This document shows positions 1-64,000 of a stretch of DNA of 64,000 nt, one piece after another. Each line of letters begins with the position of its first letter. Within the stretch, counting starts at the first letter, position 1. Where the stretch lies: contig MGZK01000132.1 in NCBI GenBank assembly GCA_001802125.1, positions 1 through 64,000 of the forward strand, in the 5' to 3' direction. The notes beneath the pieces are model-generated. The model searched no databases. It saw only the letters and a list, made by a program, of their open reading frames with translations, and was not told the DNA's origin. Origin of the DNA: Geobacteraceae bacterium GWC2_55_20 (GTDB taxonomy: Bacteria > Desulfobacterota > Desulfuromonadia > Geobacterales > Pseudopelobacteraceae). The position numbers and the translations under genes were made by a program.

Positions 1-256
1 GCAGGAACTGCAGCGACACCAGGCCGCCGTTGTCGGTTGTGCCGGAATTTATATACAGGTCCCAGCCGGCCTTCAGCTTGATGTTGAAGAGTTCGCCCGG
101 CGACAGTTCCTTGAACTGCTTGATCATCCAGTAGAATTCGTTGGTGATGTCGGGGGCGCGGATGATCTGATCGGTAAAGAGTATCTTGCCGAAGAGCAGC
201 ACCAGTGCCGCTGACAGAAGCGACAGGCAGATCAGGGTTTGTTTGCGTTCACTCAT
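1..256 (-). CDS. Partial membrane protein (N-terminus only), possibly YfhO-like/glycosyltransferase membrane family
   Basis: Reverse-strand ATG at 256 opens MSERKQTLICLSLLSAALVLLFGKILFTDQIIRAPDITNEFYW..., open to the window edge; N-terminal TM helix. Confidence 0.6.
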   Translation of the reverse strand, partial: MSERKQTLICLSLLSAALVLLFGKILFTDQIIRAPDITNEFYWMIKQFKELSPGELFNIKLKAGWDLYINSGTTDNGGLVSLQFL

Positions 257-287
257 GGACATTTCACTCGCAGATACTCGCTGTATT

Positions 288-1094
288 TCAGTCGATTAAT
301 TTTTGCAATATTGCGACACATTCACGGTTTCCCCTTGAAGCGCATAATTCTTTCAGTACATATGATGGATCAACATGTTGAACAAAATATTCCAGAAACA
401 GCCGGAACGAATCTTTCGAGAAAGTGTGGAAATGGATTTCCTTGGACTGGACGCTGAAGCTGTCAACCTCGGCCTCCAGTTGTGCGGGGCTTTTCCGGCC
501 CACCTGCTCGCCCCTGGCACGCAGTATGGCCGGCTCCGAGATCGACAACCATTCCCGGTAATGGTTCCTGTTGGAATCCTCGAATGCGCCGATGTTTCCG
601 TCGCGGCAATTCCGAAAATCATCCAGCAGATGCTGCAGCGTGGTTATCGGGCGGCCACGGTCAAAGCACTTTTCGGCCAGCGGAATTGAAATGAACAGCA
701 CTCCGCCAGGCTTGAGGACACGGCACCAGTTGAGCAGCACCTGGAACGGGTTGGGGGCGTGTTCCAGCACATGGTTGGCGATTACAAAATCATTCGAACA
801 CTGTCCCACGATGCTCAACTCGAACCCGTCATCGACATGGTCGGTCTCGACGATCCTGTCTACTGGCAGATCGGGATGCCGCCGGATATTCTCCTCCCGG
901 CTGGCCAGATCGACATAACGGACCCGCACGTTGGGTGGGACACGCAACGGAAGATGCAACGCTCCGATCTCCACTCCTTCACCACGCAGGTAAATCCCAG
1001 CAAGCTTTTCCCTGACCCGGTAGGACGGGAGTATTCCCGATTCCTTGACCCTGCGGGCAATGACTTCCTTCAGATTTCGCACGATGCTGCTCAT
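288..1094 (-). CDS. Class I SAM-dependent methyltransferase
   Basis: GVEIGALHLPLRV, DFVIANHVLEHAPNP, RVLKPGGVLFISIP motifs (Methyltransf_11-like). Confidence 0.85.
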   Translation of the reverse strand: MSSIVRNLKEVIARRVKESGILPSYRVREKLAGIYLRGEGVEIGALHLPLRVPPNVRVRYVDLASREENIRRHPDLPVDRIVETDHVDDGFELSIVGQCSNDFVIANHVLEHAPNPFQVLLNWCRVLKPGGVLFISIPLAEKCFDRGRPITTLQHLLDDFRNCRDGNIGAFEDSNRNHYREWLSISEPAILRARGEQVGRKSPAQLEAEVDSFSVQSKEIHFHTFSKDSFRLFLEYFVQHVDPSYVLKELCASRGNRECVAILQKLID

Positions 1095-2317
1095 TTTGCC
1101 GGGTTCCCCGTGGAATCGATCCGGCCTGAAGCCGGATCTTCGTATAGTTTCGACAAGGCGGCTGCCATCCTGTTCCAGTCGAATTCTTCACGGATATGAT
1201 TACGATTGAATTCGCCCATCCGCAAACGGACAGTGCGATCTCCGATCAGCCGCACCGCGCCTTCCACCATCGCATCAACATCTCCTGGCCGGCAGAGAAT
1301 CCCGCCCTGATCATGGGCCAGGTATTCCGGAATCTGACCGACGCTGTCGGCGACGACCGGCACCCCGGCCAGAAGCAGCTCGGTCAGCTTTGCCGGGCAT
1401 TTGCAGCGGTTGACCAGAGTATCGGCGAATGGATAGAGCGCCAGATCCCCGGCAGCCAGAAAATCACGCAGCTGTTCCGGCTCGACCCAACCGGCCATGA
1501 CCAGCGCCCCGGAAAAGCCCCGCTTGACAGCCGCCGCTTGAAGCTGCTGTTCTTCTCCGGCCCGGCCGGCCCCCACCACCAGGAACCGTACCCCGGGGAC
1601 CCTGCGGAAAATGTTTTCGAAAACCTCGTGCAGACGTTGCTGCTCGAACTCGAAAAACCTGGTATAGAGCAGCACCACCGGCGCATCTCCTGCAATGTCG
1701 AAGCGCTGCCTGATCCCGCTTCCGTCGCCTGGAGCAGAATCATCAACGCAGTTGGGGAGGTACATCAGCCGTCCGGACGCCTTGGCACACTGCCGGACCA
1801 TCTGCTCCAGAGCGCGACTGGCAACCGTAACCGCGACCGCGCGCGACAGCAGCCACTGCTCCTGAAAAGCGAATACCTTGCGTTCAAGCGCGGAATAAGC
1901 GTGCAGGTCGTTCATGCCCCCCTCGCCCTCCCAGTCGTCGGTATCGACCATAACCGTCGGCAGGCGCGCTCCCAGACGTGTCAGCCAGAGCATCAGCATC
2001 GCCGCCAACCCGCCATAGCCCTTTGGCTTGAAGAGATGTACGATATCCGGTCTTTCCGCCAAGGCAACCTGAAACATGCGCCAGGCCATCAACAGCGTCG
2101 CGGCCGGCTTCCAGCAATCGGACAGCCGTATGTTCAGCAGCCGAACACCGCGCACGATTTCCGTCTTGCCGGAATCCTCCGGGTTGGTGTAAGGAGGCAG
2201 CACTACAGTCACCCGGTGCCCGTGCCGCTCCTGCAAGGAAGCCGCCAGCGGCAGCATCCTGGCAATAACGGTACCCTTGGGACGGATGCCGAACGGGGCC
2301 AGAAATACGATTTTCAT
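1091..2317 (-). CDS. Glycosyltransferase family 1/4 (GT-B)
   Basis: MKIVFLAPFGIRPKGT N-terminus, GT-B C-terminal LLLAGVPVVADSVGQIPEYL; 4-nt overlap with next gene. Confidence 0.85.
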   Translation of the reverse strand: MKIVFLAPFGIRPKGTVIARMLPLAASLQERHGHRVTVVLPPYTNPEDSGKTEIVRGVRLLNIRLSDCWKPAATLLMAWRMFQVALAERPDIVHLFKPKGYGGLAAMLMLWLTRLGARLPTVMVDTDDWEGEGGMNDLHAYSALERKVFAFQEQWLLSRAVAVTVASRALEQMVRQCAKASGRLMYLPNCVDDSAPGDGSGIRQRFDIAGDAPVVLLYTRFFEFEQQRLHEVFENIFRRVPGVRFLVVGAGRAGEEQQLQAAAVKRGFSGALVMAGWVEPEQLRDFLAAGDLALYPFADTLVNRCKCPAKLTELLLAGVPVVADSVGQIPEYLAHDQGGILCRPGDVDAMVEGAVRLIGDRTVRLRMGEFNRNHIREEFDWNRMAAALSKLYEDPASGRIDSTGNPAK

Positions 2318-2323
2318 CGGCTC

Positions 2324-3172
2324 CTACCCCGCATAGCGTCCCCGCACCCCGCGCAGAAAGTCTGTGAAACCGCGCCACATCATGCACAGTTTGGACCACT
2401 TTTGATCCTCGAACAGCACGATGCTGGCAATTTCCTTGGTCAGCCGCACCAGGTCGAAGAGACAATGCCCCGGAAAGCTGGTTACATATCTGTTGAAAAC
2501 GGCAAAACGGTTGCGGGTCTTGTAGTAGCGCCTGAGCGGCCCGTGATTGGTGGCGATGAACGGGCCGTACTTGCGGATGTCTCCGACATTGTGCGCCAGT
2601 GTCGCCCGGTTGGCCCGCAACACCTGCCACCCCTGCTTGCGCAGACGCAGACAGAACTCGTTGTCCACAAAGTCGATGAAGAGCCCGTCGTCAAATGGCC
2701 CCACCTGTCGATAGGCGGCCAGGTTCAGCAGGCAGCCTGAGGTCATCGGCGTCATCACATCGGAGTAATCAACATCCGGAGGAATCCGGCCGGCCCCGGT
2801 CAGGTGGAAAGGCGCAACGATCCCGACCCGTTCCTCTCCGGTTTTCTCCAGACATTCGTACAGGCGCGCCACCATGTCCGGTGCGGCCTGGCTATCCTGA
2901 TCCATGGTAAGCAGCAGCCGGTAGCCCGCTTCCAGTGCGTGTCTGGCACCGATGTTAAGCGCCCTGGCTATGCCCAGGTTGTCGCGATTGGGCAGATAGA
3001 CCACCCTCTCCAGCAGCGCCAGTTGTTCCTCGGTGCAGCAATCAGGCTGTTCCGTATTGTCCACGGCGTAGACGATCTCCACCTGGTCGAGATAACTGCG
3101 AATCCCGTCCAGCAGATCACGTCCGGGCCGGTAGAGCACGACCACCGCGGCAATGGGCGAACCGTCGCTCAA
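2324..3172 (-). CDS. Glycosyltransferase family 2, rhamnosyltransferase-like
   Basis: AAVVVLYRPGRDLL, LTMDQDSQAAPDM, FIDFVDNEFCLRLRKQGW motifs. Confidence 0.85.
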   Translation of the reverse strand: MSDGSPIAAVVVLYRPGRDLLDGIRSYLDQVEIVYAVDNTEQPDCCTEEQLALLERVVYLPNRDNLGIARALNIGARHALEAGYRLLLTMDQDSQAAPDMVARLYECLEKTGEERVGIVAPFHLTGAGRIPPDVDYSDVMTPMTSGCLLNLAAYRQVGPFDDGLFIDFVDNEFCLRLRKQGWQVLRANRATLAHNVGDIRKYGPFIATNHGPLRRYYKTRNRFAVFNRYVTSFPGHCLFDLVRLTKEIASIVLFEDQKWSKLCMMWRGFTDFLRGVRGRYAG

Positions 3173-3927
3173 AGAGCCCCCTCATGCGGTTGTTCAAGCT
3201 TGCGCAGCACAAAGATGACTTCCTCGTTGCTCCTGAGCATCAGCTCGATATCAAACGGGTACCTGCCCTGCAGGAATGTCACCAGTCCGATCATCTCCTT
3301 TTGCGACCAGACATGGAAGTGGATGCTGTAATCCTGTTCCATCAGCAGATTGACGCGGGCTTCAGCTTCCCGGCCATCCGCGATGCCGTCCACCAGGCGC
3401 GCCCATTCGGCAAAATGCTCCCGGCGCGAGCATTGCCCCCCTTCCGTATAATCACGCAACAGATGTTCTATATCTGTTACCGGGCGGGCGGAGTCGAAGG
3501 TGAACCGCTTGTCCGGCAGCGCCAGGTAGAGCACTCCACCCGGCTTCAGCACCCTGAATATATTTTCGATTGCCAGAACCGGATTCTGGCAATGCTCGAT
3601 GAAATGGTTGGCGATCACGAAATCCTGGCTGTCATCAGACAGAGGTTCCAACCGTTCGCCGTCGGCGACGATATCCACCGGCACCAGCTGTTGCGACGCC
3701 ATTTCCGGATACTGCAGCAGCAGATCGGACACTGTCATCCGGTCAACATAGGTGACATGCGCCTTTTCGGAGACCTTGAGCGGACTGTGCAGGGCGCCGA
3801 TCTCGATGCCGCGGCCGCCGAGGTAGGTTCTTGCAACCGTTTCCCGGTCGATCTGCACCACAAACAGTTTCAAGGCTTTCTTGGCTTTGAGTACGCTCGT
3901 CCTGATCAGTTTTCTCAGTTTTGCCAT
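3169..3927 (-). CDS. Class I SAM-dependent methyltransferase (paralogue of 288-1094)
   Basis: GIEIGALHSPLKV, DFVIANHFIEHCQNP, RVLKPGGVLYLALP; same architecture as first methyltransferase. Confidence 0.85.
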   Translation of the reverse strand: MAKLRKLIRTSVLKAKKALKLFVVQIDRETVARTYLGGRGIEIGALHSPLKVSEKAHVTYVDRMTVSDLLLQYPEMASQQLVPVDIVADGERLEPLSDDSQDFVIANHFIEHCQNPVLAIENIFRVLKPGGVLYLALPDKRFTFDSARPVTDIEHLLRDYTEGGQCSRREHFAEWARLVDGIADGREAEARVNLLMEQDYSIHFHVWSQKEMIGLVTFLQGRYPFDIELMLRSNEEVIFVLRKLEQPHEGAL

Positions 3928-3945
3928 GCTGTACGTCCTCTGAAA

Positions 3946-4866
3946 TTAATGCTTCCGCTTGAATATCAATTCCTTCACGCTTTTGGCGCAATGTACCGCC
4001 AGATAATAGCCCCGGCCGACTTCACGGCAGAGGATTTCCCTGACCAGCTCCGGATTCCGGCTGTAGCCCAGCTTGTAAATCCGGAAGGTCAGGGTCAGCT
4101 TTGCGATCAACCGGTGCAGCGGAGTCAAGCCGGGCCGTTTCCCGGAATAATGCCGGTATAGCCACAGCTCTTCGTCGATGAAGGCCTGGGACCTGATGTT
4201 GTCGGCCGTTCCCTGGTCGGCATGCTGCCTGAAACGGCAGACCGGCTCGGGAATATTGGCCAGATCGCCCTTCTCCAGTATCCTGATCCACATGTCCAGA
4301 TCGATCAGCTGCTTCAGGCGGTCGTCAAAGGGAGCGGAAACGTCAACGCGACGAAACATCACCGCGCTCGGCTCACCGATAACATTCCCGAACATCAAAC
4401 AGGTCCTGATGGCCCTGTTGCCGGGCACGATCCGGAACCTGTCCGAATACGATCTTTCCAGCAGCGGCTGAAGCTTCTCGGATACAAACAGCCTGGTACC
4501 GGTGACCAGGGCCACGTTCCTGTTACGCTCCAGTATTTCAGCCGAGCGGGCGATACAACCGGGCTCAAGCATGTCGTCGGCACAGAGGATCTTGACGTAC
4601 TCGCCACGGGCCAGTTCCATGCACCTGTTCCAGTTGCCGACCATTCCCAGGTTGACCGGATTGCAGAAATATCGCACCCGGGCGTCCTTTTCGATGAAGC
4701 TCTCACAGAGTCGGCGCGTATCATCGGTCGAGCAGTTATCGACTACGATCAGCTCCAGGTCACGATACGACTGGAGCAGAACCGACGACACCGCATCACC
4801 GATGAAGCGGCCATAGTTGTAAGTCGGAATGCAGACACTTACCTTCGGCGCGCTTGGCATGTTCAT
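3946..4866 (-). CDS. Glycosyltransferase family 2
   Basis: Start chosen at MNMPSAPKVSVCIPTYNYGRF (ORF track extends upstream into the next gene); GT-A LCADDMLEPG. Confidence 0.85.
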   Translation of the reverse strand: MNMPSAPKVSVCIPTYNYGRFIGDAVSSVLLQSYRDLELIVVDNCSTDDTRRLCESFIEKDARVRYFCNPVNLGMVGNWNRCMELARGEYVKILCADDMLEPGCIARSAEILERNRNVALVTGTRLFVSEKLQPLLERSYSDRFRIVPGNRAIRTCLMFGNVIGEPSAVMFRRVDVSAPFDDRLKQLIDLDMWIRILEKGDLANIPEPVCRFRQHADQGTADNIRSQAFIDEELWLYRHYSGKRPGLTPLHRLIAKLTLTFRIYKLGYSRNPELVREILCREVGRGYYLAVHCAKSVKELIFKRKH

Positions 4867-6392
4867 GACCTTTTGCCCTTGAATGGCAGATACATCATCA
4901 GGGTTTCCCGATCGAAGTCGTCGAAATAGCTGCCGCGCGACAGCGACAGCGACATGGCGCAGAAAAAGAAGATACCGGCCGCGATCAGGGCCGGATAACC
5001 CGACAGCGGCACGAACCGCTGCGCGCCGGTCAGAAACAGCGCCAGCAGCGCCGCCACCAATAGCGGCCGCAACAAGGCCTGCCGGTACAGTTTCCACGAC
5101 AGCATCGGCAGACTCTTGTGCAGCATCCAGATGAAATAACCGGCGGAAATGAGCAGCGACAGGCCGATTCCGGCAATTATCCCGTAATACCCTAGCGACT
5201 TGACCAGAACCAGGCAGCAGACCACGTTGATGACCCCCGCCATGACCGACGAGCGCATGCTCACCTCGGGGCGGTTGAGACCGCTCATTATGTACGATCC
5301 CGGGCCGGTCAGCAGGTTCACCAGGTAGATCGCCATCAGCAGCTGCAGTGTCAGCGCGCTTTCGTCGTAACCGGCACCGACCCAGGTCAAAATGAACGGT
5401 TTAGCCAGACCGATCACCACAAAAGTGACCGACAGCGCCAGAATACCCATGTATTTGACCGCCCGGCGATAGAGTCCGCCAATTTTCGCAAGATCGGTGG
5501 AAACATGCAAGGCAGAAACGGCCGGAATCATCGGTGTGAAGACAGTTGCGACAAACGATCTGGCCTGCGACGCGACCCGGTTGGCAACCTCGTAGATACT
5601 GACCGCTTCGAGCCCGACGAAGTGGCTCAGCAGCACCCTGTCAATCTGGAATATCAGCAGGTGGGCGACCGTCGAGACCTGCACTTTCCAGCTGTATCCG
5701 AAAATCAACCCCAGGGCCTCCCGGTTGAAATGCCTGAACGGGTTGATCCTCATCTCCGGAAACAGCCGCCAGGCGACCAGGCTGTTCGCCAGAACCGTGA
5801 ACAGGGTTACGATGGCGTTATTGTAGACCAGACCCATCAGGCCATAACCGTGTGAGAGAAAGTAGAATACGCCCACTGCTGTCATGATGGTTGAGAGTAG
5901 TGAGATGGCATTGGTATGCCCCATCCGCTGAAAGCCGTTGATCAGCGAAGCGAATGAGCTCATCAGCAGGTTCAGGCAGAACAGCAGAATCGCGATGTAG
6001 AATACGCTGACCGCCTTCGGCGCCAGCTGTTGTGGTATATGCAGAACCCGCTCGACAATCAACGGCAAGGCTGACAGGAGCAGGCTGCCCACTACCGCCA
6101 GAATCAGAAAATAGATCACCAGCGCGGTATTCAGCAGCTGATTGATCCGTTCATTATCGTTGCGCTCACGATATTCGGCAAAAAACCTGATCAGGCTTTC
6201 GGTCATGCCAAAATCGCTCAACTGGACATAGGACGAGATCACTCCCGCCAGCGCCCAGATCGCAAACTCCTCTGAACCGAGGCGGTGCAGGGTATATGGC
6301 AGGATCACCAGCGTAATCGGAAATGCGATCAGCGCGCGGGTGATGTTGAATATGGAATTTTTGGCGAGCCGGGATCCGATTTTGGACGTCAT
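4863..6392 (-). CDS. Lipopolysaccharide/oligosaccharide flippase (Wzx/MOP superfamily)
   Basis: About 12-14 hydrophobic segments; KNSIFNITRALIAFPITLVILPYTLHRLGSEEFAIWAL typical N-terminus. Confidence 0.85.
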   Translation of the reverse strand: MTSKIGSRLAKNSIFNITRALIAFPITLVILPYTLHRLGSEEFAIWALAGVISSYVQLSDFGMTESLIRFFAEYRERNDNERINQLLNTALVIYFLILAVVGSLLLSALPLIVERVLHIPQQLAPKAVSVFYIAILLFCLNLLMSSFASLINGFQRMGHTNAISLLSTIMTAVGVFYFLSHGYGLMGLVYNNAIVTLFTVLANSLVAWRLFPEMRINPFRHFNREALGLIFGYSWKVQVSTVAHLLIFQIDRVLLSHFVGLEAVSIYEVANRVASQARSFVATVFTPMIPAVSALHVSTDLAKIGGLYRRAVKYMGILALSVTFVVIGLAKPFILTWVGAGYDESALTLQLLMAIYLVNLLTGPGSYIMSGLNRPEVSMRSSVMAGVINVVCCLVLVKSLGYYGIIAGIGLSLLISAGYFIWMLHKSLPMLSWKLYRQALLRPLLVAALLALFLTGAQRFVPLSGYPALIAAGIFFFCAMSLSLSRGSYFDDFDRETLMMYLPFKGKRS

Positions 6393-6439
6393 AGCGGGAT
6401 GTTGTCACCTTCTGCGTTTGGATGCAGTCAAAAATGCGG

Positions 6440-7741
6440 TTACCGGAAAACCAGCCCTTTTACGCCGACCAGGATCTGCCGCAAACGCCCGAACAGCTTG
6501 CCGTGCCGGCTTTCGTAAACGGCCCGCCGGATCAGGGGATAATTGACATTCCTGATCTTGGCCCCGCTCTTTATCTCGCGACTGTAGTTCATCTCATCAT
6601 CCGGCAACATCAGCCCGTGCTCATGACAGTAGTCGTACAGCTCGCTGCCGGGCGCCGGGGTGAAGATCGAGGGCGAGTGCATGTCCGGCCTGATCTTCCG
6701 CATCATACTGACGGTCTGGCGGATCTCCTCGTCGGTTTCGGTCGGAATGCCGAACATGTAATTGGCGAAGATCCTGATGCCGAGCTGCTTGCACACTCCG
6801 GCGGCCTCGATATTCTGGCTGACGGTGGTGCCCTTCTTGATAAACTTGAGCACCCGGTCGCTGCCGCTCTCGAACCCGATCAGAACCCAGCTGAGACCGG
6901 CTTCCTTTAATTGTTTCAACAGGTCGGGGCGGCGGCAGATCATATCGGCCCGGCTCTGGCAGGCGAATGGCTGAGTAAAGCCGCGTTCGAGCTTCTTCCG
7001 GCAGAACTCCTCGACCCACTCGCTGTACTGGGTGAAGCAGTCGTCGTGGATCATGAATGAACGCATGCCGTAGTCGCGGCTTAAAATCTGCAGCTCGTCA
7101 AGGATATTGTCCACGCTGCGCTTGCGCACCTTGTCGCCGAACACCGCCCGTTCGGCCGGTTGACAGAAGGTGCATTTGTACACGCAACCGCGCGAAGCGG
7201 TTATGGAGAAGTAAGGCCGTTCCAGGCCGGAGAACCAGGGAGTCTCACCCGCCGGCGCCAGGCTGCGGTCGACAAACGGCAACAGATCCAGGTTCATCGG
7301 CATTTCGCCGCGAATTATACGGGGAATGTCCGGAAAAGCTTCCAACATCTTCGGCAGGGTGTTCTCCGCTTCATGGGTGAACACATGATCAAACTCTGCA
7401 ACGGCAGCGGTCTCGCCGGTCATCAGTGTCGGGTGCGGCCCGCCCACCATCACCTTCAGACCGGCATCCTTGGCCTTGACCAGAGCAGCGATCCGCCGGG
7501 CGGCCTTGAAGTCCACCGTAGCGACCGAAATCATCGCCAACTCAAAATCGGTTTTACGGATCTCGGACTCCACCGCTTCCCATCCGGTCAGCTTGCGGCA
7601 GTCGAGATAGGTGACATCATGTCCTTTATCCTTCAACAGCGAGCTGATGATACCGATACCATGATTGAACCAGTCACGGCCATCGTTATAGGAGTCGAAC
7701 CCTTCCACAAGTCCGGGATACACCAGCAATACTTTCATCAA
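6440..7741 (-). CDS. B12-binding domain radical SAM protein
   Basis: N-terminal B12-binding-like domain (DVTYLDCRKL...MVGGPHPTLM) and radical SAM CVYKCTFC (CX3CX2C). Confidence 0.88.
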   Translation of the reverse strand: MMKVLLVYPGLVEGFDSYNDGRDWFNHGIGIISSLLKDKGHDVTYLDCRKLTGWEAVESEIRKTDFELAMISVATVDFKAARRIAALVKAKDAGLKVMVGGPHPTLMTGETAAVAEFDHVFTHEAENTLPKMLEAFPDIPRIIRGEMPMNLDLLPFVDRSLAPAGETPWFSGLERPYFSITASRGCVYKCTFCQPAERAVFGDKVRKRSVDNILDELQILSRDYGMRSFMIHDDCFTQYSEWVEEFCRKKLERGFTQPFACQSRADMICRRPDLLKQLKEAGLSWVLIGFESGSDRVLKFIKKGTTVSQNIEAAGVCKQLGIRIFANYMFGIPTETDEEIRQTVSMMRKIRPDMHSPSIFTPAPGSELYDYCHEHGLMLPDDEMNYSREIKSGAKIRNVNYPLIRRAVYESRHGKLFGRLRQILVGVKGLVFR

Positions 7742-8664
7742 CAGTTCTCCCCGGATTCAATAATACTCGCCAACCCTTGCTCCAACCCGACTCTGGGCCG
7801 CCATCCCGGTAACGGCCGGCCGTCGTTCCATGGCACCATCACCTCACGCGGGCGGTACGGACGCCCTCCCCATTCCAGAGGAAGTTTTTTCCCCAGGATC
7901 TTCTCGTAAAGAGCAGCCAGTTCACGCAACGGCAGCGGTCTGGCCGAAGAAACCGGAAAACTCTCATGACCTTCCACGAGCGAATCCAGCAAACGTTCAC
8001 CGGCCAGGACAAACGCCTCGACAACGTCGTCGATATGGACCAGATCGATCAGCTGCTCACCCGGCGACATGGCCAGCAATGTCGACTGCCGGGCAACCGT
8101 GTTAAGCAGTTTGATCAACTTCGGACGGGGATCGCCGGGGCCATAGGTATCGAACAGCTTCAGCGTTACCACACGCAGTGGAGTCGTTTCCAGATAGTAT
8201 TGCATCAGGACTTCAAAAGCCTGCTTGCTGGCAGCATAGAGATTGACCGGCGAATAGCCGCGATTCTGGTAATGCTGCCAGGAGGTGCCGGCATTGACCA
8301 GCCTGTGGCAGCCGTTGGCTGTCATCGCCTCAAGCAGTTGAACCGGGAAAAGGACATTGCTGCAGATCAACGGTTCAATATCCTCCGGCCGGTGCTGAGC
8401 CAGAAAGAGCGATGCCAGGTGGTATACCAGGTCGGGAGCGGCCTGCCTGACGATGGCCGCAAGATCCTCTGCCGTTCCGTGATACCGGTGGACCGTCAGC
8501 CGCGTCTCAAGCTCGGCAACCAGCTTCAGCGGTGAACCGGCGCGGATGAGCAGATGCACCCTCCAGCCGTCGGCCAGCAGTCGCCGGACGAGATGGGAAC
8601 CGACAAAGCCGGTCGCGCCGGTTACAAGCACTGTTCCTTTAACGACGGTTCTCACGCAGGGCAC
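7738..8664 (-). CDS. NAD-dependent epimerase/dehydratase (SDR), candidate CDP-4-keto-dideoxyhexose reductase
   Basis: GATGFVGSHLVRRL, YAASKQAFEVL; placed downstream of rfbF/G/H. Confidence 0.75.
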   Translation of the reverse strand: MPCVRTVVKGTVLVTGATGFVGSHLVRRLLADGWRVHLLIRAGSPLKLVAELETRLTVHRYHGTAEDLAAIVRQAAPDLVYHLASLFLAQHRPEDIEPLICSNVLFPVQLLEAMTANGCHRLVNAGTSWQHYQNRGYSPVNLYAASKQAFEVLMQYYLETTPLRVVTLKLFDTYGPGDPRPKLIKLLNTVARQSTLLAMSPGEQLIDLVHIDDVVEAFVLAGERLLDSLVEGHESFPVSSARPLPLRELAALYEKILGKKLPLEWGGRPYRPREVMVPWNDGRPLPGWRPRVGLEQGLASIIESGENC

Positions 8665-9209
8665 TCCCCGAAAACAAAAGGGCTCTCAAAGTGCTCAAAC
8701 ATTGTAAAACCGGCATCGCGAGCCGAAACAAGCGGTTTCGGATCGGGCCAGTCGATACCGGCGGAACTCCAGAGGATACCGGTATCATGTTCAGGCGCAT
8801 AGGCGCTCGTAACCTTGTACTGCATCAGGGCATGATCTCCGTTGACATAGAACCCGTGGGCCAGGCCGGGGGGTATGTAGAGCATGTTGGCCTTCTCGCC
8901 GCTCAGTGTCAGCCTGACATTCCTGCCGAAGGCCGGTGATCCGACCCGCAGGTCGAGCACAACGTCGATTACTTCTCCGGAAAGGCAGTAAACCAGCTTG
9001 GCATGCTGGTGGGGGGGGAGCTGGAAGTGCAGACCGCGCAAAACCCCGTGACGGGAACTTGAGTAGTATTCCTCGGCATATTCCACCGCCATTGCGTGCG
9101 CGGCAAAAAGTTCACGCTGAAAGGTCTTTACAAATTTACCGCGTTCGTCGGCAAACACCGGCGGCAAAATCTCAAAACAGCCCGGAATGTCCGTGGCATT
9201 AATCCGCAT
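8652..9209 (-). CDS. dTDP-4-dehydrorhamnose 3,5-epimerase-family protein (RfbC/AscE-like)
   Basis: FADERGKFVKTFQ, SRHGVLRGLHFQLPPHQHAKLV, YIPPGLAHGFYV; start MRINATD overlaps rfbH stop. Confidence 0.85.
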   Translation of the reverse strand: MRINATDIPGCFEILPPVFADERGKFVKTFQRELFAAHAMAVEYAEEYYSSSRHGVLRGLHFQLPPHQHAKLVYCLSGEVIDVVLDLRVGSPAFGRNVRLTLSGEKANMLYIPPGLAHGFYVNGDHALMQYKVTSAYAPEHDTGILWSSAGIDWPDPKPLVSARDAGFTMFEHFESPFVFGECPA

Positions 9210-10567
9210 CAGGACTGTTTCCCCGCCACAAACGCCCGGACGGTTTCGACCATATAGCACAGCATATCATCGGTCATGCCGGGATAGACACCGATCCAGA
9301 AGGTATCGCGCATAATCCGGTCGGTATTCTCCAGCTCGCCTGCCACACGATAGCCGCTACCGCCGGCCCGCATCTCGTCGAAGCAGGGATGCTTGATCAG
9401 ATTGCCGGCGAAAAGCATACGGGTCTGGACCCCTTTCGATTCCAGGTGGTTGACGATCCTGTCGCGGCTGAAACCCGCGCCTGCGCGGACCGTCAGCAGG
9501 AAACCGAACCAGGATGGGTCAGAATTTTCAGCAGCTTGGGGCAGCATCAGGTGGTCATCCAGTCCTTCCAGGCCGTCACGCAGGATTTTCCAGTTTTTCT
9601 TGCGGGCAGCGGTGAAACCGTCCAGTTTTTCCAGCTGGGCACAGCCGATGGCGGCCTGCATGTCGGTCACCTTCAGGTTGTAGCCGAAATGGGAATAGAC
9701 ATATTTGTGATCGTAGCCGAAGGGGAGTTCGCCGAACTGCTGGCCGAAGCGGTTCGAGCAGGTATTGTCCATGCCGGATGGGCACCAGCAGTCACGCCCC
9801 CAGTCCCTCAACGATTCAACGATCCTCTTCAATTCAGCATGTTTGGTGTAGACCGCACCCCCCTCCCCCATCGTCATGTGATGGGGCGGGTAGAAGCTGG
9901 AGGTGCCGATATGGCCGAAAGTTCCGGTGTAACGCCACTGTCCGTTGAAAAGATAGCGGGAACCCAAGGCGTCGCAGTTATCCTCGATCAGCCAGAGGCC
10001 GTGACGGTCGCAGAAGTCCTTAACCGCGGCAATGTCAAAGGGGTTGCCCAGGGTGTGGGCCACCATCACCGCCTTGCTGCGCTCGGAAAGGGCGGACTCC
10101 AGCCGGGTCACATCGATGTTGTAGGCCGGCAGCGTGACATCCACGAAAACCGGCACCGCGCCGAACTGGATGATCGGCGCCACGGTGGTCGGGAAACCGG
10201 CCGCCACGGTGATCACCTCGTCTCCACGCCTGATACGGCGGTCTCCCAGACGGGGAGAGGTAAGAGCCATGAAGGCCAGCAGGTTGGCAGAGGAACCGGA
10301 GTTGACCAGCGAACAGTATTCAACACCCAGATACGCTGCCAGCTCCCGTTCGAAACGTTCGGCGTAGCGTCCGGCGGTCAGCCAGAAATCCAGCGAAGAG
10401 TCGATCAGTGCGCTCACTTCGCGCTCGTCAAACACCCGCGCGGCGTAAGGGATACGGTCACCGGGCTGATACGTCTTTTGGGGGGCATGCCGGTGCTCGT
10501 AATAGGCCACGGCGGCCTTTATCGCCTGTTGGCGCAGTTCGGCTTCGCGCCGTGCGTCATCGTTCAT
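9209..10567 (-). CDS. rfbH: CDP-4-dehydro-6-deoxyglucose 3-dehydrase (E1), RfbH/DdhC
   Basis: DegT/DnrJ/EryC1 fold; YGRDCWCPSGMDNTCSNRF and GFNLKVTDMQAAIGCAQLEKL-like region with Cys motif characteristic of E1; start MNDDARREAELRQQ. Confidence 0.9.
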   Translation of the reverse strand: MNDDARREAELRQQAIKAAVAYYEHRHAPQKTYQPGDRIPYAARVFDEREVSALIDSSLDFWLTAGRYAERFERELAAYLGVEYCSLVNSGSSANLLAFMALTSPRLGDRRIRRGDEVITVAAGFPTTVAPIIQFGAVPVFVDVTLPAYNIDVTRLESALSERSKAVMVAHTLGNPFDIAAVKDFCDRHGLWLIEDNCDALGSRYLFNGQWRYTGTFGHIGTSSFYPPHHMTMGEGGAVYTKHAELKRIVESLRDWGRDCWCPSGMDNTCSNRFGQQFGELPFGYDHKYVYSHFGYNLKVTDMQAAIGCAQLEKLDGFTAARKKNWKILRDGLEGLDDHLMLPQAAENSDPSWFGFLLTVRAGAGFSRDRIVNHLESKGVQTRMLFAGNLIKHPCFDEMRAGGSGYRVAGELENTDRIMRDTFWIGVYPGMTDDMLCYMVETVRAFVAGKQS

Positions 10568-11664
10568 GCCGATTCTCCGTACTCTGTTATCTGCCGCAGA
10601 CATTCCAAGCGAAGGTCCTTACCGTCGCGATAGGAGCGGGTCCAGACGACGATGCTCTCCAGGGCCTTTTCCAGCCCCCACCTTGGACGCCAGCCAAGTT
10701 CGGCACGCACCTTGGAGCAGTCCAGTTTCAGGTAGTGCGCCTCGTGAGGATGGATGCCGTCATCGATCCGGTAGGCTGCCTGTTCGCCCCACAGCTCGCA
10801 AATCCTGCCGGCAAGCCACTCCACCGGACGGGCATCCTCGTCGGATGGACCGAAATTCCAGCCGGTCGCATATTCCGGTCCCTTCTCAAAGAGCTTTTGA
10901 GCCAGCAAAAGGTAACCGGAAAGCGGTTCCAGCACATGCTGCCAGGGGCGTATCGCCCGGGGATTGCGGATACTTACCGGTTCTCCGGCCAGTACCGCCC
11001 GCAGAATATCCGGTATCAGCCGGTCGCCGGCCCAGTCGCCGCCACCGATCACGTTGCCGGCCCTGGCAGTGGCAGGCGCCACGCCGTGCCTTGCATATTC
11101 GGACGGATTGAAGTAGGAGGAGCGATAGGCGGCTGTTACCAGCTCGGAACAGGCCTTGCTGTTGGAATAGGGATCATGGCCGCCAAAGGGCTCGTTTTCC
11201 CGGTAACCCCAGGCCCATTCACGGTTCTCGTAGACCTTGTCGGTGGTGACATTCACCACGGCCCGGATGCCGGGGGTATGCCGCACCGCTTCCAGCAGGT
11301 TGACGGTACCCATTACGTTGGTGGAATAGGTCTCGACCGGGATCTTGTAGGAGTCACGCACCAGCGGCTGGGCCGCCATGTGGATGACTATTTCCGGCAC
11401 GGCCCCGGCCATTTCGGCGGCCAGCCGTTCCCCATCCCGGACATCCGCTGTTATTGACGTAACCAGTTCACCGATTCGCGCCAGTTCGAAGAGGCTGGGA
11501 TCGGTCGGCGGATCGAGCGCGTAGCCGGTAACCTCGGCGCCAAGCCGGTTCAGCAACAGGCAGAGCCACGAGCCCTTGAAACCGGTGTGACCGGTGATGA
11601 AAACCCGCTTGCCATGCCAGAAAGTTTTTTGGTCCACGCTCCACACCTCACTCTTCAACGACAC
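10564..11664 (-). CDS. rfbG: CDP-glucose 4,6-dehydratase
   Basis: HGKRVFITGHTGFKGSWLCLLLNRLGAEVTGYALDPPT; HMAAQPLVRDSY. Confidence 0.92.
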   Translation of the reverse strand: MSLKSEVWSVDQKTFWHGKRVFITGHTGFKGSWLCLLLNRLGAEVTGYALDPPTDPSLFELARIGELVTSITADVRDGERLAAEMAGAVPEIVIHMAAQPLVRDSYKIPVETYSTNVMGTVNLLEAVRHTPGIRAVVNVTTDKVYENREWAWGYRENEPFGGHDPYSNSKACSELVTAAYRSSYFNPSEYARHGVAPATARAGNVIGGGDWAGDRLIPDILRAVLAGEPVSIRNPRAIRPWQHVLEPLSGYLLLAQKLFEKGPEYATGWNFGPSDEDARPVEWLAGRICELWGEQAAYRIDDGIHPHEAHYLKLDCSKVRAELGWRPRWGLEKALESIVVWTRSYRDGKDLRLECLRQITEYGESA

Positions 11665-12435
11665 CTACCAGACCTTCCAGGGCGCACGGCCGCTGTCCCA
11701 CAGCTCTTCCAGGTATATTTTATCCCTAAGGGTATCCATCGGCTGCCAGAAAGCGGAATGCCTGTGCGCAACCAGTTCTCCGTCACGGGACAGAGACTCC
11801 AGCGGTTCCTTCTCGAATACGGTGGAACTGCCGGCAATCCGTTCAAATATGGACGGTTCCAGCACAAAGAAACCGCCGTTGATCCAGCCGCCATCCCCGA
11901 CCGGTTTTTCATGAAAAGCCTCCACCTGACTGGATTCACCGAGCTTCAGCGCTCCGAAACGGCCCACCGGTTGGGTGGCCGTCAGCGTGGCAGCCTTGCC
12001 GTGCCCCCGGTGAAACTCCACCAACCTGGCAATGTTGATATCAGCCAGTCCGTCACCGTAGGTCAGCATGAATGTTTCATTTCCCACGTATGAAGCCACC
12101 CGTTTCACCCGGCCGCCAGTCATGGAATCCTGGCCGGTGTCCACCAGCGTAACCCGCCAGGGCTCGGCCTTTTGGTGGTGAACCTCCATGGAATTGGTGC
12201 ACATATCGAAGGTAACATCACTCATGTGCAGGAAATAGTTGGAAAAATACTCCTTGATCATGTAACCCTTGAATCCCAGGCAGACGATGAAATCATTATA
12301 ACCGTAATGGGAATAGATCTTCATGATGTGCCAGAGGATCGGCTTGCCGCCGATTTCCACCATCGGCTTGGGACGAACTACCGTCTCTTCGCTCAGCCGC
12401 GTGCCGAACCCGCCCGCCAGAATTACAACCTTCAT
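11665..12435 (-). CDS. rfbF: Glucose-1-phosphate cytidylyltransferase
   Basis: [45 protein letters not shown]. Confidence 0.95.
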
Positions 12436-12599
12436 ACACGCCTCACTACTGCGGATTTTAAATAACCGGCCGAAAAAAGTCCGGAAACATCTGAATACAG
12501 CGTATGATCAAAAACCATTGGCCAAGTGGATTTTTATAGCACAAATTTTCGATCTGATAAAGCCTTCAGGAGCCGGAGGGCTCATTAAACTCAATATTC

Positions 12600-12628
12600 T
12601 TGACAATTCCGGGGCAAACGGCTAATAT
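12600..12628 (+). promoter_or_regulatory. Predicted sigma70 promoter for the secretion/pilus-like operon
   Basis: TTGACA (12600-12605), 17-nt spacer, TAATAT (12623-12628), about 68 nt upstream of the 12696 ATG. Confidence 0.7.
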
Positions 12629-12695
12629 ATCGATTTAAAATCAACATGTTACATTAAACTCTCTCCATAATCGCGGATCAACGGAACAAGGACGC

Positions 12696-14162
12696 ATGCC
12701 CCCCAAAAAACGCATCGGCGACATGATGATCGAACAGGGGCTGATTACCCAGGAACAGCTGGAAATCGGTATCCAGGAACAGAGGAAAAGCGGTGAACTG
12801 CTGGGTTCGGTGCTGTTCAGCCTAGGCTTTATCAGTCAGAAGGATCTTTTCAAGCTACTCACCATATCGAGCGCCAATCAGGAAGAATCCGAACAGGACA
12901 AATACAACGCCGATATTCCGCAGGAAATCGAAAACCTGGTCAAACAGAGCAGCTCCCTGTTTCAGCGGGAAGGCTCCATTGGCAAGAAAGAGCTGGATTC
13001 GGCCTATTCCCCGTTGGTCAACCTGGTTGAAAAGATCATCATTGACGGCATCCAGCGCAGCGCCACCGATATCCATATCAACCCGGACGCCAAGGGTGTC
13101 CGCATCCGCTACCGGGTGGACGGGGTGCTGCAGCACAGCATGTTTCTTCCCAATGAACTGCTCAACCCGATCGTGTCCCGTTTCAAGGTCATGGGACAGA
13201 TGAACATCGCCGAATCACGCATACCCCAGGACGGCGGCGCCGAATTCGCCTATAAGAACCGCAAGCTGGACCTGCGCATTTCCACCTTTCCGATTATCGG
13301 TGGAGAAAACGTCGTCATCAGGGTGCTGGACAAGAGCAAGCTGCGTATCGGCCTCGAAAATCTGGGCTTTTTCGACGAGGACATCGAAAAGCTGAACGCA
13401 TCGATCCAGCTCCCCTTCGGTATGATCCTGGTAACCGGCCCGACCGGCTCCGGCAAGACCACCACGCTCTACTCCTGCCTCTCGATCATCAACACCGTCA
13501 GCCGCAACATCTTTACGCTGGAAGACCCGGTCGAATACCAGCTGCCGATGGCGCGCCAGTCGCAGATCAACGTCAAGGCCGGACTGACCTTTGCCACCGG
13601 ACTGCGTTCGATCCTGCGACAGGACCCGGACGTGATCCTGGTTGGCGAGATGCGCGACGCCGAGACCGCCGAACTGGCCATCCGCGCTTCCCTGACCGGA
13701 CACCTGGTATTCAGCACCATCCACACCAATGACGCCATCTCCAGCATCGCCCGAATCATGGACATCGGCATCGACCCTTTCCTGATCTCGACCACGATCG
13801 ACTCGATCGTGGCCCAACGCCTGGTCCGCTCGCTCTGCGAGGAGTGCAAGGAGGCGGTACCGCCGTTCAGCCCCCAATACGCCAAGCTCGGCATAGACCC
13901 TGCCGTTTCCAGGCTTTACAGGCCCAAAGGATGTCCGGCCTGCGACGGCTCCGGCTTCAAGGGGCGCTCGGTCATCTACGAAATACTGAAAATATCTCCG
14001 AAGATCCGCGAACTGATCAACATCAAGGCCAGCCTTGAAGACGTTCGCAGACAGGCCATCAGTGAAGGGTTCCGTGAAATGCACGAAATCGCGCTGAAAA
14101 AGGTGCGGATGGGGATCACCACTCTCGACGAGGTCAGCCACGCCACCAGGATGAGCTTCTGA
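12696..14162 (+). CDS. GspE/PilB-family secretion ATPase with N-terminal MshEN-like domain
   Basis: Walker A GPTGSGKTTTLYS, Asp/His boxes, CysX2Cys Zn motifs (CEEC, CPAC); N-terminus RIGDMMIEQGLITQEQL. Confidence 0.92.
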   Translation: MPPKKRIGDMMIEQGLITQEQLEIGIQEQRKSGELLGSVLFSLGFISQKDLFKLLTISSANQEESEQDKYNADIPQEIENLVKQSSSLFQREGSIGKKELDSAYSPLVNLVEKIIIDGIQRSATDIHINPDAKGVRIRYRVDGVLQHSMFLPNELLNPIVSRFKVMGQMNIAESRIPQDGGAEFAYKNRKLDLRISTFPIIGGENVVIRVLDKSKLRIGLENLGFFDEDIEKLNASIQLPFGMILVTGPTGSGKTTTLYSCLSIINTVSRNIFTLEDPVEYQLPMARQSQINVKAGLTFATGLRSILRQDPDVILVGEMRDAETAELAIRASLTGHLVFSTIHTNDAISSIARIMDIGIDPFLISTTIDSIVAQRLVRSLCEECKEAVPPFSPQYAKLGIDPAVSRLYRPKGCPACDGSGFKGRSVIYEILKISPKIRELINIKASLEDVRRQAISEGFREMHEIALKKVRMGITTLDEVSHATRMSF

Positions 14163-15379
14163 TGGGTTCCTTCAACTACCGCGCCCTGGATGCCGAGTCA
14201 AACCAGCGGGAGGGCACGCTGACCGCCCGCGACAGCGCCCACCTGGAACAGCTGCTGGCCCAGCAGGGCCTGACGCTGATCGAAGCGGAAGGAGGCGGGT
14301 TCAGCGGTTTTGGTGATTTTGGAAAGATGTTTCAACCCAGCCTGAACGACAAGGAGCTGCTTGACTTCACCTACCTGGTCAAGCTGGTCGTTTCTTCCGG
14401 GATCCCGATCCTCCAGGGGATCGATACGCTGATGAAGAGCAATTCCAATCACAGAATCGGCCATGCGGCGCAACTGGTGCGCCAGGGAATCGATTCCGGA
14501 CTGGCCATGTCGGATGTGATGCAGTCTGCCCCCAGACTGTTTCCCCCGTTTTACGTCCAGATGATCAGGGCCGGCGAAGCCTCGGGCACATTGGATGCGA
14601 GCCTGGATTTTCTGGTCAACTATCTGCAGTGGCAGAACGATTTCAAAAAGAGCGTCAAAGCCAGCCTGACCTATCCGATTACTGTTCTATCGGTTCTGGG
14701 CTCATTGATGTTCATCATCTTCACCTTCGTATTCCCCAAGATGTTGAAAACCCTGACCGGCATGGGAGCGGAACTGCCGCTTCCCACCAAAATCATGATC
14801 GCCATATCAGGTTTTTTGCGAAGCTATTTTCCGGCTTTGATACTGGCCGCGGTACTGATATTTATCGCGGTAAAGATTTTCAAGCGCAGCCCGCAGGGAC
14901 GACGCGCGCTAGACAAGCTACTCTTGAAGATTCCGCTGATCGGCATGCTGATAATCAAGATCAACATGTCACGCTACTTCAAAATAGTCGCCACGCTGCA
15001 CGCCTCCGGCATCAACGCCGAAAAGACCTTTGCAATCGGCGCCGATGTAATCGGCAACAGTGTAATCGCCGAAAGCATGGCATCCATCGCCAGGGTCATA
15101 GTAACCGGAGAGAGCATCTCGGACGCGATGCGGCGCACCGGATTCATCCAGCCCCTGGTGGTGGACATGATGTCGATCGCCGAAAAGACCGGCACGCTGG
15201 AGAGTACCCTGACCCGCGCCAGCGATATCCTGGACAAGGAAGTGCCGGAAACCATCAAAAAGGTTTTTTCGTATGTCGAACCGCTGACAATGGCAGTTCT
15301 GGGAGGATTGGTCCTGCTTCTGCTGCTGGCGGTCTTTCTGCCTATTTACAAATCCGTCGGGCAGGTAAAACTACGATGA
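14162..15379 (+). CDS. GspF/PilC-family inner-membrane platform protein
   Basis: MGSFNYRALDAESNQREGTLTARD; duplicated T2SSF domains. Confidence 0.92.
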   Translation: MGSFNYRALDAESNQREGTLTARDSAHLEQLLAQQGLTLIEAEGGGFSGFGDFGKMFQPSLNDKELLDFTYLVKLVVSSGIPILQGIDTLMKSNSNHRIGHAAQLVRQGIDSGLAMSDVMQSAPRLFPPFYVQMIRAGEASGTLDASLDFLVNYLQWQNDFKKSVKASLTYPITVLSVLGSLMFIIFTFVFPKMLKTLTGMGAELPLPTKIMIAISGFLRSYFPALILAAVLIFIAVKIFKRSPQGRRALDKLLLKIPLIGMLIIKINMSRYFKIVATLHASGINAEKTFAIGADVIGNSVIAESMASIARVIVTGESISDAMRRTGFIQPLVVDMMSIAEKTGTLESTLTRASDILDKEVPETIKKVFSYVEPLTMAVLGGLVLLLLLAVFLPIYKSVGQVKLR

Positions 15380-16185
15380 GAACAAAAGCCTTTACACTGA
15401 TTGAAGTTATGGTAGTTATGGCTATCATCTCTGTCCTGGCCGGGATCATGATGCCGGCTGTCTGGAAGTTCTGGGAAAGCGAGGAAACCGCCACAACCAG
15501 GCAAAGGCTTGAAGACCTGAGGACCGCCATGGTCGGTGAGCGCACCCTGATACAAAATGGTGTCAGAACCAATTTCGGCTTTGTTGGTGATAACGGAGAA
15601 TTGCCCTTCGGGAATATGACAGGCGCCGGAGGACTCAAGTACCTGGGACAAAAACCGGAGTCGGGTTATCCGCAGTGGGACGGTCCCTATATGAAAGGCA
15701 ACTTCGACATCACGACCTACACCGTTGATGCCTGGGGAAGAATGTTTGTGTACACTCCCGTCATGTCCTCAAACAGGTACATCTCGGCAGAAATCAGAAG
15801 CTATGGACCGAACGGGTTGCCAAATGACTCCGATGATATCGTTGTGTTAGTTGGAGAGCAGGATACAATGCCCACCAGCAGGCTAACGGGTAAAATTCCG
15901 TTTGCAGACCATACTTCAGCCTATAGTGCAAGAACCGAATTCACATATCCGGACCCCAATGACGGAGGCATCAGAAATGCCTCCGAGTGCAGAAAAATCG
16001 CGAAAGCACAGTCCATGTACACATCAATACACTTTCAAAAACTTCCGGTAGGCAAAATCACTTACAAGACAAGCATCTACGCAGCCTATAACACCAACTG
16101 TAACGGCGCCGCAGTCAGCACTCTCGAATCATATTATTTCATCAACGACTCTGCAAAGGAAATGCTGGTGGATTTCCATCCATGA
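15376..16185 (+). CDS. Type II secretion/type IV pilus pseudopilin
   Basis: Start MRTKAFTLIEVMVVMAIISVLAGIMMPA (prepilin motif); ORF track start 14629 is too early. Confidence 0.88.
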   Translation: MRTKAFTLIEVMVVMAIISVLAGIMMPAVWKFWESEETATTRQRLEDLRTAMVGERTLIQNGVRTNFGFVGDNGELPFGNMTGAGGLKYLGQKPESGYPQWDGPYMKGNFDITTYTVDAWGRMFVYTPVMSSNRYISAEIRSYGPNGLPNDSDDIVVLVGEQDTMPTSRLTGKIPFADHTSAYSARTEFTYPDPNDGGIRNASECRKIAKAQSMYTSIHFQKLPVGKITYKTSIYAAYNTNCNGAAVSTLESYYFINDSAKEMLVDFHP

Positions 16186-17726
16186 ACACACTGATCATCT
16201 ACATACGCGAATCATCCCTGCAGGCGGTTGTCAGCATCGACGGTCAGCTTACTTATTGCCGGACATTCGACTTTGAGCCGAGGACCGGCGCTTACGGTGA
16301 AGAGATCAGCCAGGGACAGCACCGCGACATCCGTACACATGCCGTTGATAATCCGTACCTGATATATTATGACTTCGATGAAAAACGCAATCCATGGGAT
16401 CTGGCGTTCAAGACAGTCGTCAAAAAAATATTTGCGGACATCAAAGACAACATCGACGCCACACACCTGATCATACCTGTTGATGATGTTGTCATTGCAA
16501 CACATCAGCTCCCCAGGATGTCACGTCAAGACGCGGAAAAACTGATCGGCCGCAAGATCAGCGCGGAGTCAAAGGAAGAATTCCCCCCCTTCTCTATTAT
16601 TCCGGCGGCCTCCGAGCAGAAAACCCAGACCTGGTATTCCTTGTACGTTCCAACCGCGACTTTGCTGGACTACCGCAAAGTATTTGCATCAGCTCGCCTT
16701 CGATTAAGCAGCATAACCACACCGATCAACGCCATGCTCGATGCTTTCCGGGGCATTCGCGAAGCAATATTCAATTCCCACGCGGTGTTTGAGATTCAGC
16801 GGGGATTTATCGAGGCATATTATATCTCAGCGGACGGCCTCCTTCATTTTCAGCGTCTTCCGTACAGCGGTTCTGAAAATATTAAGGAAGTAAATGCCGA
16901 AGAGAACGAGAAGGCCCAGAAGTTCAAACTTTTCAAAATTATCGACACTATTTTCCGGATCAACTCACACTATCAGACCGCCCACCCTCAAATCCCGGTC
17001 CAGATGGTTTGGCTATGCGGCCTTGAAAACGATTTGGAGAATATCGCCACGGCACTCAAGGAAGCCATGGGGCTCGAAGTGGGCATTGCCCCGGCGATTC
17101 CCACCGGACTACAGGAAGAGAGCGGCTATGTTCCGCTGGCCGGTTTTGCCGCATCGTTGCATAACGGCACTGCCTCAGGATATTCGACTGCGGATTTTTT
17201 CAAACGTTTCCCGTTGCGTAAAACCTCGGGAGCGGTCATTTATACCTTAACCACACTGGCTGCCCTGCTGGCCTTTGGCATGACCGAGCGTGAATACCGG
17301 CAACTGAATAGTCAGGTCAAGCGATCCAAGTTGCCTGATGATCCCAAAAAGAGCAGGGGCAAAGCATCAGCTTCACCGGCGTATTCTAAAAATCTTGAGG
17401 TTTTGAAGAAACTTACCGCACGCCAGTTTGTTTTCTACGACCTGTTTCGAGAGCTTGCCAACAACCTGCCGGATGGGGTACTGCTGGAAAACCTCGAATT
17501 CCGGTTGAAGGACGACAAAGGGCTTCTTGACATAACCGCCACGGCTCGCCTAAGCAACAATATCGGTGAGAGCATGCTTCTCAGCAGAGTGATGGCAATG
17601 CTTGATCAGTCGCCAACCCTGTCAAATCACCGCGATCCTTCTATAACAGTCGTACCCATGGAGAAGGAACGCTATCTTAAAATAACAGTTACCAGCGAGG
17701 TCAGTCCGCTTGACAAGACAAAGTAA
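16182..17726 (+). CDS. PilM/PilN-like (GspL-like) assembly protein
   Basis: N-terminal actin-like region, single TM near residue 350, C-terminal PilN-like domain; position before PilO-like gene. Confidence 0.7.
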   Translation: MNTLIIYIRESSLQAVVSIDGQLTYCRTFDFEPRTGAYGEEISQGQHRDIRTHAVDNPYLIYYDFDEKRNPWDLAFKTVVKKIFADIKDNIDATHLIIPVDDVVIATHQLPRMSRQDAEKLIGRKISAESKEEFPPFSIIPAASEQKTQTWYSLYVPTATLLDYRKVFASARLRLSSITTPINAMLDAFRGIREAIFNSHAVFEIQRGFIEAYYISADGLLHFQRLPYSGSENIKEVNAEENEKAQKFKLFKIIDTIFRINSHYQTAHPQIPVQMVWLCGLENDLENIATALKEAMGLEVGIAPAIPTGLQEESGYVPLAGFAASLHNGTASGYSTADFFKRFPLRKTSGAVIYTLTTLAALLAFGMTEREYRQLNSQVKRSKLPDDPKKSRGKASASPAYSKNLEVLKKLTARQFVFYDLFRELANNLPDGVLLENLEFRLKDDKGLLDITATARLSNNIGESMLLSRVMAMLDQSPTLSNHRDPSITVVPMEKERYLKITVTSEVSPLDKTK

Positions 17727-18228
17727 GCTAATTGCACTGGTAGCATACCTGCTGGTCCTGACGGTTGTCATGCTTGGCTACCGCTCCAACCGCGCAGCGA
17801 AAGTCAAGCGACTGCGCGCAGAACTTGCCAGAACCACAACGGAGCAGAACAAAAAACGCACCGAAGAGGCGGAAGTTGTCCGCCTGACACACTTGATACC
17901 GGCCGCATCCAACACCCCGGCCTTCATGGAATCGCTCTACCGCTGCGCTAAGGAATCAGGCCTGAAGCAACATGAGGCGGTGACGGAAACCGCTGCCGGT
18001 AACGTCTCTGCACGCCCCGGCGGTGCGGACACCGGAACTGTTGCAAAACACCGCATAAAAGTCAGCGCCATCGGCAACTTTCGAAATTTTGCCGAATACC
18101 TGAGGCTGGTACAGAATATCGAGCGCTTCAACCGCATTATCGAATTCAAACTGGCTCCGGACAGCGGCCAGTTGAGAGGAACAATTACAGTGGAACTCTA
18201 TTCCTTGCCGGTGAAAAATGGCAAATAA
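17710..18228 (+). CDS. PilO/GspM-like assembly protein
   Basis: N-terminal TM, coiled coil, ferredoxin-like region (FRNFAEYLRLVQNIERFNRIIEF). Confidence 0.72.
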   Translation: MTRQSKLIALVAYLLVLTVVMLGYRSNRAAKVKRLRAELARTTTEQNKKRTEEAEVVRLTHLIPAASNTPAFMESLYRCAKESGLKQHEAVTETAAGNVSARPGGADTGTVAKHRIKVSAIGNFRNFAEYLRLVQNIERFNRIIEFKLAPDSGQLRGTITVELYSLPVKNGK

Positions 18229-18679
18229 TCTGACCGTCCAATGCATGACCGTGCTGGTGATAACACTGGTCGCGGCAGGAACATTTGCGGCCCAGGCGGC
18301 GCCTCCGGGTTCTTTGGCGAATGCGAATAGCGACCATGCCCACCGCGACCAGGTGAAGGGAGACAGCGGGAAATGGCGGCGTGATCCTTTTCTGGGAAAC
18401 AATGCAAAAACAGTCAGGCAGCCAACCGTAAAAACAACGCCAGGCATCAAGATGGAACAGGAAGCTTTCGATTCGCAGGAAATAAACCTCCAGGGAATAC
18501 TGCAATCGGGCAAGGCTTTCCATGCACTGATCAACGGGCGCGTCGTAAAAAAAGGTGATAAGCTTGACGGTGTGATCATCAAGAAAATCAGCCGGTTCCA
18601 GGTTGTGGTGCAGAACGGAAAAAGAGAGAATATTACCTACGATATCTACCAGGGCAGGATTGATCGAGGAAAAAAATGA
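18218..18679 (+). CDS. GspC/PilP-like protein
   Basis: Signal/TM then RDPFL and LQGILQSGKAFHALINGRVVKKGDKLDGVIIKKIS (HR-like). Confidence 0.72.
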   Translation: MANNLTVQCMTVLVITLVAAGTFAAQAAPPGSLANANSDHAHRDQVKGDSGKWRRDPFLGNNAKTVRQPTVKTTPGIKMEQEAFDSQEINLQGILQSGKAFHALINGRVVKKGDKLDGVIIKKISRFQVVVQNGKRENITYDIYQGRIDRGKK

Positions 18680-21039
18680 TACGATTTACAGGGATACTGA
18701 TAGTTGCCACATTCAGCCTTGCAGGCTGCGTTAGCCCGGTTGTAAACACGCTTAATGACTCCAGGACTGATTCACCAAATAGCGCGCCCAAGATCAAGCC
18801 GACGCCGGAACAGCCTGTCAGGGACTCTGATGCTTATCGATCAAAAGATTCCGGGCGGTTGTATTCTCTGACCCTCAAAAATGCCGATTTGCGAGATGTG
18901 CTGGTACTGCTGTCAAAGGAAAGCGGTGTATCGATAGTTGCAGAACGCGGCCTGCGTGGAAACGTGCAGATCGAAGCAAAAAACAAGAAGCTGGGTGAAT
19001 TGCTGTATATGATCCTCAAGCCGCTAGGCTATACGGCATCGGTTGAAAACGGCATGATCCTGGTTGGCAGGCCCAAACTTGCAACCCGTACTTTCCGGGT
19101 AAACTATCTCAAGGACAAACGGAGTTCCAGCAGTAATATGAACGTTTCAGGTTTTTCCGCCGGAAGCGTGAGTGTATCAAGCATCGGCCAGTCCGACTTT
19201 TGGGGAGCGCTGGAAAACTCTCTTGAAATGCTTGTATTCGGAACCAGTGGCAAAGGAAAGCGTGACGGTGGCGGTTTCAGCATCAGCGAGGAAGAAAAGA
19301 AAAGTGATGGCAAGAATGCACCATCTGCCCCTTCATCCTTATCAAAAGACAAATCGCAAATTACCACATCAACAGACGTGGAAGACCCGCTTCTCTCTTC
19401 AACCCAGATAGCGGAAGGTCAACTCAAACAACTCGTAGTGAATGAAATCGCAGGAATAATCCAGATCACGGATTTACCTGAAAACCTGGATAAAATCGCA
19501 TCTTTTCTGGCAGATGTGGAAGAAGGCAGCAAACGCCAAGTCCTGATTCAGGCGCATATCATGGAAGTAAACCTGAAAGACAGTTTTTCTCTCGGACTTG
19601 ACTGGGAACAGGTATTTCAATCAACCGACAGTGCCTTTACGATTGGGCAAGTTCTTGCACCTACTACCAATGTTTTCAAGTTTGCAGCTGAAGGATTTAA
19701 CTCATTTGGTCGTTTCAATTTACTGCTCGATGCGATGAAAGAACAGGGCAATGTCAACATGCTCTCCAGCCCCAAGATATCCGCGCTCAACAATCAAAAA
19801 GCGGTCATCAAGCTGACCACCAAACAGGTGTCGTGGGTGTCTTCAAAGACCACGAACAATTCTGGCGGGGTAAGTAACGACACCTTCACTACGGCGCCAC
19901 AGATTGATGAAGTGGGAATTTTTTTGGATGTGACTCCACAGATCGGCCTCGACAACTCAATTACCATGCAGATTCACCCCAGTGTTTCGGAAATCAAGGA
20001 GGTATCCACATCACCCGACAAGACCAGCACCAAACCGGTGATTGACATACGCGAGATAGATACGATGGTGGATGCCAAGGCGGGAGAGACCATCGTCATC
20101 GCCGGGCTTATCTCCGACAAACTTAACGAGATCAAACGTAGTGTGCCACTTCTGGGTGATATCCCCTACCTGGGCGCACTTTTCTCTTATAGCAAGCAGG
20201 AACGCACCAAGTCCGAGCTGGTCATAATGATGACCCCGTACATACTTAACGCCAAAAGCATCGACGAGATCAGGGCTGACCATGAGCTGCGGATGCAAAA
20301 CATCGGCGGAGCCTTCCACCTGATCAACAACATGGGCAGCATGGTAACCGAGAAAAGTTCCCGTGATTGGATCATGAGAAGCGAGCCTCACCGGCTGAAT
20401 GCACCGGACGCCACCAATAAATCCACGGTGGCGGATCCCGAGAAACCTGTTTCGCCAAAGACCAAACAACCGGATGCGACTCCGGTTCAACAACCGCTTG
20501 CCCCGGCAAGCCCAGAGGTTAGAATTCCAGCTGCACCCCCGGAGCAAAAAAACACCAAGGCTGACCCGGTCAACAGACAGCACCTGGAGCGGCAGCAGGC
20601 CGAGATAAAACGCCTGGAACTGGAAGTAAAAAACGTTTGGGAGAAGCTGGCGGATGAACGCAGGAAAAACCTGGAGCTTGCAGCAGAAGCGCGACGGCCG
20701 GCCAGTTCTCCGGTTGTGCCGAAAGCCGTCACACCGGAAGCAATGCCGCCGATTGCAGCAAACAATCAGCCTCCGGTATCAGCTGAATCAAACGTTCAGG
20801 CAGTCATGGCGGAGCAACCTCGCACCTTGACTGCAAACGTGCAAACCACCTCGCCTTCCGGCGACAGGGAACAGACACTCTATCGCAGCGCGGTCGTCGC
20901 CTACAAGATCGGCGACTGTACTGAAAGTATCAAGTTTTTCGACAGGTTCCTGACGTTGTATCCTAACTCACCTTTTGCGCAGGACGCGGTATATTATCGT
21001 AAGGACTGTGCTGAACGTCCGGCTGATGCAGTAAAATAA
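18676..21039 (+). CDS. Secretin (GspD/PilQ family) lipoprotein with extended C-terminal coiled-coil/TPR-like tail
   Basis: Lipobox SLAGC; STN region; secretin core LLGDIPYLGALFSYSKQERTKSELVIMMTPYIL; tail with coiled coil and YKIGDCTESIKFFDRFLTLYPNSPFAQDAVYY. Confidence 0.9.
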   Translation: MIRFTGILIVATFSLAGCVSPVVNTLNDSRTDSPNSAPKIKPTPEQPVRDSDAYRSKDSGRLYSLTLKNADLRDVLVLLSKESGVSIVAERGLRGNVQIEAKNKKLGELLYMILKPLGYTASVENGMILVGRPKLATRTFRVNYLKDKRSSSSNMNVSGFSAGSVSVSSIGQSDFWGALENSLEMLVFGTSGKGKRDGGGFSISEEEKKSDGKNAPSAPSSLSKDKSQITTSTDVEDPLLSSTQIAEGQLKQLVVNEIAGIIQITDLPENLDKIASFLADVEEGSKRQVLIQAHIMEVNLKDSFSLGLDWEQVFQSTDSAFTIGQVLAPTTNVFKFAAEGFNSFGRFNLLLDAMKEQGNVNMLSSPKISALNNQKAVIKLTTKQVSWVSSKTTNNSGGVSNDTFTTAPQIDEVGIFLDVTPQIGLDNSITMQIHPSVSEIKEVSTSPDKTSTKPVIDIREIDTMVDAKAGETIVIAGLISDKLNEIKRSVPLLGDIPYLGALFSYSKQERTKSELVIMMTPYILNAKSIDEIRADHELRMQNIGGAFHLINNMGSMVTEKSSRDWIMRSEPHRLNAPDATNKSTVADPEKPVSPKTKQPDATPVQQPLAPASPEVRIPAAPPEQKNTKADPVNRQHLERQQAEIKRLELEVKNVWEKLADERRKNLELAAEARRPASSPVVPKAVTPEAMPPIAANNQPPVSAESNVQAVMAEQPRTLTANVQTTSPSGDREQTLYRSAVVAYKIGDCTESIKFFDRFLTLYPNSPFAQDAVYYRKDCAERPADAVK

Positions 21040-21110
21040 TCCCGCCGAAAAGCCCTGACTACAAGTTCAGGAAACAAACCATATTTACAAATCCAAAATC
21101 AGACAAAATG

Positions 21111-21149
21111 AAAAGTCCGCTCACCCCTTGACAGGATGAACGGACTTTT
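21111..21149. terminator. Bidirectional hairpin between convergent genes
   Basis: AAAAGTCCG (21111-21119) / CGGACTTTT (21141-21149) perfect 9-bp inverted repeat between stops at 21039 (+) and 21178 (-). Confidence 0.6.
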
Positions 21150-21177
21150 GAGCAACAAACGAATCTGCTTGTAAGGT

Positions 21178-21771
21178 CTAATTTGCCAAGTTAAGTACAA
21201 CACCGATATCATTTGAATGTACTGCCGTATCGCCGGGAAGTTCCGTATCCAGATTACCATCCGCTCCGGCCGAAACAATGAAGACACGTACTCCTGAAGT
21301 TCCAAAATCATTTACATTAATAACATACATATTGCCCCAGGGATCAGCCGGGAAGTCAGTGCCATAGGGACCGTTCCACCCTACTGAAGTAGCGCCACTC
21401 TTAGGAGTATACCAACCTGCGTTGGCAGGACCATTGGTAACCAATAAATCATTCATGGAAACCGGAGTAGTTACATCCCAACCGACAACCGCGCCACCGC
21501 CAGGTCCAAGCGGCATATTACCTGCCGATTGCAAAATTGTTGCGGCATCTGTTGTAGCGCTGTCACGTTTGGGCCACAATCCGGTGTCCTTGCGAAATGC
21601 GAGAACAGAACTTTGAATTGCCTTAACATCGCCCAGTGCCCGTGTAACCTTGGATTCATCAATCTGATTGAAGATCATCGGCACCAGCACACCTGCCAAA
21701 ATGGCAATGATCGCGGCAACGACAATCACCTCGATCAGAGTAAAACCTTGATTAAATCTAGTTCTTTTCAT
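21178..21771 (-). CDS. GspG-like pseudopilin
   Basis: MKRTRFNQGFTLIEVIVVAAIIAILAGVLVP; GPYGTDFPADPWGNMYVI typical major pseudopilin. Confidence 0.87.
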   Translation of the reverse strand: MKRTRFNQGFTLIEVIVVAAIIAILAGVLVPMIFNQIDESKVTRALGDVKAIQSSVLAFRKDTGLWPKRDSATTDAATILQSAGNMPLGPGGGAVVGWDVTTPVSMNDLLVTNGPANAGWYTPKSGATSVGWNGPYGTDFPADPWGNMYVINVNDFGTSGVRVFIVSAGADGNLDTELPGDTAVHSNDIGVVLNLAN

Positions 21772-22102
21772 ACTCCCCCCTTTGATAATTTCCCCGGATA
21801 TAAAATTCAATGGACTTGGATTCTCTAAAAAACATTAATTTGTAGCAAGTTAGCGACACGAATTATTGTCTGCATATAACACACAATCACATTAAAATCC
21901 AGCGCGAAATTTCCTCGTTCGGCTCTAAATACCCTATTTTTAGTAGTTATTAATCCTACGGGATAAACGGTCCCCCCTATGCCGGGCTCTCATTAAATAT
22001 TTTATCCGAGACTCACAAGAGCATTGAAATTTAATTTTTGCTGTGTGAATATGGATCGGACATTGGTGAAAAAAATCAATCATTGCCCACTGAGGTGCGA
22101 GT

Positions 22103-23956
22103 TTGTTCGGGAACACAACAAGAATACACATGCTCCACTTAAAATCCACATCGGCATATGCAATTAAAACTGACGCACTCCTATTTACCTTTGCAATATT
22201 TATGCTCTGTCTTTTACTCCCTTTTTCCGATGCCCATTGCGAGGAGTGTGGTGACTGCCATTTAGACAGGCTTCACAAGCGCACTGGCGTAATCGGTCAG
22301 ATGAAGGGCGGTTCGCACCATGTTCAAGGTGTTGAGGTTACCGGGCAGCATTGTTATGCATGCCATTGGGAAGCAACTCCGGAGGGCAGGATTAACGAAC
22401 GTTACCACTCCGGCAGTAAAACCAAGGACGCTCCGGTAGACCTGGTGGTTTGGGGAGCAGGCAATCGACCGACCATTTTCATACCTTTCAGCACTGCTGC
22501 AAGCTTCCGTGTATCGTCCATCGGCACTTCAAACGAACGTGAACAGGTTGCCTCCATATCAAACCACTGCCTTTCCTGCCATAACGACAGAAATAATGAC
22601 ACCACACCATTCGTCGGAGACAGCCACACGCCCCGCCAGTATGCCTGGGATGGCCAGAGTATTGCAGCACGCTACAGTCAAACCGGATCAGCCTCATGGA
22701 GCAGATATTCGACTGCAAACGTCAACGGTAAATGGCAAATCACCAAAGCATTCTCGGCCCACGGCAATTCCGCTGCCAGTCTTGGTGGGTGGAGCACCGT
22801 AAGCGGCTATGACAAAGACATCACTACGACAAGAGGCGGCTCAAAATCAAGAAACGTAGAGTGCTTTGATTGCCACAACTCCCATGGCTCTGGCACAACC
22901 GGCATAACCTCCTCATACCTGACTTTTGGTTCTGACTACAACGGCGGCATCCTTAAGGAAACCATGGCCGGCCTTGGCGGTTACCAATACAGTTACACTC
23001 CGTCATCTAATCTGGATAAGCATGAGGCCAACCCATACAATCCAGGTGCCGGCCTCTGCTTTGACTGCCATGAAACCGCCAAACCAGGGTCTACCCCTTG
23101 GGGTTACAAAACGACCTTCGGCGCCGAGCAGGCGATCATGGGCTACAAAGACACCTCACGGTTCAACTCCGGCATAAAAGGCTCCACATCGCGTTTCACC
23201 GGTCGCCATACCCGTACCGCCGTTGCTAGCAGTCACCTTAAATCAGGAAGGTTTTTGTCCTATTCAACCCACGACAAAATCAACGGACTCTGCACCCCAT
23301 GTCATGATCCGCACGGCATAAGCCCAACTCTTGGAACCTCAATGCAGTACGCACTGCCGCTGCTTAAAGGGACCTGGCTTACATCCCCGTATCGCGAAGA
23401 TTCACCACCCGCAAGGATGCCCACCAAAGGGAGCTTTACCGGCAATGCAAACAACATGGCCGTATCCTGGGAAAAGGGGGAACTGAAAAAGAATCCTGCC
23501 GAGTCCCAGGCCGCAATGAGCTATAATACCGACCGAAATACATTTGGCAATGGTCGGCTAATCATCGAAAAAGATGATCAATTCGCGGGACTCTGTCTGA
23601 AATGCCATAAAAAAAGCAATTTCACAGCAAACAAGAACGATGTGATACATCGCGCGGTTAAAGGTTGGGGCTCCAACCGGGAACATTCCTTTCCATGTTC
23701 AAAGTGCCACCAGGCACACAACTCCGGTTTGCCGCGGCTAATGCAGACCAACTGCCTCGAATCCGGTCCGTCCGGATTAAGGGACAGTAGCGCCGCACCC
23801 TGGATGTCAAGCAAAAGTTATCAGCAGATTGCCGCTATTAACAAGCCCGCAAAAGAAGCTGTCGTCGGTTGTCATGTTCGCAGAGCGGCCAGAAATAGCG
23901 GCCCGCCTGCATTACCATCCGAACAGCAACAGTGGAAAAGTGTGAATCCATGGTAA
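22103..23956 (+). CDS. Octaheme c-type cytochrome, exported
   Basis: Eight CXXCH motifs (CGDCH, CYACH, CLSCH, CFDCH x2, CTPCH, CLKCH, CSKCH); N-terminal signal peptide. Confidence 0.88.
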   Translation: MFGNTTRIHMLHLKSTSAYAIKTDALLFTFAIFMLCLLLPFSDAHCEECGDCHLDRLHKRTGVIGQMKGGSHHVQGVEVTGQHCYACHWEATPEGRINERYHSGSKTKDAPVDLVVWGAGNRPTIFIPFSTAASFRVSSIGTSNEREQVASISNHCLSCHNDRNNDTTPFVGDSHTPRQYAWDGQSIAARYSQTGSASWSRYSTANVNGKWQITKAFSAHGNSAASLGGWSTVSGYDKDITTTRGGSKSRNVECFDCHNSHGSGTTGITSSYLTFGSDYNGGILKETMAGLGGYQYSYTPSSNLDKHEANPYNPGAGLCFDCHETAKPGSTPWGYKTTFGAEQAIMGYKDTSRFNSGIKGSTSRFTGRHTRTAVASSHLKSGRFLSYSTHDKINGLCTPCHDPHGISPTLGTSMQYALPLLKGTWLTSPYREDSPPARMPTKGSFTGNANNMAVSWEKGELKKNPAESQAAMSYNTDRNTFGNGRLIIEKDDQFAGLCLKCHKKSNFTANKNDVIHRAVKGWGSNREHSFPCSKCHQAHNSGLPRLMQTNCLESGPSGLRDSSAAPWMSSKSYQQIAAINKPAKEAVVGCHVRRAARNSGPPALPSEQQQWKSVNPW

Positions 23957-24978
23957 GCCCGGTTTGCTTGTTCCGGCGCCTTTTGCCTATACCGCATCCA
24001 GATCCTCGATACAGGCTGATAGCTGTACTAGTGGCCACTTTACTTCAGCTATCGGTGCAGGTAACTTTAGCAATGGAGAGACCTCCTGCCCCCCTCCCCA
24101 TCAAAACCCAATTGGTATTGCTGGGGACCGGCAACCCGCAGCCTGATCCGGACCGTTCCGGACCGGCTACGGCAATTGCAATTAATGGTAGCGCCTATCT
24201 GGTCGATTTCGGTCCCGGTGTCGTTCGTCGCGCGGCTGCTGCACGGATTGACAAGGGAATAGCTGCGCTAGAACCTACCAATCTGCGCGTTGTATTTCTG
24301 ACACATCTTCATTCCGACCACACCGCCGGCTATCCCGATCTGATCCTGACCCCATGGGCCATGGGACGAAGAGTTCCACTTGAAGTGTACGGCCCCAAGG
24401 GCCTCAAAAAAATGACGGATCATATCCTTGCCGCATATAGCGAAGACATTGGAATACGTACCAAGGGAACGGAGAATGCTCATCCGGATGGTTGCAAGGT
24501 AAATGTGCACGAGATTATGGCCGGTGTGGTATATAAGGACGCCAACGTAACCGTAACAGCCTTTCCAACCAGACACGGTGAATGGGAACAGAGTTTCGGT
24601 TATCGCTTTGACAGTGCAGATCGCAGTATCGTAATTTCCGGTGATACGACCCCTACCCAAGCTACGATAGATGCATGCCGAGGTTGTGATATACTTGTCC
24701 ACGAAGCATTGACACTAAAGTTCCTGAATAATCCGATGCGCCCCAATTACCAAAGATTTGATATTCGCGATTATTCCGCCAAATATCACACCACGACTGC
24801 TCAATTGGCGGAATTGGCAAACAAGGCGAAACCAGGCCTGCTAATCACATACCATAACCCGATTTCACTGCGACCCGAGCGACGCCCTTTCGCTTCTTCA
24901 CCAGAAGACGTTCTGGAAGAAATCGGACGGGGATACACCGGCAAGATTTCCGTCGGGCGTGACCTGGATGTATATTAA
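23932..24978 (+). CDS. Exported MBL-fold (ribonuclease Z-like) hydrolase
   Basis: THLHSDHTAGYPDLI (HXHXDH), SGDTTPT; hydrophobic N-terminal segment. Start uncertain (23932 or 23950). Confidence 0.8.
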   Translation: MEKCESMVSPVCLFRRLLPIPHPDPRYRLIAVLVATLLQLSVQVTLAMERPPAPLPIKTQLVLLGTGNPQPDPDRSGPATAIAINGSAYLVDFGPGVVRRAAAARIDKGIAALEPTNLRVVFLTHLHSDHTAGYPDLILTPWAMGRRVPLEVYGPKGLKKMTDHILAAYSEDIGIRTKGTENAHPDGCKVNVHEIMAGVVYKDANVTVTAFPTRHGEWEQSFGYRFDSADRSIVISGDTTPTQATIDACRGCDILVHEALTLKFLNNPMRPNYQRFDIRDYSAKYHTTTAQLAELANKAKPGLLITYHNPISLRPERRPFASSPEDVLEEIGRGYTGKISVGRDLDVY

Positions 24979-25022
24979 AGCGCTTGTCCGCAGGCGAATC
25001 AAATACGAGGAGATATGGATAA

Positions 25023-26537
25023 ATGTCAAGTTACGACAGTTCTGACGAATCGCAACATGAAAAGATGGACCGTAGAGAATTTATCAAACGGACCGCGATT
25101 GGCGCCGGAAGCATGGCGTTAAGCGTGTCCCTGGTAGGCTGCATGGCTGGAAAGGGAATGAACGGCAACGCGGCCACAAATGCAGTAAATGAAACCCTGC
25201 CACTCAAGTATAAGGATTACAACCTGGTTTTCGTCAGTTTTGACGCGCTGCAGGCTGCCCATGTCGGTTCACTCGGTTATTCACGAAACGTGACACCGAC
25301 CATTGACGCCATCGCCAAGGATGGCTTCAACTTCACCAACGCAATTTCCACTGCGTCCTGGACGGTTCCCGCCTCCATGACCTGGTTTACCGGAGTTTAT
25401 CCTTCCGAACACAGGCTGACCAATAAATTTGCCGTATTCAACCCACCCAGTAACAATATACTGTCCAATTTGAAAAAGCTTTCCCCGAACCTGGTCACCC
25501 TGGCCGAGATCCTGAAGCAAAACGGTTACGCTACCGGCGGATTTACCGGCAACGCCGGAGTTAACGGCTTTTTCGGCTATGATCAGGGGTTTGATACCTA
25601 TTTCTATGAAAAAGGAAAATTCGGCAGCATGGGAGTCAGTATCCCCAAGGCGCTTGATTGGCTGAAGGAAAATAAAAATAAAAAGTTTTTCATGTTCCTG
25701 CATGGTTACGATATTCATGGCCAGGGAATACCCGAGGGAGGGTTCGACTACCGTTTTGTGGAACCGGGCTATGACAAACGTTATACCGGCTCCAAGGAGG
25801 AGCAGGAGGCTTTGCGCGAGGAGGGGCTTGAAAAAGGGCGGACCACCCTGCGTGATGAAGATGTCCGATTCTGGAGGGCGATCTACGATGAAAAAATCCA
25901 GCGCACCGACGCCAAATTCAAAAAATTTCTGGATGAGCTTGAGAAGATGGGATTGATGGACAGGACCATCTTTGTACTGACATCCGACCATGGGACTGAA
26001 TTCCACGAACACAAGCGTTTTGATCACGGTTTCAGCCTATACGATGAACTGATACACGTGCCGCTAATCATAAAGCTGCCGAAAAGAACTGATGGCAAGA
26101 TCATCCGGGATCAGGTCAGCAGCATCGATGTGATGCCGACTATTCTCGATCTGCTGGATGTGAACGTTCAGGAAAAAACCAGGAAGCAACTGCGCGGGAC
26201 CAGTCTCTCACCAGCGTTTAAAGGGCAGTCAGCGGCAAAGGATGTCTTTTCCGAGACCGACTACCGGCTGTACACCTTCAAACGCTCTATTCAAACCAGG
26301 GAAGGCTGGAAATTCATATATACAATGGAAAGTAAAACCGGCGAATTGTATAACCTGAAAAGCGACCCCGGCGAAACCAAGAACCTGGTTGATGTTGAGC
26401 GCAAGATAGCCTACGAACTGGAACATAAATTGTTTGCACATTTTAAATCGATTGGACACGACCTGAACGCTCGAAGATGGGAGACGGGCCTGAACCCGGT
26501 CTACGATTCACAGGCCAAACCAGCGCAAAAAAAGTGA
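25023..26537 (+). CDS. Sulfatase-fold (alkaline phosphatase superfamily) protein with Tat-type signal
   Basis: RREFIKRTAIGAGSMALSVSLVGC; FVSFDALQAAHVGSLGY; LTSDHGTEFHEH. Confidence 0.87.
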   Translation: MSSYDSSDESQHEKMDRREFIKRTAIGAGSMALSVSLVGCMAGKGMNGNAATNAVNETLPLKYKDYNLVFVSFDALQAAHVGSLGYSRNVTPTIDAIAKDGFNFTNAISTASWTVPASMTWFTGVYPSEHRLTNKFAVFNPPSNNILSNLKKLSPNLVTLAEILKQNGYATGGFTGNAGVNGFFGYDQGFDTYFYEKGKFGSMGVSIPKALDWLKENKNKKFFMFLHGYDIHGQGIPEGGFDYRFVEPGYDKRYTGSKEEQEALREEGLEKGRTTLRDEDVRFWRAIYDEKIQRTDAKFKKFLDELEKMGLMDRTIFVLTSDHGTEFHEHKRFDHGFSLYDELIHVPLIIKLPKRTDGKIIRDQVSSIDVMPTILDLLDVNVQEKTRKQLRGTSLSPAFKGQSAAKDVFSETDYRLYTFKRSIQTREGWKFIYTMESKTGELYNLKSDPGETKNLVDVERKIAYELEHKLFAHFKSIGHDLNARRWETGLNPVYDSQAKPAQKK

Positions 26538-26580
26538 GTAATGTAACCTGTTGCTGCTGAATACCTCTCTTGATTTTTCC

Positions 26581-26618
26581 ATTACTCCTGCTCTTGTAAA
26601 ACAAGCGGCAGGAGTAAT
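26581..26618 (+). other. Strong hairpin in the crcB 5' region
   Basis: ATTACTCCTGC (26581-26591) / GCAGGAGTAAT (26608-26618) perfect 11-bp arms with nested CTTGT-AAA-ACAAG; no downstream U-tract. Confidence 0.65.
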
Positions 26619-26695
26619 ATTGAGTGGGGTTGTGCAAAAACATTATCCTTACATTCCAGATGCAGGCTATAATCGCGTCCGGAGGACAATCACAG

Positions 26696-27073
26696 ATGAA
26701 AATTGCCGCCACAATAGCCCTGTTCTGCGCCAGCGGAGGTCTTGCGCGTTATTATCTGTCGGGCTGGGCCTACAGCCTTCTCGGCAGATCCTTTCCGTAT
26801 GGCACGCTTCTGGTTAATATCATCGGCGCTTATCTGATCGGACTGGTCATGGAGGGCGGCATGCGCAGCACTTTGCTTTCCGATACCCTGCGCATTGGCT
26901 TGACCGTCGGCTTCATGGGAGGCCTGACGACTTTTTCCACTTTCAGTTACGAAACATTCAAGCTGCTGGAGGATGGCCAGCTGCTTTTCGCGTTCGCGAA
27001 TATTGTCATAAGCGTTGCTACCTGCCTGCTGTTTACATGGCTGGGAATTGCAACTATCCGGGGTCTTTCATAA
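26696..27073 (+). CDS. crcB: Fluoride efflux channel CrcB/FluC
   Basis: MKIAATIALFCASGGLARYYLSGW, PYGTLLVNIIGAYLIG, GFMGGLTTFSTFSYE. Confidence 0.93.
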   Translation: MKIAATIALFCASGGLARYYLSGWAYSLLGRSFPYGTLLVNIIGAYLIGLVMEGGMRSTLLSDTLRIGLTVGFMGGLTTFSTFSYETFKLLEDGQLLFAFANIVISVATCLLFTWLGIATIRGLS

Positions 27074-27088
27074 CAGCGGGGTACATAC

Positions 27089-27439
27089 ATGAACGGAATT
27101 CCTGAAGAGCATCTGCTGATGCGAATATTCATTGGTGAAAGTGATCGTTTTAAACACATGCCGCTATACGAGGCACTGCTGGAGATGCTCAGAAGTGAAG
27201 GCATTGCCGGGGCAACGGTCCTGCGCGGAGTATGCGGTTTCGGCGCCAACCGGCTCTGTCACACCCAGAAACTGCTGGACCTGTCCGCCGATCTGCCGTT
27301 AGTCGTCGAGGTGGTGGATATCAGGGATAAAATAGATGCCGTCATGCCCCGCGTCGATGAGATGGTCAACGGCGGCATGATCACGCTGGAAAAAGTAACC
27401 GTGATCCGTCACTCCGGCAATAGAAATAAACAACAATAA
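27089..27439 (+). CDS. DUF190 protein
   Basis: LLMRIFIGESDRFKHMPLYEALLEMLRSEGIAGATVLRGVCGFG; crcB neighbour. Confidence 0.9.
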   Translation: MNGIPEEHLLMRIFIGESDRFKHMPLYEALLEMLRSEGIAGATVLRGVCGFGANRLCHTQKLLDLSADLPLVVEVVDIRDKIDAVMPRVDEMVNGGMITLEKVTVIRHSGNRNKQQ

Positions 27440-27454
27440 CCCGAAAGCAAAAAT

Positions 27455-29122
27455 ATGTTTCGTCATTTCACAAACAACAGCAGCATCGTCATCACTACAC
27501 TGTTTCTGGGAGTCTTGGGCCTGCTTTCCGGAACCGGACTATGCAGTCCGCTGGAATCCGCCAAGCCGACACCGCGTCATGAAAGCACCAATGTCATCCT
27601 GATATCCCTGCAATGCCTACGGGCAGACCATTTGGGCGTTTATGGATACAAGCGCAATATCAGCGACAACATCGATGCCTTGGCAAAACAATCGGCTGTG
27701 TTTGATGACGCCATATCTCAGGCGAATCTGACACCGGTGGCACAGATGAGCGTGCTGACCTCAAAGTATCCACGCGTCAACGGCATGGTTTCTTTTGAAG
27801 TTGCCAAAGACATGGTCACATCACGCACGTTGCCCGAGATTCTGAAATATTACGGTTATACAACCGCCGCAACCATAAGCTCTCCCGAGTTTTTCATGCG
27901 CTTTGACACCGAGTCGGGTGCATTGATCAACCCCGGCGATGTTTTCTCACGCTCTTTCGATTACTATGGGCGAACTGCGCGTGGTCCACAAGGCACCAGC
28001 ATCAGGGTTGCGCCAACCGATGCCTTTCAGTGGCTGAAAGGAAACAAGGACAAAAAGTTTTTTCTCTGGATCGGCAGCGGACTGCTGCACATGCCCTACT
28101 CCGCGGAGGTTCCGCAACCATACCAGACCATGTTCGATGCTCCCGGCTATGTGCCATTCTGGAAACGCCTCCCCGGTTTGGACGAAGATGTCTCGTGGGG
28201 TGACAACCCCGAATATGACATTTTTTCAAGGGTATATCGCAATGATTTCTATTGGGGATTCAAACCGATTTATCATTTGAACGAAGACGATCTTAAATAT
28301 GTCAACGGCCGCTACGATGCAGGAGTTTACTATACAGACCTATACGTCGGCGAACTGCTTAAGCTATTGGATGATCTGGAACTGAAAGAAAAAACCCTGA
28401 TAGTTCTACAGTCCATGCATGGTGACGACCTGGGTGAACACGGCATTTTTTTCCACTACGACGTAACCGAACCGGTCATCAAAAATGCTTTGATAATGCG
28501 TTTTCCAAACGGAGAATTCGGTGGAAGGCGTGTTTCGGAGCAGGTTCAAGGACTTGACGTAATGCCCACCATTCTTAATTACCTTGACATACCAGTTCCT
28601 CACGACGCTCAGGGGAAAAGTGTTATTCCCCTTGTCAGGGGTGATAAAGACGCCACGGGTAGCGAATATGTCTTCATCGATAGAATGCCATGGTGGGAAT
28701 ACACCCTCAGCAAATGGTACCTGGAGCTACAGAACGCCAGCGGCGCCAAGTTCTCTCCGGTGGAAAGCGCAAAGTTAAAGGAATACCGGGATCTGCTGCA
28801 AACCAGCTTTGACAAACTGGGTTATCCGCCAGGCGATATCGCTGTACGGACCGGAGAGTGGAAGTTGATCCTGCGCATGAACAGGGACATTCTGGAAAAA
28901 GTATCGTGGTGGCGTTTCATAACCGGCACATTGCAACCGGTTGAGGAGCTGGAGCTATACGACTTGAAGAACGATCCTGGCGAATATATCAATGTCGCGC
29001 ATAAGCACCCGAATATTGTAGCCCAACTGAAAAGCAAGCTATTGGATTGGAACTCCAGGGTGGAAGGACAAAAGGCTGTTTACAAAAAGAGCGACAAGCG
29101 CTACATCATCCCCTACCCGTAG
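27455..29122 (+). CDS. Sulfatase-fold (alkaline phosphatase superfamily) exported protein
   Basis: VILISLQCLRADHLGVYGYKRNISDNIDALAK; LQSMHGDDLGEHG; N-terminal signal. Confidence 0.85.
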   Translation: MFRHFTNNSSIVITTLFLGVLGLLSGTGLCSPLESAKPTPRHESTNVILISLQCLRADHLGVYGYKRNISDNIDALAKQSAVFDDAISQANLTPVAQMSVLTSKYPRVNGMVSFEVAKDMVTSRTLPEILKYYGYTTAATISSPEFFMRFDTESGALINPGDVFSRSFDYYGRTARGPQGTSIRVAPTDAFQWLKGNKDKKFFLWIGSGLLHMPYSAEVPQPYQTMFDAPGYVPFWKRLPGLDEDVSWGDNPEYDIFSRVYRNDFYWGFKPIYHLNEDDLKYVNGRYDAGVYYTDLYVGELLKLLDDLELKEKTLIVLQSMHGDDLGEHGIFFHYDVTEPVIKNALIMRFPNGEFGGRRVSEQVQGLDVMPTILNYLDIPVPHDAQGKSVIPLVRGDKDATGSEYVFIDRMPWWEYTLSKWYLELQNASGAKFSPVESAKLKEYRDLLQTSFDKLGYPPGDIAVRTGEWKLILRMNRDILEKVSWWRFITGTLQPVEELELYDLKNDPGEYINVAHKHPNIVAQLKSKLLDWNSRVEGQKAVYKKSDKRYIIPYP

Positions 29123-29293
29123 GGTAAACTCGTTTCCAATTCAGCCAACTACTGAAGTGAAGTAACTGACTACGATTCAATGCTGTTTTGTAAGCCGGAG
29201 GCAATTTGCTGCGTTCCTCTGAAAGAATACTGCTTCGTTAACGCGTATATTCTGTCCAGAAGGGTCAAATCAGAATTGAGTATAGTGGGTAAC

Positions 29294-31780
29294 ATGAAAA
29301 CCAATTTTCCGGCATGGCTATATATCAACCTTTTGTCTTCATTATTTTTCCTGCAATTTCCTGCGATCTCCCATGCCCAGACACTGGACAAGGACACCGT
29401 CTGGCAGGGGCAAGTCAAGGTAAGTGAAGATATTCTTGTGCCAAAGGGGATCACGCTCACGATCAGGCCCGGCACATCCGTCAAGGTTGCGGTTGCGGAA
29501 AGCACGAAGACCGACCCGGAGTACATGTCGCCATTGACTGAGATCACGATCCGCGGGACTCTCAGGGTTGAAGGGACCTCGAAAGAACCGGTCGTTTTTT
29601 CCGGAGAAGACAACAAAACCGGAAATTGGGCAGGAATTGTGATCGACCGCGGAGTTGCGGTGATGGACTGTTTCAGCATTAAAAATGCGGAAACGGGCAT
29701 CAATTCCCTGGACGGCAACCTGCGCATGAATGAAGCCGTCATCCGTGACAACCGTTACGGGTTGGTGCTTCAGGGGAGCAGAAGTGACACATTGCAGGAA
29801 AATTCCCTGATAACAGGCAATGACTATGGAGTATTCACTCTCCAGGGCGCTCATCTTGTCACAAAATCATCCAGACTGTCCGGCAACCGGAAAAGAGACA
29901 GTTTCACCGCAACAGCAAAAGAGTTCCCCTCCCCTCCCGGTTTCAAAGTAACCGAAAGCCAGCCGGTCAGCAGACGCTACCAGGACGAGGTCTTCCGTGG
30001 CGACATGGTATGGCAGGGGCGCATAGAAGTGGCGGGAACCATCCGGGTGCCGCACGGAAGCAGGCTGATCATAATGCCGGGCACGGTTGTCGAGTTTTTC
30101 AAGAAAGACACCAATGGCGACGGTATCGGCGAAAATGGGCTCATGATACAGGGTCGCCTGGTGGCAAAAGGAACCAAAGAAGAGCCGATCGTGTTTCGCT
30201 CGGCGGAAAAAGACAAATCCATGGGTGACTGGGACTCGGTCAACATCATGGACAGCGCCGGGGGACAGAATCTGATCGAGAATTGCCTGATCCAACATGC
30301 CTACCGTGGGCTCCACTTCCACTTTTCAAATGTCGCCGTATATGATTCGCACATCACCGGTAACTACCGTGGAATCCAGTTCCAGGAGTCACAGGTGGAT
30401 ATGAAAGGCAACTATCTGTACGGGAATAAAAGCGGTGTTCAGGGACGCGATTCCGACCTGGTGTTCACCGGTAACACTCTGATGAACAACTATGTGGGAG
30501 CCAACTTCTTCCGCGCCACCATTAGCGCAATCGGCAACAGGATTGTTGACAACTGGAAAGAGGGCTTGAGAATCCGCGAAGGCGTCTCCACGTTACGGGA
30601 GAATCTGATCGACGGCAACCGCCAGGGGCTATTGCTGGCCGATATGTTTTATGGTTCCTATAATCGTAACAGCTTCACCAACAACCTGGAAACCGGGCTC
30701 GCGGTCAGGAATGCGGACAATATCGAGGTCTCGGGAAATATTATTGTTTCAAACGGAATCAACGGCTTGAATATTCAGGACTCCAGGTTCCTCGTTAAAG
30801 GCAACCAGATCACCGACAATGCCGAACGCGGCATCGGCGTTCAGTCATTTGACGGTCTGATTACGGAGAATAACCTTGCCGCCAACGGAATCTACGCCAT
30901 TGACCTGGACGGTCCCGGTAACGTGGCCGCTCCCGCCAACTGGTGGGGAACGGATGAGCCCGCCAAGGTAATCCTCGACAAGAGAAGAGAGCCATCCAGA
31001 GGCAGCGTTTCCCACGAAAAAGCCAGCGACAGTCCGCTCCGGTTCACCTGGCCATTACATACGATATCTTCGGATACGACCTGGCGTGGAGAGATTTTCA
31101 TCAGCGGCAACACTTCCGTGATGAATAACGCAACCCTGAAAATTATGCCTGGAACCACGGTCAGGTTTGCACATGACATCGGCTTGCTAATTAAAGGCAG
31201 GATGCTTGCAGAGGGAAAACCGGAACAGAGAATCGTCTTCACATCGGTTGACAAGAAAGCGGCTTCGGAGTGGGATGAAATCCAGCTCGAATATGCAACC
31301 GGAAGCGTGATTTCCAACTGTGTATTCGAATATGCGACCTGGGGGCTTCACAGCCACTTCACCAACCTGACCGTCTCAAACAGCCATTTCACCAATAACT
31401 TCGGAGGCATGAGATTCAGAAGCGGACCGGTTGTGATAAAAGGATCCGTTTTCGAGCACAATTCGATCGGCATCAGGTCGTATATCGGCAATGCAGTCAT
31501 CAGGGACAACGTCATCACCAAAAATGAAACCGGCATTTTCGTCAGGGAAAAGGGCGGCGGGCTGTCGATCACCAGCAACAACATATTCGATAACAGCAAT
31601 TACAACCTCAGGGTGGGCGACTTCAACAACGAAGACGTGCCGGCACGGGACAACTGGTGGGGAAACAGTGAGCCGCTTGCCACCATTTTTGACGGCAGGA
31701 GCGAACCGGGAATCGGCAATGTGCTATTCGAACCGTTCAGCAGGGAGCCGTTCAGGACCGGCACGGGGACATCTCCATGA
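29294..31780 (+). CDS. Exported right-handed parallel beta-helix (NosD/pectate lyase-like) repeat protein
   Basis: Start MKTNFPAWLYINLLSSLFFLQFPAISHA; many N-x-I-x-x-N-x-x-G-I beta-helix coils; NWWG motifs. Confidence 0.85.
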   Translation: MKTNFPAWLYINLLSSLFFLQFPAISHAQTLDKDTVWQGQVKVSEDILVPKGITLTIRPGTSVKVAVAESTKTDPEYMSPLTEITIRGTLRVEGTSKEPVVFSGEDNKTGNWAGIVIDRGVAVMDCFSIKNAETGINSLDGNLRMNEAVIRDNRYGLVLQGSRSDTLQENSLITGNDYGVFTLQGAHLVTKSSRLSGNRKRDSFTATAKEFPSPPGFKVTESQPVSRRYQDEVFRGDMVWQGRIEVAGTIRVPHGSRLIIMPGTVVEFFKKDTNGDGIGENGLMIQGRLVAKGTKEEPIVFRSAEKDKSMGDWDSVNIMDSAGGQNLIENCLIQHAYRGLHFHFSNVAVYDSHITGNYRGIQFQESQVDMKGNYLYGNKSGVQGRDSDLVFTGNTLMNNYVGANFFRATISAIGNRIVDNWKEGLRIREGVSTLRENLIDGNRQGLLLADMFYGSYNRNSFTNNLETGLAVRNADNIEVSGNIIVSNGINGLNIQDSRFLVKGNQITDNAERGIGVQSFDGLITENNLAANGIYAIDLDGPGNVAAPANWWGTDEPAKVILDKRREPSRGSVSHEKASDSPLRFTWPLHTISSDTTWRGEIFISGNTSVMNNATLKIMPGTTVRFAHDIGLLIKGRMLAEGKPEQRIVFTSVDKKAASEWDEIQLEYATGSVISNCVFEYATWGLHSHFTNLTVSNSHFTNNFGGMRFRSGPVVIKGSVFEHNSIGIRSYIGNAVIRDNVITKNETGIFVREKGGGLSITSNNIFDNSNYNLRVGDFNNEDVPARDNWWGNSEPLATIFDGRSEPGIGNVLFEPFSREPFRTGTGTSP

Positions 31781-32463
31781 AACTGTTGAATTTCACTCTG
31801 CTGACGCTGGTATTTGTTTTTTGCCTGACTGACGCATTCGCCGGGAATGCAGCGCTTAAAGCAAATATCAAGGATATCAATGGCAAACCGGTTGCGGGCG
31901 TCAAGTTATTTCTGTACGAAAGCACCAATGTGCGCAAGCCGGCCGATTTTATTTCAGTCCGGTCCGATGAAGGTGGCCGGACGGTAATAACCGCGCCAAA
32001 AGGGCGATACTGGGCAGTTGCCAGGCTGAAAAAGGATGCACTGTACGGCCCGCTGATGCCGGGAGACAAACACTCGGGCGAACCTGTCGAAATTGACTTA
32101 TCCGAAAACACGGAAATTGAATTTATTGTGGCGGATATCCTGGAGGTCGGGCAGAAGAAGCGCACCGACAACTCCGATACGGTCAGAGTGCGGGGGCGAA
32201 TCCTTGACAAGGACGGCAAGCCGGTTCCAAATGCCTACGCCTTTGCAAACGCTACTAAAGAAATCGAATATATCCCTGAATACCTCTCGGCCTGGACTGA
32301 TGAAAATGGCAACTACACGCTTTATCTTCCGGCCGGCGGCAGATTTTTTGTAGGCAGCGCACTGAAATACCCGCCGCCGCCAACACCGGCCCTGCTAAAG
32401 GAGTTTGTTCCCAATGCCACAAAATCAGATATTGTCACGGATATTCAATTAATAGTATACTAA
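31777..32463 (+). CDS. Exported carboxypeptidase-regulatory-like/CNA-B-type domain protein
   Basis: Signal peptide; repeats IKDINGKPVAGVKLFLYE and ILDKDGKPVPNAYAFANA...TDENGNYTLYLPAG. Confidence 0.75.
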   Translation: MKLLNFTLLTLVFVFCLTDAFAGNAALKANIKDINGKPVAGVKLFLYESTNVRKPADFISVRSDEGGRTVITAPKGRYWAVARLKKDALYGPLMPGDKHSGEPVEIDLSENTEIEFIVADILEVGQKKRTDNSDTVRVRGRILDKDGKPVPNAYAFANATKEIEYIPEYLSAWTDENGNYTLYLPAGGRFFVGSALKYPPPPTPALLKEFVPNATKSDIVTDIQLIVY

Positions 32464-32527
32464 AACAGTGTGTATATAGAGCTGGCAGTTATTCCTTTAG
32501 ACCGTTGCAGACCGATGGGAGTTATTC

Positions 32528-33085
32528 ATGAAAAAAATCGTTTCACTTGTTATTCTGGTAACAGTTTTGGCTACAGTTCAAATTGCATCAGCCTGTGTCG
32601 GCAAAACAATCCATCTGGGTATATCCAACTCCCCCAACGAACTCCTGCTGGCCGAAATGGCCTCACTACTGATCACCGAGCGAACCGGCTCTTCGGTAAA
32701 AGTTGATGTGTACAAGGACTCCAAGGAGCTCTACAGCGCCGTAAGAAAGGGTAATGTCAATGTAATAATCGAAAAACCCGGCCGTGCGCTTGAAGTTCTC
32801 GGCAAACAGAAAGCGGCCGGCTCCTCGGCATTTGATTTTGTAAAAAGCGAATACCGCAAGAGCATGAACATGGTTTGGCTTGAGCCTATCGGGGGCAGCC
32901 AGCAATATGCGTCGGTGCTGACTGTCGATACACTCTCCAACTATCCGGCGCTTCCTAAACTGCTGAATAAACTTTCCGGCGTTCTGAATAACGATACCTA
33001 TGCAAAACTGCTGAAAACCGTTGATTCATCCGATAAAGCCAGGAAGGTTGCAAAGGATTTTCTCAAGGGCAAGAAGCTGATATAG
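32528..33085 (+). CDS. Periplasmic substrate-binding-like protein (OpuAC-like, short)
   Basis: Signal peptide; IHLGISNSPNELLLAEMASLLITERTGSSVKVDVYKDSKELYSAVRKGNVNVII. Confidence 0.65.
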   Translation: MKKIVSLVILVTVLATVQIASACVGKTIHLGISNSPNELLLAEMASLLITERTGSSVKVDVYKDSKELYSAVRKGNVNVIIEKPGRALEVLGKQKAAGSSAFDFVKSEYRKSMNMVWLEPIGGSQQYASVLTVDTLSNYPALPKLLNKLSGVLNNDTYAKLLKTVDSSDKARKVAKDFLKGKKLI

Positions 33086-33088
33086 AAA

Positions 33089-34009
33089 ATGTCCGTAACC
33101 GGGAAGTCCAACAAACTGTTTGCCTGGGCGGCTTCAACGGAATGTGCCGTAGTGCTTTTTCTGGCAATTGCCGCTGTCGCCATTCCGGGAACTTTCACGG
33201 AAGACAGGAGCATCTACACCAGTGCGCCGTTTCTGATGCTGCTCGGATTTTTCGGTCTAAACCTGATACTCTGCACTATCAAGAGACGTAAAAGTATATC
33301 CGTACCTGTACTGGTAATGCATGGCGGAGTGCTGCTGACCCTGGCGGGATGCATTGCCACATCATTCGGCTATGTGGCTACCATCAATATCTACGAGGGC
33401 ACCTCGGCAAACAGGTTTTACCGGTGGGACAGGAAGGAAGACGTCGATCTGGGCTTTGAACTGCTCGTAAAAAAGATCAATACCGAATACTATCCGATCC
33501 CGGTCAAGGTGGGCGTTTTAAAGGGGCGGCAAAAAGACAAACTGTTCGTTCTCAAGACCGGTGATGATTTCGAATACGACGGCTACCGTATCAAGGTGGA
33601 ATCACTGGAACCGGTCACGGAACACCTGAAACTCTCCGTTTATCAACGGGACACCAGGATCGGCACTTACATTACATCAGGCCCGTCAGACCTTCCACCA
33701 GGTTTTCCATACACGTTCGCTCTGGTTGCTTTTCAAAATCCACGACTGAAGAGATTGTGGGTAGATCTGGACATAAACCAGAATTCAACTAAAATGGCGG
33801 GTGGCACTTCCGAAGTAAACGGCCCTTTCAAATGGAACGGGCTCTATTTTTATCACACCCAGGTCGCCAGAGATCCCAGCGGCGCTCCATATGCGGGCAT
33901 TCAAATAGTTCGTGACCCGGGCCGCCCGGTTGTTTTTGCCGGTTTCGCGGTAATGGGACTGGGATCGTTCTTATCATTCAAACGGCGCTTTTCAAGGAAG
34001 ACTCAATGA
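33089..34009 (+). CDS. ResB-like (cytochrome c biogenesis) membrane protein
   Basis: Three N-terminal TMs, large soluble domain with GLYFYHTQVARDPSG, terminal TM. Confidence 0.72.
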   Translation: MSVTGKSNKLFAWAASTECAVVLFLAIAAVAIPGTFTEDRSIYTSAPFLMLLGFFGLNLILCTIKRRKSISVPVLVMHGGVLLTLAGCIATSFGYVATINIYEGTSANRFYRWDRKEDVDLGFELLVKKINTEYYPIPVKVGVLKGRQKDKLFVLKTGDDFEYDGYRIKVESLEPVTEHLKLSVYQRDTRIGTYITSGPSDLPPGFPYTFALVAFQNPRLKRLWVDLDINQNSTKMAGGTSEVNGPFKWNGLYFYHTQVARDPSGAPYAGIQIVRDPGRPVVFAGFAVMGLGSFLSFKRRFSRKTQ

Positions 34010-34119
34010 AAAATAATACTTCGGCCGGCAACTCGAACAAACCGGCTGTTTCAACAGTAATTGTCACTACCGGTTCTTTGGTCTCGGGAAATGGCGATAG
34101 CGAGAGCACATGTTCCTGA
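34006..34119 (+). CDS. Small ORF (37 aa), candidate precursor/regulatory peptide
   Basis: MKNNTSAGNSNKPAVSTVIVTTGSLVSGNGDSESTCS*; upstream AAGGAAG Shine-Dalgarno-like; ATGA overlap with ResB stop and 10-nt overlap with permease start. Confidence 0.6.
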   Translation: MKNNTSAGNSNKPAVSTVIVTTGSLVSGNGDSESTCS

Positions 34120-36011
34120 ACCGCTTCAAATCGAAACCTAAAGACGAGTGCCAGATACACGGAAGCCACGGCAGTCATGGCAACTGGATGCTGGCCGGCA
34201 TGACCCTGGCGTCTCTGGCCCTGATGGTGTGGCACCTGAAAGTCTACGGACCAAGCGGACATGCGGTAACAGCCGGCGAGGGACCGGATTCGTTCACGGC
34301 CCTTCTGGGAAAAGAGATCTGGGATCTGCTGTTCAACAAACACGGAATCATATCTGAACTGCGCGATGTGCTGCCGTACTTCATCGTGGGAGTTCTTCTC
34401 GCCGGTTACCTGAGGACTTTCAAGGTGGCCGTGAAACTGCAGGCCACACTCAGAAAATACGGCATAGCCAGCGTATTCCTGGCGTCATTCATAGGTATAA
34501 TAACCCCGCTGTGCGCCTGCGGCACACTGACGACCGCGATCAGCCTGCTCTTCGCCGGTATCCCTCTGGCCCCGGTCATGTCCCTGATGGTCACGTCCCC
34601 GCTGCTGAGCCCTTCAACCTACCTGATCACGCTTAACGATCTCGGCCCGGAGTGGACCGCCATCAGGACAATTTCCGCCTATATGATGGGAGTTTTCGCC
34701 GGACTGGTCACTTACCAGATGAGCAAACGACCCGGTTTCCAGAAAAACGAAATTTTCATTGAGGGCGCCATCATCAGGGGCGATTTCCATGACGACGACT
34801 ACCCGGACGAACGCCTCAGATGCAACTGCAGAAGGAACTTCGGCAATCGCGTGGCGGTCAACTCCGGCAACAAGTTCCTGGTTTTCCTGGCCAAATCATC
34901 GGAGATGCTCTGGACGGTCGGCAAATACATCCTGGTCGGAGTCGTGGTCGGGGCGGTTGTCGAGCGCTATATGCCGACAAACTGGATCTATAATTTCTTC
35001 GGCCGCAAGGATCCGCTGAGCATCGTCTGGATAACGCTGGCGTCGGTGCCGATGTTTCTTCACCAGGTCAGCGCCTCCAGCATCCTATCGCACATCAAGA
35101 GCGCCCTGGACGGCACTCTTGACGGCGGAGCGGCGCTGGCGTTCATGGTCGGCGGACCGGTAACGGCAGTGCCGACCATGGTGCTGTTCTGGACTTTTTT
35201 CAGGAAGCGGGTATTCGTACTTTACATGTTCGTCTGCCTCAGCGGTACCCTGCTGATAGCATACACTTTCCAGCTGTTGATCTTCGTACCGGGCGTTGAC
35301 CTCGGCAATCCGCTGATGAAGGACGTCAGCTCCATTTCGGGCGGTTCCTCGGCCATTATCAGCAAGAGCGGTTCCAATGCAAGAATGGTGATGGACCCGA
35401 ATGGCAAAGGGGTAATCGCAACCTACACCAACGACGTGGATGGACATGGCGCGATTGTGTTCGACGCGTCCCCCGCCCGTTTCCGCAACATATCGCCAAA
35501 CGCTACCGACAACCGGAAATACATCCTCAATATCGCCGACTGGCTGGAACAGAGTGTAAATTCCCAGCCTCAAAAGCGTATCCTGGTCTACAGTCTTTCC
35601 GGAACGGCCCCACTGGAGGCTTCCCTTCCGGATGAACTCGCCAGAACCGGCTTCACCGTCAAAACTGCCGGCAGAAAAGATACTCCAAGGATAACCGAGC
35701 GTCTGCTGGCTGACTACAGTCAACTCTGGCTGTTCTTTGACGGCGCCGGTCCCGCCGGCTTAAGCAGTGAAGAACTGGCGCTGGTTGCCGGGCATAATGA
35801 AAAAAGCAAGGGGATGCTGATAGTGGCCTCCGCCGCAACAACTGACAATGCGGTTGAACAGCCGGCCAACGGCCTGGCATCCCGTTACGGGATACACTTC
35901 GGAGACAGAGCCAACAATGAGGGGAGACTGGAAGTTTCGGTAGCCTCCAGCCTGCTGGGCCGGACTTCGGAACTTCTGGGCACTCTGCTAAAACTCGTGA
36001 ACAAGGCTTGA
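34110..36011 (+). CDS. YraQ/DUF318 (ArsP_1-like) permease with C-terminal soluble extension
   Basis: GIITPLCACGTLTTAISLLFAGIPLAPVMSLMVTSPLLSPSTY; C-terminal about 210 aa non-membrane GATase/GIFT-like region. Confidence 0.82.
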   Translation: MFLNRFKSKPKDECQIHGSHGSHGNWMLAGMTLASLALMVWHLKVYGPSGHAVTAGEGPDSFTALLGKEIWDLLFNKHGIISELRDVLPYFIVGVLLAGYLRTFKVAVKLQATLRKYGIASVFLASFIGIITPLCACGTLTTAISLLFAGIPLAPVMSLMVTSPLLSPSTYLITLNDLGPEWTAIRTISAYMMGVFAGLVTYQMSKRPGFQKNEIFIEGAIIRGDFHDDDYPDERLRCNCRRNFGNRVAVNSGNKFLVFLAKSSEMLWTVGKYILVGVVVGAVVERYMPTNWIYNFFGRKDPLSIVWITLASVPMFLHQVSASSILSHIKSALDGTLDGGAALAFMVGGPVTAVPTMVLFWTFFRKRVFVLYMFVCLSGTLLIAYTFQLLIFVPGVDLGNPLMKDVSSISGGSSAIISKSGSNARMVMDPNGKGVIATYTNDVDGHGAIVFDASPARFRNISPNATDNRKYILNIADWLEQSVNSQPQKRILVYSLSGTAPLEASLPDELARTGFTVKTAGRKDTPRITERLLADYSQLWLFFDGAGPAGLSSEELALVAGHNEKSKGMLIVASAATTDNAVEQPANGLASRYGIHFGDRANNEGRLEVSVASSLLGRTSELLGTLLKLVNKA

Positions 36012-36070
36012 CAGATATGGACCAAAATCAACGCGTTTCGATGCGGTGACACTTTAAGCGGGAGGACATT

Positions 36071-36391
36071 ATGAAAACCCAGGTATTTGACGTAAAGGAC
36101 ATCAAAAAATTTGATGATGCGAAACGGAGCCATGAAATCATCTGGTCGGACGACCACGCCAAGATCAGCCTGATCTGCATGAAGCCGGGCCAGGAAATCA
36201 TCACCCACACCCACCACGGCAGCCATATCTGGACCGTGATGGAAGGCACCGGCGAACTCGTCTCCGGCAAACAGAGCCGGACCATCTCCATGGGTCAGAT
36301 CGTGGTTGTACCCGCTTTTGAAGATCATGGCATCCGAAACTCGTCCAGCGAGAACCTGGTGATAGCTTCAATTACCGGCCAGGGCGATTAG
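36071..36391 (+). CDS. Cupin-domain protein
   Basis: PGQEIITHTHHGSHIWTVMEGTGELVSGKQSRTISMGQIVVVPAFEDHGIRN. Confidence 0.9.
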   Translation: MKTQVFDVKDIKKFDDAKRSHEIIWSDDHAKISLICMKPGQEIITHTHHGSHIWTVMEGTGELVSGKQSRTISMGQIVVVPAFEDHGIRNSSSENLVIASITGQGD

Positions 36392-36418
36392 TAAACAGAT
36401 CGGGTCGAGGTGATACTG

Positions 36419-36733
36419 ATGCAGAAAATTACGCGCAACCCTGACGTCATGTGGCGCGAGGAATCCGATGCCACATTCGAGGCGCAAAACGGTCTCGAAC
36501 ATGGTGAAGATGTTGGCGACATCGGCACCGCGGTACTTTTTTCCGGCGGCGCCATGCTGTCGATCAATTTTCTCGGAACTGAAATATGGAAGCTTTGCGA
36601 TGGACGCGACTTTGACGGTATCGTCGCTGAATTGCTGGAGCAGTATGATGTGGAGCAGGAAGTGCTGTGCACCGACGTGCGCAGCTTTCTTGACGAACTT
36701 GTAAAAAAGGGATTTGTCACCAATGCAGAATGA
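36419..36733 (+). CDS. PqqD-family peptide chaperone (GeoRSP-type)
   Basis: GGAMLSINFLGTEIWKLCDGRDFDGIVAELLEQYDVEQEVLCTDVRSFLDELVKKGFV matches PqqD/RRE pattern; GAGGTGA RBS before ATG 36419. Confidence 0.88.
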   Translation: MQKITRNPDVMWREESDATFEAQNGLEHGEDVGDIGTAVLFSGGAMLSINFLGTEIWKLCDGRDFDGIVAELLEQYDVEQEVLCTDVRSFLDELVKKGFVTNAE

Positions 36734-37739
36734 AATCGTGCTGGAAGCTCCGCTGACCATCAACTGGGCCATCAACAACAGCTGCAACTTCGCCTGTCGC
36801 CACTGTTACAGCAGAAATGACACCCACGACGAACTGCACCGCGACATGCTGTTTTCCTGCCTGGAAAAAGTTGCCAGCGCCGGCGTTCTATCGGTCAACT
36901 TCGGTGGAGGGGAACCGTTGATGCACCCGCATCTGCTGGAAATAGCCTCCTTCGCCAGGGGGTTGGGGCTGCGTGTTTCCATGAACAGCAACGGCTGGCT
37001 GATTGACGAACAGATGGCGGTTGCGCTGAAGACAGCCGGTTTCACCAAGGTCGGCATCAGCATCGACAGCCATCTGCCGGAAATCCACGACCGCTTCAGG
37101 GGCGTGCCCGGCAGCCATGCCCGTGCTACAGCTGCTCTCGGGCATCTGGCGGCGGCCGGCATCGCCACCTCGATCTCCACCGTGATCTGCCATATCAACA
37201 ACAATACCATCGAAGAGCTGGTTGATCTTGCGCTGCATAACGGGGCCGGACAGCTCAATTTTCACAACTTCAAATGTTCCGGACTGGGTCTTGCCAACAA
37301 GGACGAACTGGACCTGTCGCCGGAAGAGTGGAAGGTTTTCTATCGTGGCGCCCTGGCCGCAAAAGCGCGCGAGAAGGTGCTCGACATATCGCTGGATGAT
37401 CCGATCATCGCGCTGCTGGGAGCCAGGGACACCGCCAGCATGGTCAAGGGGAGCGTCTGCGGGAAGCTGTCGCTGAACATCAAGTCCAACGGCGACATGA
37501 CCCCCTGCGGCTTCATTCCGGTGGTAATCGGGAATATCGCCAGGGACGACCTGCGCACGGTCTGGCGCGAGTCAGCCGTACTGGACAAGATGCGCAACAA
37601 GAAACCAACCGGAAAATGCTCCGGCTGCAGCAAATACGAAGATTGTCTCGGCGGCTGCACCGCCCGGGCCCTGGCCCTGACCGGTGACATGAACAGCCCT
37701 GACCCGCATTGCTGGGGCAGCGATGAATCTTCAAACTGA
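36723..37739 (+). CDS. Radical SAM/SPASM domain protein (GeoRSP-type)
   Basis: CNFACRHC (CX3CX2C); SPASM CGFIPV...CSGCSKYEDCLGGCTARA. Confidence 0.92.
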   Translation: MQNEIVLEAPLTINWAINNSCNFACRHCYSRNDTHDELHRDMLFSCLEKVASAGVLSVNFGGGEPLMHPHLLEIASFARGLGLRVSMNSNGWLIDEQMAVALKTAGFTKVGISIDSHLPEIHDRFRGVPGSHARATAALGHLAAAGIATSISTVICHINNNTIEELVDLALHNGAGQLNFHNFKCSGLGLANKDELDLSPEEWKVFYRGALAAKAREKVLDISLDDPIIALLGARDTASMVKGSVCGKLSLNIKSNGDMTPCGFIPVVIGNIARDDLRTVWRESAVLDKMRNKKPTGKCSGCSKYEDCLGGCTARALALTGDMNSPDPHCWGSDESSN

Positions 37740-37776
37740 AACCGTACGGCTGGTCGTTTTGATCAAAGGCGTTTGA

Positions 37777-38664
37777 ATGGAACTGGCAACACCCATAACC
37801 ATCTACTGGGACCTTCCGGCTGATTCACCGGACGACGGACTGCTGCAACGGATCTGCTCCGATATTTCGGATTGCCGTCCGCTCATGCTTCAGATGTACC
37901 ATGACGCCGGTTCCCTCCAGCCGGGTGATGCACTCTCGCTTGTGCTGGAACAGTTCCGGGGTTCCCGGATTGCCGTAACCCTCACGGTTCCGGCCGTTGC
38001 CTTTGAAAGCGCGCCTCAATGCTGTCCGGAGGGTATGCAGCTCAAGGAGCTGTTAGTATCCGGCAACCGCCTGGAAGGACTTGCCGAAGCTATTCACAAC
38101 GCAAACTCATATTCCGGCATCATGCCCGGAGTATCATTTTCGGTTACCCGCGAAAACTGGCGCCAGCTCCCCGAGCTGGTCCAACTCTGCAGAAATGAGG
38201 GCATCGGCCGTCTGGTTCTTCCGATGCAGCGGCTGTACAACATCGAAACGCCATTCATGATAACCGCGGCGGAGCAGCATCAACTGGCGGCAGCCCTGTC
38301 AGATGCGGGCGGGGTCGGGGATTTGAATCTTACCATCCACGATCCTTTCCTCTGGCGGGCCTTCAACCCTGGAATCCCGTTTCCACAGGCAGGCTGCCAG
38401 GCGGCCAACACGATGATCGCCATAGCCCCGGACGGCGGCGTGTATCCATGCCCGACTCTGCCGGTCAGGCTGGGAAACATCGGCCAGCGTTCGCTGAAAG
38501 AGATCATCTGCTCCGCGGAGAAAAAGGAATTCCGCCGCAGGCTGCTCACAGCTCCTGCCGGCTGCCGCGATTGCTCGGAAGTATCCGTTTGCCGGGGCGG
38601 CTGCAGAGGCAGGGGGCTGGTGCTTGAGGGTTCCCTGGATGGAATCGATCCGGTCTGCAGATGA
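37777..38664 (+). CDS. SPASM-domain protein lacking the radical SAM CX3CX2C motif (GeoRSP-type)
   Basis: C-terminal PDGGVYPCPTLPVRLGNIG...CRDCSEVSVCRGGCRGRG; no CX3CX2C in N-terminal half. Confidence 0.88.
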   Translation: MELATPITIYWDLPADSPDDGLLQRICSDISDCRPLMLQMYHDAGSLQPGDALSLVLEQFRGSRIAVTLTVPAVAFESAPQCCPEGMQLKELLVSGNRLEGLAEAIHNANSYSGIMPGVSFSVTRENWRQLPELVQLCRNEGIGRLVLPMQRLYNIETPFMITAAEQHQLAAALSDAGGVGDLNLTIHDPFLWRAFNPGIPFPQAGCQAANTMIAIAPDGGVYPCPTLPVRLGNIGQRSLKEIICSAEKKEFRRRLLTAPAGCRDCSEVSVCRGGCRGRGLVLEGSLDGIDPVCR

Positions 38665-38681
38665 GCATGCAAGGGATAGCA

Positions 38682-39221
38682 ATGAAATACTCCGAAATAA
38701 TCGAATTTCACGGTCACACCTGCCCGGGCCTGGTGATCGGCTATCGCATGTCGCTGGCGGCCATGGCGGCTCTGGGAGTCACCCGCTCCGGTGACGAGGA
38801 GCTAGTCGCGATCGTCGAAAACGACGCCTGCGGGGTCGATGCGCTGCAGTGCGTTACCGGATGCACCTTCGGCAAGGGCAACCTGCTGTTCCGTGATTTC
38901 GGCAAGAGCGTGTACACGCTTTATTCGCGCACCTCAGCCAGGGGGGTGCGGGTCGCCTACCACGGGCGGGGATTGCCCCCCGGCCTGCGCGAGGACAAGC
39001 CGGCCTTGATCAGCTATTTGCAGGATTGCCCGGACGATGCGATCCTGAGCGTTACGGAAACTCACTCGGAGCCGCCCGGAACGGCCAGAATCCGCAATTC
39101 AGTCCCCTGCCGGATTTGCGGCGAATCCGTAATGGACACCAGGTTGCGCGAGCTGGACGGGCAAGCGGTCTGCATCCCCTGCGCCGAAGCCGATATCCAT
39201 CATTCCAATGAATCCATCTGA
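38682..39221 (+). CDS. FmdE-family protein with C-terminal zinc-finger-like motif
   Basis: IIEFHGHTCPGLVIGYRMSLAAMAALG, ENDACGVDALQCVTGCTFGKGNL; C-terminal CRICG...CIPC. Confidence 0.92.
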   Translation: MKYSEIIEFHGHTCPGLVIGYRMSLAAMAALGVTRSGDEELVAIVENDACGVDALQCVTGCTFGKGNLLFRDFGKSVYTLYSRTSARGVRVAYHGRGLPPGLREDKPALISYLQDCPDDAILSVTETHSEPPGTARIRNSVPCRICGESVMDTRLRELDGQAVCIPCAEADIHHSNESI

Positions 39222-39235
39222 AACAGGAAACCGCA

Positions 39236-40141
39236 ATGACTACAAATCGAATTTTCCATCTGTTACTGATATTCACGCTGCTGTTGACGGTGGCGGGCTG
39301 TAAAAGCGAAGGCAAGCGGCAGGTGGTAAAAATCGGCTACATGCTCTGCAACAGCGAAAAGGAGACAACCGAGCGTTTTCTGCCCCTGACCCGCTACCTG
39401 TCGGACAAGACCGGGGTGGACTTCGAGATGGTGCCGGTCGATACAAACGATTTTGACAAGCGTTTCAAGAACGGCGAATTCACCTTTACCCACACCAACT
39501 CGATCCTGTACGTGATCCTGCGTGAACACCACGGAGTAGAACTGGTGGCTTCGGAAAAGCGCGGCAAGTTCGGATCCCGCACCGCCGGGACGATCATCGC
39601 CCGCAAGGGGAGCGGCATTGAAAAGCTGGCTGACATCAAGGGCAAGCGCATGGCTTTCGGCCCGATGCTCGCGCCGACCGGCTATCTGGCGGAATACGAC
39701 CTGATGCTGGCCGCCGGCATCAACCCGGAGAACGACCTTGGCCACTACACGATTCCATCCGGTTCCTTCAAGCATGAAAAGCTCATCTACGGGGTTCTGT
39801 ACGGCCAGTACGATGTGGCCGCCGCGCCGATCCTGGACATAGAGAACATGACCCGCGAAGGCAAGATCGCCGCCGATGACCTGGTGATACTTGCCCAGAG
39901 CGTTCCGATTCCCTACTGCACCTTTGCCACGGCCAAAGGCACCGATCCGGCACTGGTCAAGAAGGTCAAGGACGCCCTGATGTCGCTTAAACCGTCCGAC
40001 ACCGCCGAGGTGGACGGTGAACGGCTGAAAGTGTTGAAAGCGGCCTGGATTGACGGCTACGAGGAGCTGCTCGACAGCGACTTCAACCCGATCCGCGAAA
40101 TGGCCAAACGGGTCAACATGCCGCCTTATCAGAAGTATTAG
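39236..40141 (+). CDS. PhnD-like phosphate/phosphonate-type substrate-binding lipoprotein
   Basis: Lipobox TVAGC; KIGYMLCNSEKETTERFLPLTRYLSDKTGVDFEMVPVD...GKRMAFGPMLAPTGYL. Confidence 0.88.
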   Translation: MTTNRIFHLLLIFTLLLTVAGCKSEGKRQVVKIGYMLCNSEKETTERFLPLTRYLSDKTGVDFEMVPVDTNDFDKRFKNGEFTFTHTNSILYVILREHHGVELVASEKRGKFGSRTAGTIIARKGSGIEKLADIKGKRMAFGPMLAPTGYLAEYDLMLAAGINPENDLGHYTIPSGSFKHEKLIYGVLYGQYDVAAAPILDIENMTREGKIAADDLVILAQSVPIPYCTFATAKGTDPALVKKVKDALMSLKPSDTAEVDGERLKVLKAAWIDGYEELLDSDFNPIREMAKRVNMPPYQKY

Positions 40142-40173
40142 TTCTTCCCAGCCTTTGCGAAACCGGACGATTA

Positions 40174-40716
40174 ATGTTCAAGGACCGATTTGATAAAATT
40201 TGCTGGGCGCTTCTGACTGCGGCAGTTGCGACGCTGGTGGCGATGCTGCTTGCAGGTGGAGGCAAAACTGACGGGAAACCGGCCAGCGGACTCGGCAAGG
40301 CGTTGGAACGTGACATGGCCTATCGTGCCCGGGTCGAACTGATCACCAGGCTCTACGGACCGGTAGAGGCGCTGCAAAAGGCCGGCAAGCGCCAGGAGGC
40401 CCTGCTGAGGCTGGACGAGCTGATCAGGAATTATCCGGGCGAAGCTCACGGACATATCCTGCAGGGGCAGATCCTGTTCGAGATGGGGGCTCTGGATGAG
40501 GCCATATCCTCTTTTTACGAAGGGATCAAGCTGAACGGCGATTACGTGGACAACAAGAGCCCGCTCTCCCGAAGGGCGGAGATACAGCGCCTGGTGGACG
40601 AGGGAACCAGGAGCATCAGCGCACGGGCCGGAGCAAATCCGGACAACAGGAGCATTGCCGCTTCCATGCGAAAGATCAATTATTTAAAGAGCCGCCTTGC
40701 CGGAGGATGTGAATAG
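40174..40716 (+). CDS. Membrane-anchored TPR protein
   Basis: N-terminal TM; GKRQEALLRLDELIRNYPGEAHGHILQGQILFEMGALDEAISSFYEGIKL. Confidence 0.75.
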   Translation: MFKDRFDKICWALLTAAVATLVAMLLAGGGKTDGKPASGLGKALERDMAYRARVELITRLYGPVEALQKAGKRQEALLRLDELIRNYPGEAHGHILQGQILFEMGALDEAISSFYEGIKLNGDYVDNKSPLSRRAEIQRLVDEGTRSISARAGANPDNRSIAASMRKINYLKSRLAGGCE

Positions 40717-41778
40717 ATGCTGCGCAGCAGGGATTTCTGGACCGTGGTGTTTGTAGGCGGGCTGCTGGGAGGCCTGGGGGTGATGCTGTCCGTGCTGGGC
40801 AACCCGGAAAACTCCGGCATCTGCGTCTCCTGCTTCATCGAGAACAGCGCCGGCGCACTGGGACTCCACGACAATGTCAACATGCAGTACCTGCGGCCGG
40901 AGCTGCTGGGCTTCGTGCTCGGTTCAACCGCCAGCGCCATGTTTTTCCGCGAGTTTCGCTCCAGGGGGGGCAGCGCCCCGCTGTCACGCCTGTTTCTGGG
41001 CATATTCATGATTTTCGGGTGCGCCGTATTCATCGGCTGCCCGATCAAGCTGTTCCTGAGGCTATCCGCCGGAGACCTGACCGCCGTCGCCGGTGTGCTG
41101 GGACTCCTGGCCGGTGTCTGGGCCGGGCTAAAAGGGCTGTCCAACGGCGTGGAACTGGCAACACCAAAAGCGGACTCCGGGAGCGGTGGACAGCTGATAC
41201 CGGCGCTGTTCCTGCTGCTGCTGGTATTTTTCATTGCGCGCCCCGGATTTCTGCTCTTCTCCAGCAAGGGAAGCGCGACACAGCACGCCCCCTGGCTGAT
41301 CGCACTGGCGGCGGGCACCCTGCTCGGTGTACTGGCGCAGCGCAGCCGTTTCTGCATCACCGGCAGCATTCGCGACACATTCCTGATGGGTTTCAGGATA
41401 GCCGCCGCCTGGGGGCTTCTGGCCTTTGTCACGGCGGCGTTGGTGCTGAGTGTGGCGACCGGTAGATTCAATGCCGGATTGTACGGACAACCGGGAGCTC
41501 ACCTGGAGTACATCTGGAGCTTCCTCGGCATGGGTCTGGTCGGCTGGATCTCGGTCATAATCGGCGGCTGCCCCTTCCGCCAGCTGATCAAGGCCGGAGA
41601 GGGTGACGCGGACGCAGGCCTGGTGGTGGTCGGAATGTTCATCGGCGGCGCATTGGCGCAGTCCTGGGGTATTGCCGCAACGGCTGACGGTGTTTCCCTG
41701 TACGGCAAGGTATCGATTCTGATCGGATTTATTCTGGTCGCCACCGCCAGTCTTTTTTTCCGGCAACGGCAAAGCTGA
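40717..41778 (+). CDS. YedE/YeeE-family transporter (putative selenium-associated)
   Basis: Multi-TM; RSRFCITGSIRDTFLMG, GGCPFRQLIKAGEGDADAGLVVVGMFIGGALAQSWGIAATADG. Confidence 0.88.
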   Translation: MLRSRDFWTVVFVGGLLGGLGVMLSVLGNPENSGICVSCFIENSAGALGLHDNVNMQYLRPELLGFVLGSTASAMFFREFRSRGGSAPLSRLFLGIFMIFGCAVFIGCPIKLFLRLSAGDLTAVAGVLGLLAGVWAGLKGLSNGVELATPKADSGSGGQLIPALFLLLLVFFIARPGFLLFSSKGSATQHAPWLIALAAGTLLGVLAQRSRFCITGSIRDTFLMGFRIAAAWGLLAFVTAALVLSVATGRFNAGLYGQPGAHLEYIWSFLGMGLVGWISVIIGGCPFRQLIKAGEGDADAGLVVVGMFIGGALAQSWGIAATADGVSLYGKVSILIGFILVATASLFFRQRQS

Positions 41779-41817
41779 CTCGCAACAACCATTTTATTTC
41801 GACAGGTATTGAACACA

Positions 41818-42297
41818 ATGAAACGATTCGCGCTATTGATTGCCTTCTCAGTATGCCTGCTGACCGCCTGCAACGCCGACAAGCAGCAGGGGCAGGTTGA
41901 TTCAAGCGGCAAAATCAGCATCCCGGCACCGGCCAGACCGGAACCGGCGGTTGACACCAGGACCGTCTCGGGCCTGCAGATCAAGGACCTCAAGGTCGGC
42001 AGCGGTCCCAAGCCGTTTCCGGGGAAACGGGTCAAAATCCACTATATCGCGATGACCGAAGATCGTACCGTCTTTGACAGCACGCGTGACAAGGGCAACC
42101 CGGCCGTGATCAGCCTGGGAACCGGCAGTGTCATCAAGGGGTGGGAAGAGGGGATTTCCGGCATGCGGGTCGGCGGTAAACGCCAGCTGACCGTGCCGGC
42201 CGAGCTGGCGGCGCCGGCTACGTCCGCTGTGCCGTTTTCGATGCCTGCCGGAAAAACGCTGATATTCATCATCGATCTGCTGGACATTGAAATATGA
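41818..42297 (+). CDS. FKBP-type peptidyl-prolyl isomerase lipoprotein
   Basis: Lipobox LLTAC; KVGSGPKPFPGKRVKIHYIAMTEDRTVFDSTRDKGNP...GWEEGISGMRVGGKRQLTVP. Confidence 0.92.
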   Translation: MKRFALLIAFSVCLLTACNADKQQGQVDSSGKISIPAPARPEPAVDTRTVSGLQIKDLKVGSGPKPFPGKRVKIHYIAMTEDRTVFDSTRDKGNPAVISLGTGSVIKGWEEGISGMRVGGKRQLTVPAELAAPATSAVPFSMPAGKTLIFIIDLLDIEI

Positions 42298-42333
42298 TCC
42301 GCAAGGCTATATAAGAAATTCACACTACTTTCA

Positions 42334-42792
42334 ATGGAGACATACCGTATGCAATCTCGATCTTCTATCGGCAAAATCCTGATGACGTGTCTGGCAATTT
42401 CAATGCTTTCGCTTCTCTGCGGCTTCAAGTCTGCTCCCGCCACACGCACGACACCGGCACAGTACACAGAACTGGGAAATGTGCTGACCTCCAGCGGCGA
42501 CTTTGCCGGTGCGGAAAAAATGTTCAATTTTGCATTGGAGCGTGACCAAAACTACATTCCGGCATATATGGGAAAATCATTGCTGTACAGCAAACAGGGA
42601 AACCGGGATAAAGCGGTTGAAGAATACGACAAGATCATTGCGATAGAGCCCGGCAACTCGGATGCCTATGTCAGCAAAGGGCTGTTGTATCTCAATATGA
42701 GCAAAAGAGAGCTTGCCGCAAAAAATTTCACCAAAGCCTGCGAAATGGGTAACCAGAGCGGCTGCATTTTCATAAAAGAGATGAATGAATAA
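42334..42792 (+). CDS. Exported TPR protein
   Basis: Signal peptide; TPR repeats AQYTELGNVLTSSGDFAGAEKMFNFALERDQNYIPAYMGKSLLYSKQGNRDKAVEEYDKIIAIEPGN. Confidence 0.85.
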   Translation: METYRMQSRSSIGKILMTCLAISMLSLLCGFKSAPATRTTPAQYTELGNVLTSSGDFAGAEKMFNFALERDQNYIPAYMGKSLLYSKQGNRDKAVEEYDKIIAIEPGNSDAYVSKGLLYLNMSKRELAAKNFTKACEMGNQSGCIFIKEMNE

Positions 42793-42817
42793 ACATCAGA
42801 ACCGGCAACGCACGGCA

Positions 42818-43978
42818 TTAATTCAAGGATCGTGTTGGATTGATTATGCTAAGGTAAAATGATGAAAAAATGATTTGTATTCCCAGAAGCATTATAAAGA
42901 TTGATGCTATGGCCGCTTTGGTCAGCGGGACATTAACCTGCGGCTGCCACATAGCATAATTTATGATGTTCCAGATTACCGAAGACAACGCAATTAATCC
43001 GGCAAACAAAATAGCGCCACCTGTAATCAAACCCCGCTCAAGTGTAAAACTGTTGCGCAGAAACCTGCAGATTGCATCTTCCTCTACCATCCCCTGGCCA
43101 GCCTGATATAACAGAGCGAAAACCCCGAACAGCGCCACCTGAGTTCCCATGAGCAGCAGGGCATTGGCAAGCACAAGTGTCGATAATCCGAATGGAATTC
43201 CAAACGGGGTGGAGTTCAAAAAGCATAGACCGAGAAAAAACATTCCGATCGTGAACAACAACAACCCTGGATATAAAAAAAGATATTTGGGACAAAAATA
43301 CAGCATGAACCGGAGATGACGCCAGCCATCGCTGAATGAACGCAAATGCGGTGTACGCTCGACAGGCGACGGATACAGGTTGATCGGTATTTCCCTGATG
43401 ACAAGCCTGTTGATTGCAGCCTTGACGATCATCTCCGAAGCAAACTCCATACCCTTGCTGCCTAAATTTAGTTTCAGCACGGCTTCCCTGGTAAACCCTC
43501 TCATACCGCAGTTAACGTCAGTTATTGTCGTCTTGAAGAACCGATTGATGATCGTGGTAAGCAGAGGAGTTCCAAAATAACGATGCAGCCATGGCATCGC
43601 TCCCGGAAAGATAACCCCGCGCATACGGCTCCCCATAACAAAATCACTACCTGATCGCAGCAGACTGACAAAGTCAACGATTGAAGAAAAATCATAGGTA
43701 CCGTCAGCATCACCCATGACTATATACGTGCCGCACGCCTCCTCGAAACCTTTTTTCAGGGCACTGCCATATCCTCTGACATCCTGATGCACAACGCGGG
43801 CACCTGCACTGGTTGCCACCTCGGCTGAGCGATCCTGAGATCCGTTGTCAACCACCAGCACCTCGCCTTTGATGGCAAGATCATGCAACGCCTTCCGCGC
43901 TTTTTCGACACAAATCGCGATAGTGCGCTCTTCATTCAAGCAGGGAATAACAATGCTCAGTTCGAGTGTGTCACTCAC
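42818..43978 (-). CDS. Glycosyltransferase family 2 (dolichyl-phosphate-glucose/mannose synthase-like) with C-terminal TMs
   Basis: LSIVIPCLNEERTIAICVEKA, GDADGTYDFSSI; GTG start with upstream AAGGAG (ORF track start 44023 less likely). Confidence 0.87.
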   Translation of the reverse strand: MSDTLELSIVIPCLNEERTIAICVEKARKALHDLAIKGEVLVVDNGSQDRSAEVATSAGARVVHQDVRGYGSALKKGFEEACGTYIVMGDADGTYDFSSIVDFVSLLRSGSDFVMGSRMRGVIFPGAMPWLHRYFGTPLLTTIINRFFKTTITDVNCGMRGFTREAVLKLNLGSKGMEFASEMIVKAAINRLVIREIPINLYPSPVERTPHLRSFSDGWRHLRFMLYFCPKYLFLYPGLLLFTIGMFFLGLCFLNSTPFGIPFGLSTLVLANALLLMGTQVALFGVFALLYQAGQGMVEEDAICRFLRNSFTLERGLITGGAILFAGLIALSSVIWNIINYAMWQPQVNVPLTKAAIASIFIMLLGIQIIFSSFYLSIINPTRSLN

Positions 43979-43991
43979 AACAACGTTCTCC

Positions 43992-45404
43992 TTATCTGTT
44001 TCTGATCCAGCCCCAAAAACCACGCAGCCTGGATATTTGAGAAAAAGATATTTTTTTCAAGGTGTTCAGAATGTAGAGGGGCCTGAAATAGAAGTTCCTG
44101 TAAGCCATTTGACGGTATCTGGTAACCTCATCAGCGGACATGCTGTCGGTGGTGACAATCGATCTTCCACCGAAATCAAACTGCGACCAAGTATCGGTTG
44201 TCACCCAGCCATGTTCACGGGCCATTGCACCAAATTCGGTTTTAGGGTACGGAACCGCGCAGTATGCCTGCATGAAGTCCAGCCCGAGCTCCTTCATAAA
44301 CGCAATAGTCTTTTCAGCTGTTGCAGCGGTTTCACCCGGCAGACCAAAGATAAAATGCCCCATGGTCTGAAGCCCAACTTTCTTGCACATCTCGACGGCC
44401 CGGACAATCTGCTCGACAGTCTGATTTTTCTTTGCTGCATCCAGCAACTCCTGACAACCACTTTCAATTCCCAGGCCAAGCAGATAGCAGCCGGCCGCCT
44501 TCATTTTCCGCAAGGTGGCCTCATCAATCGTATCGACACGGCTTGTTGCAGCCCAGTGGATGTCAAGCCCGCTTTCAATCAGCGCATCGCACAACTCTGC
44601 AACAAAGCGCTTATCGAAGCCGAATATTTCTTCCCAAAACAGAAACTCGGTAATGCCATACCTGTTTTTGCACTCCCTGACTTCTTCAACCAGGTAGGAG
44701 ACACTGTGCCTGCGAATCTTTTTCCCGTAATACGGCTCTACAATGCAGTAAATACAATGATAAGGACATCCTCTGGCTGAATTGATCAGCGTGAAAGCCT
44801 TGTTATTGTGGGGGAGTCGATAACGGTCGTTTTTCAGCAGATCCCGGGCCGGGTACGGCAATGAATCCAGATTCTTTATCAAAGGTCGGGGTACATTGAT
44901 CTGCACGTCACCATTGCAAAAGAAGCCAAGTCCTCTGATCGTGCTGAGATCAACGCAGCCCGACTTCAACGAAACCAGCAACTCCCTGAAGGTATCTTCC
45001 GGTTCTCCGATAGCCGCAAAATCAAGAAAGGGATAATGCACAAGCGCCTTCTCTTCCAACAGCGTGAAAAACAACCCTGTCGCGAAGATCTTGACTGCCG
45101 GCATCCTTTCCTTGATGCGACGGGCAACGTCCATATCATTATCAATCGACGGGAATCCGGTATTGATTACCAGCAGATCAGGAGAAAACACTGCCAGATC
45201 TGCCAGCAGTTCCTCCAGAGACATGCTTTCTACATTCCCGTCCAAAAGTTTCACATCACCGTATTCCCTGGCAAGAGCCCCCAGTACAGCAAGCGTCAAA
45301 GGCGGCCAGATAGTCGCCCAGGAGGAGGCTTTCTGCATACAGCGGCCTTCCCGGATAAACTGGGTTTTCCCCTGCAATGTGGGATTAAGAAGATACGTTT
45401 TCAT
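43992..45404 (-). CDS. B12-binding domain radical SAM protein
   Basis: MKTYLLNPTLQGKTQFIREGRC; radical SAM CPYHCIYC. Confidence 0.88.
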   Translation of the reverse strand: MKTYLLNPTLQGKTQFIREGRCMQKASSWATIWPPLTLAVLGALAREYGDVKLLDGNVESMSLEELLADLAVFSPDLLVINTGFPSIDNDMDVARRIKERMPAVKIFATGLFFTLLEEKALVHYPFLDFAAIGEPEDTFRELLVSLKSGCVDLSTIRGLGFFCNGDVQINVPRPLIKNLDSLPYPARDLLKNDRYRLPHNNKAFTLINSARGCPYHCIYCIVEPYYGKKIRRHSVSYLVEEVRECKNRYGITEFLFWEEIFGFDKRFVAELCDALIESGLDIHWAATSRVDTIDEATLRKMKAAGCYLLGLGIESGCQELLDAAKKNQTVEQIVRAVEMCKKVGLQTMGHFIFGLPGETAATAEKTIAFMKELGLDFMQAYCAVPYPKTEFGAMAREHGWVTTDTWSQFDFGGRSIVTTDSMSADEVTRYRQMAYRNFYFRPLYILNTLKKISFSQISRLRGFWGWIRNR

Positions 45405-45426
45405 ACAATCCTGTAATCGAAACAGT

Positions 45427-47022
45427 TTACTGTTTGAACGTCCTGTTACCTTTAAGATCATACACGAAAATGCTGTATCCGATCTTAGCCACGGGTTGCT
45501 TGTTCTTTAGCCAGGAGTACTCATCTTTCGAATCCAGATACACTCCCTGAAGATTCGTTGCGCTGACAGCTATAAGTTGATCCGGGTGAATTAAAACAGG
45601 CTTGTCAGGTTCCGGATTAAACAGATAATGGCTGGGAAGCCAGTCATAGTTAATGCCGTATCTCTGTGGGGAATCGGCGCCGAAGTAGCTCAGGCTGATA
45701 CGCTGGATACCGTTGATATCCATGAACTTTTTGAGCCCGATCAAGTCCTGGCCCCAATCGAGATTGGAGTCAACCAGATATTTGTATCCGTTTGCCGGCC
45801 CTCCTACAAGCTCGTTAAAATACGCCAGGTAATGAGGAGCAAAATACAGGCTGGCTGCAATACACCATGCGACCATGGCGTATGAAAAACACCTTATGCG
45901 GACAGTAAAGTTACACAAGCTGCCGATTATTACAAACATGAACGGATAGGCCGGCAGAAGGTAGCGAACGCCGATAGCGCCTTGAGAAAACGAAAAGAAC
46001 AGCATGGTGCATATGATCGGCGCCAGCAGGAACAGGTCATCAAACAACTCGCGACGCTTTTTCAAAAACAGCAGCGCCAATGACAACATAAAAAGTATCA
46101 GTACGGAGATCGGCGTTTTGAACAGAAACACGAGCGGATAAAAATACCACCAACCGAAATCAGTATAGTTTCCCATCAGGAATGCCGCCTGTCCTGACAC
46201 GCGTTTGTCGAACTGGAACAGTATCCCCTCTAGGTACGGCTCCAAATCGAACCCGAACCCCAGAACCAAAACAATTAGAGCGATGCAGAATATCAGCAGC
46301 ATGTGCGGGAGGAGATTCTTTTTCTCCCTGTACATGGCTGCCAGATAGAAAATAAGAACCAGCGGCATCAACAGCACGGCATTGAATTTTGAAAGCAGTG
46401 CCAAACCTGTAAAGATGCCGGCAGCAAGCGAGCTTCCCAAAGCATGGTATTTAAGATTCTTCCAAACATGATACAGCGCGATAAATGAAAACACCGTCAG
46501 CGGCATGTCCGGCACGATCAGTCCGGAAAAGGCCAGCATGGCCGGATTGAATGCGAACAGTACCGTAGACAGGATACCGCCCTTCTCGCCGTATAAATCG
46601 CTGCTGAAGCGGTAGACATACCACCCCAGCAAGACCGAGAGAAGTGCGGTCATCAGGCGGGATGCGATCAGCAGGCGGTCGTTGTGGTTGCTCGGGTCCG
46701 AAAGCAGCGCCTGCCCCCGGTAGTAATCAACCGCGCCCAGAAAAGCCCGGTCCCTGACGATGTCCGGGCCGTATTCCCAAAGCTGCCGGGGCTGCTCGAC
46801 AAACAGATGCGGAAAGCTGTTCAGATAATACGGCAAAGGGGGGTGCAGGATGGCGCCCATCACATCCCACTTATGCGTGGTCAGCAGGTATTTGCCGATG
46901 CCGAAATACTGCACCTCGTCGAAGGTGGCCGACTGGGATGAAATACTGATGTACGACTGGATAAAAAAGGCCAACAGCAGGGCACAGATGACCAGTTTGG
47001 CTTTTATCGGCTTCATTACCAT
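45427..47022 (-). CDS. ArnT/PMT-like membrane glycosyltransferase (GT39/83-type)
   Basis: Multi-TM; SATFDEVQYFGIGKYLLTT N-terminal luminal loop with acidic residue; C-terminal NLDWGQDLIGLKKF. Confidence 0.82.
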   Translation of the reverse strand: MVMKPIKAKLVICALLLAFFIQSYISISSQSATFDEVQYFGIGKYLLTTHKWDVMGAILHPPLPYYLNSFPHLFVEQPRQLWEYGPDIVRDRAFLGAVDYYRGQALLSDPSNHNDRLLIASRLMTALLSVLLGWYVYRFSSDLYGEKGGILSTVLFAFNPAMLAFSGLIVPDMPLTVFSFIALYHVWKNLKYHALGSSLAAGIFTGLALLSKFNAVLLMPLVLIFYLAAMYREKKNLLPHMLLIFCIALIVLVLGFGFDLEPYLEGILFQFDKRVSGQAAFLMGNYTDFGWWYFYPLVFLFKTPISVLILFMLSLALLFLKKRRELFDDLFLLAPIICTMLFFSFSQGAIGVRYLLPAYPFMFVIIGSLCNFTVRIRCFSYAMVAWCIAASLYFAPHYLAYFNELVGGPANGYKYLVDSNLDWGQDLIGLKKFMDINGIQRISLSYFGADSPQRYGINYDWLPSHYLFNPEPDKPVLIHPDQLIAVSATNLQGVYLDSKDEYSWLKNKQPVAKIGYSIFVYDLKGNRTFKQ

Positions 47023-47045
47023 TTAGCAGTTCGTTCCATTCAGGT

Positions 47046-48665
47046 TCATAGCTCGTTACCCTCATACCAGCCCAGTTCAACCCCGGCGCCGCCGGCCCTG
47101 GCGAAATCCCGCTCCGCATCGGCAAGCTTCCCCAGCTGTTTCAACGCAAGCCCGCGGTGATAGTAGTATGCCGGATGCGGATAGAGCGAGATGGCGGCCG
47201 TGAAATCCTGTACCGCTTCAGGATAATGCCCCATCAAGCGGTTGGCCTCTCCCCTGAAAGCGTAAAGGTTGAATATTCTCCGCTGCCACACCCCGTCCGC
47301 AATAGCTATCGCCGCTGAAAAATCATCCACCGCGGCACGGTATTCGCCGCGCGCGGCATACAGTCGCCCACGTTCCTTGTAGGAAGCCACTTCCGGCCTG
47401 TGTTCGATCACCCTGGTCCAAAGGCTCTCCGAATCATGCCATACCGGAATATCCCCGCGTGTCAGAAAAGCGTGGGACAGAAGCAGGACAATCATAAACC
47501 CGCCGGCCCCGGCCTGCCGCCACCTTCCCGGCCAGGTTTTCCGGAAGATGAATGCCGGCAGAAACGCCACCGCAATACTGGGCGCTATCGCCGGAAGGTA
47601 GGTAAAGCGCGCAGCCAGCGACTGATCACCATTCTGGAAAAAGGCCAGCACCGGCAGCAAAGGCAGCAAAAAACAAAGCAGGGTTGCCGGCAGCCAGGGA
47701 TAGGCCTTGCGTAAAGTAAACAAGAGGATGGCAGCCAGCACGACCAGTAAGGTTTTGAGCGCGTATGAGACCGGAATCGGATCGGGAATCAGGTAAAAGG
47801 GAAGTATGTCCAGCGGAAAAAGCATCAGGCGCACATATTCAAAGATTGCATTGCCCGATACTGCCAAGCGCTGGCTGAAGGGGAAATCAGAATAGGAGAT
47901 CAGATAGCCGGCCTTGGCCGTGGATCTGATCGTGATGACCGCAATGGCCGCCGAGAGCAACATGAACGGGATCTTCTCGACAAGAAGACGCATTGTCCGC
48001 CCCGGCCGGATTCCCCCTTGATGGCGCCAGTCGATCACCAGCAGCAACACCGGCAGCACCAGGCTGACCGACTTGGACATCAGCGAACAGGCATAAAGCA
48101 GCAGCGAACAAACATAGGCCGGCCAGGCGCCACGCTCCTCACGCCTGCCGGCATAGCGCAGATAGACCGCAACCGATGCCAGCGCAAAAAAACCGTTCAG
48201 GACATCCTTACGCTCCGTCACCCAGGCCACCGACTCCACCCGCAGCGGATGAAGCCCCCACAACAGGCCGGCCGACAGCAACATGAACAGGTACGGGAAC
48301 CGGCCCTGTTCCGCAAGCCATGGCTCCCTGCCCGTCAGGCTGCCAGCAATCAGCACCACCAGTCCGGCATTGATCGAGTGCAGCAGGATATTGGTGAGAT
48401 GATAACCGAACGGGTCCAATCCCCAGAAATGATAATCGATCGCGAAAGATATCCAGGTAAGCGGCATCCACCAGCCGATATACTGTTCCGTAAAAGCCGA
48501 CTTGATGGTATGCGCATCAAGCTGCCTGATCAGCGGATTGTTCAGGACATAATCCGGGTCGTCATACCCGACAAAACCGCAGTCGAGCGCCGGAAGGTAT
48601 ACCAGCAGGCATATCAGCGCGGCTGATACGGCGATGACGGCCGTTGATAATCGGAGGTGTATCAT
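47046..48665 (-). CDS. TMTC-like multi-TM protein with C-terminal TPRs
   Basis: FVGYDDPDYVLNNPLIRQL, HLTNILLHSINAGLV, LLWGLHPLRVESVAWVTERKDVL; C-terminal TPRs; start MIHLRLSTA. Confidence 0.83.
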   Translation of the reverse strand: MIHLRLSTAVIAVSAALICLLVYLPALDCGFVGYDDPDYVLNNPLIRQLDAHTIKSAFTEQYIGWWMPLTWISFAIDYHFWGLDPFGYHLTNILLHSINAGLVVLIAGSLTGREPWLAEQGRFPYLFMLLSAGLLWGLHPLRVESVAWVTERKDVLNGFFALASVAVYLRYAGRREERGAWPAYVCSLLLYACSLMSKSVSLVLPVLLLVIDWRHQGGIRPGRTMRLLVEKIPFMLLSAAIAVITIRSTAKAGYLISYSDFPFSQRLAVSGNAIFEYVRLMLFPLDILPFYLIPDPIPVSYALKTLLVVLAAILLFTLRKAYPWLPATLLCFLLPLLPVLAFFQNGDQSLAARFTYLPAIAPSIAVAFLPAFIFRKTWPGRWRQAGAGGFMIVLLLSHAFLTRGDIPVWHDSESLWTRVIEHRPEVASYKERGRLYAARGEYRAAVDDFSAAIAIADGVWQRRIFNLYAFRGEANRLMGHYPEAVQDFTAAISLYPHPAYYYHRGLALKQLGKLADAERDFARAGGAGVELGWYEGNEL

Positions 48666-48730
48666 TGTTCCCCTGCCGGACAACGATAATCCGGATTGCA
48701 TTGCCGGTTTCTCGCCGGACGGAGAATCCT

Positions 48731-49414
48731 TCAACGCAGAAGGTTGTATTTGATAATGCAACGCACCGCTGAAAGGCCATCTTTCCAGCCTATTTTCTTG
48801 CCTTCCAGGTAGGTCCTCCCGGAATAGGAAATGCCGGTTTCGTAAATTCTCACCTTCAGCTTTGCAAGTTTGGCGGTAATCTCCGGCTCAAAACCGAAAC
48901 GATCTTCCTCGATTTTAATCCGCTCCAGTACTTCACGCCTGAACACCTTGTAACAGGTTTCCATATCGCTCAGATTGAGATTGGTGAACAGATTGGACAT
49001 CAGCGTCAGCAGTTTGTTTCCGACCATATGCCAGAAGAACAGAACCCGGCGATAGTCGCCGGTTACGAAACGGGAACCATAGACAACGTCCGCCTTGCCT
49101 TCAAGAATCGGCTGGATCAGCTTGGAATACTGGGCCGGGTCATACTCAAGGTCGGCATCCTGCACTACGACAATATCGCCGGTCACATGGCTGAAGCCGG
49201 TCCGCAAGGCCGCGCCCTTGCCCATGTTCCGGTCATGCAGAAAGACACGGGTGGTATCATCGGCCAGGTCCATCAGGATTTCGCGGCTGCCGTCCGTGGA
49301 GCCGTCATCGACAAAAATAATTTCCTTGTCAATCGCGACGGCCCTGACCGACTCGCACAACTCCCTGACCGTTGCGCATTCGTTATATACCGGTATGACT
49401 ATGGAGAGCTTCAA
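48731..49414 (-). CDS. Glycosyltransferase family 2 (DPM1/GtrB-like)
   Basis: MKLSIVIPVYNECATVRELCESV, FVDDGSTDGSREIL, QDADLEYDPAQY. Confidence 0.9.
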   Translation of the reverse strand: MKLSIVIPVYNECATVRELCESVRAVAIDKEIIFVDDGSTDGSREILMDLADDTTRVFLHDRNMGKGAALRTGFSHVTGDIVVVQDADLEYDPAQYSKLIQPILEGKADVVYGSRFVTGDYRRVLFFWHMVGNKLLTLMSNLFTNLNLSDMETCYKVFRREVLERIKIEEDRFGFEPEITAKLAKLKVRIYETGISYSGRTYLEGKKIGWKDGLSAVRCIIKYNLLR

Positions 49415-49421
49415 GGCGAGG

Positions 49422-49838
49422 TCACAGGTCCTCTCCGGTTGTGCTCATCACCAGTTTGCCATGTTTGACCCCCTTGACGCCGATCAGTTCATTGGCGATC
49501 TGCTTGATCTCCCTGACAGGCCCCCGGATAATCAGCACCTCCAAGCAGTTATGGGCATCCAGATGCACATGGAGCGAGGAGATTATCTGGTCATGATGTG
49601 AATGCTGATGTTCCGTCAGTTTGTCGGACAGGTCACGCACATGGTGGTTATATACCAGGGTGACGGTGCCGACCGCCTCCTGATCCTCCGATCCCAGCCG
49701 TTCCTCCACCAGCGAAGCCCGGATAAGATCACGAATCGCTTCTGAACGATTCATATAGCTCTTCTGTTCGATCAACTGGTCGAAACTGGCCAGCAGTTTT
49801 TCATCGAGCGAGATGCCGAATCTGACCGTATTTCCCAT
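49422..49838 (-). CDS. nikR: Nickel-responsive transcriptional regulator NikR
   Basis: [35 protein letters not shown] (RHH); [30 protein letters not shown] nickel-site region. Confidence 0.93.
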
Positions 49839-49993
49839 GATTGACTCCTGTATCTCAGATAAATTGGTAACGGCATGGTACTCGATTCCGCCGGCAAATA
49901 AAACAGTTTCCTCAACTAGCCACCGGCCTGAGCGGGATGAACTTGCGCATCATCTCCATGCTTCTCTGCCGGACTCCGCTCCGGAATCAGGGA

Positions 49994-50854
49994 TCAATCA
50001 CTCGCTCCGGTGATCTCCACCGAGGTATGCCCATGAATCTGGAAGCGGTTGGTCTTCAGTTTGACATCACAAGGGTTGCAGAACCCGTAGCAGTCACAAT
50101 CCCTGAAACCTTCGTAAATAGTGAAATCCGGATCGAGCAGATGCCCGACCGGAGCGCGGCCATCGTAAAGATCGCCATGGCAGCGGAAAATATCGCCGCC
50201 GGGACCGATAATCAGCTCGCTTGTCCGGCAGCGGACTTGCCGCATGGTTCGCCGGTCGCAGGCGCCGGGATAGCTGAAGCTGCCCTGCAGCGCTCCTTCA
50301 TGCTCCCCCAGGAACTCCTTGGTGCGAAAATCGATTCCCAGCGCTCCGCAATACCGCTGCGCCCGCAGAATTTCCGTTTCCTGATGCGGGTGCAGCACCC
50401 CCCAGACCCCGATGCTGTAGCCGGCCCGCTGCAGGAGCAGAACCTTTTCCGCCAGCTGTTCAAGGTCCATTACCTCGGGATGGTAACTGACCCGGATCGA
50501 CGCATAGGGGGACTCGCGCCTGATACGGCCGGGCGGGACCTCCGCCATGAAATGCGCTATATCAAACTGCAGGTTGGTGAGCAGATCGATGTTCAACTCC
50601 GCCGGTATGCCGTTGATGATCGCCGTAAAATCCGGATGCAGGCTCGGCTCGCCCCCTCCCAGCGTCACCGGCAGGTCGGGGCGCGAAACGATCCGGCCCA
50701 GTCCCGCGCGCCAATCTTCCCCCGACAGCAGCGGCCTTGCCGGCGAGAACCCGCCGAAACGGTTGATGCAGTAACTGCAGTGCAGATTGCACTCAAGCGA
50801 AAGAAAAACGGCGATATAATTATATTTGGCAGGGATGATGATCGGTTTCAGCAC
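49994..50854 (-). CDS. Radical SAM protein
   Basis: LSLECNLHCSYCINRFGG (CX3CX2C), VTLGGGEPSLHPDF; C-terminal CDCYGFCNPCDVK. Confidence 0.88.
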   Translation of the reverse strand: MLKPIIIPAKYNYIAVFLSLECNLHCSYCINRFGGFSPARPLLSGEDWRAGLGRIVSRPDLPVTLGGGEPSLHPDFTAIINGIPAELNIDLLTNLQFDIAHFMAEVPPGRIRRESPYASIRVSYHPEVMDLEQLAEKVLLLQRAGYSIGVWGVLHPHQETEILRAQRYCGALGIDFRTKEFLGEHEGALQGSFSYPGACDRRTMRQVRCRTSELIIGPGGDIFRCHGDLYDGRAPVGHLLDPDFTIYEGFRDCDCYGFCNPCDVKLKTNRFQIHGHTSVEITGASD

Positions 50855-50871
50855 ACGCTCACCTTTATGAG

Positions 50872-51975
50872 TCAGATAAAATTCAGGTGCATCGGAGACG
50901 GACCGGGAGGATCGAAAAGCTCACTCCGCCCCTGGCGCAAATCCCACAGGTACTCGTTGACCTTGTGCTGAAGACAGAGCGAACCGCACATGTTGCGGGC
51001 ATCGAAGCTTTCCGAGGCGATCAGGTCCATGACCTCCCAGTAGCGTTCCCCCTTCCAGAGTTCCTTGAAGGAGGTCTCGACAATATTGCCGATATGGTAT
51101 TTTTTGTAACGGCTATTGAACAGCATGCCGCAAGGCGCCACCAGACCGGAACCGGAAAGCTGCATGATGAACGGAGGCCCATAGCAGCGACTGTAAACCC
51201 TTTTACCGTCGGAGAGGATCTTTGACCACTTGACACTGACCTGGCATGCGCTATCCGAGCAGGCCTCGGCCACCCTCAGCAGTGGCTCCATGCCATGATA
51301 CTTGTTGTAATCAATCCCGAGCGAGGAGTTTTCGTCGTCGCTGCAATGTTTGATGACGACATAGTCAACCCCCAGCTCCTTCCCCAAACGGGACAGGGGC
51401 ATGATCTGATCGGCAAACTCCGGCAGCAGAACCATCTGCATCCCCAGCGTAACCGGCAGGAGCAGTTCACGTTTCAGCGCTACGCAGCGCCGGATGGTCG
51501 CAATCACCTTGTCAAAAGCTGCGGGGGCGCAGCCATGGATAGCGGCATACCGGTCGCGCTCACCGGCCGAAATATTGAAACGCAGATAGGTCAGCGCCGG
51601 AAGGATTTCCGCCAGACGCCCGTCGTCCAGCAGGTAACCGTTGGTGCCGAGTGCCATGTCCAGGCCGTTGGCCCGTCCCCTCAGGATCGCGTCGTACAGA
51701 TGCGGCGAACAGCTGCTCTCGCCGTCGCTGACAAAGCTGATCCCCTTGACCCCGATTTCGGCGGCATCGTCGAGGAAGCGGAAGATCACGTCGCGGGTGA
51801 TCACCCTGGCATCGTTCTCCTGCAGCTGGCCATAGCAGTATACACAGCGATAGCTGCAGGCCCTTGTCAGGGCGCAGTCAATCGTAATCGGCGCGATCCG
51901 CTCCCCGCGCAGCCAGGCTTCAACCCGTTCCCGGTGCCAGTCCAGCTTGTGTCCGTCCAGGATGATCTCAGCCAC
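50872..51975 (-). CDS. Radical SAM/SPASM-like protein ('DGHKL...NFI' type)
   Basis: LTRACSYRCVYCYGQLQ; C-terminal CGMLFNSRYKKYHIGNIVETSFKELWKG...CGSLCLQHKVNEYLWDL. Confidence 0.9.
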   Translation of the reverse strand: MAEIILDGHKLDWHRERVEAWLRGERIAPITIDCALTRACSYRCVYCYGQLQENDARVITRDVIFRFLDDAAEIGVKGISFVSDGESSCSPHLYDAILRGRANGLDMALGTNGYLLDDGRLAEILPALTYLRFNISAGERDRYAAIHGCAPAAFDKVIATIRRCVALKRELLLPVTLGMQMVLLPEFADQIMPLSRLGKELGVDYVVIKHCSDDENSSLGIDYNKYHGMEPLLRVAEACSDSACQVSVKWSKILSDGKRVYSRCYGPPFIMQLSGSGLVAPCGMLFNSRYKKYHIGNIVETSFKELWKGERYWEVMDLIASESFDARNMCGSLCLQHKVNEYLWDLRQGRSELFDPPGPSPMHLNFI

Positions 51976-52747
51976 GGCGCCCGGCCTCCTTCAGCGCGGC
52001 CAGACGGACCGCGGACACTGTCGCGTCAGCCGGAGTCCCGTTCCCGGCATGACCGGCATGAACCTCCATAAAAGTGGAGACATAGCCGCGGGCGACCCTC
52101 ACAAGGGAACGGAGAGTAGTCGCGCTTGAGTCTCCGCTTCCCCTGCGGCTAAGTGCGTACGGAACCTCGGCATACAGGTGTCCCCGACGGATGGTTTTGA
52201 TCAGCAGCTCGGTCTGGTAAAAGAAACCGCCGTTTTTCAGTTCTATTCCTGAAAAAACCGCCTTGCGGTACATCACCGTGCCGTTCATATAGTTGAGCGA
52301 AAGGCCGAACGAAGCCTTGATGATCTCCCGGTACAGTATTGAAAGCAGGCGCCGGCCGAAGCTCCTGACTTCGCGGTTGAAAACAAAGGGAACCACGATA
52401 TCGACCTGCTCCAGAAGCGGCAGGTAACGCAGAATCTCGGCCGCGTCGTTCTCACCGTCTCCCGGAAGCATAACCACAATTTCACCGGAGCACTTTTTGA
52501 CCCCATCCCAGAAGGAAGCGCCGATGCCTTCCGGCAGAGCGTGGTGGATCACACTCACCGCCGGGTACGCGGCGGCAAACTCGTCGGCAATCCGGCCGGT
52601 ACCGTCGCTGCTGCCGTCGTTGACAATCAGCAACTCTCCCGCCACGGCAAATTTTTCAAATGCCGCAAGCACATTCCGGACCGCCCCGTCAAGGTTTTGC
52701 TCCTCATTCAGAGCAGGCATCACCACTGAAACCATAAAATCGCTCAC
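51968..52747 (-). CDS. Glycosyltransferase family 2
   Basis: VSVVMPALNEEQNLDGAVRNVL, IVNDGSSDGTGRIAD, LPGDGENDAAEIL. Confidence 0.88.
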   Translation of the reverse strand: MSDFMVSVVMPALNEEQNLDGAVRNVLAAFEKFAVAGELLIVNDGSSDGTGRIADEFAAAYPAVSVIHHALPEGIGASFWDGVKKCSGEIVVMLPGDGENDAAEILRYLPLLEQVDIVVPFVFNREVRSFGRRLLSILYREIIKASFGLSLNYMNGTVMYRKAVFSGIELKNGGFFYQTELLIKTIRRGHLYAEVPYALSRRGSGDSSATTLRSLVRVARGYVSTFMEVHAGHAGNGTPADATVSAVRLAALKEAGRRG

Positions 52748-53784
52748 AGCATCCCCCGCACCGCAGCCACGATCCCGTCCACATCGGGATAACAGGCCTG
52801 TTCCAGCACATGACTGGCCGGAGTCGGACAGTCGGCGATACAGATGCGGCGAACCGGGGCGCGCAACGCATCGAAGGCGCGCTCCGCAACCACCGCGGCC
52901 ACCTCGGCCGAAATCCCGCAGCGCTTCCAGCCGGTGTCGGCCACCAGCAGGCGGCCGGTTTTCCGGACGGAAGCCGCGATCAGCTCCTCGTCCAGCGGGC
53001 TGACCGAACGCAGGTCGATCACCTCGGCCGATATTCCGGTCCGTGCTAGTTCCCCGGCCGCCAGCATCAGCTCACCGACCATGTATGACACGCCCACCAG
53101 GGTAACATCAGCGCCACCACGGCGGACAACCCCGCTGCCGGCGCCGATCAGATACGGTTCTTCCGGGACCGGGCCGGTCCGGTCGTACAGCCAGCGATGT
53201 TCAAGCACCAGTGTCGGGGTTGATCCGGCAATCGCGCCCAACAGCAACCCCTTGGCATCATGGGGCGTGGCCGGCATCACCACGTGCAGCCCCGGAACAT
53301 GGGCGAAGAGCGCCTGCAGGCTCTGGGAATGCTGTGCCGCCGAGCCCCAGCCCCGTCCGGTGATGGCCCTGATGGTCAACGGCACCTTGACGCTGCCCCC
53401 GGTCATATAGCTCCATTTGGCGACATGGTTGACGATCTGGTCCATCGACATCGGCAAAAAATCGGTCCTCATATGGATCAGAACCGGGCGCATGCCGGTC
53501 ATGGCAGCGCCGGCGGCAACCCCGGTCAGGCCGTTCTCTGCCAGAGGCATATCCATGACCCGTTCGCGTCCATGCAGCTCCGCCAGCCCCTTGGTGGAAC
53601 CGAATACTCCGCCAGGATCATCGATACCCTCACCGATCAGGAACACCCTCGGATCTCGGGTCAGGGCTTGGTCCAGCGCCTCACGGATGGCATCCCGGTA
53701 CGAGAGCTCCCTGACACATCCCTGGAGCGGTTCAAAGTTTGCACGCCCCCGGCCGCTATCGGCCTGAATTTCAGTCCATGGCAT
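52744..53784 (-). CDS. TPP-dependent 2-oxoacid dehydrogenase E1 beta-like subunit
   Basis: YRDAIREALDQALTRDPRVFLIGEGIDDPGGVFGSTKGL, PLAENGLTGVAAGAAMTGMRPV. Confidence 0.9.
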   Translation of the reverse strand: MPWTEIQADSGRGRANFEPLQGCVRELSYRDAIREALDQALTRDPRVFLIGEGIDDPGGVFGSTKGLAELHGRERVMDMPLAENGLTGVAAGAAMTGMRPVLIHMRTDFLPMSMDQIVNHVAKWSYMTGGSVKVPLTIRAITGRGWGSAAQHSQSLQALFAHVPGLHVVMPATPHDAKGLLLGAIAGSTPTLVLEHRWLYDRTGPVPEEPYLIGAGSGVVRRGGADVTLVGVSYMVGELMLAAGELARTGISAEVIDLRSVSPLDEELIAASVRKTGRLLVADTGWKRCGISAEVAAVVAERAFDALRAPVRRICIADCPTPASHVLEQACYPDVDGIVAAVRGML

Positions 53785-53793
53785 GACGGCTCC

Positions 53794-54768
53794 TCAACAT
53801 ACGTGCTCCAGCAGCGTGGCCGGGTCCGGCCAGGCGCTGGCGCGGGCAAAATCAAAAGCGTCATCGATTTCATGCCGCAGATTGCGCTCGATCGCATCCA
53901 GGTCAGCGCATGAGACCTGGCCAGAGCCGAGCAGGCCGTCCCGGTACAATCTGTGCGGACACCGTTCCAGCCAGCGTTCCAGCTCGTCTTTCGGACGGCA
54001 GCCGGCCTCGAAGTCACAGGCGGGCCCCACGTGCCCCTTCCAGCGATAGGTCTCAAACTCAAGCAGAGACGGGCCGCCGCCACTGCGCGCCCGCTCGATC
54101 GCCTCTCCGGCGACTTGATAGACCGTCCCGAGGTTGTTGCCATCCGCTGTAACGGACGGGATCCCGTACCCAGCCCCCTTGGCTGCAATCCCGCATTCCG
54201 GCTGCCGGGCCTTGAACGGCGAATTGGTGGCATAGAAATTATTCTCACAGACGAAAATCAACGGCAGCGCATGCAGTGCGGCAAAGTTGAGGCTTTCGTG
54301 AAAGCTCCCCTCCTCCGAAGCGCCATCGCCGAAAAAGGCCACGGCGATGCGGCCATTGTTCTGCATCTTTGCCGAGAGAGCAGCGCCGGCCGCCAGCGGT
54401 ATCGATCCGCCTACAATCGCGGTCGAACCGGGTATGCCCCAATCCGGCGCCACCAGGTGCATCGAGCCTCCCCGGCCGCCAGCGCAACCACTCTCGCGGC
54501 CGTAAAGCTCGGCCGCGATCAGGCGCAGAGGCATCCCCTTGGCAATGCAGTGCCCGTGGGAACGATGGGTGCTGAAGATGTAATCCTCGCGGGCCAGGCG
54601 GCTGCAGACACCAACGGCGACCGCCTCCTGGCCGAGGCACAGGTGCACCGGGGTTTTCATCTCCTGTTCATGATAGCGTTCCACGATCCGCTCTTCAAAG
54701 AGCCTGATCCTGGTCAGGGACTCGTACAGCCGCAATAATTCGGACTGGGGCAGGTTTGGAAAGTTCAT
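53794..54768 (-). CDS. TPP-dependent 2-oxoacid dehydrogenase E1 alpha-like subunit
   Basis: YIFSTHRSHGHCIAKGMPLRLIAAELYGRESGCAGGRGGSMHL, GDGASEEGSFHESLNFAALHALPLIFVCENN. Confidence 0.92.
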   Translation of the reverse strand: MNFPNLPQSELLRLYESLTRIRLFEERIVERYHEQEMKTPVHLCLGQEAVAVGVCSRLAREDYIFSTHRSHGHCIAKGMPLRLIAAELYGRESGCAGGRGGSMHLVAPDWGIPGSTAIVGGSIPLAAGAALSAKMQNNGRIAVAFFGDGASEEGSFHESLNFAALHALPLIFVCENNFYATNSPFKARQPECGIAAKGAGYGIPSVTADGNNLGTVYQVAGEAIERARSGGGPSLLEFETYRWKGHVGPACDFEAGCRPKDELERWLERCPHRLYRDGLLGSGQVSCADLDAIERNLRHEIDDAFDFARASAWPDPATLLEHVC

Positions 54769-55841
54769 ATGAAGTTCACATGTGCGGCGGGATGGGTCAG
54801 CTCCCACAGGTAGAGATTGATTTCATCCATGCGGCAGTTCATCCGGCATTGCTCCGGATCGAGCCGCTCAGCGACAAAGGCCAGGGAGTCCATGCGGAGC
54901 CGGCCATTCCAGACAGACTCGAAGCTCTCCTTTAGGATGCTGCCGTAACGGAAACGTTCGTCCCCCAGGTAGGCGCTGCACCCCCAGACCACACCTTCGG
55001 CATCGATGTAGGACCAGAACGGCAACGCCTGGCAACGCTGGTAACCCCGGCGCTCGCGCTGCATCTTGAGCATCGTGTTCGTGCGGAAAATCACGCTGAA
55101 GTTATCATCCTGATATTTTTGCAGACGCTCCCGCAGATCCAGATACGGGGCATAATCGATATCACTGTAACGGCAGGTTTTGCTCAAATGGTGCTGCGAA
55201 TACGGCTTGACCACCAGATATTGCAGACCCGCGTCACGCGTGAGCCGCGCCAATCGCTCGATTTCGGCCGCGTTTTCCGGCAAAAGAATTATCTGCGCTC
55301 CGACGACACAGCCGCCGCCATCACGGCGCGCCAGCTCGGCCGCGGCAGCCAGGTTCTCCAGCGCGCGATCGAAGTCGCCCGCGCCGGTCTGGTGGACAGC
55401 CGCGTAGGTTTCCGGTGTGCCTGCATTGATACTGGCCTTGATCCAGGCAGTATGGGGAATGATTCTCCGGGCGCGGTCAGCGGAAAGCAACACCGCGTTG
55501 GTGGTCAGGGCCACGTCGATTCCGGATTGCGCGGTATGGATTATAATTTCCTCCAGATCGCGGTGCAGCAGCGGCTCCCCCTCCCCGCCATACATGATGC
55601 TCTTGACGCCGAGCCGTCCCAGCTCGGTGAGGCGCTGCTTGAGCAGGCCGGTCGGAAGAAATTTCGGGCGGTATTCGCGGTAATCCAGCGCGCAGAAGGT
55701 ACAGCGATGATTGCAGGCGCCGGAGGGAGATATTTCCATGTAGACCGGGTAGATCTGCTCCCCTTCCAGCCAGCGCGCCACGGTTTTGGGGTGAAAGATC
55801 AGCTTGTGGCCGTCGATCCTGTTTTTGTCGGAGTTTTGCAT
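54765..55841 (-). CDS. Radical SAM/SPASM-like protein ('DGHKL...NFI' type)
   Basis: [33 protein letters not shown]; C-terminal [27 protein letters not shown]. Confidence 0.9.
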   Translation of the reverse strand: [358 protein letters not shown]

Positions 55842-55969
55842 TTTATGCTCTTGAGTGGACTGGATATTCAATCGGCTCTGATCTGCCTGAAGACACAAAT
55901 TTTGGGTAGTCAGGCCAAGCCGGATTAAAATTTTAATGAGCCATTATGTGGCCGGATCGGTTGCCGTTG

Positions 55970-57811
55970 TCAATACAGAAATAGCGCAAGCACATCCAAT
56001 GGACTCCGCTTCTGCTGAATGTCCGCATGCGCTGCGTAATACCAGTCCAAAAGGGCATCATGACTCTGCTCGGGAACCAGACGTGACCATCCCAGTGAAC
56101 TACGCAGGAGCAGGGCGTCACACATCTGCTTGAATTTCATTACCTGGTCAGGGGCTTCCCTGTTCAAGAAAGCGACAGTCCTGTCCATATGGTATTGAGC
56201 TGTGCGATCATCATGCAACTCCAGGAAAAAAGCCACGATATCAACCGAGGAACCGATGATTTCAAAATCGATCTCATAATTGCGCTGAATGAAGCCTGAG
56301 TGCCTGTTATTTGATTCTATCTCACGAAAAACCTGCTCCCCGCGTTTTTCGGCTCCTGCCAGAAATACGGTAGTCACGCAGGCGACAGATACAACCGCAA
56401 TCAAGACATGGTTGAATATCCGTTGCCGATCTAATCGTCTGTAAAACAGCCACACAAGCGACGCCACCATGGCAAAAGCCGGAAACAGCCAATAGACGTC
56501 GGCGTGCTTGGGAACAAACAGAAACGACAATGCCTCTGCAACAAACAAAGGATAATAATTGCCAACAACTGAAAAGATTCCGGAAAATTGGTTCGTCAAC
56601 AGAAAACCGGTCATGCTGTCCGGAAAAGTCCATCTCAAACCATAGGCGGCATACACCAGGTTTGCCCATATGACACAAATAATGCAGACCGGCACGAGCC
56701 AGTAGAAATATTTCCTGAATGAGTCGAGAAAACGGGCCAGACACAGTACCAGGCAAGGAAACACCACCAGGAAACGTCGCTGTCCGAATGAAGCCCCAAA
56801 CTCACCGGACCAGAATACTGTTGACCCCAGCAGCATGGTTTCCAGCACAACTATTGCGAACAGCACATGGTAGAGCGGAGGGTTTCTGCCAATTTTCCAG
56901 AAATAGCCGATTATCGACAAGACAAATATCGGCCAGAACACAAACAGGCCATTACGCGCTCCCCACAGCATCAGGTAAGATCTGGAAAAAATCGTGTAAT
57001 CAAATTGAAACAGATACGTGCTTCCGGATTCCCCGAAAAGGATCTGGCGTATCATCATCGACGGGATGATGAAGAGCAGGCCGCCGCCTCCGGCAAGAAG
57101 AGCTCTCCTTAACAGGGTACGCCATTCTCCCGGGAGAGGAGACTGTTGAATGAGAGCATGGATCAGCAACACGCCCCAGACTGCAAATTCCGTTCGGACA
57201 AAGGTCCCAACTCCCCATACCGCGCCCATCAACAGCCACGACATGGATTTTTTAAGATCGGCAAAGTGATACATGTAAATAAGCAGCGATGACAGAAACG
57301 CAGCCGGCAGGTTGGTCTGGCAGGGATACGCCGACGTATAGATCAGCAGCGGTCCGCCAAATGCGCATGACAGCAGAGCCGTAATAACTGCCGATGCCTG
57401 GTGATAACGACATGCGACACGATAAATCATGACACACGACAGCATTGCCATGAGGTAGGTTATGCAACCAAGCCACATCCCCTCGTGATACCCGAGCAGA
57501 TAAAAGCGCGGCGAAAGATCCGGGATCAGCGTAGCGCAATGCTGTGTCGCCACGGCAAGCAGTGTCGCCGGAAGAATGAACAGCACACCACCGATATTCT
57601 GATGAATCGGCGCATGATTGGTTTTGGTGATCTGGTAAGGAGTATCATCGAAAAGGACTTCGGGCAGAATATTCAAGCTGCCTTTTGACACTATGTTGTG
57701 GGCGACCTCCAGGTAAACGCCACTATCAGGTCCAACGGGCTTGTTGTTGTGATAAAACAGGAAGGGGACTATCAGTATCAGAAACCATACAATGCTTAAC
57801 GACTTATTCAC
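55970..57811 (-). CDS. Multi-TM glycosyltransferase-like membrane protein (GT-C type)
   Basis: About 10+ TM segments; GPDSGVYLEVAHNIVSKGSLNI acidic first loop. Confidence 0.7.
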   Translation of the reverse strand: MNKSLSIVWFLILIVPFLFYHNNKPVGPDSGVYLEVAHNIVSKGSLNILPEVLFDDTPYQITKTNHAPIHQNIGGVLFILPATLLAVATQHCATLIPDLSPRFYLLGYHEGMWLGCITYLMAMLSCVMIYRVACRYHQASAVITALLSCAFGGPLLIYTSAYPCQTNLPAAFLSSLLIYMYHFADLKKSMSWLLMGAVWGVGTFVRTEFAVWGVLLIHALIQQSPLPGEWRTLLRRALLAGGGGLLFIIPSMMIRQILFGESGSTYLFQFDYTIFSRSYLMLWGARNGLFVFWPIFVLSIIGYFWKIGRNPPLYHVLFAIVVLETMLLGSTVFWSGEFGASFGQRRFLVVFPCLVLCLARFLDSFRKYFYWLVPVCIICVIWANLVYAAYGLRWTFPDSMTGFLLTNQFSGIFSVVGNYYPLFVAEALSFLFVPKHADVYWLFPAFAMVASLVWLFYRRLDRQRIFNHVLIAVVSVACVTTVFLAGAEKRGEQVFREIESNNRHSGFIQRNYEIDFEIIGSSVDIVAFFLELHDDRTAQYHMDRTVAFLNREAPDQVMKFKQMCDALLLRSSLGWSRLVPEQSHDALLDWYYAAHADIQQKRSPLDVLALFLY

Positions 57812-57813
57812 AT

Positions 57814-58755
57814 CTAGTCCCTGATTTCAGTATTCAATATGCGCAAAACGGCCGCAATGACCGAAGAGGCCGTGATGTACTCCATGCAGCGGGTCTGCTG
57901 GCTGCAACGCGGTTCCAGGCAGGGTACACAGGATCGATCCAGATCCGGATAGAGCACCTCGCCTCTGCCATAGAAATATGTCTCGTTCGGATTGGTCGGC
58001 CCGTACATCACGACCACTTTTTTCCGTAACGCCAGGGCGATATGCAGTCCCAGACTGTCATTGGTGACCAGCAGCCGGCAGGAGTTGATCCAGTCGATGT
58101 AGTCATGCAGTTCATCCATACCCTGCTGCGAAGAGTAGCTGAGCCCGTTTTCAGTCAGCATAAGCTTGAGTTCTTCCCATTTGGCTGCAGGCCAGGACTT
58201 GTTGGGCCATTTCGATCCAACCGCCCAGTTCAAACCGACGTCGTACAGTTCTTCCAATTTGGGCCGATAGCCGAGGATATACTCCTGTCCCTGCCAGGCA
58301 GCGCCGACAACCTGCAGCAACGACTCCTGCCAACTGCCGGTGTAGGTTCTCTTCAGGTCGCCGTCCCGGCAAAGAGAAACTACCTTCTCGCAACCGTCAT
58401 ACCCCTCTGCCGTTCCGTGCAGTTCGTCAAAGCGAAAACCGTAACGGCGCCAGGCGGAGATCGAATCCGCCAGGGCACAGATACCCGGAACCTTTTCCAG
58501 GTTGATGACCGTATCGAAACGTTCCCGCTGCAGTTGCAGCACCGTGGTCAGGTTATAGGGCAGTATGCGCTGGATATGGGGATTGCCTTCCAGCAGAGGA
58601 TAGGCCTGTTCATCGACCAGCCAGGTAACCTGGTCCTGTACGAACGGGTAGAGAATGACCGTGGTGCGGAGAACATCACCCAGACTCGTGACAGTACTGA
58701 TGCCGGAATCGATGGTTTCCGAATAGCCCAGCTTGATGATCAGAATTTTAGCCAT
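57814..58755 (-). CDS. Glycosyltransferase family 9 (heptosyltransferase-like)
   Basis: KILIIKLGYSETID, GDVLRTTVILYPF, VTNDSLGLHIALALRKKVVVMYGPTNPNET. Confidence 0.9.
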   Translation of the reverse strand: MAKILIIKLGYSETIDSGISTVTSLGDVLRTTVILYPFVQDQVTWLVDEQAYPLLEGNPHIQRILPYNLTTVLQLQRERFDTVINLEKVPGICALADSISAWRRYGFRFDELHGTAEGYDGCEKVVSLCRDGDLKRTYTGSWQESLLQVVGAAWQGQEYILGYRPKLEELYDVGLNWAVGSKWPNKSWPAAKWEELKLMLTENGLSYSSQQGMDELHDYIDWINSCRLLVTNDSLGLHIALALRKKVVVMYGPTNPNETYFYGRGEVLYPDLDRSCVPCLEPRCSQQTRCMEYITASSVIAAVLRILNTEIRD

Positions 58756-58797
58756 ATAGCTCATTTTCCAGTATGCGGATTAATATGCGTGACCGCA

Positions 58798-60540
58798 TCA
58801 GAGATATTTTACAGATTCAACCTTCAGTATAAGTCTTTCATAATCGAGATCGACCGGCACAAACCAATAGCCGTACAGATAGCGCGGCTTTTGTTCCTGT
58901 ATTATGTAAGTCACCATCAGCCGGAAGGGATCACTCAACCAGGCCGGTTCAGGCAGATAGTCCAGATAGTAGTACATATGCCTGGCATTGATTGAAATCC
59001 AGATATAATCGGTCTTCGCGAGAATTCTTTTTCTTTCCGGTTCCGGAGCGACATTGAAGTATTGAAGCGCGGTCAGCTTCGGATAGCGGTCAGGTTGCAG
59101 AACAACAAGCGGATAGAGCAGATCATCCTCCGTCATCAGGCGGGCCGATTCGGGGATTTTATTATCTTCCAGGATTTTGGAGGCGCTCACTACAAATGGA
59201 AACATCTGCGGCTGCACATTGGCAAATCTGCGAAAGAGCGAAAAATCGAAAATCATGACCAGTGCCAGCACGGCAACCGCGGAAAGCACGATGGACAAGA
59301 GTCTGCGCTCCCGCTTGACTCCCAGCACAAAACGGACGATCATTCCGATCCCGACCGAAACCGCAAAAGCGTAAAACAGGGCAAAGTATCGTTCGAAATT
59401 AAAGTCCCCACCCAGCACCAGCACATTGAACAGCAGCAGTATTATGGCCGAGAAAGTTGTCAGGTACTGCTTGAAACCATAGCGAAAACAGCCCGCGATC
59501 CCTAATGCGGCCAGCACTGCCAGGGGAATGATGTAGTAATAATTTGCCTCAAAGCCTTCCCGGGCCACGCACATAAAATAACCGAGCTTGTCGCCAGGTG
59601 CAAAATCGCCGTCAAAATCGTTGTAGGAAGCAATATATCCAACCGCGGCGCCGCAGTTCAGCCGATCGAGAGTCCCTTGTACACGCAGTATGACTGCCAC
59701 CCACAGCGCAAGCGATAACACCCCCAGACCGGAAAATTTGAACAGCTCCTTCCATTCTTTCTTCACAATCAGAATGCCCCAGATCGTTCCGAGCAGCGCA
59801 ACAGCCTGTATATGAAATTGGATCGAAAACAACAGCAGGAATCGTCCGAGTGACTTTCGTTCCGGGTTGTAGAAATAGTACCTGATGCCCGAAAAGAGCA
59901 CGGGAATCAGAAAGATAGAGTAGGACCCGTGCATGAACTCGGCCATGAATACCGCGCAACTGACAGGGAATACGATGATTCCGGCGATTCTTCCGCCAAT
60001 ATCCGATGCAATTCTTGCCAGACTCCATACACAAAACGCCATCACAAGACACATCCCGGCACTGAAAGCGTAGTCACCCAGCAAGACGTTCAGCTCATAA
60101 AGCAACCCCATGATCACGAGCTGCCCCGGTTTTGTGAACGAGGCGCCGATACTTCCGGTCAGGTTGGGGTGAAACAGGATCTCCCAGTAGGCAATCTGGC
60201 ACAGATTATCGCCTCGGAGACTTAACACATGTTGTTGATGTCTGTGAAAAATATAGAAGTAAGCAAAACATGTGGTAAAAAGCGCTGTGCTGTACATTTT
60301 TTCAGACAGTTTTTTGTACAGCAAAAGGGCGCCGGAACAGCCAAAGAAGAGGAATTGAGGTGAAAAAGCAAATACGAGTATCTTATTGAAATTGGCCCTC
60401 AGATAATCGACCGGATAACAACATGCAAGCAGAAACAGCAAAAGCACGTTCAGCGTAACAAGAAACACCAGTTGTCCGTTATTGCGCAGCAAATCGCCAC
60501 CGGGCGGTGAGATCGCCTGTTTGCTCACCCCTTCGGCCAT
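58798..60540 (-). CDS. Multi-TM membrane protein of unknown function (GT-C-like)
   Basis: About 10 or more hydrophobic segments; flanked by glycan genes. Confidence 0.6.
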   Translation of the reverse strand: MAEGVSKQAISPPGGDLLRNNGQLVFLVTLNVLLLFLLACCYPVDYLRANFNKILVFAFSPQFLFFGCSGALLLYKKLSEKMYSTALFTTCFAYFYIFHRHQQHVLSLRGDNLCQIAYWEILFHPNLTGSIGASFTKPGQLVIMGLLYELNVLLGDYAFSAGMCLVMAFCVWSLARIASDIGGRIAGIIVFPVSCAVFMAEFMHGSYSIFLIPVLFSGIRYYFYNPERKSLGRFLLLFSIQFHIQAVALLGTIWGILIVKKEWKELFKFSGLGVLSLALWVAVILRVQGTLDRLNCGAAVGYIASYNDFDGDFAPGDKLGYFMCVAREGFEANYYYIIPLAVLAALGIAGCFRYGFKQYLTTFSAIILLLFNVLVLGGDFNFERYFALFYAFAVSVGIGMIVRFVLGVKRERRLLSIVLSAVAVLALVMIFDFSLFRRFANVQPQMFPFVVSASKILEDNKIPESARLMTEDDLLYPLVVLQPDRYPKLTALQYFNVAPEPERKRILAKTDYIWISINARHMYYYLDYLPEPAWLSDPFRLMVTYIIQEQKPRYLYGYWFVPVDLDYERLILKVESVKYL

Positions 60541-60595
60541 GACTGTTAAACCTGATTTCCAATTCAAATTCAATCCCAACGATTTTCTCCAGAAT

Positions 60596-62380
60596 TCATT
60601 TCAATTTCAATATTTCTTCTTCCAGCGAAACCAGTCCGGAGTCTACGGCATCAAGTTCCCGCGCTTTACGCACGCTCCGGAGGGCTTTATCGCGCTGTCC
60701 CAACTCGGCATACAACTCGGCCAGCATCCTGTACGGCTCGCTCAGTCCGTGGTTGACATGAACCGCCTGCTCCAGCACTTCGATCGCATCCCGCAATTGC
60801 CCTGCCTGACGATAGGCATTGCCCAGGTTGACCAGCAGAACCGGATCATCGCCCCCGACCGCCAGACCGGCCATGTATGCATCAATCGCGGAATGATAGT
60901 TGCCAAGCGTCAGATAGGTAGATCCAAGATTGGCATAACCTTCCAGTTTGTACGGATTGGCCTGAATCGACTGCTGGAAGAAATTGAGCGCCTTTGGGTA
61001 CTTCTGTTCTTCGACGGCAGCCACCCCGGCATTGTAGTTCGGGCGCCATTTGGCTGGACTCTTTGAGACAGAATCCTCCCACAGCGCAGACGGGGAACTA
61101 TACAGAAGATTGCGTTTGACGGTCAGAACCGAATACAGGACCGCCATCAGAAACAGGAATACAATTACACGCGTTGCCCATACTGGAGTCAGCTGATTGC
61201 GAATCGAATCGAAACGGCAAACCAGTCCGGTAATTACCGGTAGGGAGAAAAGATAGCTGCGGTGCTCGGTCATCAGATCGGGAAGCGGGAAGAACGATGA
61301 CAAGCTGATCGACAGCAGTGAGAAGACTATGCAGAAACTTATCAGATCATCATTCAACTGCCTGTTTTTTTTACGTTGCAGGACAATTGCGGTAAATACG
61401 AATAGCAATATCATTATCAGGCTTACAATTATCTCCGGGTCGGCGACACTGCGGTAAAGCGGGTATGACGGATCAATGTTCTGTCCATAGGGAGCTACCA
61501 GCATTCGGAAAAAGGTCAGTATGACCCTGGCCTGAGTCAGTACATATTCGTACGTCGGGTAAGCCACCACAAACGAGCTGATAGTATACAGCGACCGGTC
61601 GGCTTCCGCCTGGATTCTGTAAACCAGATATACAAGCAGAGGAATGACCGGCATGCAGCACATATGTACTGAAGCCAGAATCAGGACTCTGCGCAATGGC
61701 AAACGTAACAGAACCGTTCCCAGCAGTACCAGCGCCAATGGGGCAGTCACCAGATTTTCCTTCGCATGCATTCCAACTAAAAGTGTAATGAGCGAGCCGA
61801 TATACGCCAACCGCTGATGCCACTTCACAGGGTTCAGTATCGAAACAACAAAGAGCAGCATGGTCGTCAGGTAAAAGAAACATCCCAGAGATGCATATCT
61901 CTGGATTATATAGGTTACTGATTCGGTTCCGAGGGGATGCACCAGAAATAACAGTGCCGAGAAGAACGGGACGAACCACTGATTTTCATGGATTTCGTTG
62001 CCGGATCTGTAGCGAATGATTTTCGTCAGCAGAACGTACCACAGCATCGAGTTGAGGATATGTATGGCTATGTTGACAACCCGATAGCTTTCCGGGTCGA
62101 AACCATCAAACAGATAGTTCAGATAAAAGGTAAAATTGGTAAACGGTCTGAGAATGAAGGTAACCAGAACATCACGATGTATGTTCAGTTTGACATAATC
62201 ATCAGCAAAATCGGTCAAATCCAGCAATTTCAAGAAACTGACGCCATCAGTAATCAGCGGATTATTGACCAGATAGAAGCGGCTGTCGAACACAAACGGA
62301 TAGGACAGTGTATACCAGTACAGTGCAACACCCAGCAGCGCAAAAAGAAAAATATGGGGCTTTTCGGAATATTTGTTCAA
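60596..62380 (-). CDS. TMTC-like multi-TM protein with C-terminal TPRs (paralogue-like of 47046-48665)
   Basis: FDSRFYLVNNPLITDG, LLFLVHPLGTESVTYIIQRYASLGCFFYL; TPRs at C-terminus. Confidence 0.83.
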   Translation of the reverse strand: MNKYSEKPHIFLFALLGVALYWYTLSYPFVFDSRFYLVNNPLITDGVSFLKLLDLTDFADDYVKLNIHRDVLVTFILRPFTNFTFYLNYLFDGFDPESYRVVNIAIHILNSMLWYVLLTKIIRYRSGNEIHENQWFVPFFSALLFLVHPLGTESVTYIIQRYASLGCFFYLTTMLLFVVSILNPVKWHQRLAYIGSLITLLVGMHAKENLVTAPLALVLLGTVLLRLPLRRVLILASVHMCCMPVIPLLVYLVYRIQAEADRSLYTISSFVVAYPTYEYVLTQARVILTFFRMLVAPYGQNIDPSYPLYRSVADPEIIVSLIMILLFVFTAIVLQRKKNRQLNDDLISFCIVFSLLSISLSSFFPLPDLMTEHRSYLFSLPVITGLVCRFDSIRNQLTPVWATRVIVFLFLMAVLYSVLTVKRNLLYSSPSALWEDSVSKSPAKWRPNYNAGVAAVEEQKYPKALNFFQQSIQANPYKLEGYANLGSTYLTLGNYHSAIDAYMAGLAVGGDDPVLLVNLGNAYRQAGQLRDAIEVLEQAVHVNHGLSEPYRMLAELYAELGQRDKALRSVRKARELDAVDSGLVSLEEEILKLK

Positions 62381-62456
62381 AAAGGGAAGCCTTCCACCTT
62401 GTAATACCGCTTTCGTTCAGTTCCCTGGCAGCGCGTACGCTATCAAGCGAAACAGT

Positions 62457-64000
62457 TCAATCAAGTGCAAACTGTTCACGCCAATCGTCAGCTTCCCTCC
62501 ACAGCGGCTGTTCTTCCTTGCGCAGAACGGCGTTGCCAATCACCAGGAAGTCCAGCCCGGTGCGCATGAAACAACGATAGGCATCCTCCGGTGTGCAGAC
62601 TATCGGTTCCCCCCTGACGTTGAAACTGGTGTTGACCAGGACCGGGCAGCCGGTTCTTGCCTTGAAAGCCGTCAGCAAGGCGTGGTAACGGGGATTGGTC
62701 GATGCATGCACCGTCTGGATGCGGGCCGAATAGTCAACATGGGTGACTGCCGGTATATCGGAACGGGGTATATTGAGTTTTTCTATTCCGAACAGCGCCT
62801 GCTGCTGCCCGTCCATTGGAATCCTGCGTTTTTCGACCACATCGGCCACCAGCAGCATATACGGGCTGTCGCACTCAAGCCCAAACCAATCATGAAGATC
62901 CTCACGCAGAATAGACGGCGCAAATGGCCGGAATGACTCACGAAACTTGACCTTCAGATTCAGGACCGACTGCATCTGTGGTGAACGGGCATCTCCAAGG
63001 ATCGAACGCCCCCCCAGGGCTCGAGGGCCAAACTCCATTCGACCCTGAAACCATCCCAACGCCTTGCCTTCAGCCAGCAGCCCGGCACAGGTTTCAAACA
63101 GCTCCGCATCACTGGACACGGAATAGCGTGCGCCAAGCGACTGCAAACGCCGCTCGATCTCGTTTTGCTCAAAAAACGGTCCCAGATACGCCCCCTGCAT
63201 GCCATCCAATTCAGTGCTCACTACCGCACGCGGCTTGTCTTTATGCAGGTAATATGCCGACAAGGCCGCGCCGAGTGCGCCGCCGGCATCTCCCGAGGCC
63301 GGCTGAATCCAGATCTTTTCGAAACAGCCGTCACGGAGCACCTTGCCGTTGGCGACACAGTTCAGGGCGACACCCCCGGCCAGGCACAGGTTATTCATGC
63401 CGGTTTCAGCGGAGATGCCACGGACAAGCTTCAGGACGATATCCTCGGTAACCTGCTGGATCGATGCGGCAATATCCATATCCCGCCGGGTAAGTGCCGT
63501 TTCCGGTTTTCTGGGAGGTGCGCCGAACAGGTTGTCGAACTTCCTGTTGGTCATGGTCAGCCCGGTGCAATAGTCAAAGTACGACATATCCAGTCTAAAA
63601 CTGCCATCCGGCTTGATATCGACAAGATGTTTCCTGATAAGGTCGCCAAAACGCGGTTCGCCGTAGGGCGCCAACCCCATCAGCTTGTATTCGCCGGAGT
63701 TGACCTTGAAACCGGCATAATAGGTAAAAGCCGAATACAGAAGCCCCAGCGAATGAGGGAAATGGATCTCTTTCAGTATTTCAAGCCGGTTGCCACGACC
63801 GACCGCCAGCGAGGTCGTTGTCCACTCCCCGACCCCGTCCATCGTCAGCACGGCGGCCTCCTCGAACGGAGAAGGATAAAAGGCGCTGGCGGCATGGCTG
63901 AGATGGTGCTCACCGAACAGCAGCCTTTCGCTCCAAGGGCAACCCGGGTCGTGTTTTTTCAGACATTTGCAGAGCAGGTCCTTCAAGAACAGCTTTTCAC
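62457..64000 (-). CDS. Carbamoyltransferase (NodU/CmcH/TobZ family), truncated at window edge
   Basis: FGEHHLSHAASAFYPSPFEEAAVLTMDGVGEWTT; LAGGVALNCVANGK; GRMEFGPRALGGRSILGDAR; frame open through 64000. Confidence 0.92.
   Translation of the reverse strand, partial: EKLFLKDLLCKCLKKHDPGCPWSERLLFGEHHLSHAASAFYPSPFEEAAVLTMDGVGEWTTTSLAVGRGNRLEILKEIHFPHSLGLLYSAFTYYAGFKVNSGEYKLMGLAPYGEPRFGDLIRKHLVDIKPDGSFRLDMSYFDYCTGLTMTNRKFDNLFGAPPRKPETALTRRDMDIAASIQQVTEDIVLKLVRGISAETGMNNLCLAGGVALNCVANGKVLRDGCFEKIWIQPASGDAGGALGAALSAYYLHKDKPRAVVSTELDGMQGAYLGPFFEQNEIERRLQSLGARYSVSSDAELFETCAGLLAEGKALGWFQGRMEFGPRALGGRSILGDARSPQMQSVLNLKVKFRESFRPFAPSILREDLHDWFGLECDSPYMLLVADVVEKRRIPMDGQQQALFGIEKLNIPRSDIPAVTHVDYSARIQTVHASTNPRYHALLTAFKARTGCPVLVNTSFNVRGEPIVCTPEDAYRCFMRTGLDFLVIGNAVLRKEEQPLWREADDWREQFALD

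Follow-up and report, generated by a model that had tools for sequence, protein, structure and literature searches.

A peptide of only 18−20 residues, ending in a conserved Cys, is very probably the substrate of the GeoRSP system, which to our knowledge has until now been a named system without a product. Analysis at the level of sequence supports the enzyme set, the peptide family, its linkage to and co-occurrence with GeoRSP, its leader motif, and its placement behind genes for giant exported proteins. In the reading toward which we lean, GeoRSP is a pathway of the RiPP type, and its modified peptide would serve extracellular cytochromes and other large surface proteins.

The GeoRSP Core and Its SPASM-Only Partner

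The window, by which we mean the whole stretch of 64,000 nucleotides analyzed here, had been predicted to hold a tightly packed series of consecutive plus-strand genes around a GeoRSP-like core. All of these genes are present and collinear on the plus strand, with gaps of −4 to about 100 nt, and the HMM comparison proposed with the prediction places all three core proteins above their NCBIfam cutoffs. The PqqD-type peptide-binding protein (36410..36733, +) matches TIGR04302 with 159 bits (cutoff 100), the radical SAM/SPASM enzyme (36714..37739, +) matches TIGR04303 with 619 bits (cutoff 400), and the SPASM-only partner, a barrel-plus-SPASM pseudo-enzyme (37777..38664, +), matches TIGR04304 with 349 bits (cutoff 300). 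The window thus shares all three components of the GeoRSP system, encoded consecutively at 36410−38664 on the plus strand. In the radical SAM/SPASM enzyme, the CX3CX2C motif spans residues 24−31 and the SPASM cysteines are retained.

The next-best NCBIfam matches of this enzyme, AhbD (181 bits) and NirJ2 (173 bits), raise the alternative that it acts on heme or another small molecule and that the peptide described below is unrelated, a reading that would also suit the heme-handling ResB protein of the operon. Both scores are, however, far below the cutoffs of 500, a PqqD protein implies a peptide, and the peptide is linked to and co-occurs with GeoRSP; we consider this alternative exceedingly improbable.

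The SPASM-only protein is best read as a pseudo-enzyme partner, with a role perhaps in substrate binding or electron transfer. Seven cysteines of the SPASM part are invariant among 43 aligned partners, and the AlphaFold model is a confident barrel plus SPASM fold (pLDDT 91.4). Among solved structures, its fold comes closest to the radical SAM/SPASM maturases of RiPP pathways, SuiB, PqqE, CteB, TigE, and SkfB; unlike them, the GeoRSP partner has no CX3CX2C motif, and catalysis by the partner alone is not expected. The gene was not found after the radical SAM gene in several outgroup loci. We note that five loci (L146−L149 and L151) encode PqqD, the radical SAM enzyme, and the peptide without the SPASM-only gene and have an NtrC-type response regulator gene upstream.

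A Candidate Substrate Peptide

The peptide was first seen without any search pattern, as a repeated short ORF in the translated gap between the radical SAM and SPASM-only genes of relatives (e.g., MKKYMKPRVVGSSNVHPC-stop). The candidate ORF has the form MKK..YxKPRVVGSxxVHPC-stop, with the family consensus MKK..Y-x-K-P-R-[VI]-V-G-S-x-x-V-H-P-C; one candidate sequence is MKKRTYIKPRVVGSADVHPC. A linked copy is present in 44 of 81 relatives' loci, directly after the radical SAM gene in 30, and other linked copies are at the 5′ end of the operon. A genome search with the DNA pattern for Y-x2-P-x7-V-H-P-C-stop returned matches in 97 of the 279 genomes of the class, with up to six copies each, and the reversed-pattern control on the class genomes gave zero matches. 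This pattern partly dictates the constant Y, P, and VHPC; the first sighting and the other conserved positions are independent of it. In the phylum sample, one family has Phe in place of the Tyr. Neither a regular expression nor a position-weight scan found the peptide in the window, and the three copies in the window's genome are all outside it (contigs C4, C45, and C62); a ribosomal precursor, as expected for a RiPP, is thus encoded in this genome. A 37-residue ORF after the ResB-like gene (34006−34119) was also considered as a precursor and was rejected, as only the nearest relative (L094) has a similar one and it is not conserved.

No model in NCBIfam or Pfam recognizes the peptide; the only match is a subthreshold one to DUF5972 (E = 0.17), which led us to the comparison with lasso leaders described below. 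Literature searches on GeoRSP, the peptide, and combinations of these returned nothing relevant, and we found no paper containing the string of the commonest peptide end, GSSNVHPC. Having found neither a family model nor a paper describing it, we regard the peptide as an unannotated family.

The ORF looks like a real gene. A Shine-Dalgarno sequence and, at the proper distance, a start codon accompany nearly every copy, and the third codon positions vary far more than the first and second (entropies of 1.00, 0.93, and 1.77 bits at positions 1, 2, and 3, respectively, for the codons left free by the search pattern). Its distribution follows that of the enzyme. Genomes in which the GeoRSP radical SAM enzyme scores above its cutoff number 16 of 76 in the family, 84 of 279 in the class, and 22 of 398 in a phylum sample, and across the 279 class genomes, GeoRSP and the peptide occur together in 84, GeoRSP alone in 2, the peptide alone in 13, and neither in 180. 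Fisher p values overstate the independence of these counts because the genomes and species are related. In five of the 13 peptide-only genomes, the GeoRSP enzyme gene is cut at contig ends or split, and most of the others are incomplete; the clear exception is G038 (97% complete), which has the peptide without GeoRSP. The peptide was not detected in the two GeoRSP-only genomes, G025 and G259. Peptide matches in the phylum sample mostly track GeoRSP, apart from two chance matches without a start codon.

A secreted signal or an antimicrobial, encoded with surface-protein genes in one operon but otherwise unconnected with them, would also follow RiPP logic and could account for several near-identical copies per genome. 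In contrast to most antimicrobials, however, the sequence hardly varies between families; no immunity gene was identified; and the peptide genes are placed behind giant exported proteins. We therefore view such a function as very improbable.

The N-terminal half of the peptide bears on how it may be recognized. In lasso and related peptides, discrete PqqD-like recognition elements (RREs) bind a leader motif of the form [Y/W]xxPx[L/V/I/F/A] (PMC13381572, PMC12710340). The Y-x-x-P-x-[VI] of the GeoRSP peptide fits this motif, and YxxPx[VIL] is found in 91 of 92 distinct peptides, from loci partly chosen by that motif. Because of this match to a motif bound by PqqD-like proteins, the sequence suggests a division into a leader, MKK..YxKPRVV, and a core, GSxxVHPC.

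The Conserved Operon

The original prediction placed the core in a 15-gene operon starting at 32528. Conservation was assessed in 82 loci, comprising the window, fetched GeoRSP matches with at most 10 kb of DNA to either side, and L080 and L057; many of the contigs in this set are cut. PqqD is present in 81 of the 82. The conserved unit begins upstream of 32528 with a gene for a NosD-like right-handed beta-helix exported protein (29294..31780, +; Beta_helix 2.6e-35, NosD 1.4e-25; ORF open from 29180), found in 70 loci by profile searches. This gene overlaps by 4 nt that of a CarboxypepD_reg exported protein (31777..32463, +; PF13620; 54 loci), and both adjoin the core in most loci. These are followed by a small OpuAC-like periplasmic binding protein (32528..33085, +; PF04069, 1.8e-10; 71 loci), a ResB-like membrane protein (33089..34009, +; PF05140, 5.1e-12; 38 loci), an ArsP_1 permease with an extra C-terminal domain (34110..36011, +; PF03773, 2.3e-36), and a cupin (36071..36391, +; PF07883, 4.3e-13). 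Downstream of the core are an FmdE-domain protein (38661..39221, +; PF02663, 3.8e-37), present in 11 loci and in near relatives only, a PhnD-like substrate-binding lipoprotein (39236..40141, +; PF12974, 1.7e-52; 63 loci), a TPR protein with an N-terminal membrane segment (40174..40716, +; TPR_16, 8.6e-7; 67 loci), and a YedE family putative selenium transporter (40717..41778, +; TIGR04112, 399 bits, cutoff 200; 64 loci).

The neighborhood comparison called for in the prediction did find conserved neighbors across Desulfobacterota, and L080, from a metagenome bin labeled Nitrospirae, has nearly the same gene set. The core is kept together with the NosD-like, small binding protein, PhnD-like, TPR, and YedE genes, whereas FmdE, FKBP, and the last TPR gene accompany it only in close relatives. 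Because FKBP is found in 2 of the 82 loci and FmdE in 11, and conservation with the core does not extend to the last TPR gene of the window's run, the conserved unit is smaller than a 15-gene operon. tRNA and Rfam scans gave no match.

Several features of these genes and their surroundings are recorded here as observations. The small binding protein (32528−33085) and its homologues have a Cys directly after the predicted signal peptide (ASA/CVGK, VQA/CFGP, ALA/CFGA), at a site that resembles a signal peptidase I site more than a lipobox. The PhnD-like lipoprotein (39236−40141) and its homologues have near the N-terminal part a Cys (GYM.CNS.E.T) that is replaced by other residues in phosphonate-binding relatives. 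Upstream of the operon, a CrcB-family protein and then a DUF190 protein are encoded at 26624−27439, as they also are near the GeoRSP operon of a few close relatives. Outside the operon, at 43992−45461 (−) and beside a glycosyltransferase, is the gene for another radical SAM protein, which is unrelated and carries a B12-binding domain.

The remaining genes differ between groups. Geobacterales-type loci have ResB with an ArsP-type or NicO-type permease, and many other loci instead have an EB_dh heme protein, a HEAT-repeat lipoprotein, and a NapH-like polyferredoxin. What fills the metal-type permease slot differs between loci: an ArsP-like protein, a NicO-like one (as in some relatives of the window), or neither. 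The peptide genes, for their part, direct attention to giant multiheme cytochromes and other exported proteins of large size. On neither count is metal or metalloid handling supported as the purpose of the operon, for which it had been put forward. A related possibility is the assembly of an extracytoplasmic metal−sulfur center, in which the NosD-like, NapH-like, and YedE proteins would give sulfur and electrons and the His and Cys of the peptide would be ligands or carriers. Although these genes go with the core and the H-P-C end of the peptide is invariant, no NosFY, NosL, or NosZ is present among the identified neighbors, the NosD-like protein is far below the NCBIfam model for NosD of nitrous oxide reductase maturation (25.2 bits, cutoff 300), and NapH-like genes occur in part of the loci only, which makes such a function improbable.

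Genes Upstream of Unlinked Peptide Copies

Unlinked peptide copies are common, and what precedes them points to a possible function. We examined 64 copies in loci that were fetched for unlinked copies and hand-picked from the match lists, with ORFs called by a simple greedy method. A multiheme cytochrome gene lies directly upstream of 26 of the 64, and 50 have a same-strand upstream ORF of at least 100 residues, mostly 4 to 130 nt away. At least four CxxCH motifs, and up to 75, occur in 26 of these 50 ORFs as compared with 9 of 1245 background ORFs from GeoRSP loci and 28 of 397 in a stricter background of ORFs from the same peptide loci. Likewise, 32 of the 50 have at least 900 residues, versus 18 of the 1245; the backgrounds come from GeoRSP or peptide loci, not from whole genomes. 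In a genome that we take to be that of Geobacter sulfurreducens PCA, the ORF preceding one copy (L226) has no fewer than 27 CxxCH motifs, and the linked copy lies behind another multiheme ORF. The copies in the window's own genome (G000) each lie close to a contig end, at a distance of about 210−330 nt. What precedes them is a fragment coding for the C-terminal tail common to such cytochromes, of which C4 retains the last residues only. Because the three contigs break at the same place, they suggest near-identical giant cytochrome genes that failed to assemble.

Other copies are behind giant fn3/beta-propeller, Ig-like/invasin, or FG-GAP proteins without heme, and some are behind small ORFs; a cytochrome-specific role is therefore not general, and the emphasis on cytochromes may partly reflect the many giant cytochromes of these bacteria. 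The heme-free neighbors, along with the many envelope proteins of the operon that have no defined redox job (NosD-like, TPR, CarboxypepD_reg), would fit a GeoRSP product that is no redox part of cytochromes but a moiety of general use in the surface assembly, secretion, or anchoring of giant exported proteins of any kind. We judge this rather unlikely given the strong excess of multiheme cytochromes among the neighbors and the ResB, EB_dh, and NapH-like genes of the operon, which point to redox or heme.

Some further traits of the upstream proteins are described for completeness. The tail CH...WNxx[TS]PW-stop is frequent in the giant multiheme cytochromes before the peptide (L223, L224, L226, L227, L230, L247, L249, L255, L256, and L300) and also ends ORFs without a peptide behind them. 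WNxx[TS]PW tails occur in 55 of 86 GeoRSP genomes versus 36 of 193 others; we do not claim a universal docking tag because, despite this enrichment, many of the matches are away from the peptide and part are due to chance. Giant exported proteins before the peptide in L283, L287, L288, L291, L294, and L295 end in an apparent Biotin_lipoyl-like domain (Pfam matches in L283 and L295), which is unusual in exported proteins. L252 (−) has tandem peptide genes 103 nt apart (oriented positions 7000 and 7103) behind a single 30-heme cytochrome gene. A Qn_am_d_aIII domain was seen in one cytochrome only, in L227.

Proposed Pathway

The original prediction that the operon makes and exports a radical-modified peptide is strengthened by the identification of a likely peptide, encoded outside the window, while modification and export are steps that we infer. 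In the pathway we propose, PqqD would hold the N-terminal YxKPR[VI] part of the peptide and deliver it, and the radical SAM/SPASM enzyme, together with the SPASM-only pseudo-enzyme, would modify the S-x-x-V-H-P-C at its C-terminus, with the Cys as the most probable site or means of the reaction. Export and handling of the product would fall to the membrane and periplasmic proteins of the operon. Less certainly, it may become a small redox or structural partner or cofactor of giant exported proteins, above all multiheme cytochromes. In its most specific and tentative form, for which we see a real but lesser chance, the proposal is that the GeoRSP product is a new peptide-derived redox cofactor or mini-subunit built into the giant extracellular multiheme cytochromes of Geobacter relatives, a component of extracellular electron transfer that has escaped recognition.

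A specific candidate substrate makes GeoRSP testable, and the peptide is present in G. sulfurreducens itself if the genome has been identified correctly. Given that peptide genes stand behind those of giant multiheme cytochromes, a radical-modified peptide may be part of, or required by, some extracellular cytochromes; if true, this would add a new element to models of microbe−mineral and microbe−electrode electron transfer.

Comparison with Known Systems

Compared with GeoRSP as defined in NCBIfam, a release without a precursor-peptide model, the peptide and the cytochrome neighborhood are new here. The PQQ and mycofactocin pathways likewise combine a PqqD-type protein and a radical SAM/SPASM enzyme acting on a short peptide, but the GeoRSP enzyme falls below the cutoffs of both PqqE (119.7 bits, cutoff 381.35) and MftC (160.7 bits, cutoff 265), and the GeoRSP peptide is a different one, with unlinked copies. 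Lasso peptides with discrete RREs likewise have a YxxPx[V/I/L] leader motif and a PqqD-like recognition protein (PMC13381572), and the GeoRSP PqqD also matches lasso PqqD models, below their cutoffs. GeoRSP differs from the lasso pathway in having a radical SAM enzyme, and neither a macrolactam cyclase nor a B2 leader protease is present among the identified genes of its operon. The nearest precedent is quinohemoprotein amine dehydrogenase, in which the radical SAM enzyme QhpD cross-links the small QhpC subunit, which joins a heme-bearing subunit (PMC7876137). QhpC is the longer of the two and has a 28-residue leader and several cross-links, whereas the GeoRSP peptide has 18−20 residues, one C-terminal Cys, many copies, and giant partners. 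We draw the likeness as an analogy and claim neither homology nor membership: a small, radical SAM-modified peptide that is exported and joins a heme-bearing partner, as we propose for the GeoRSP product.
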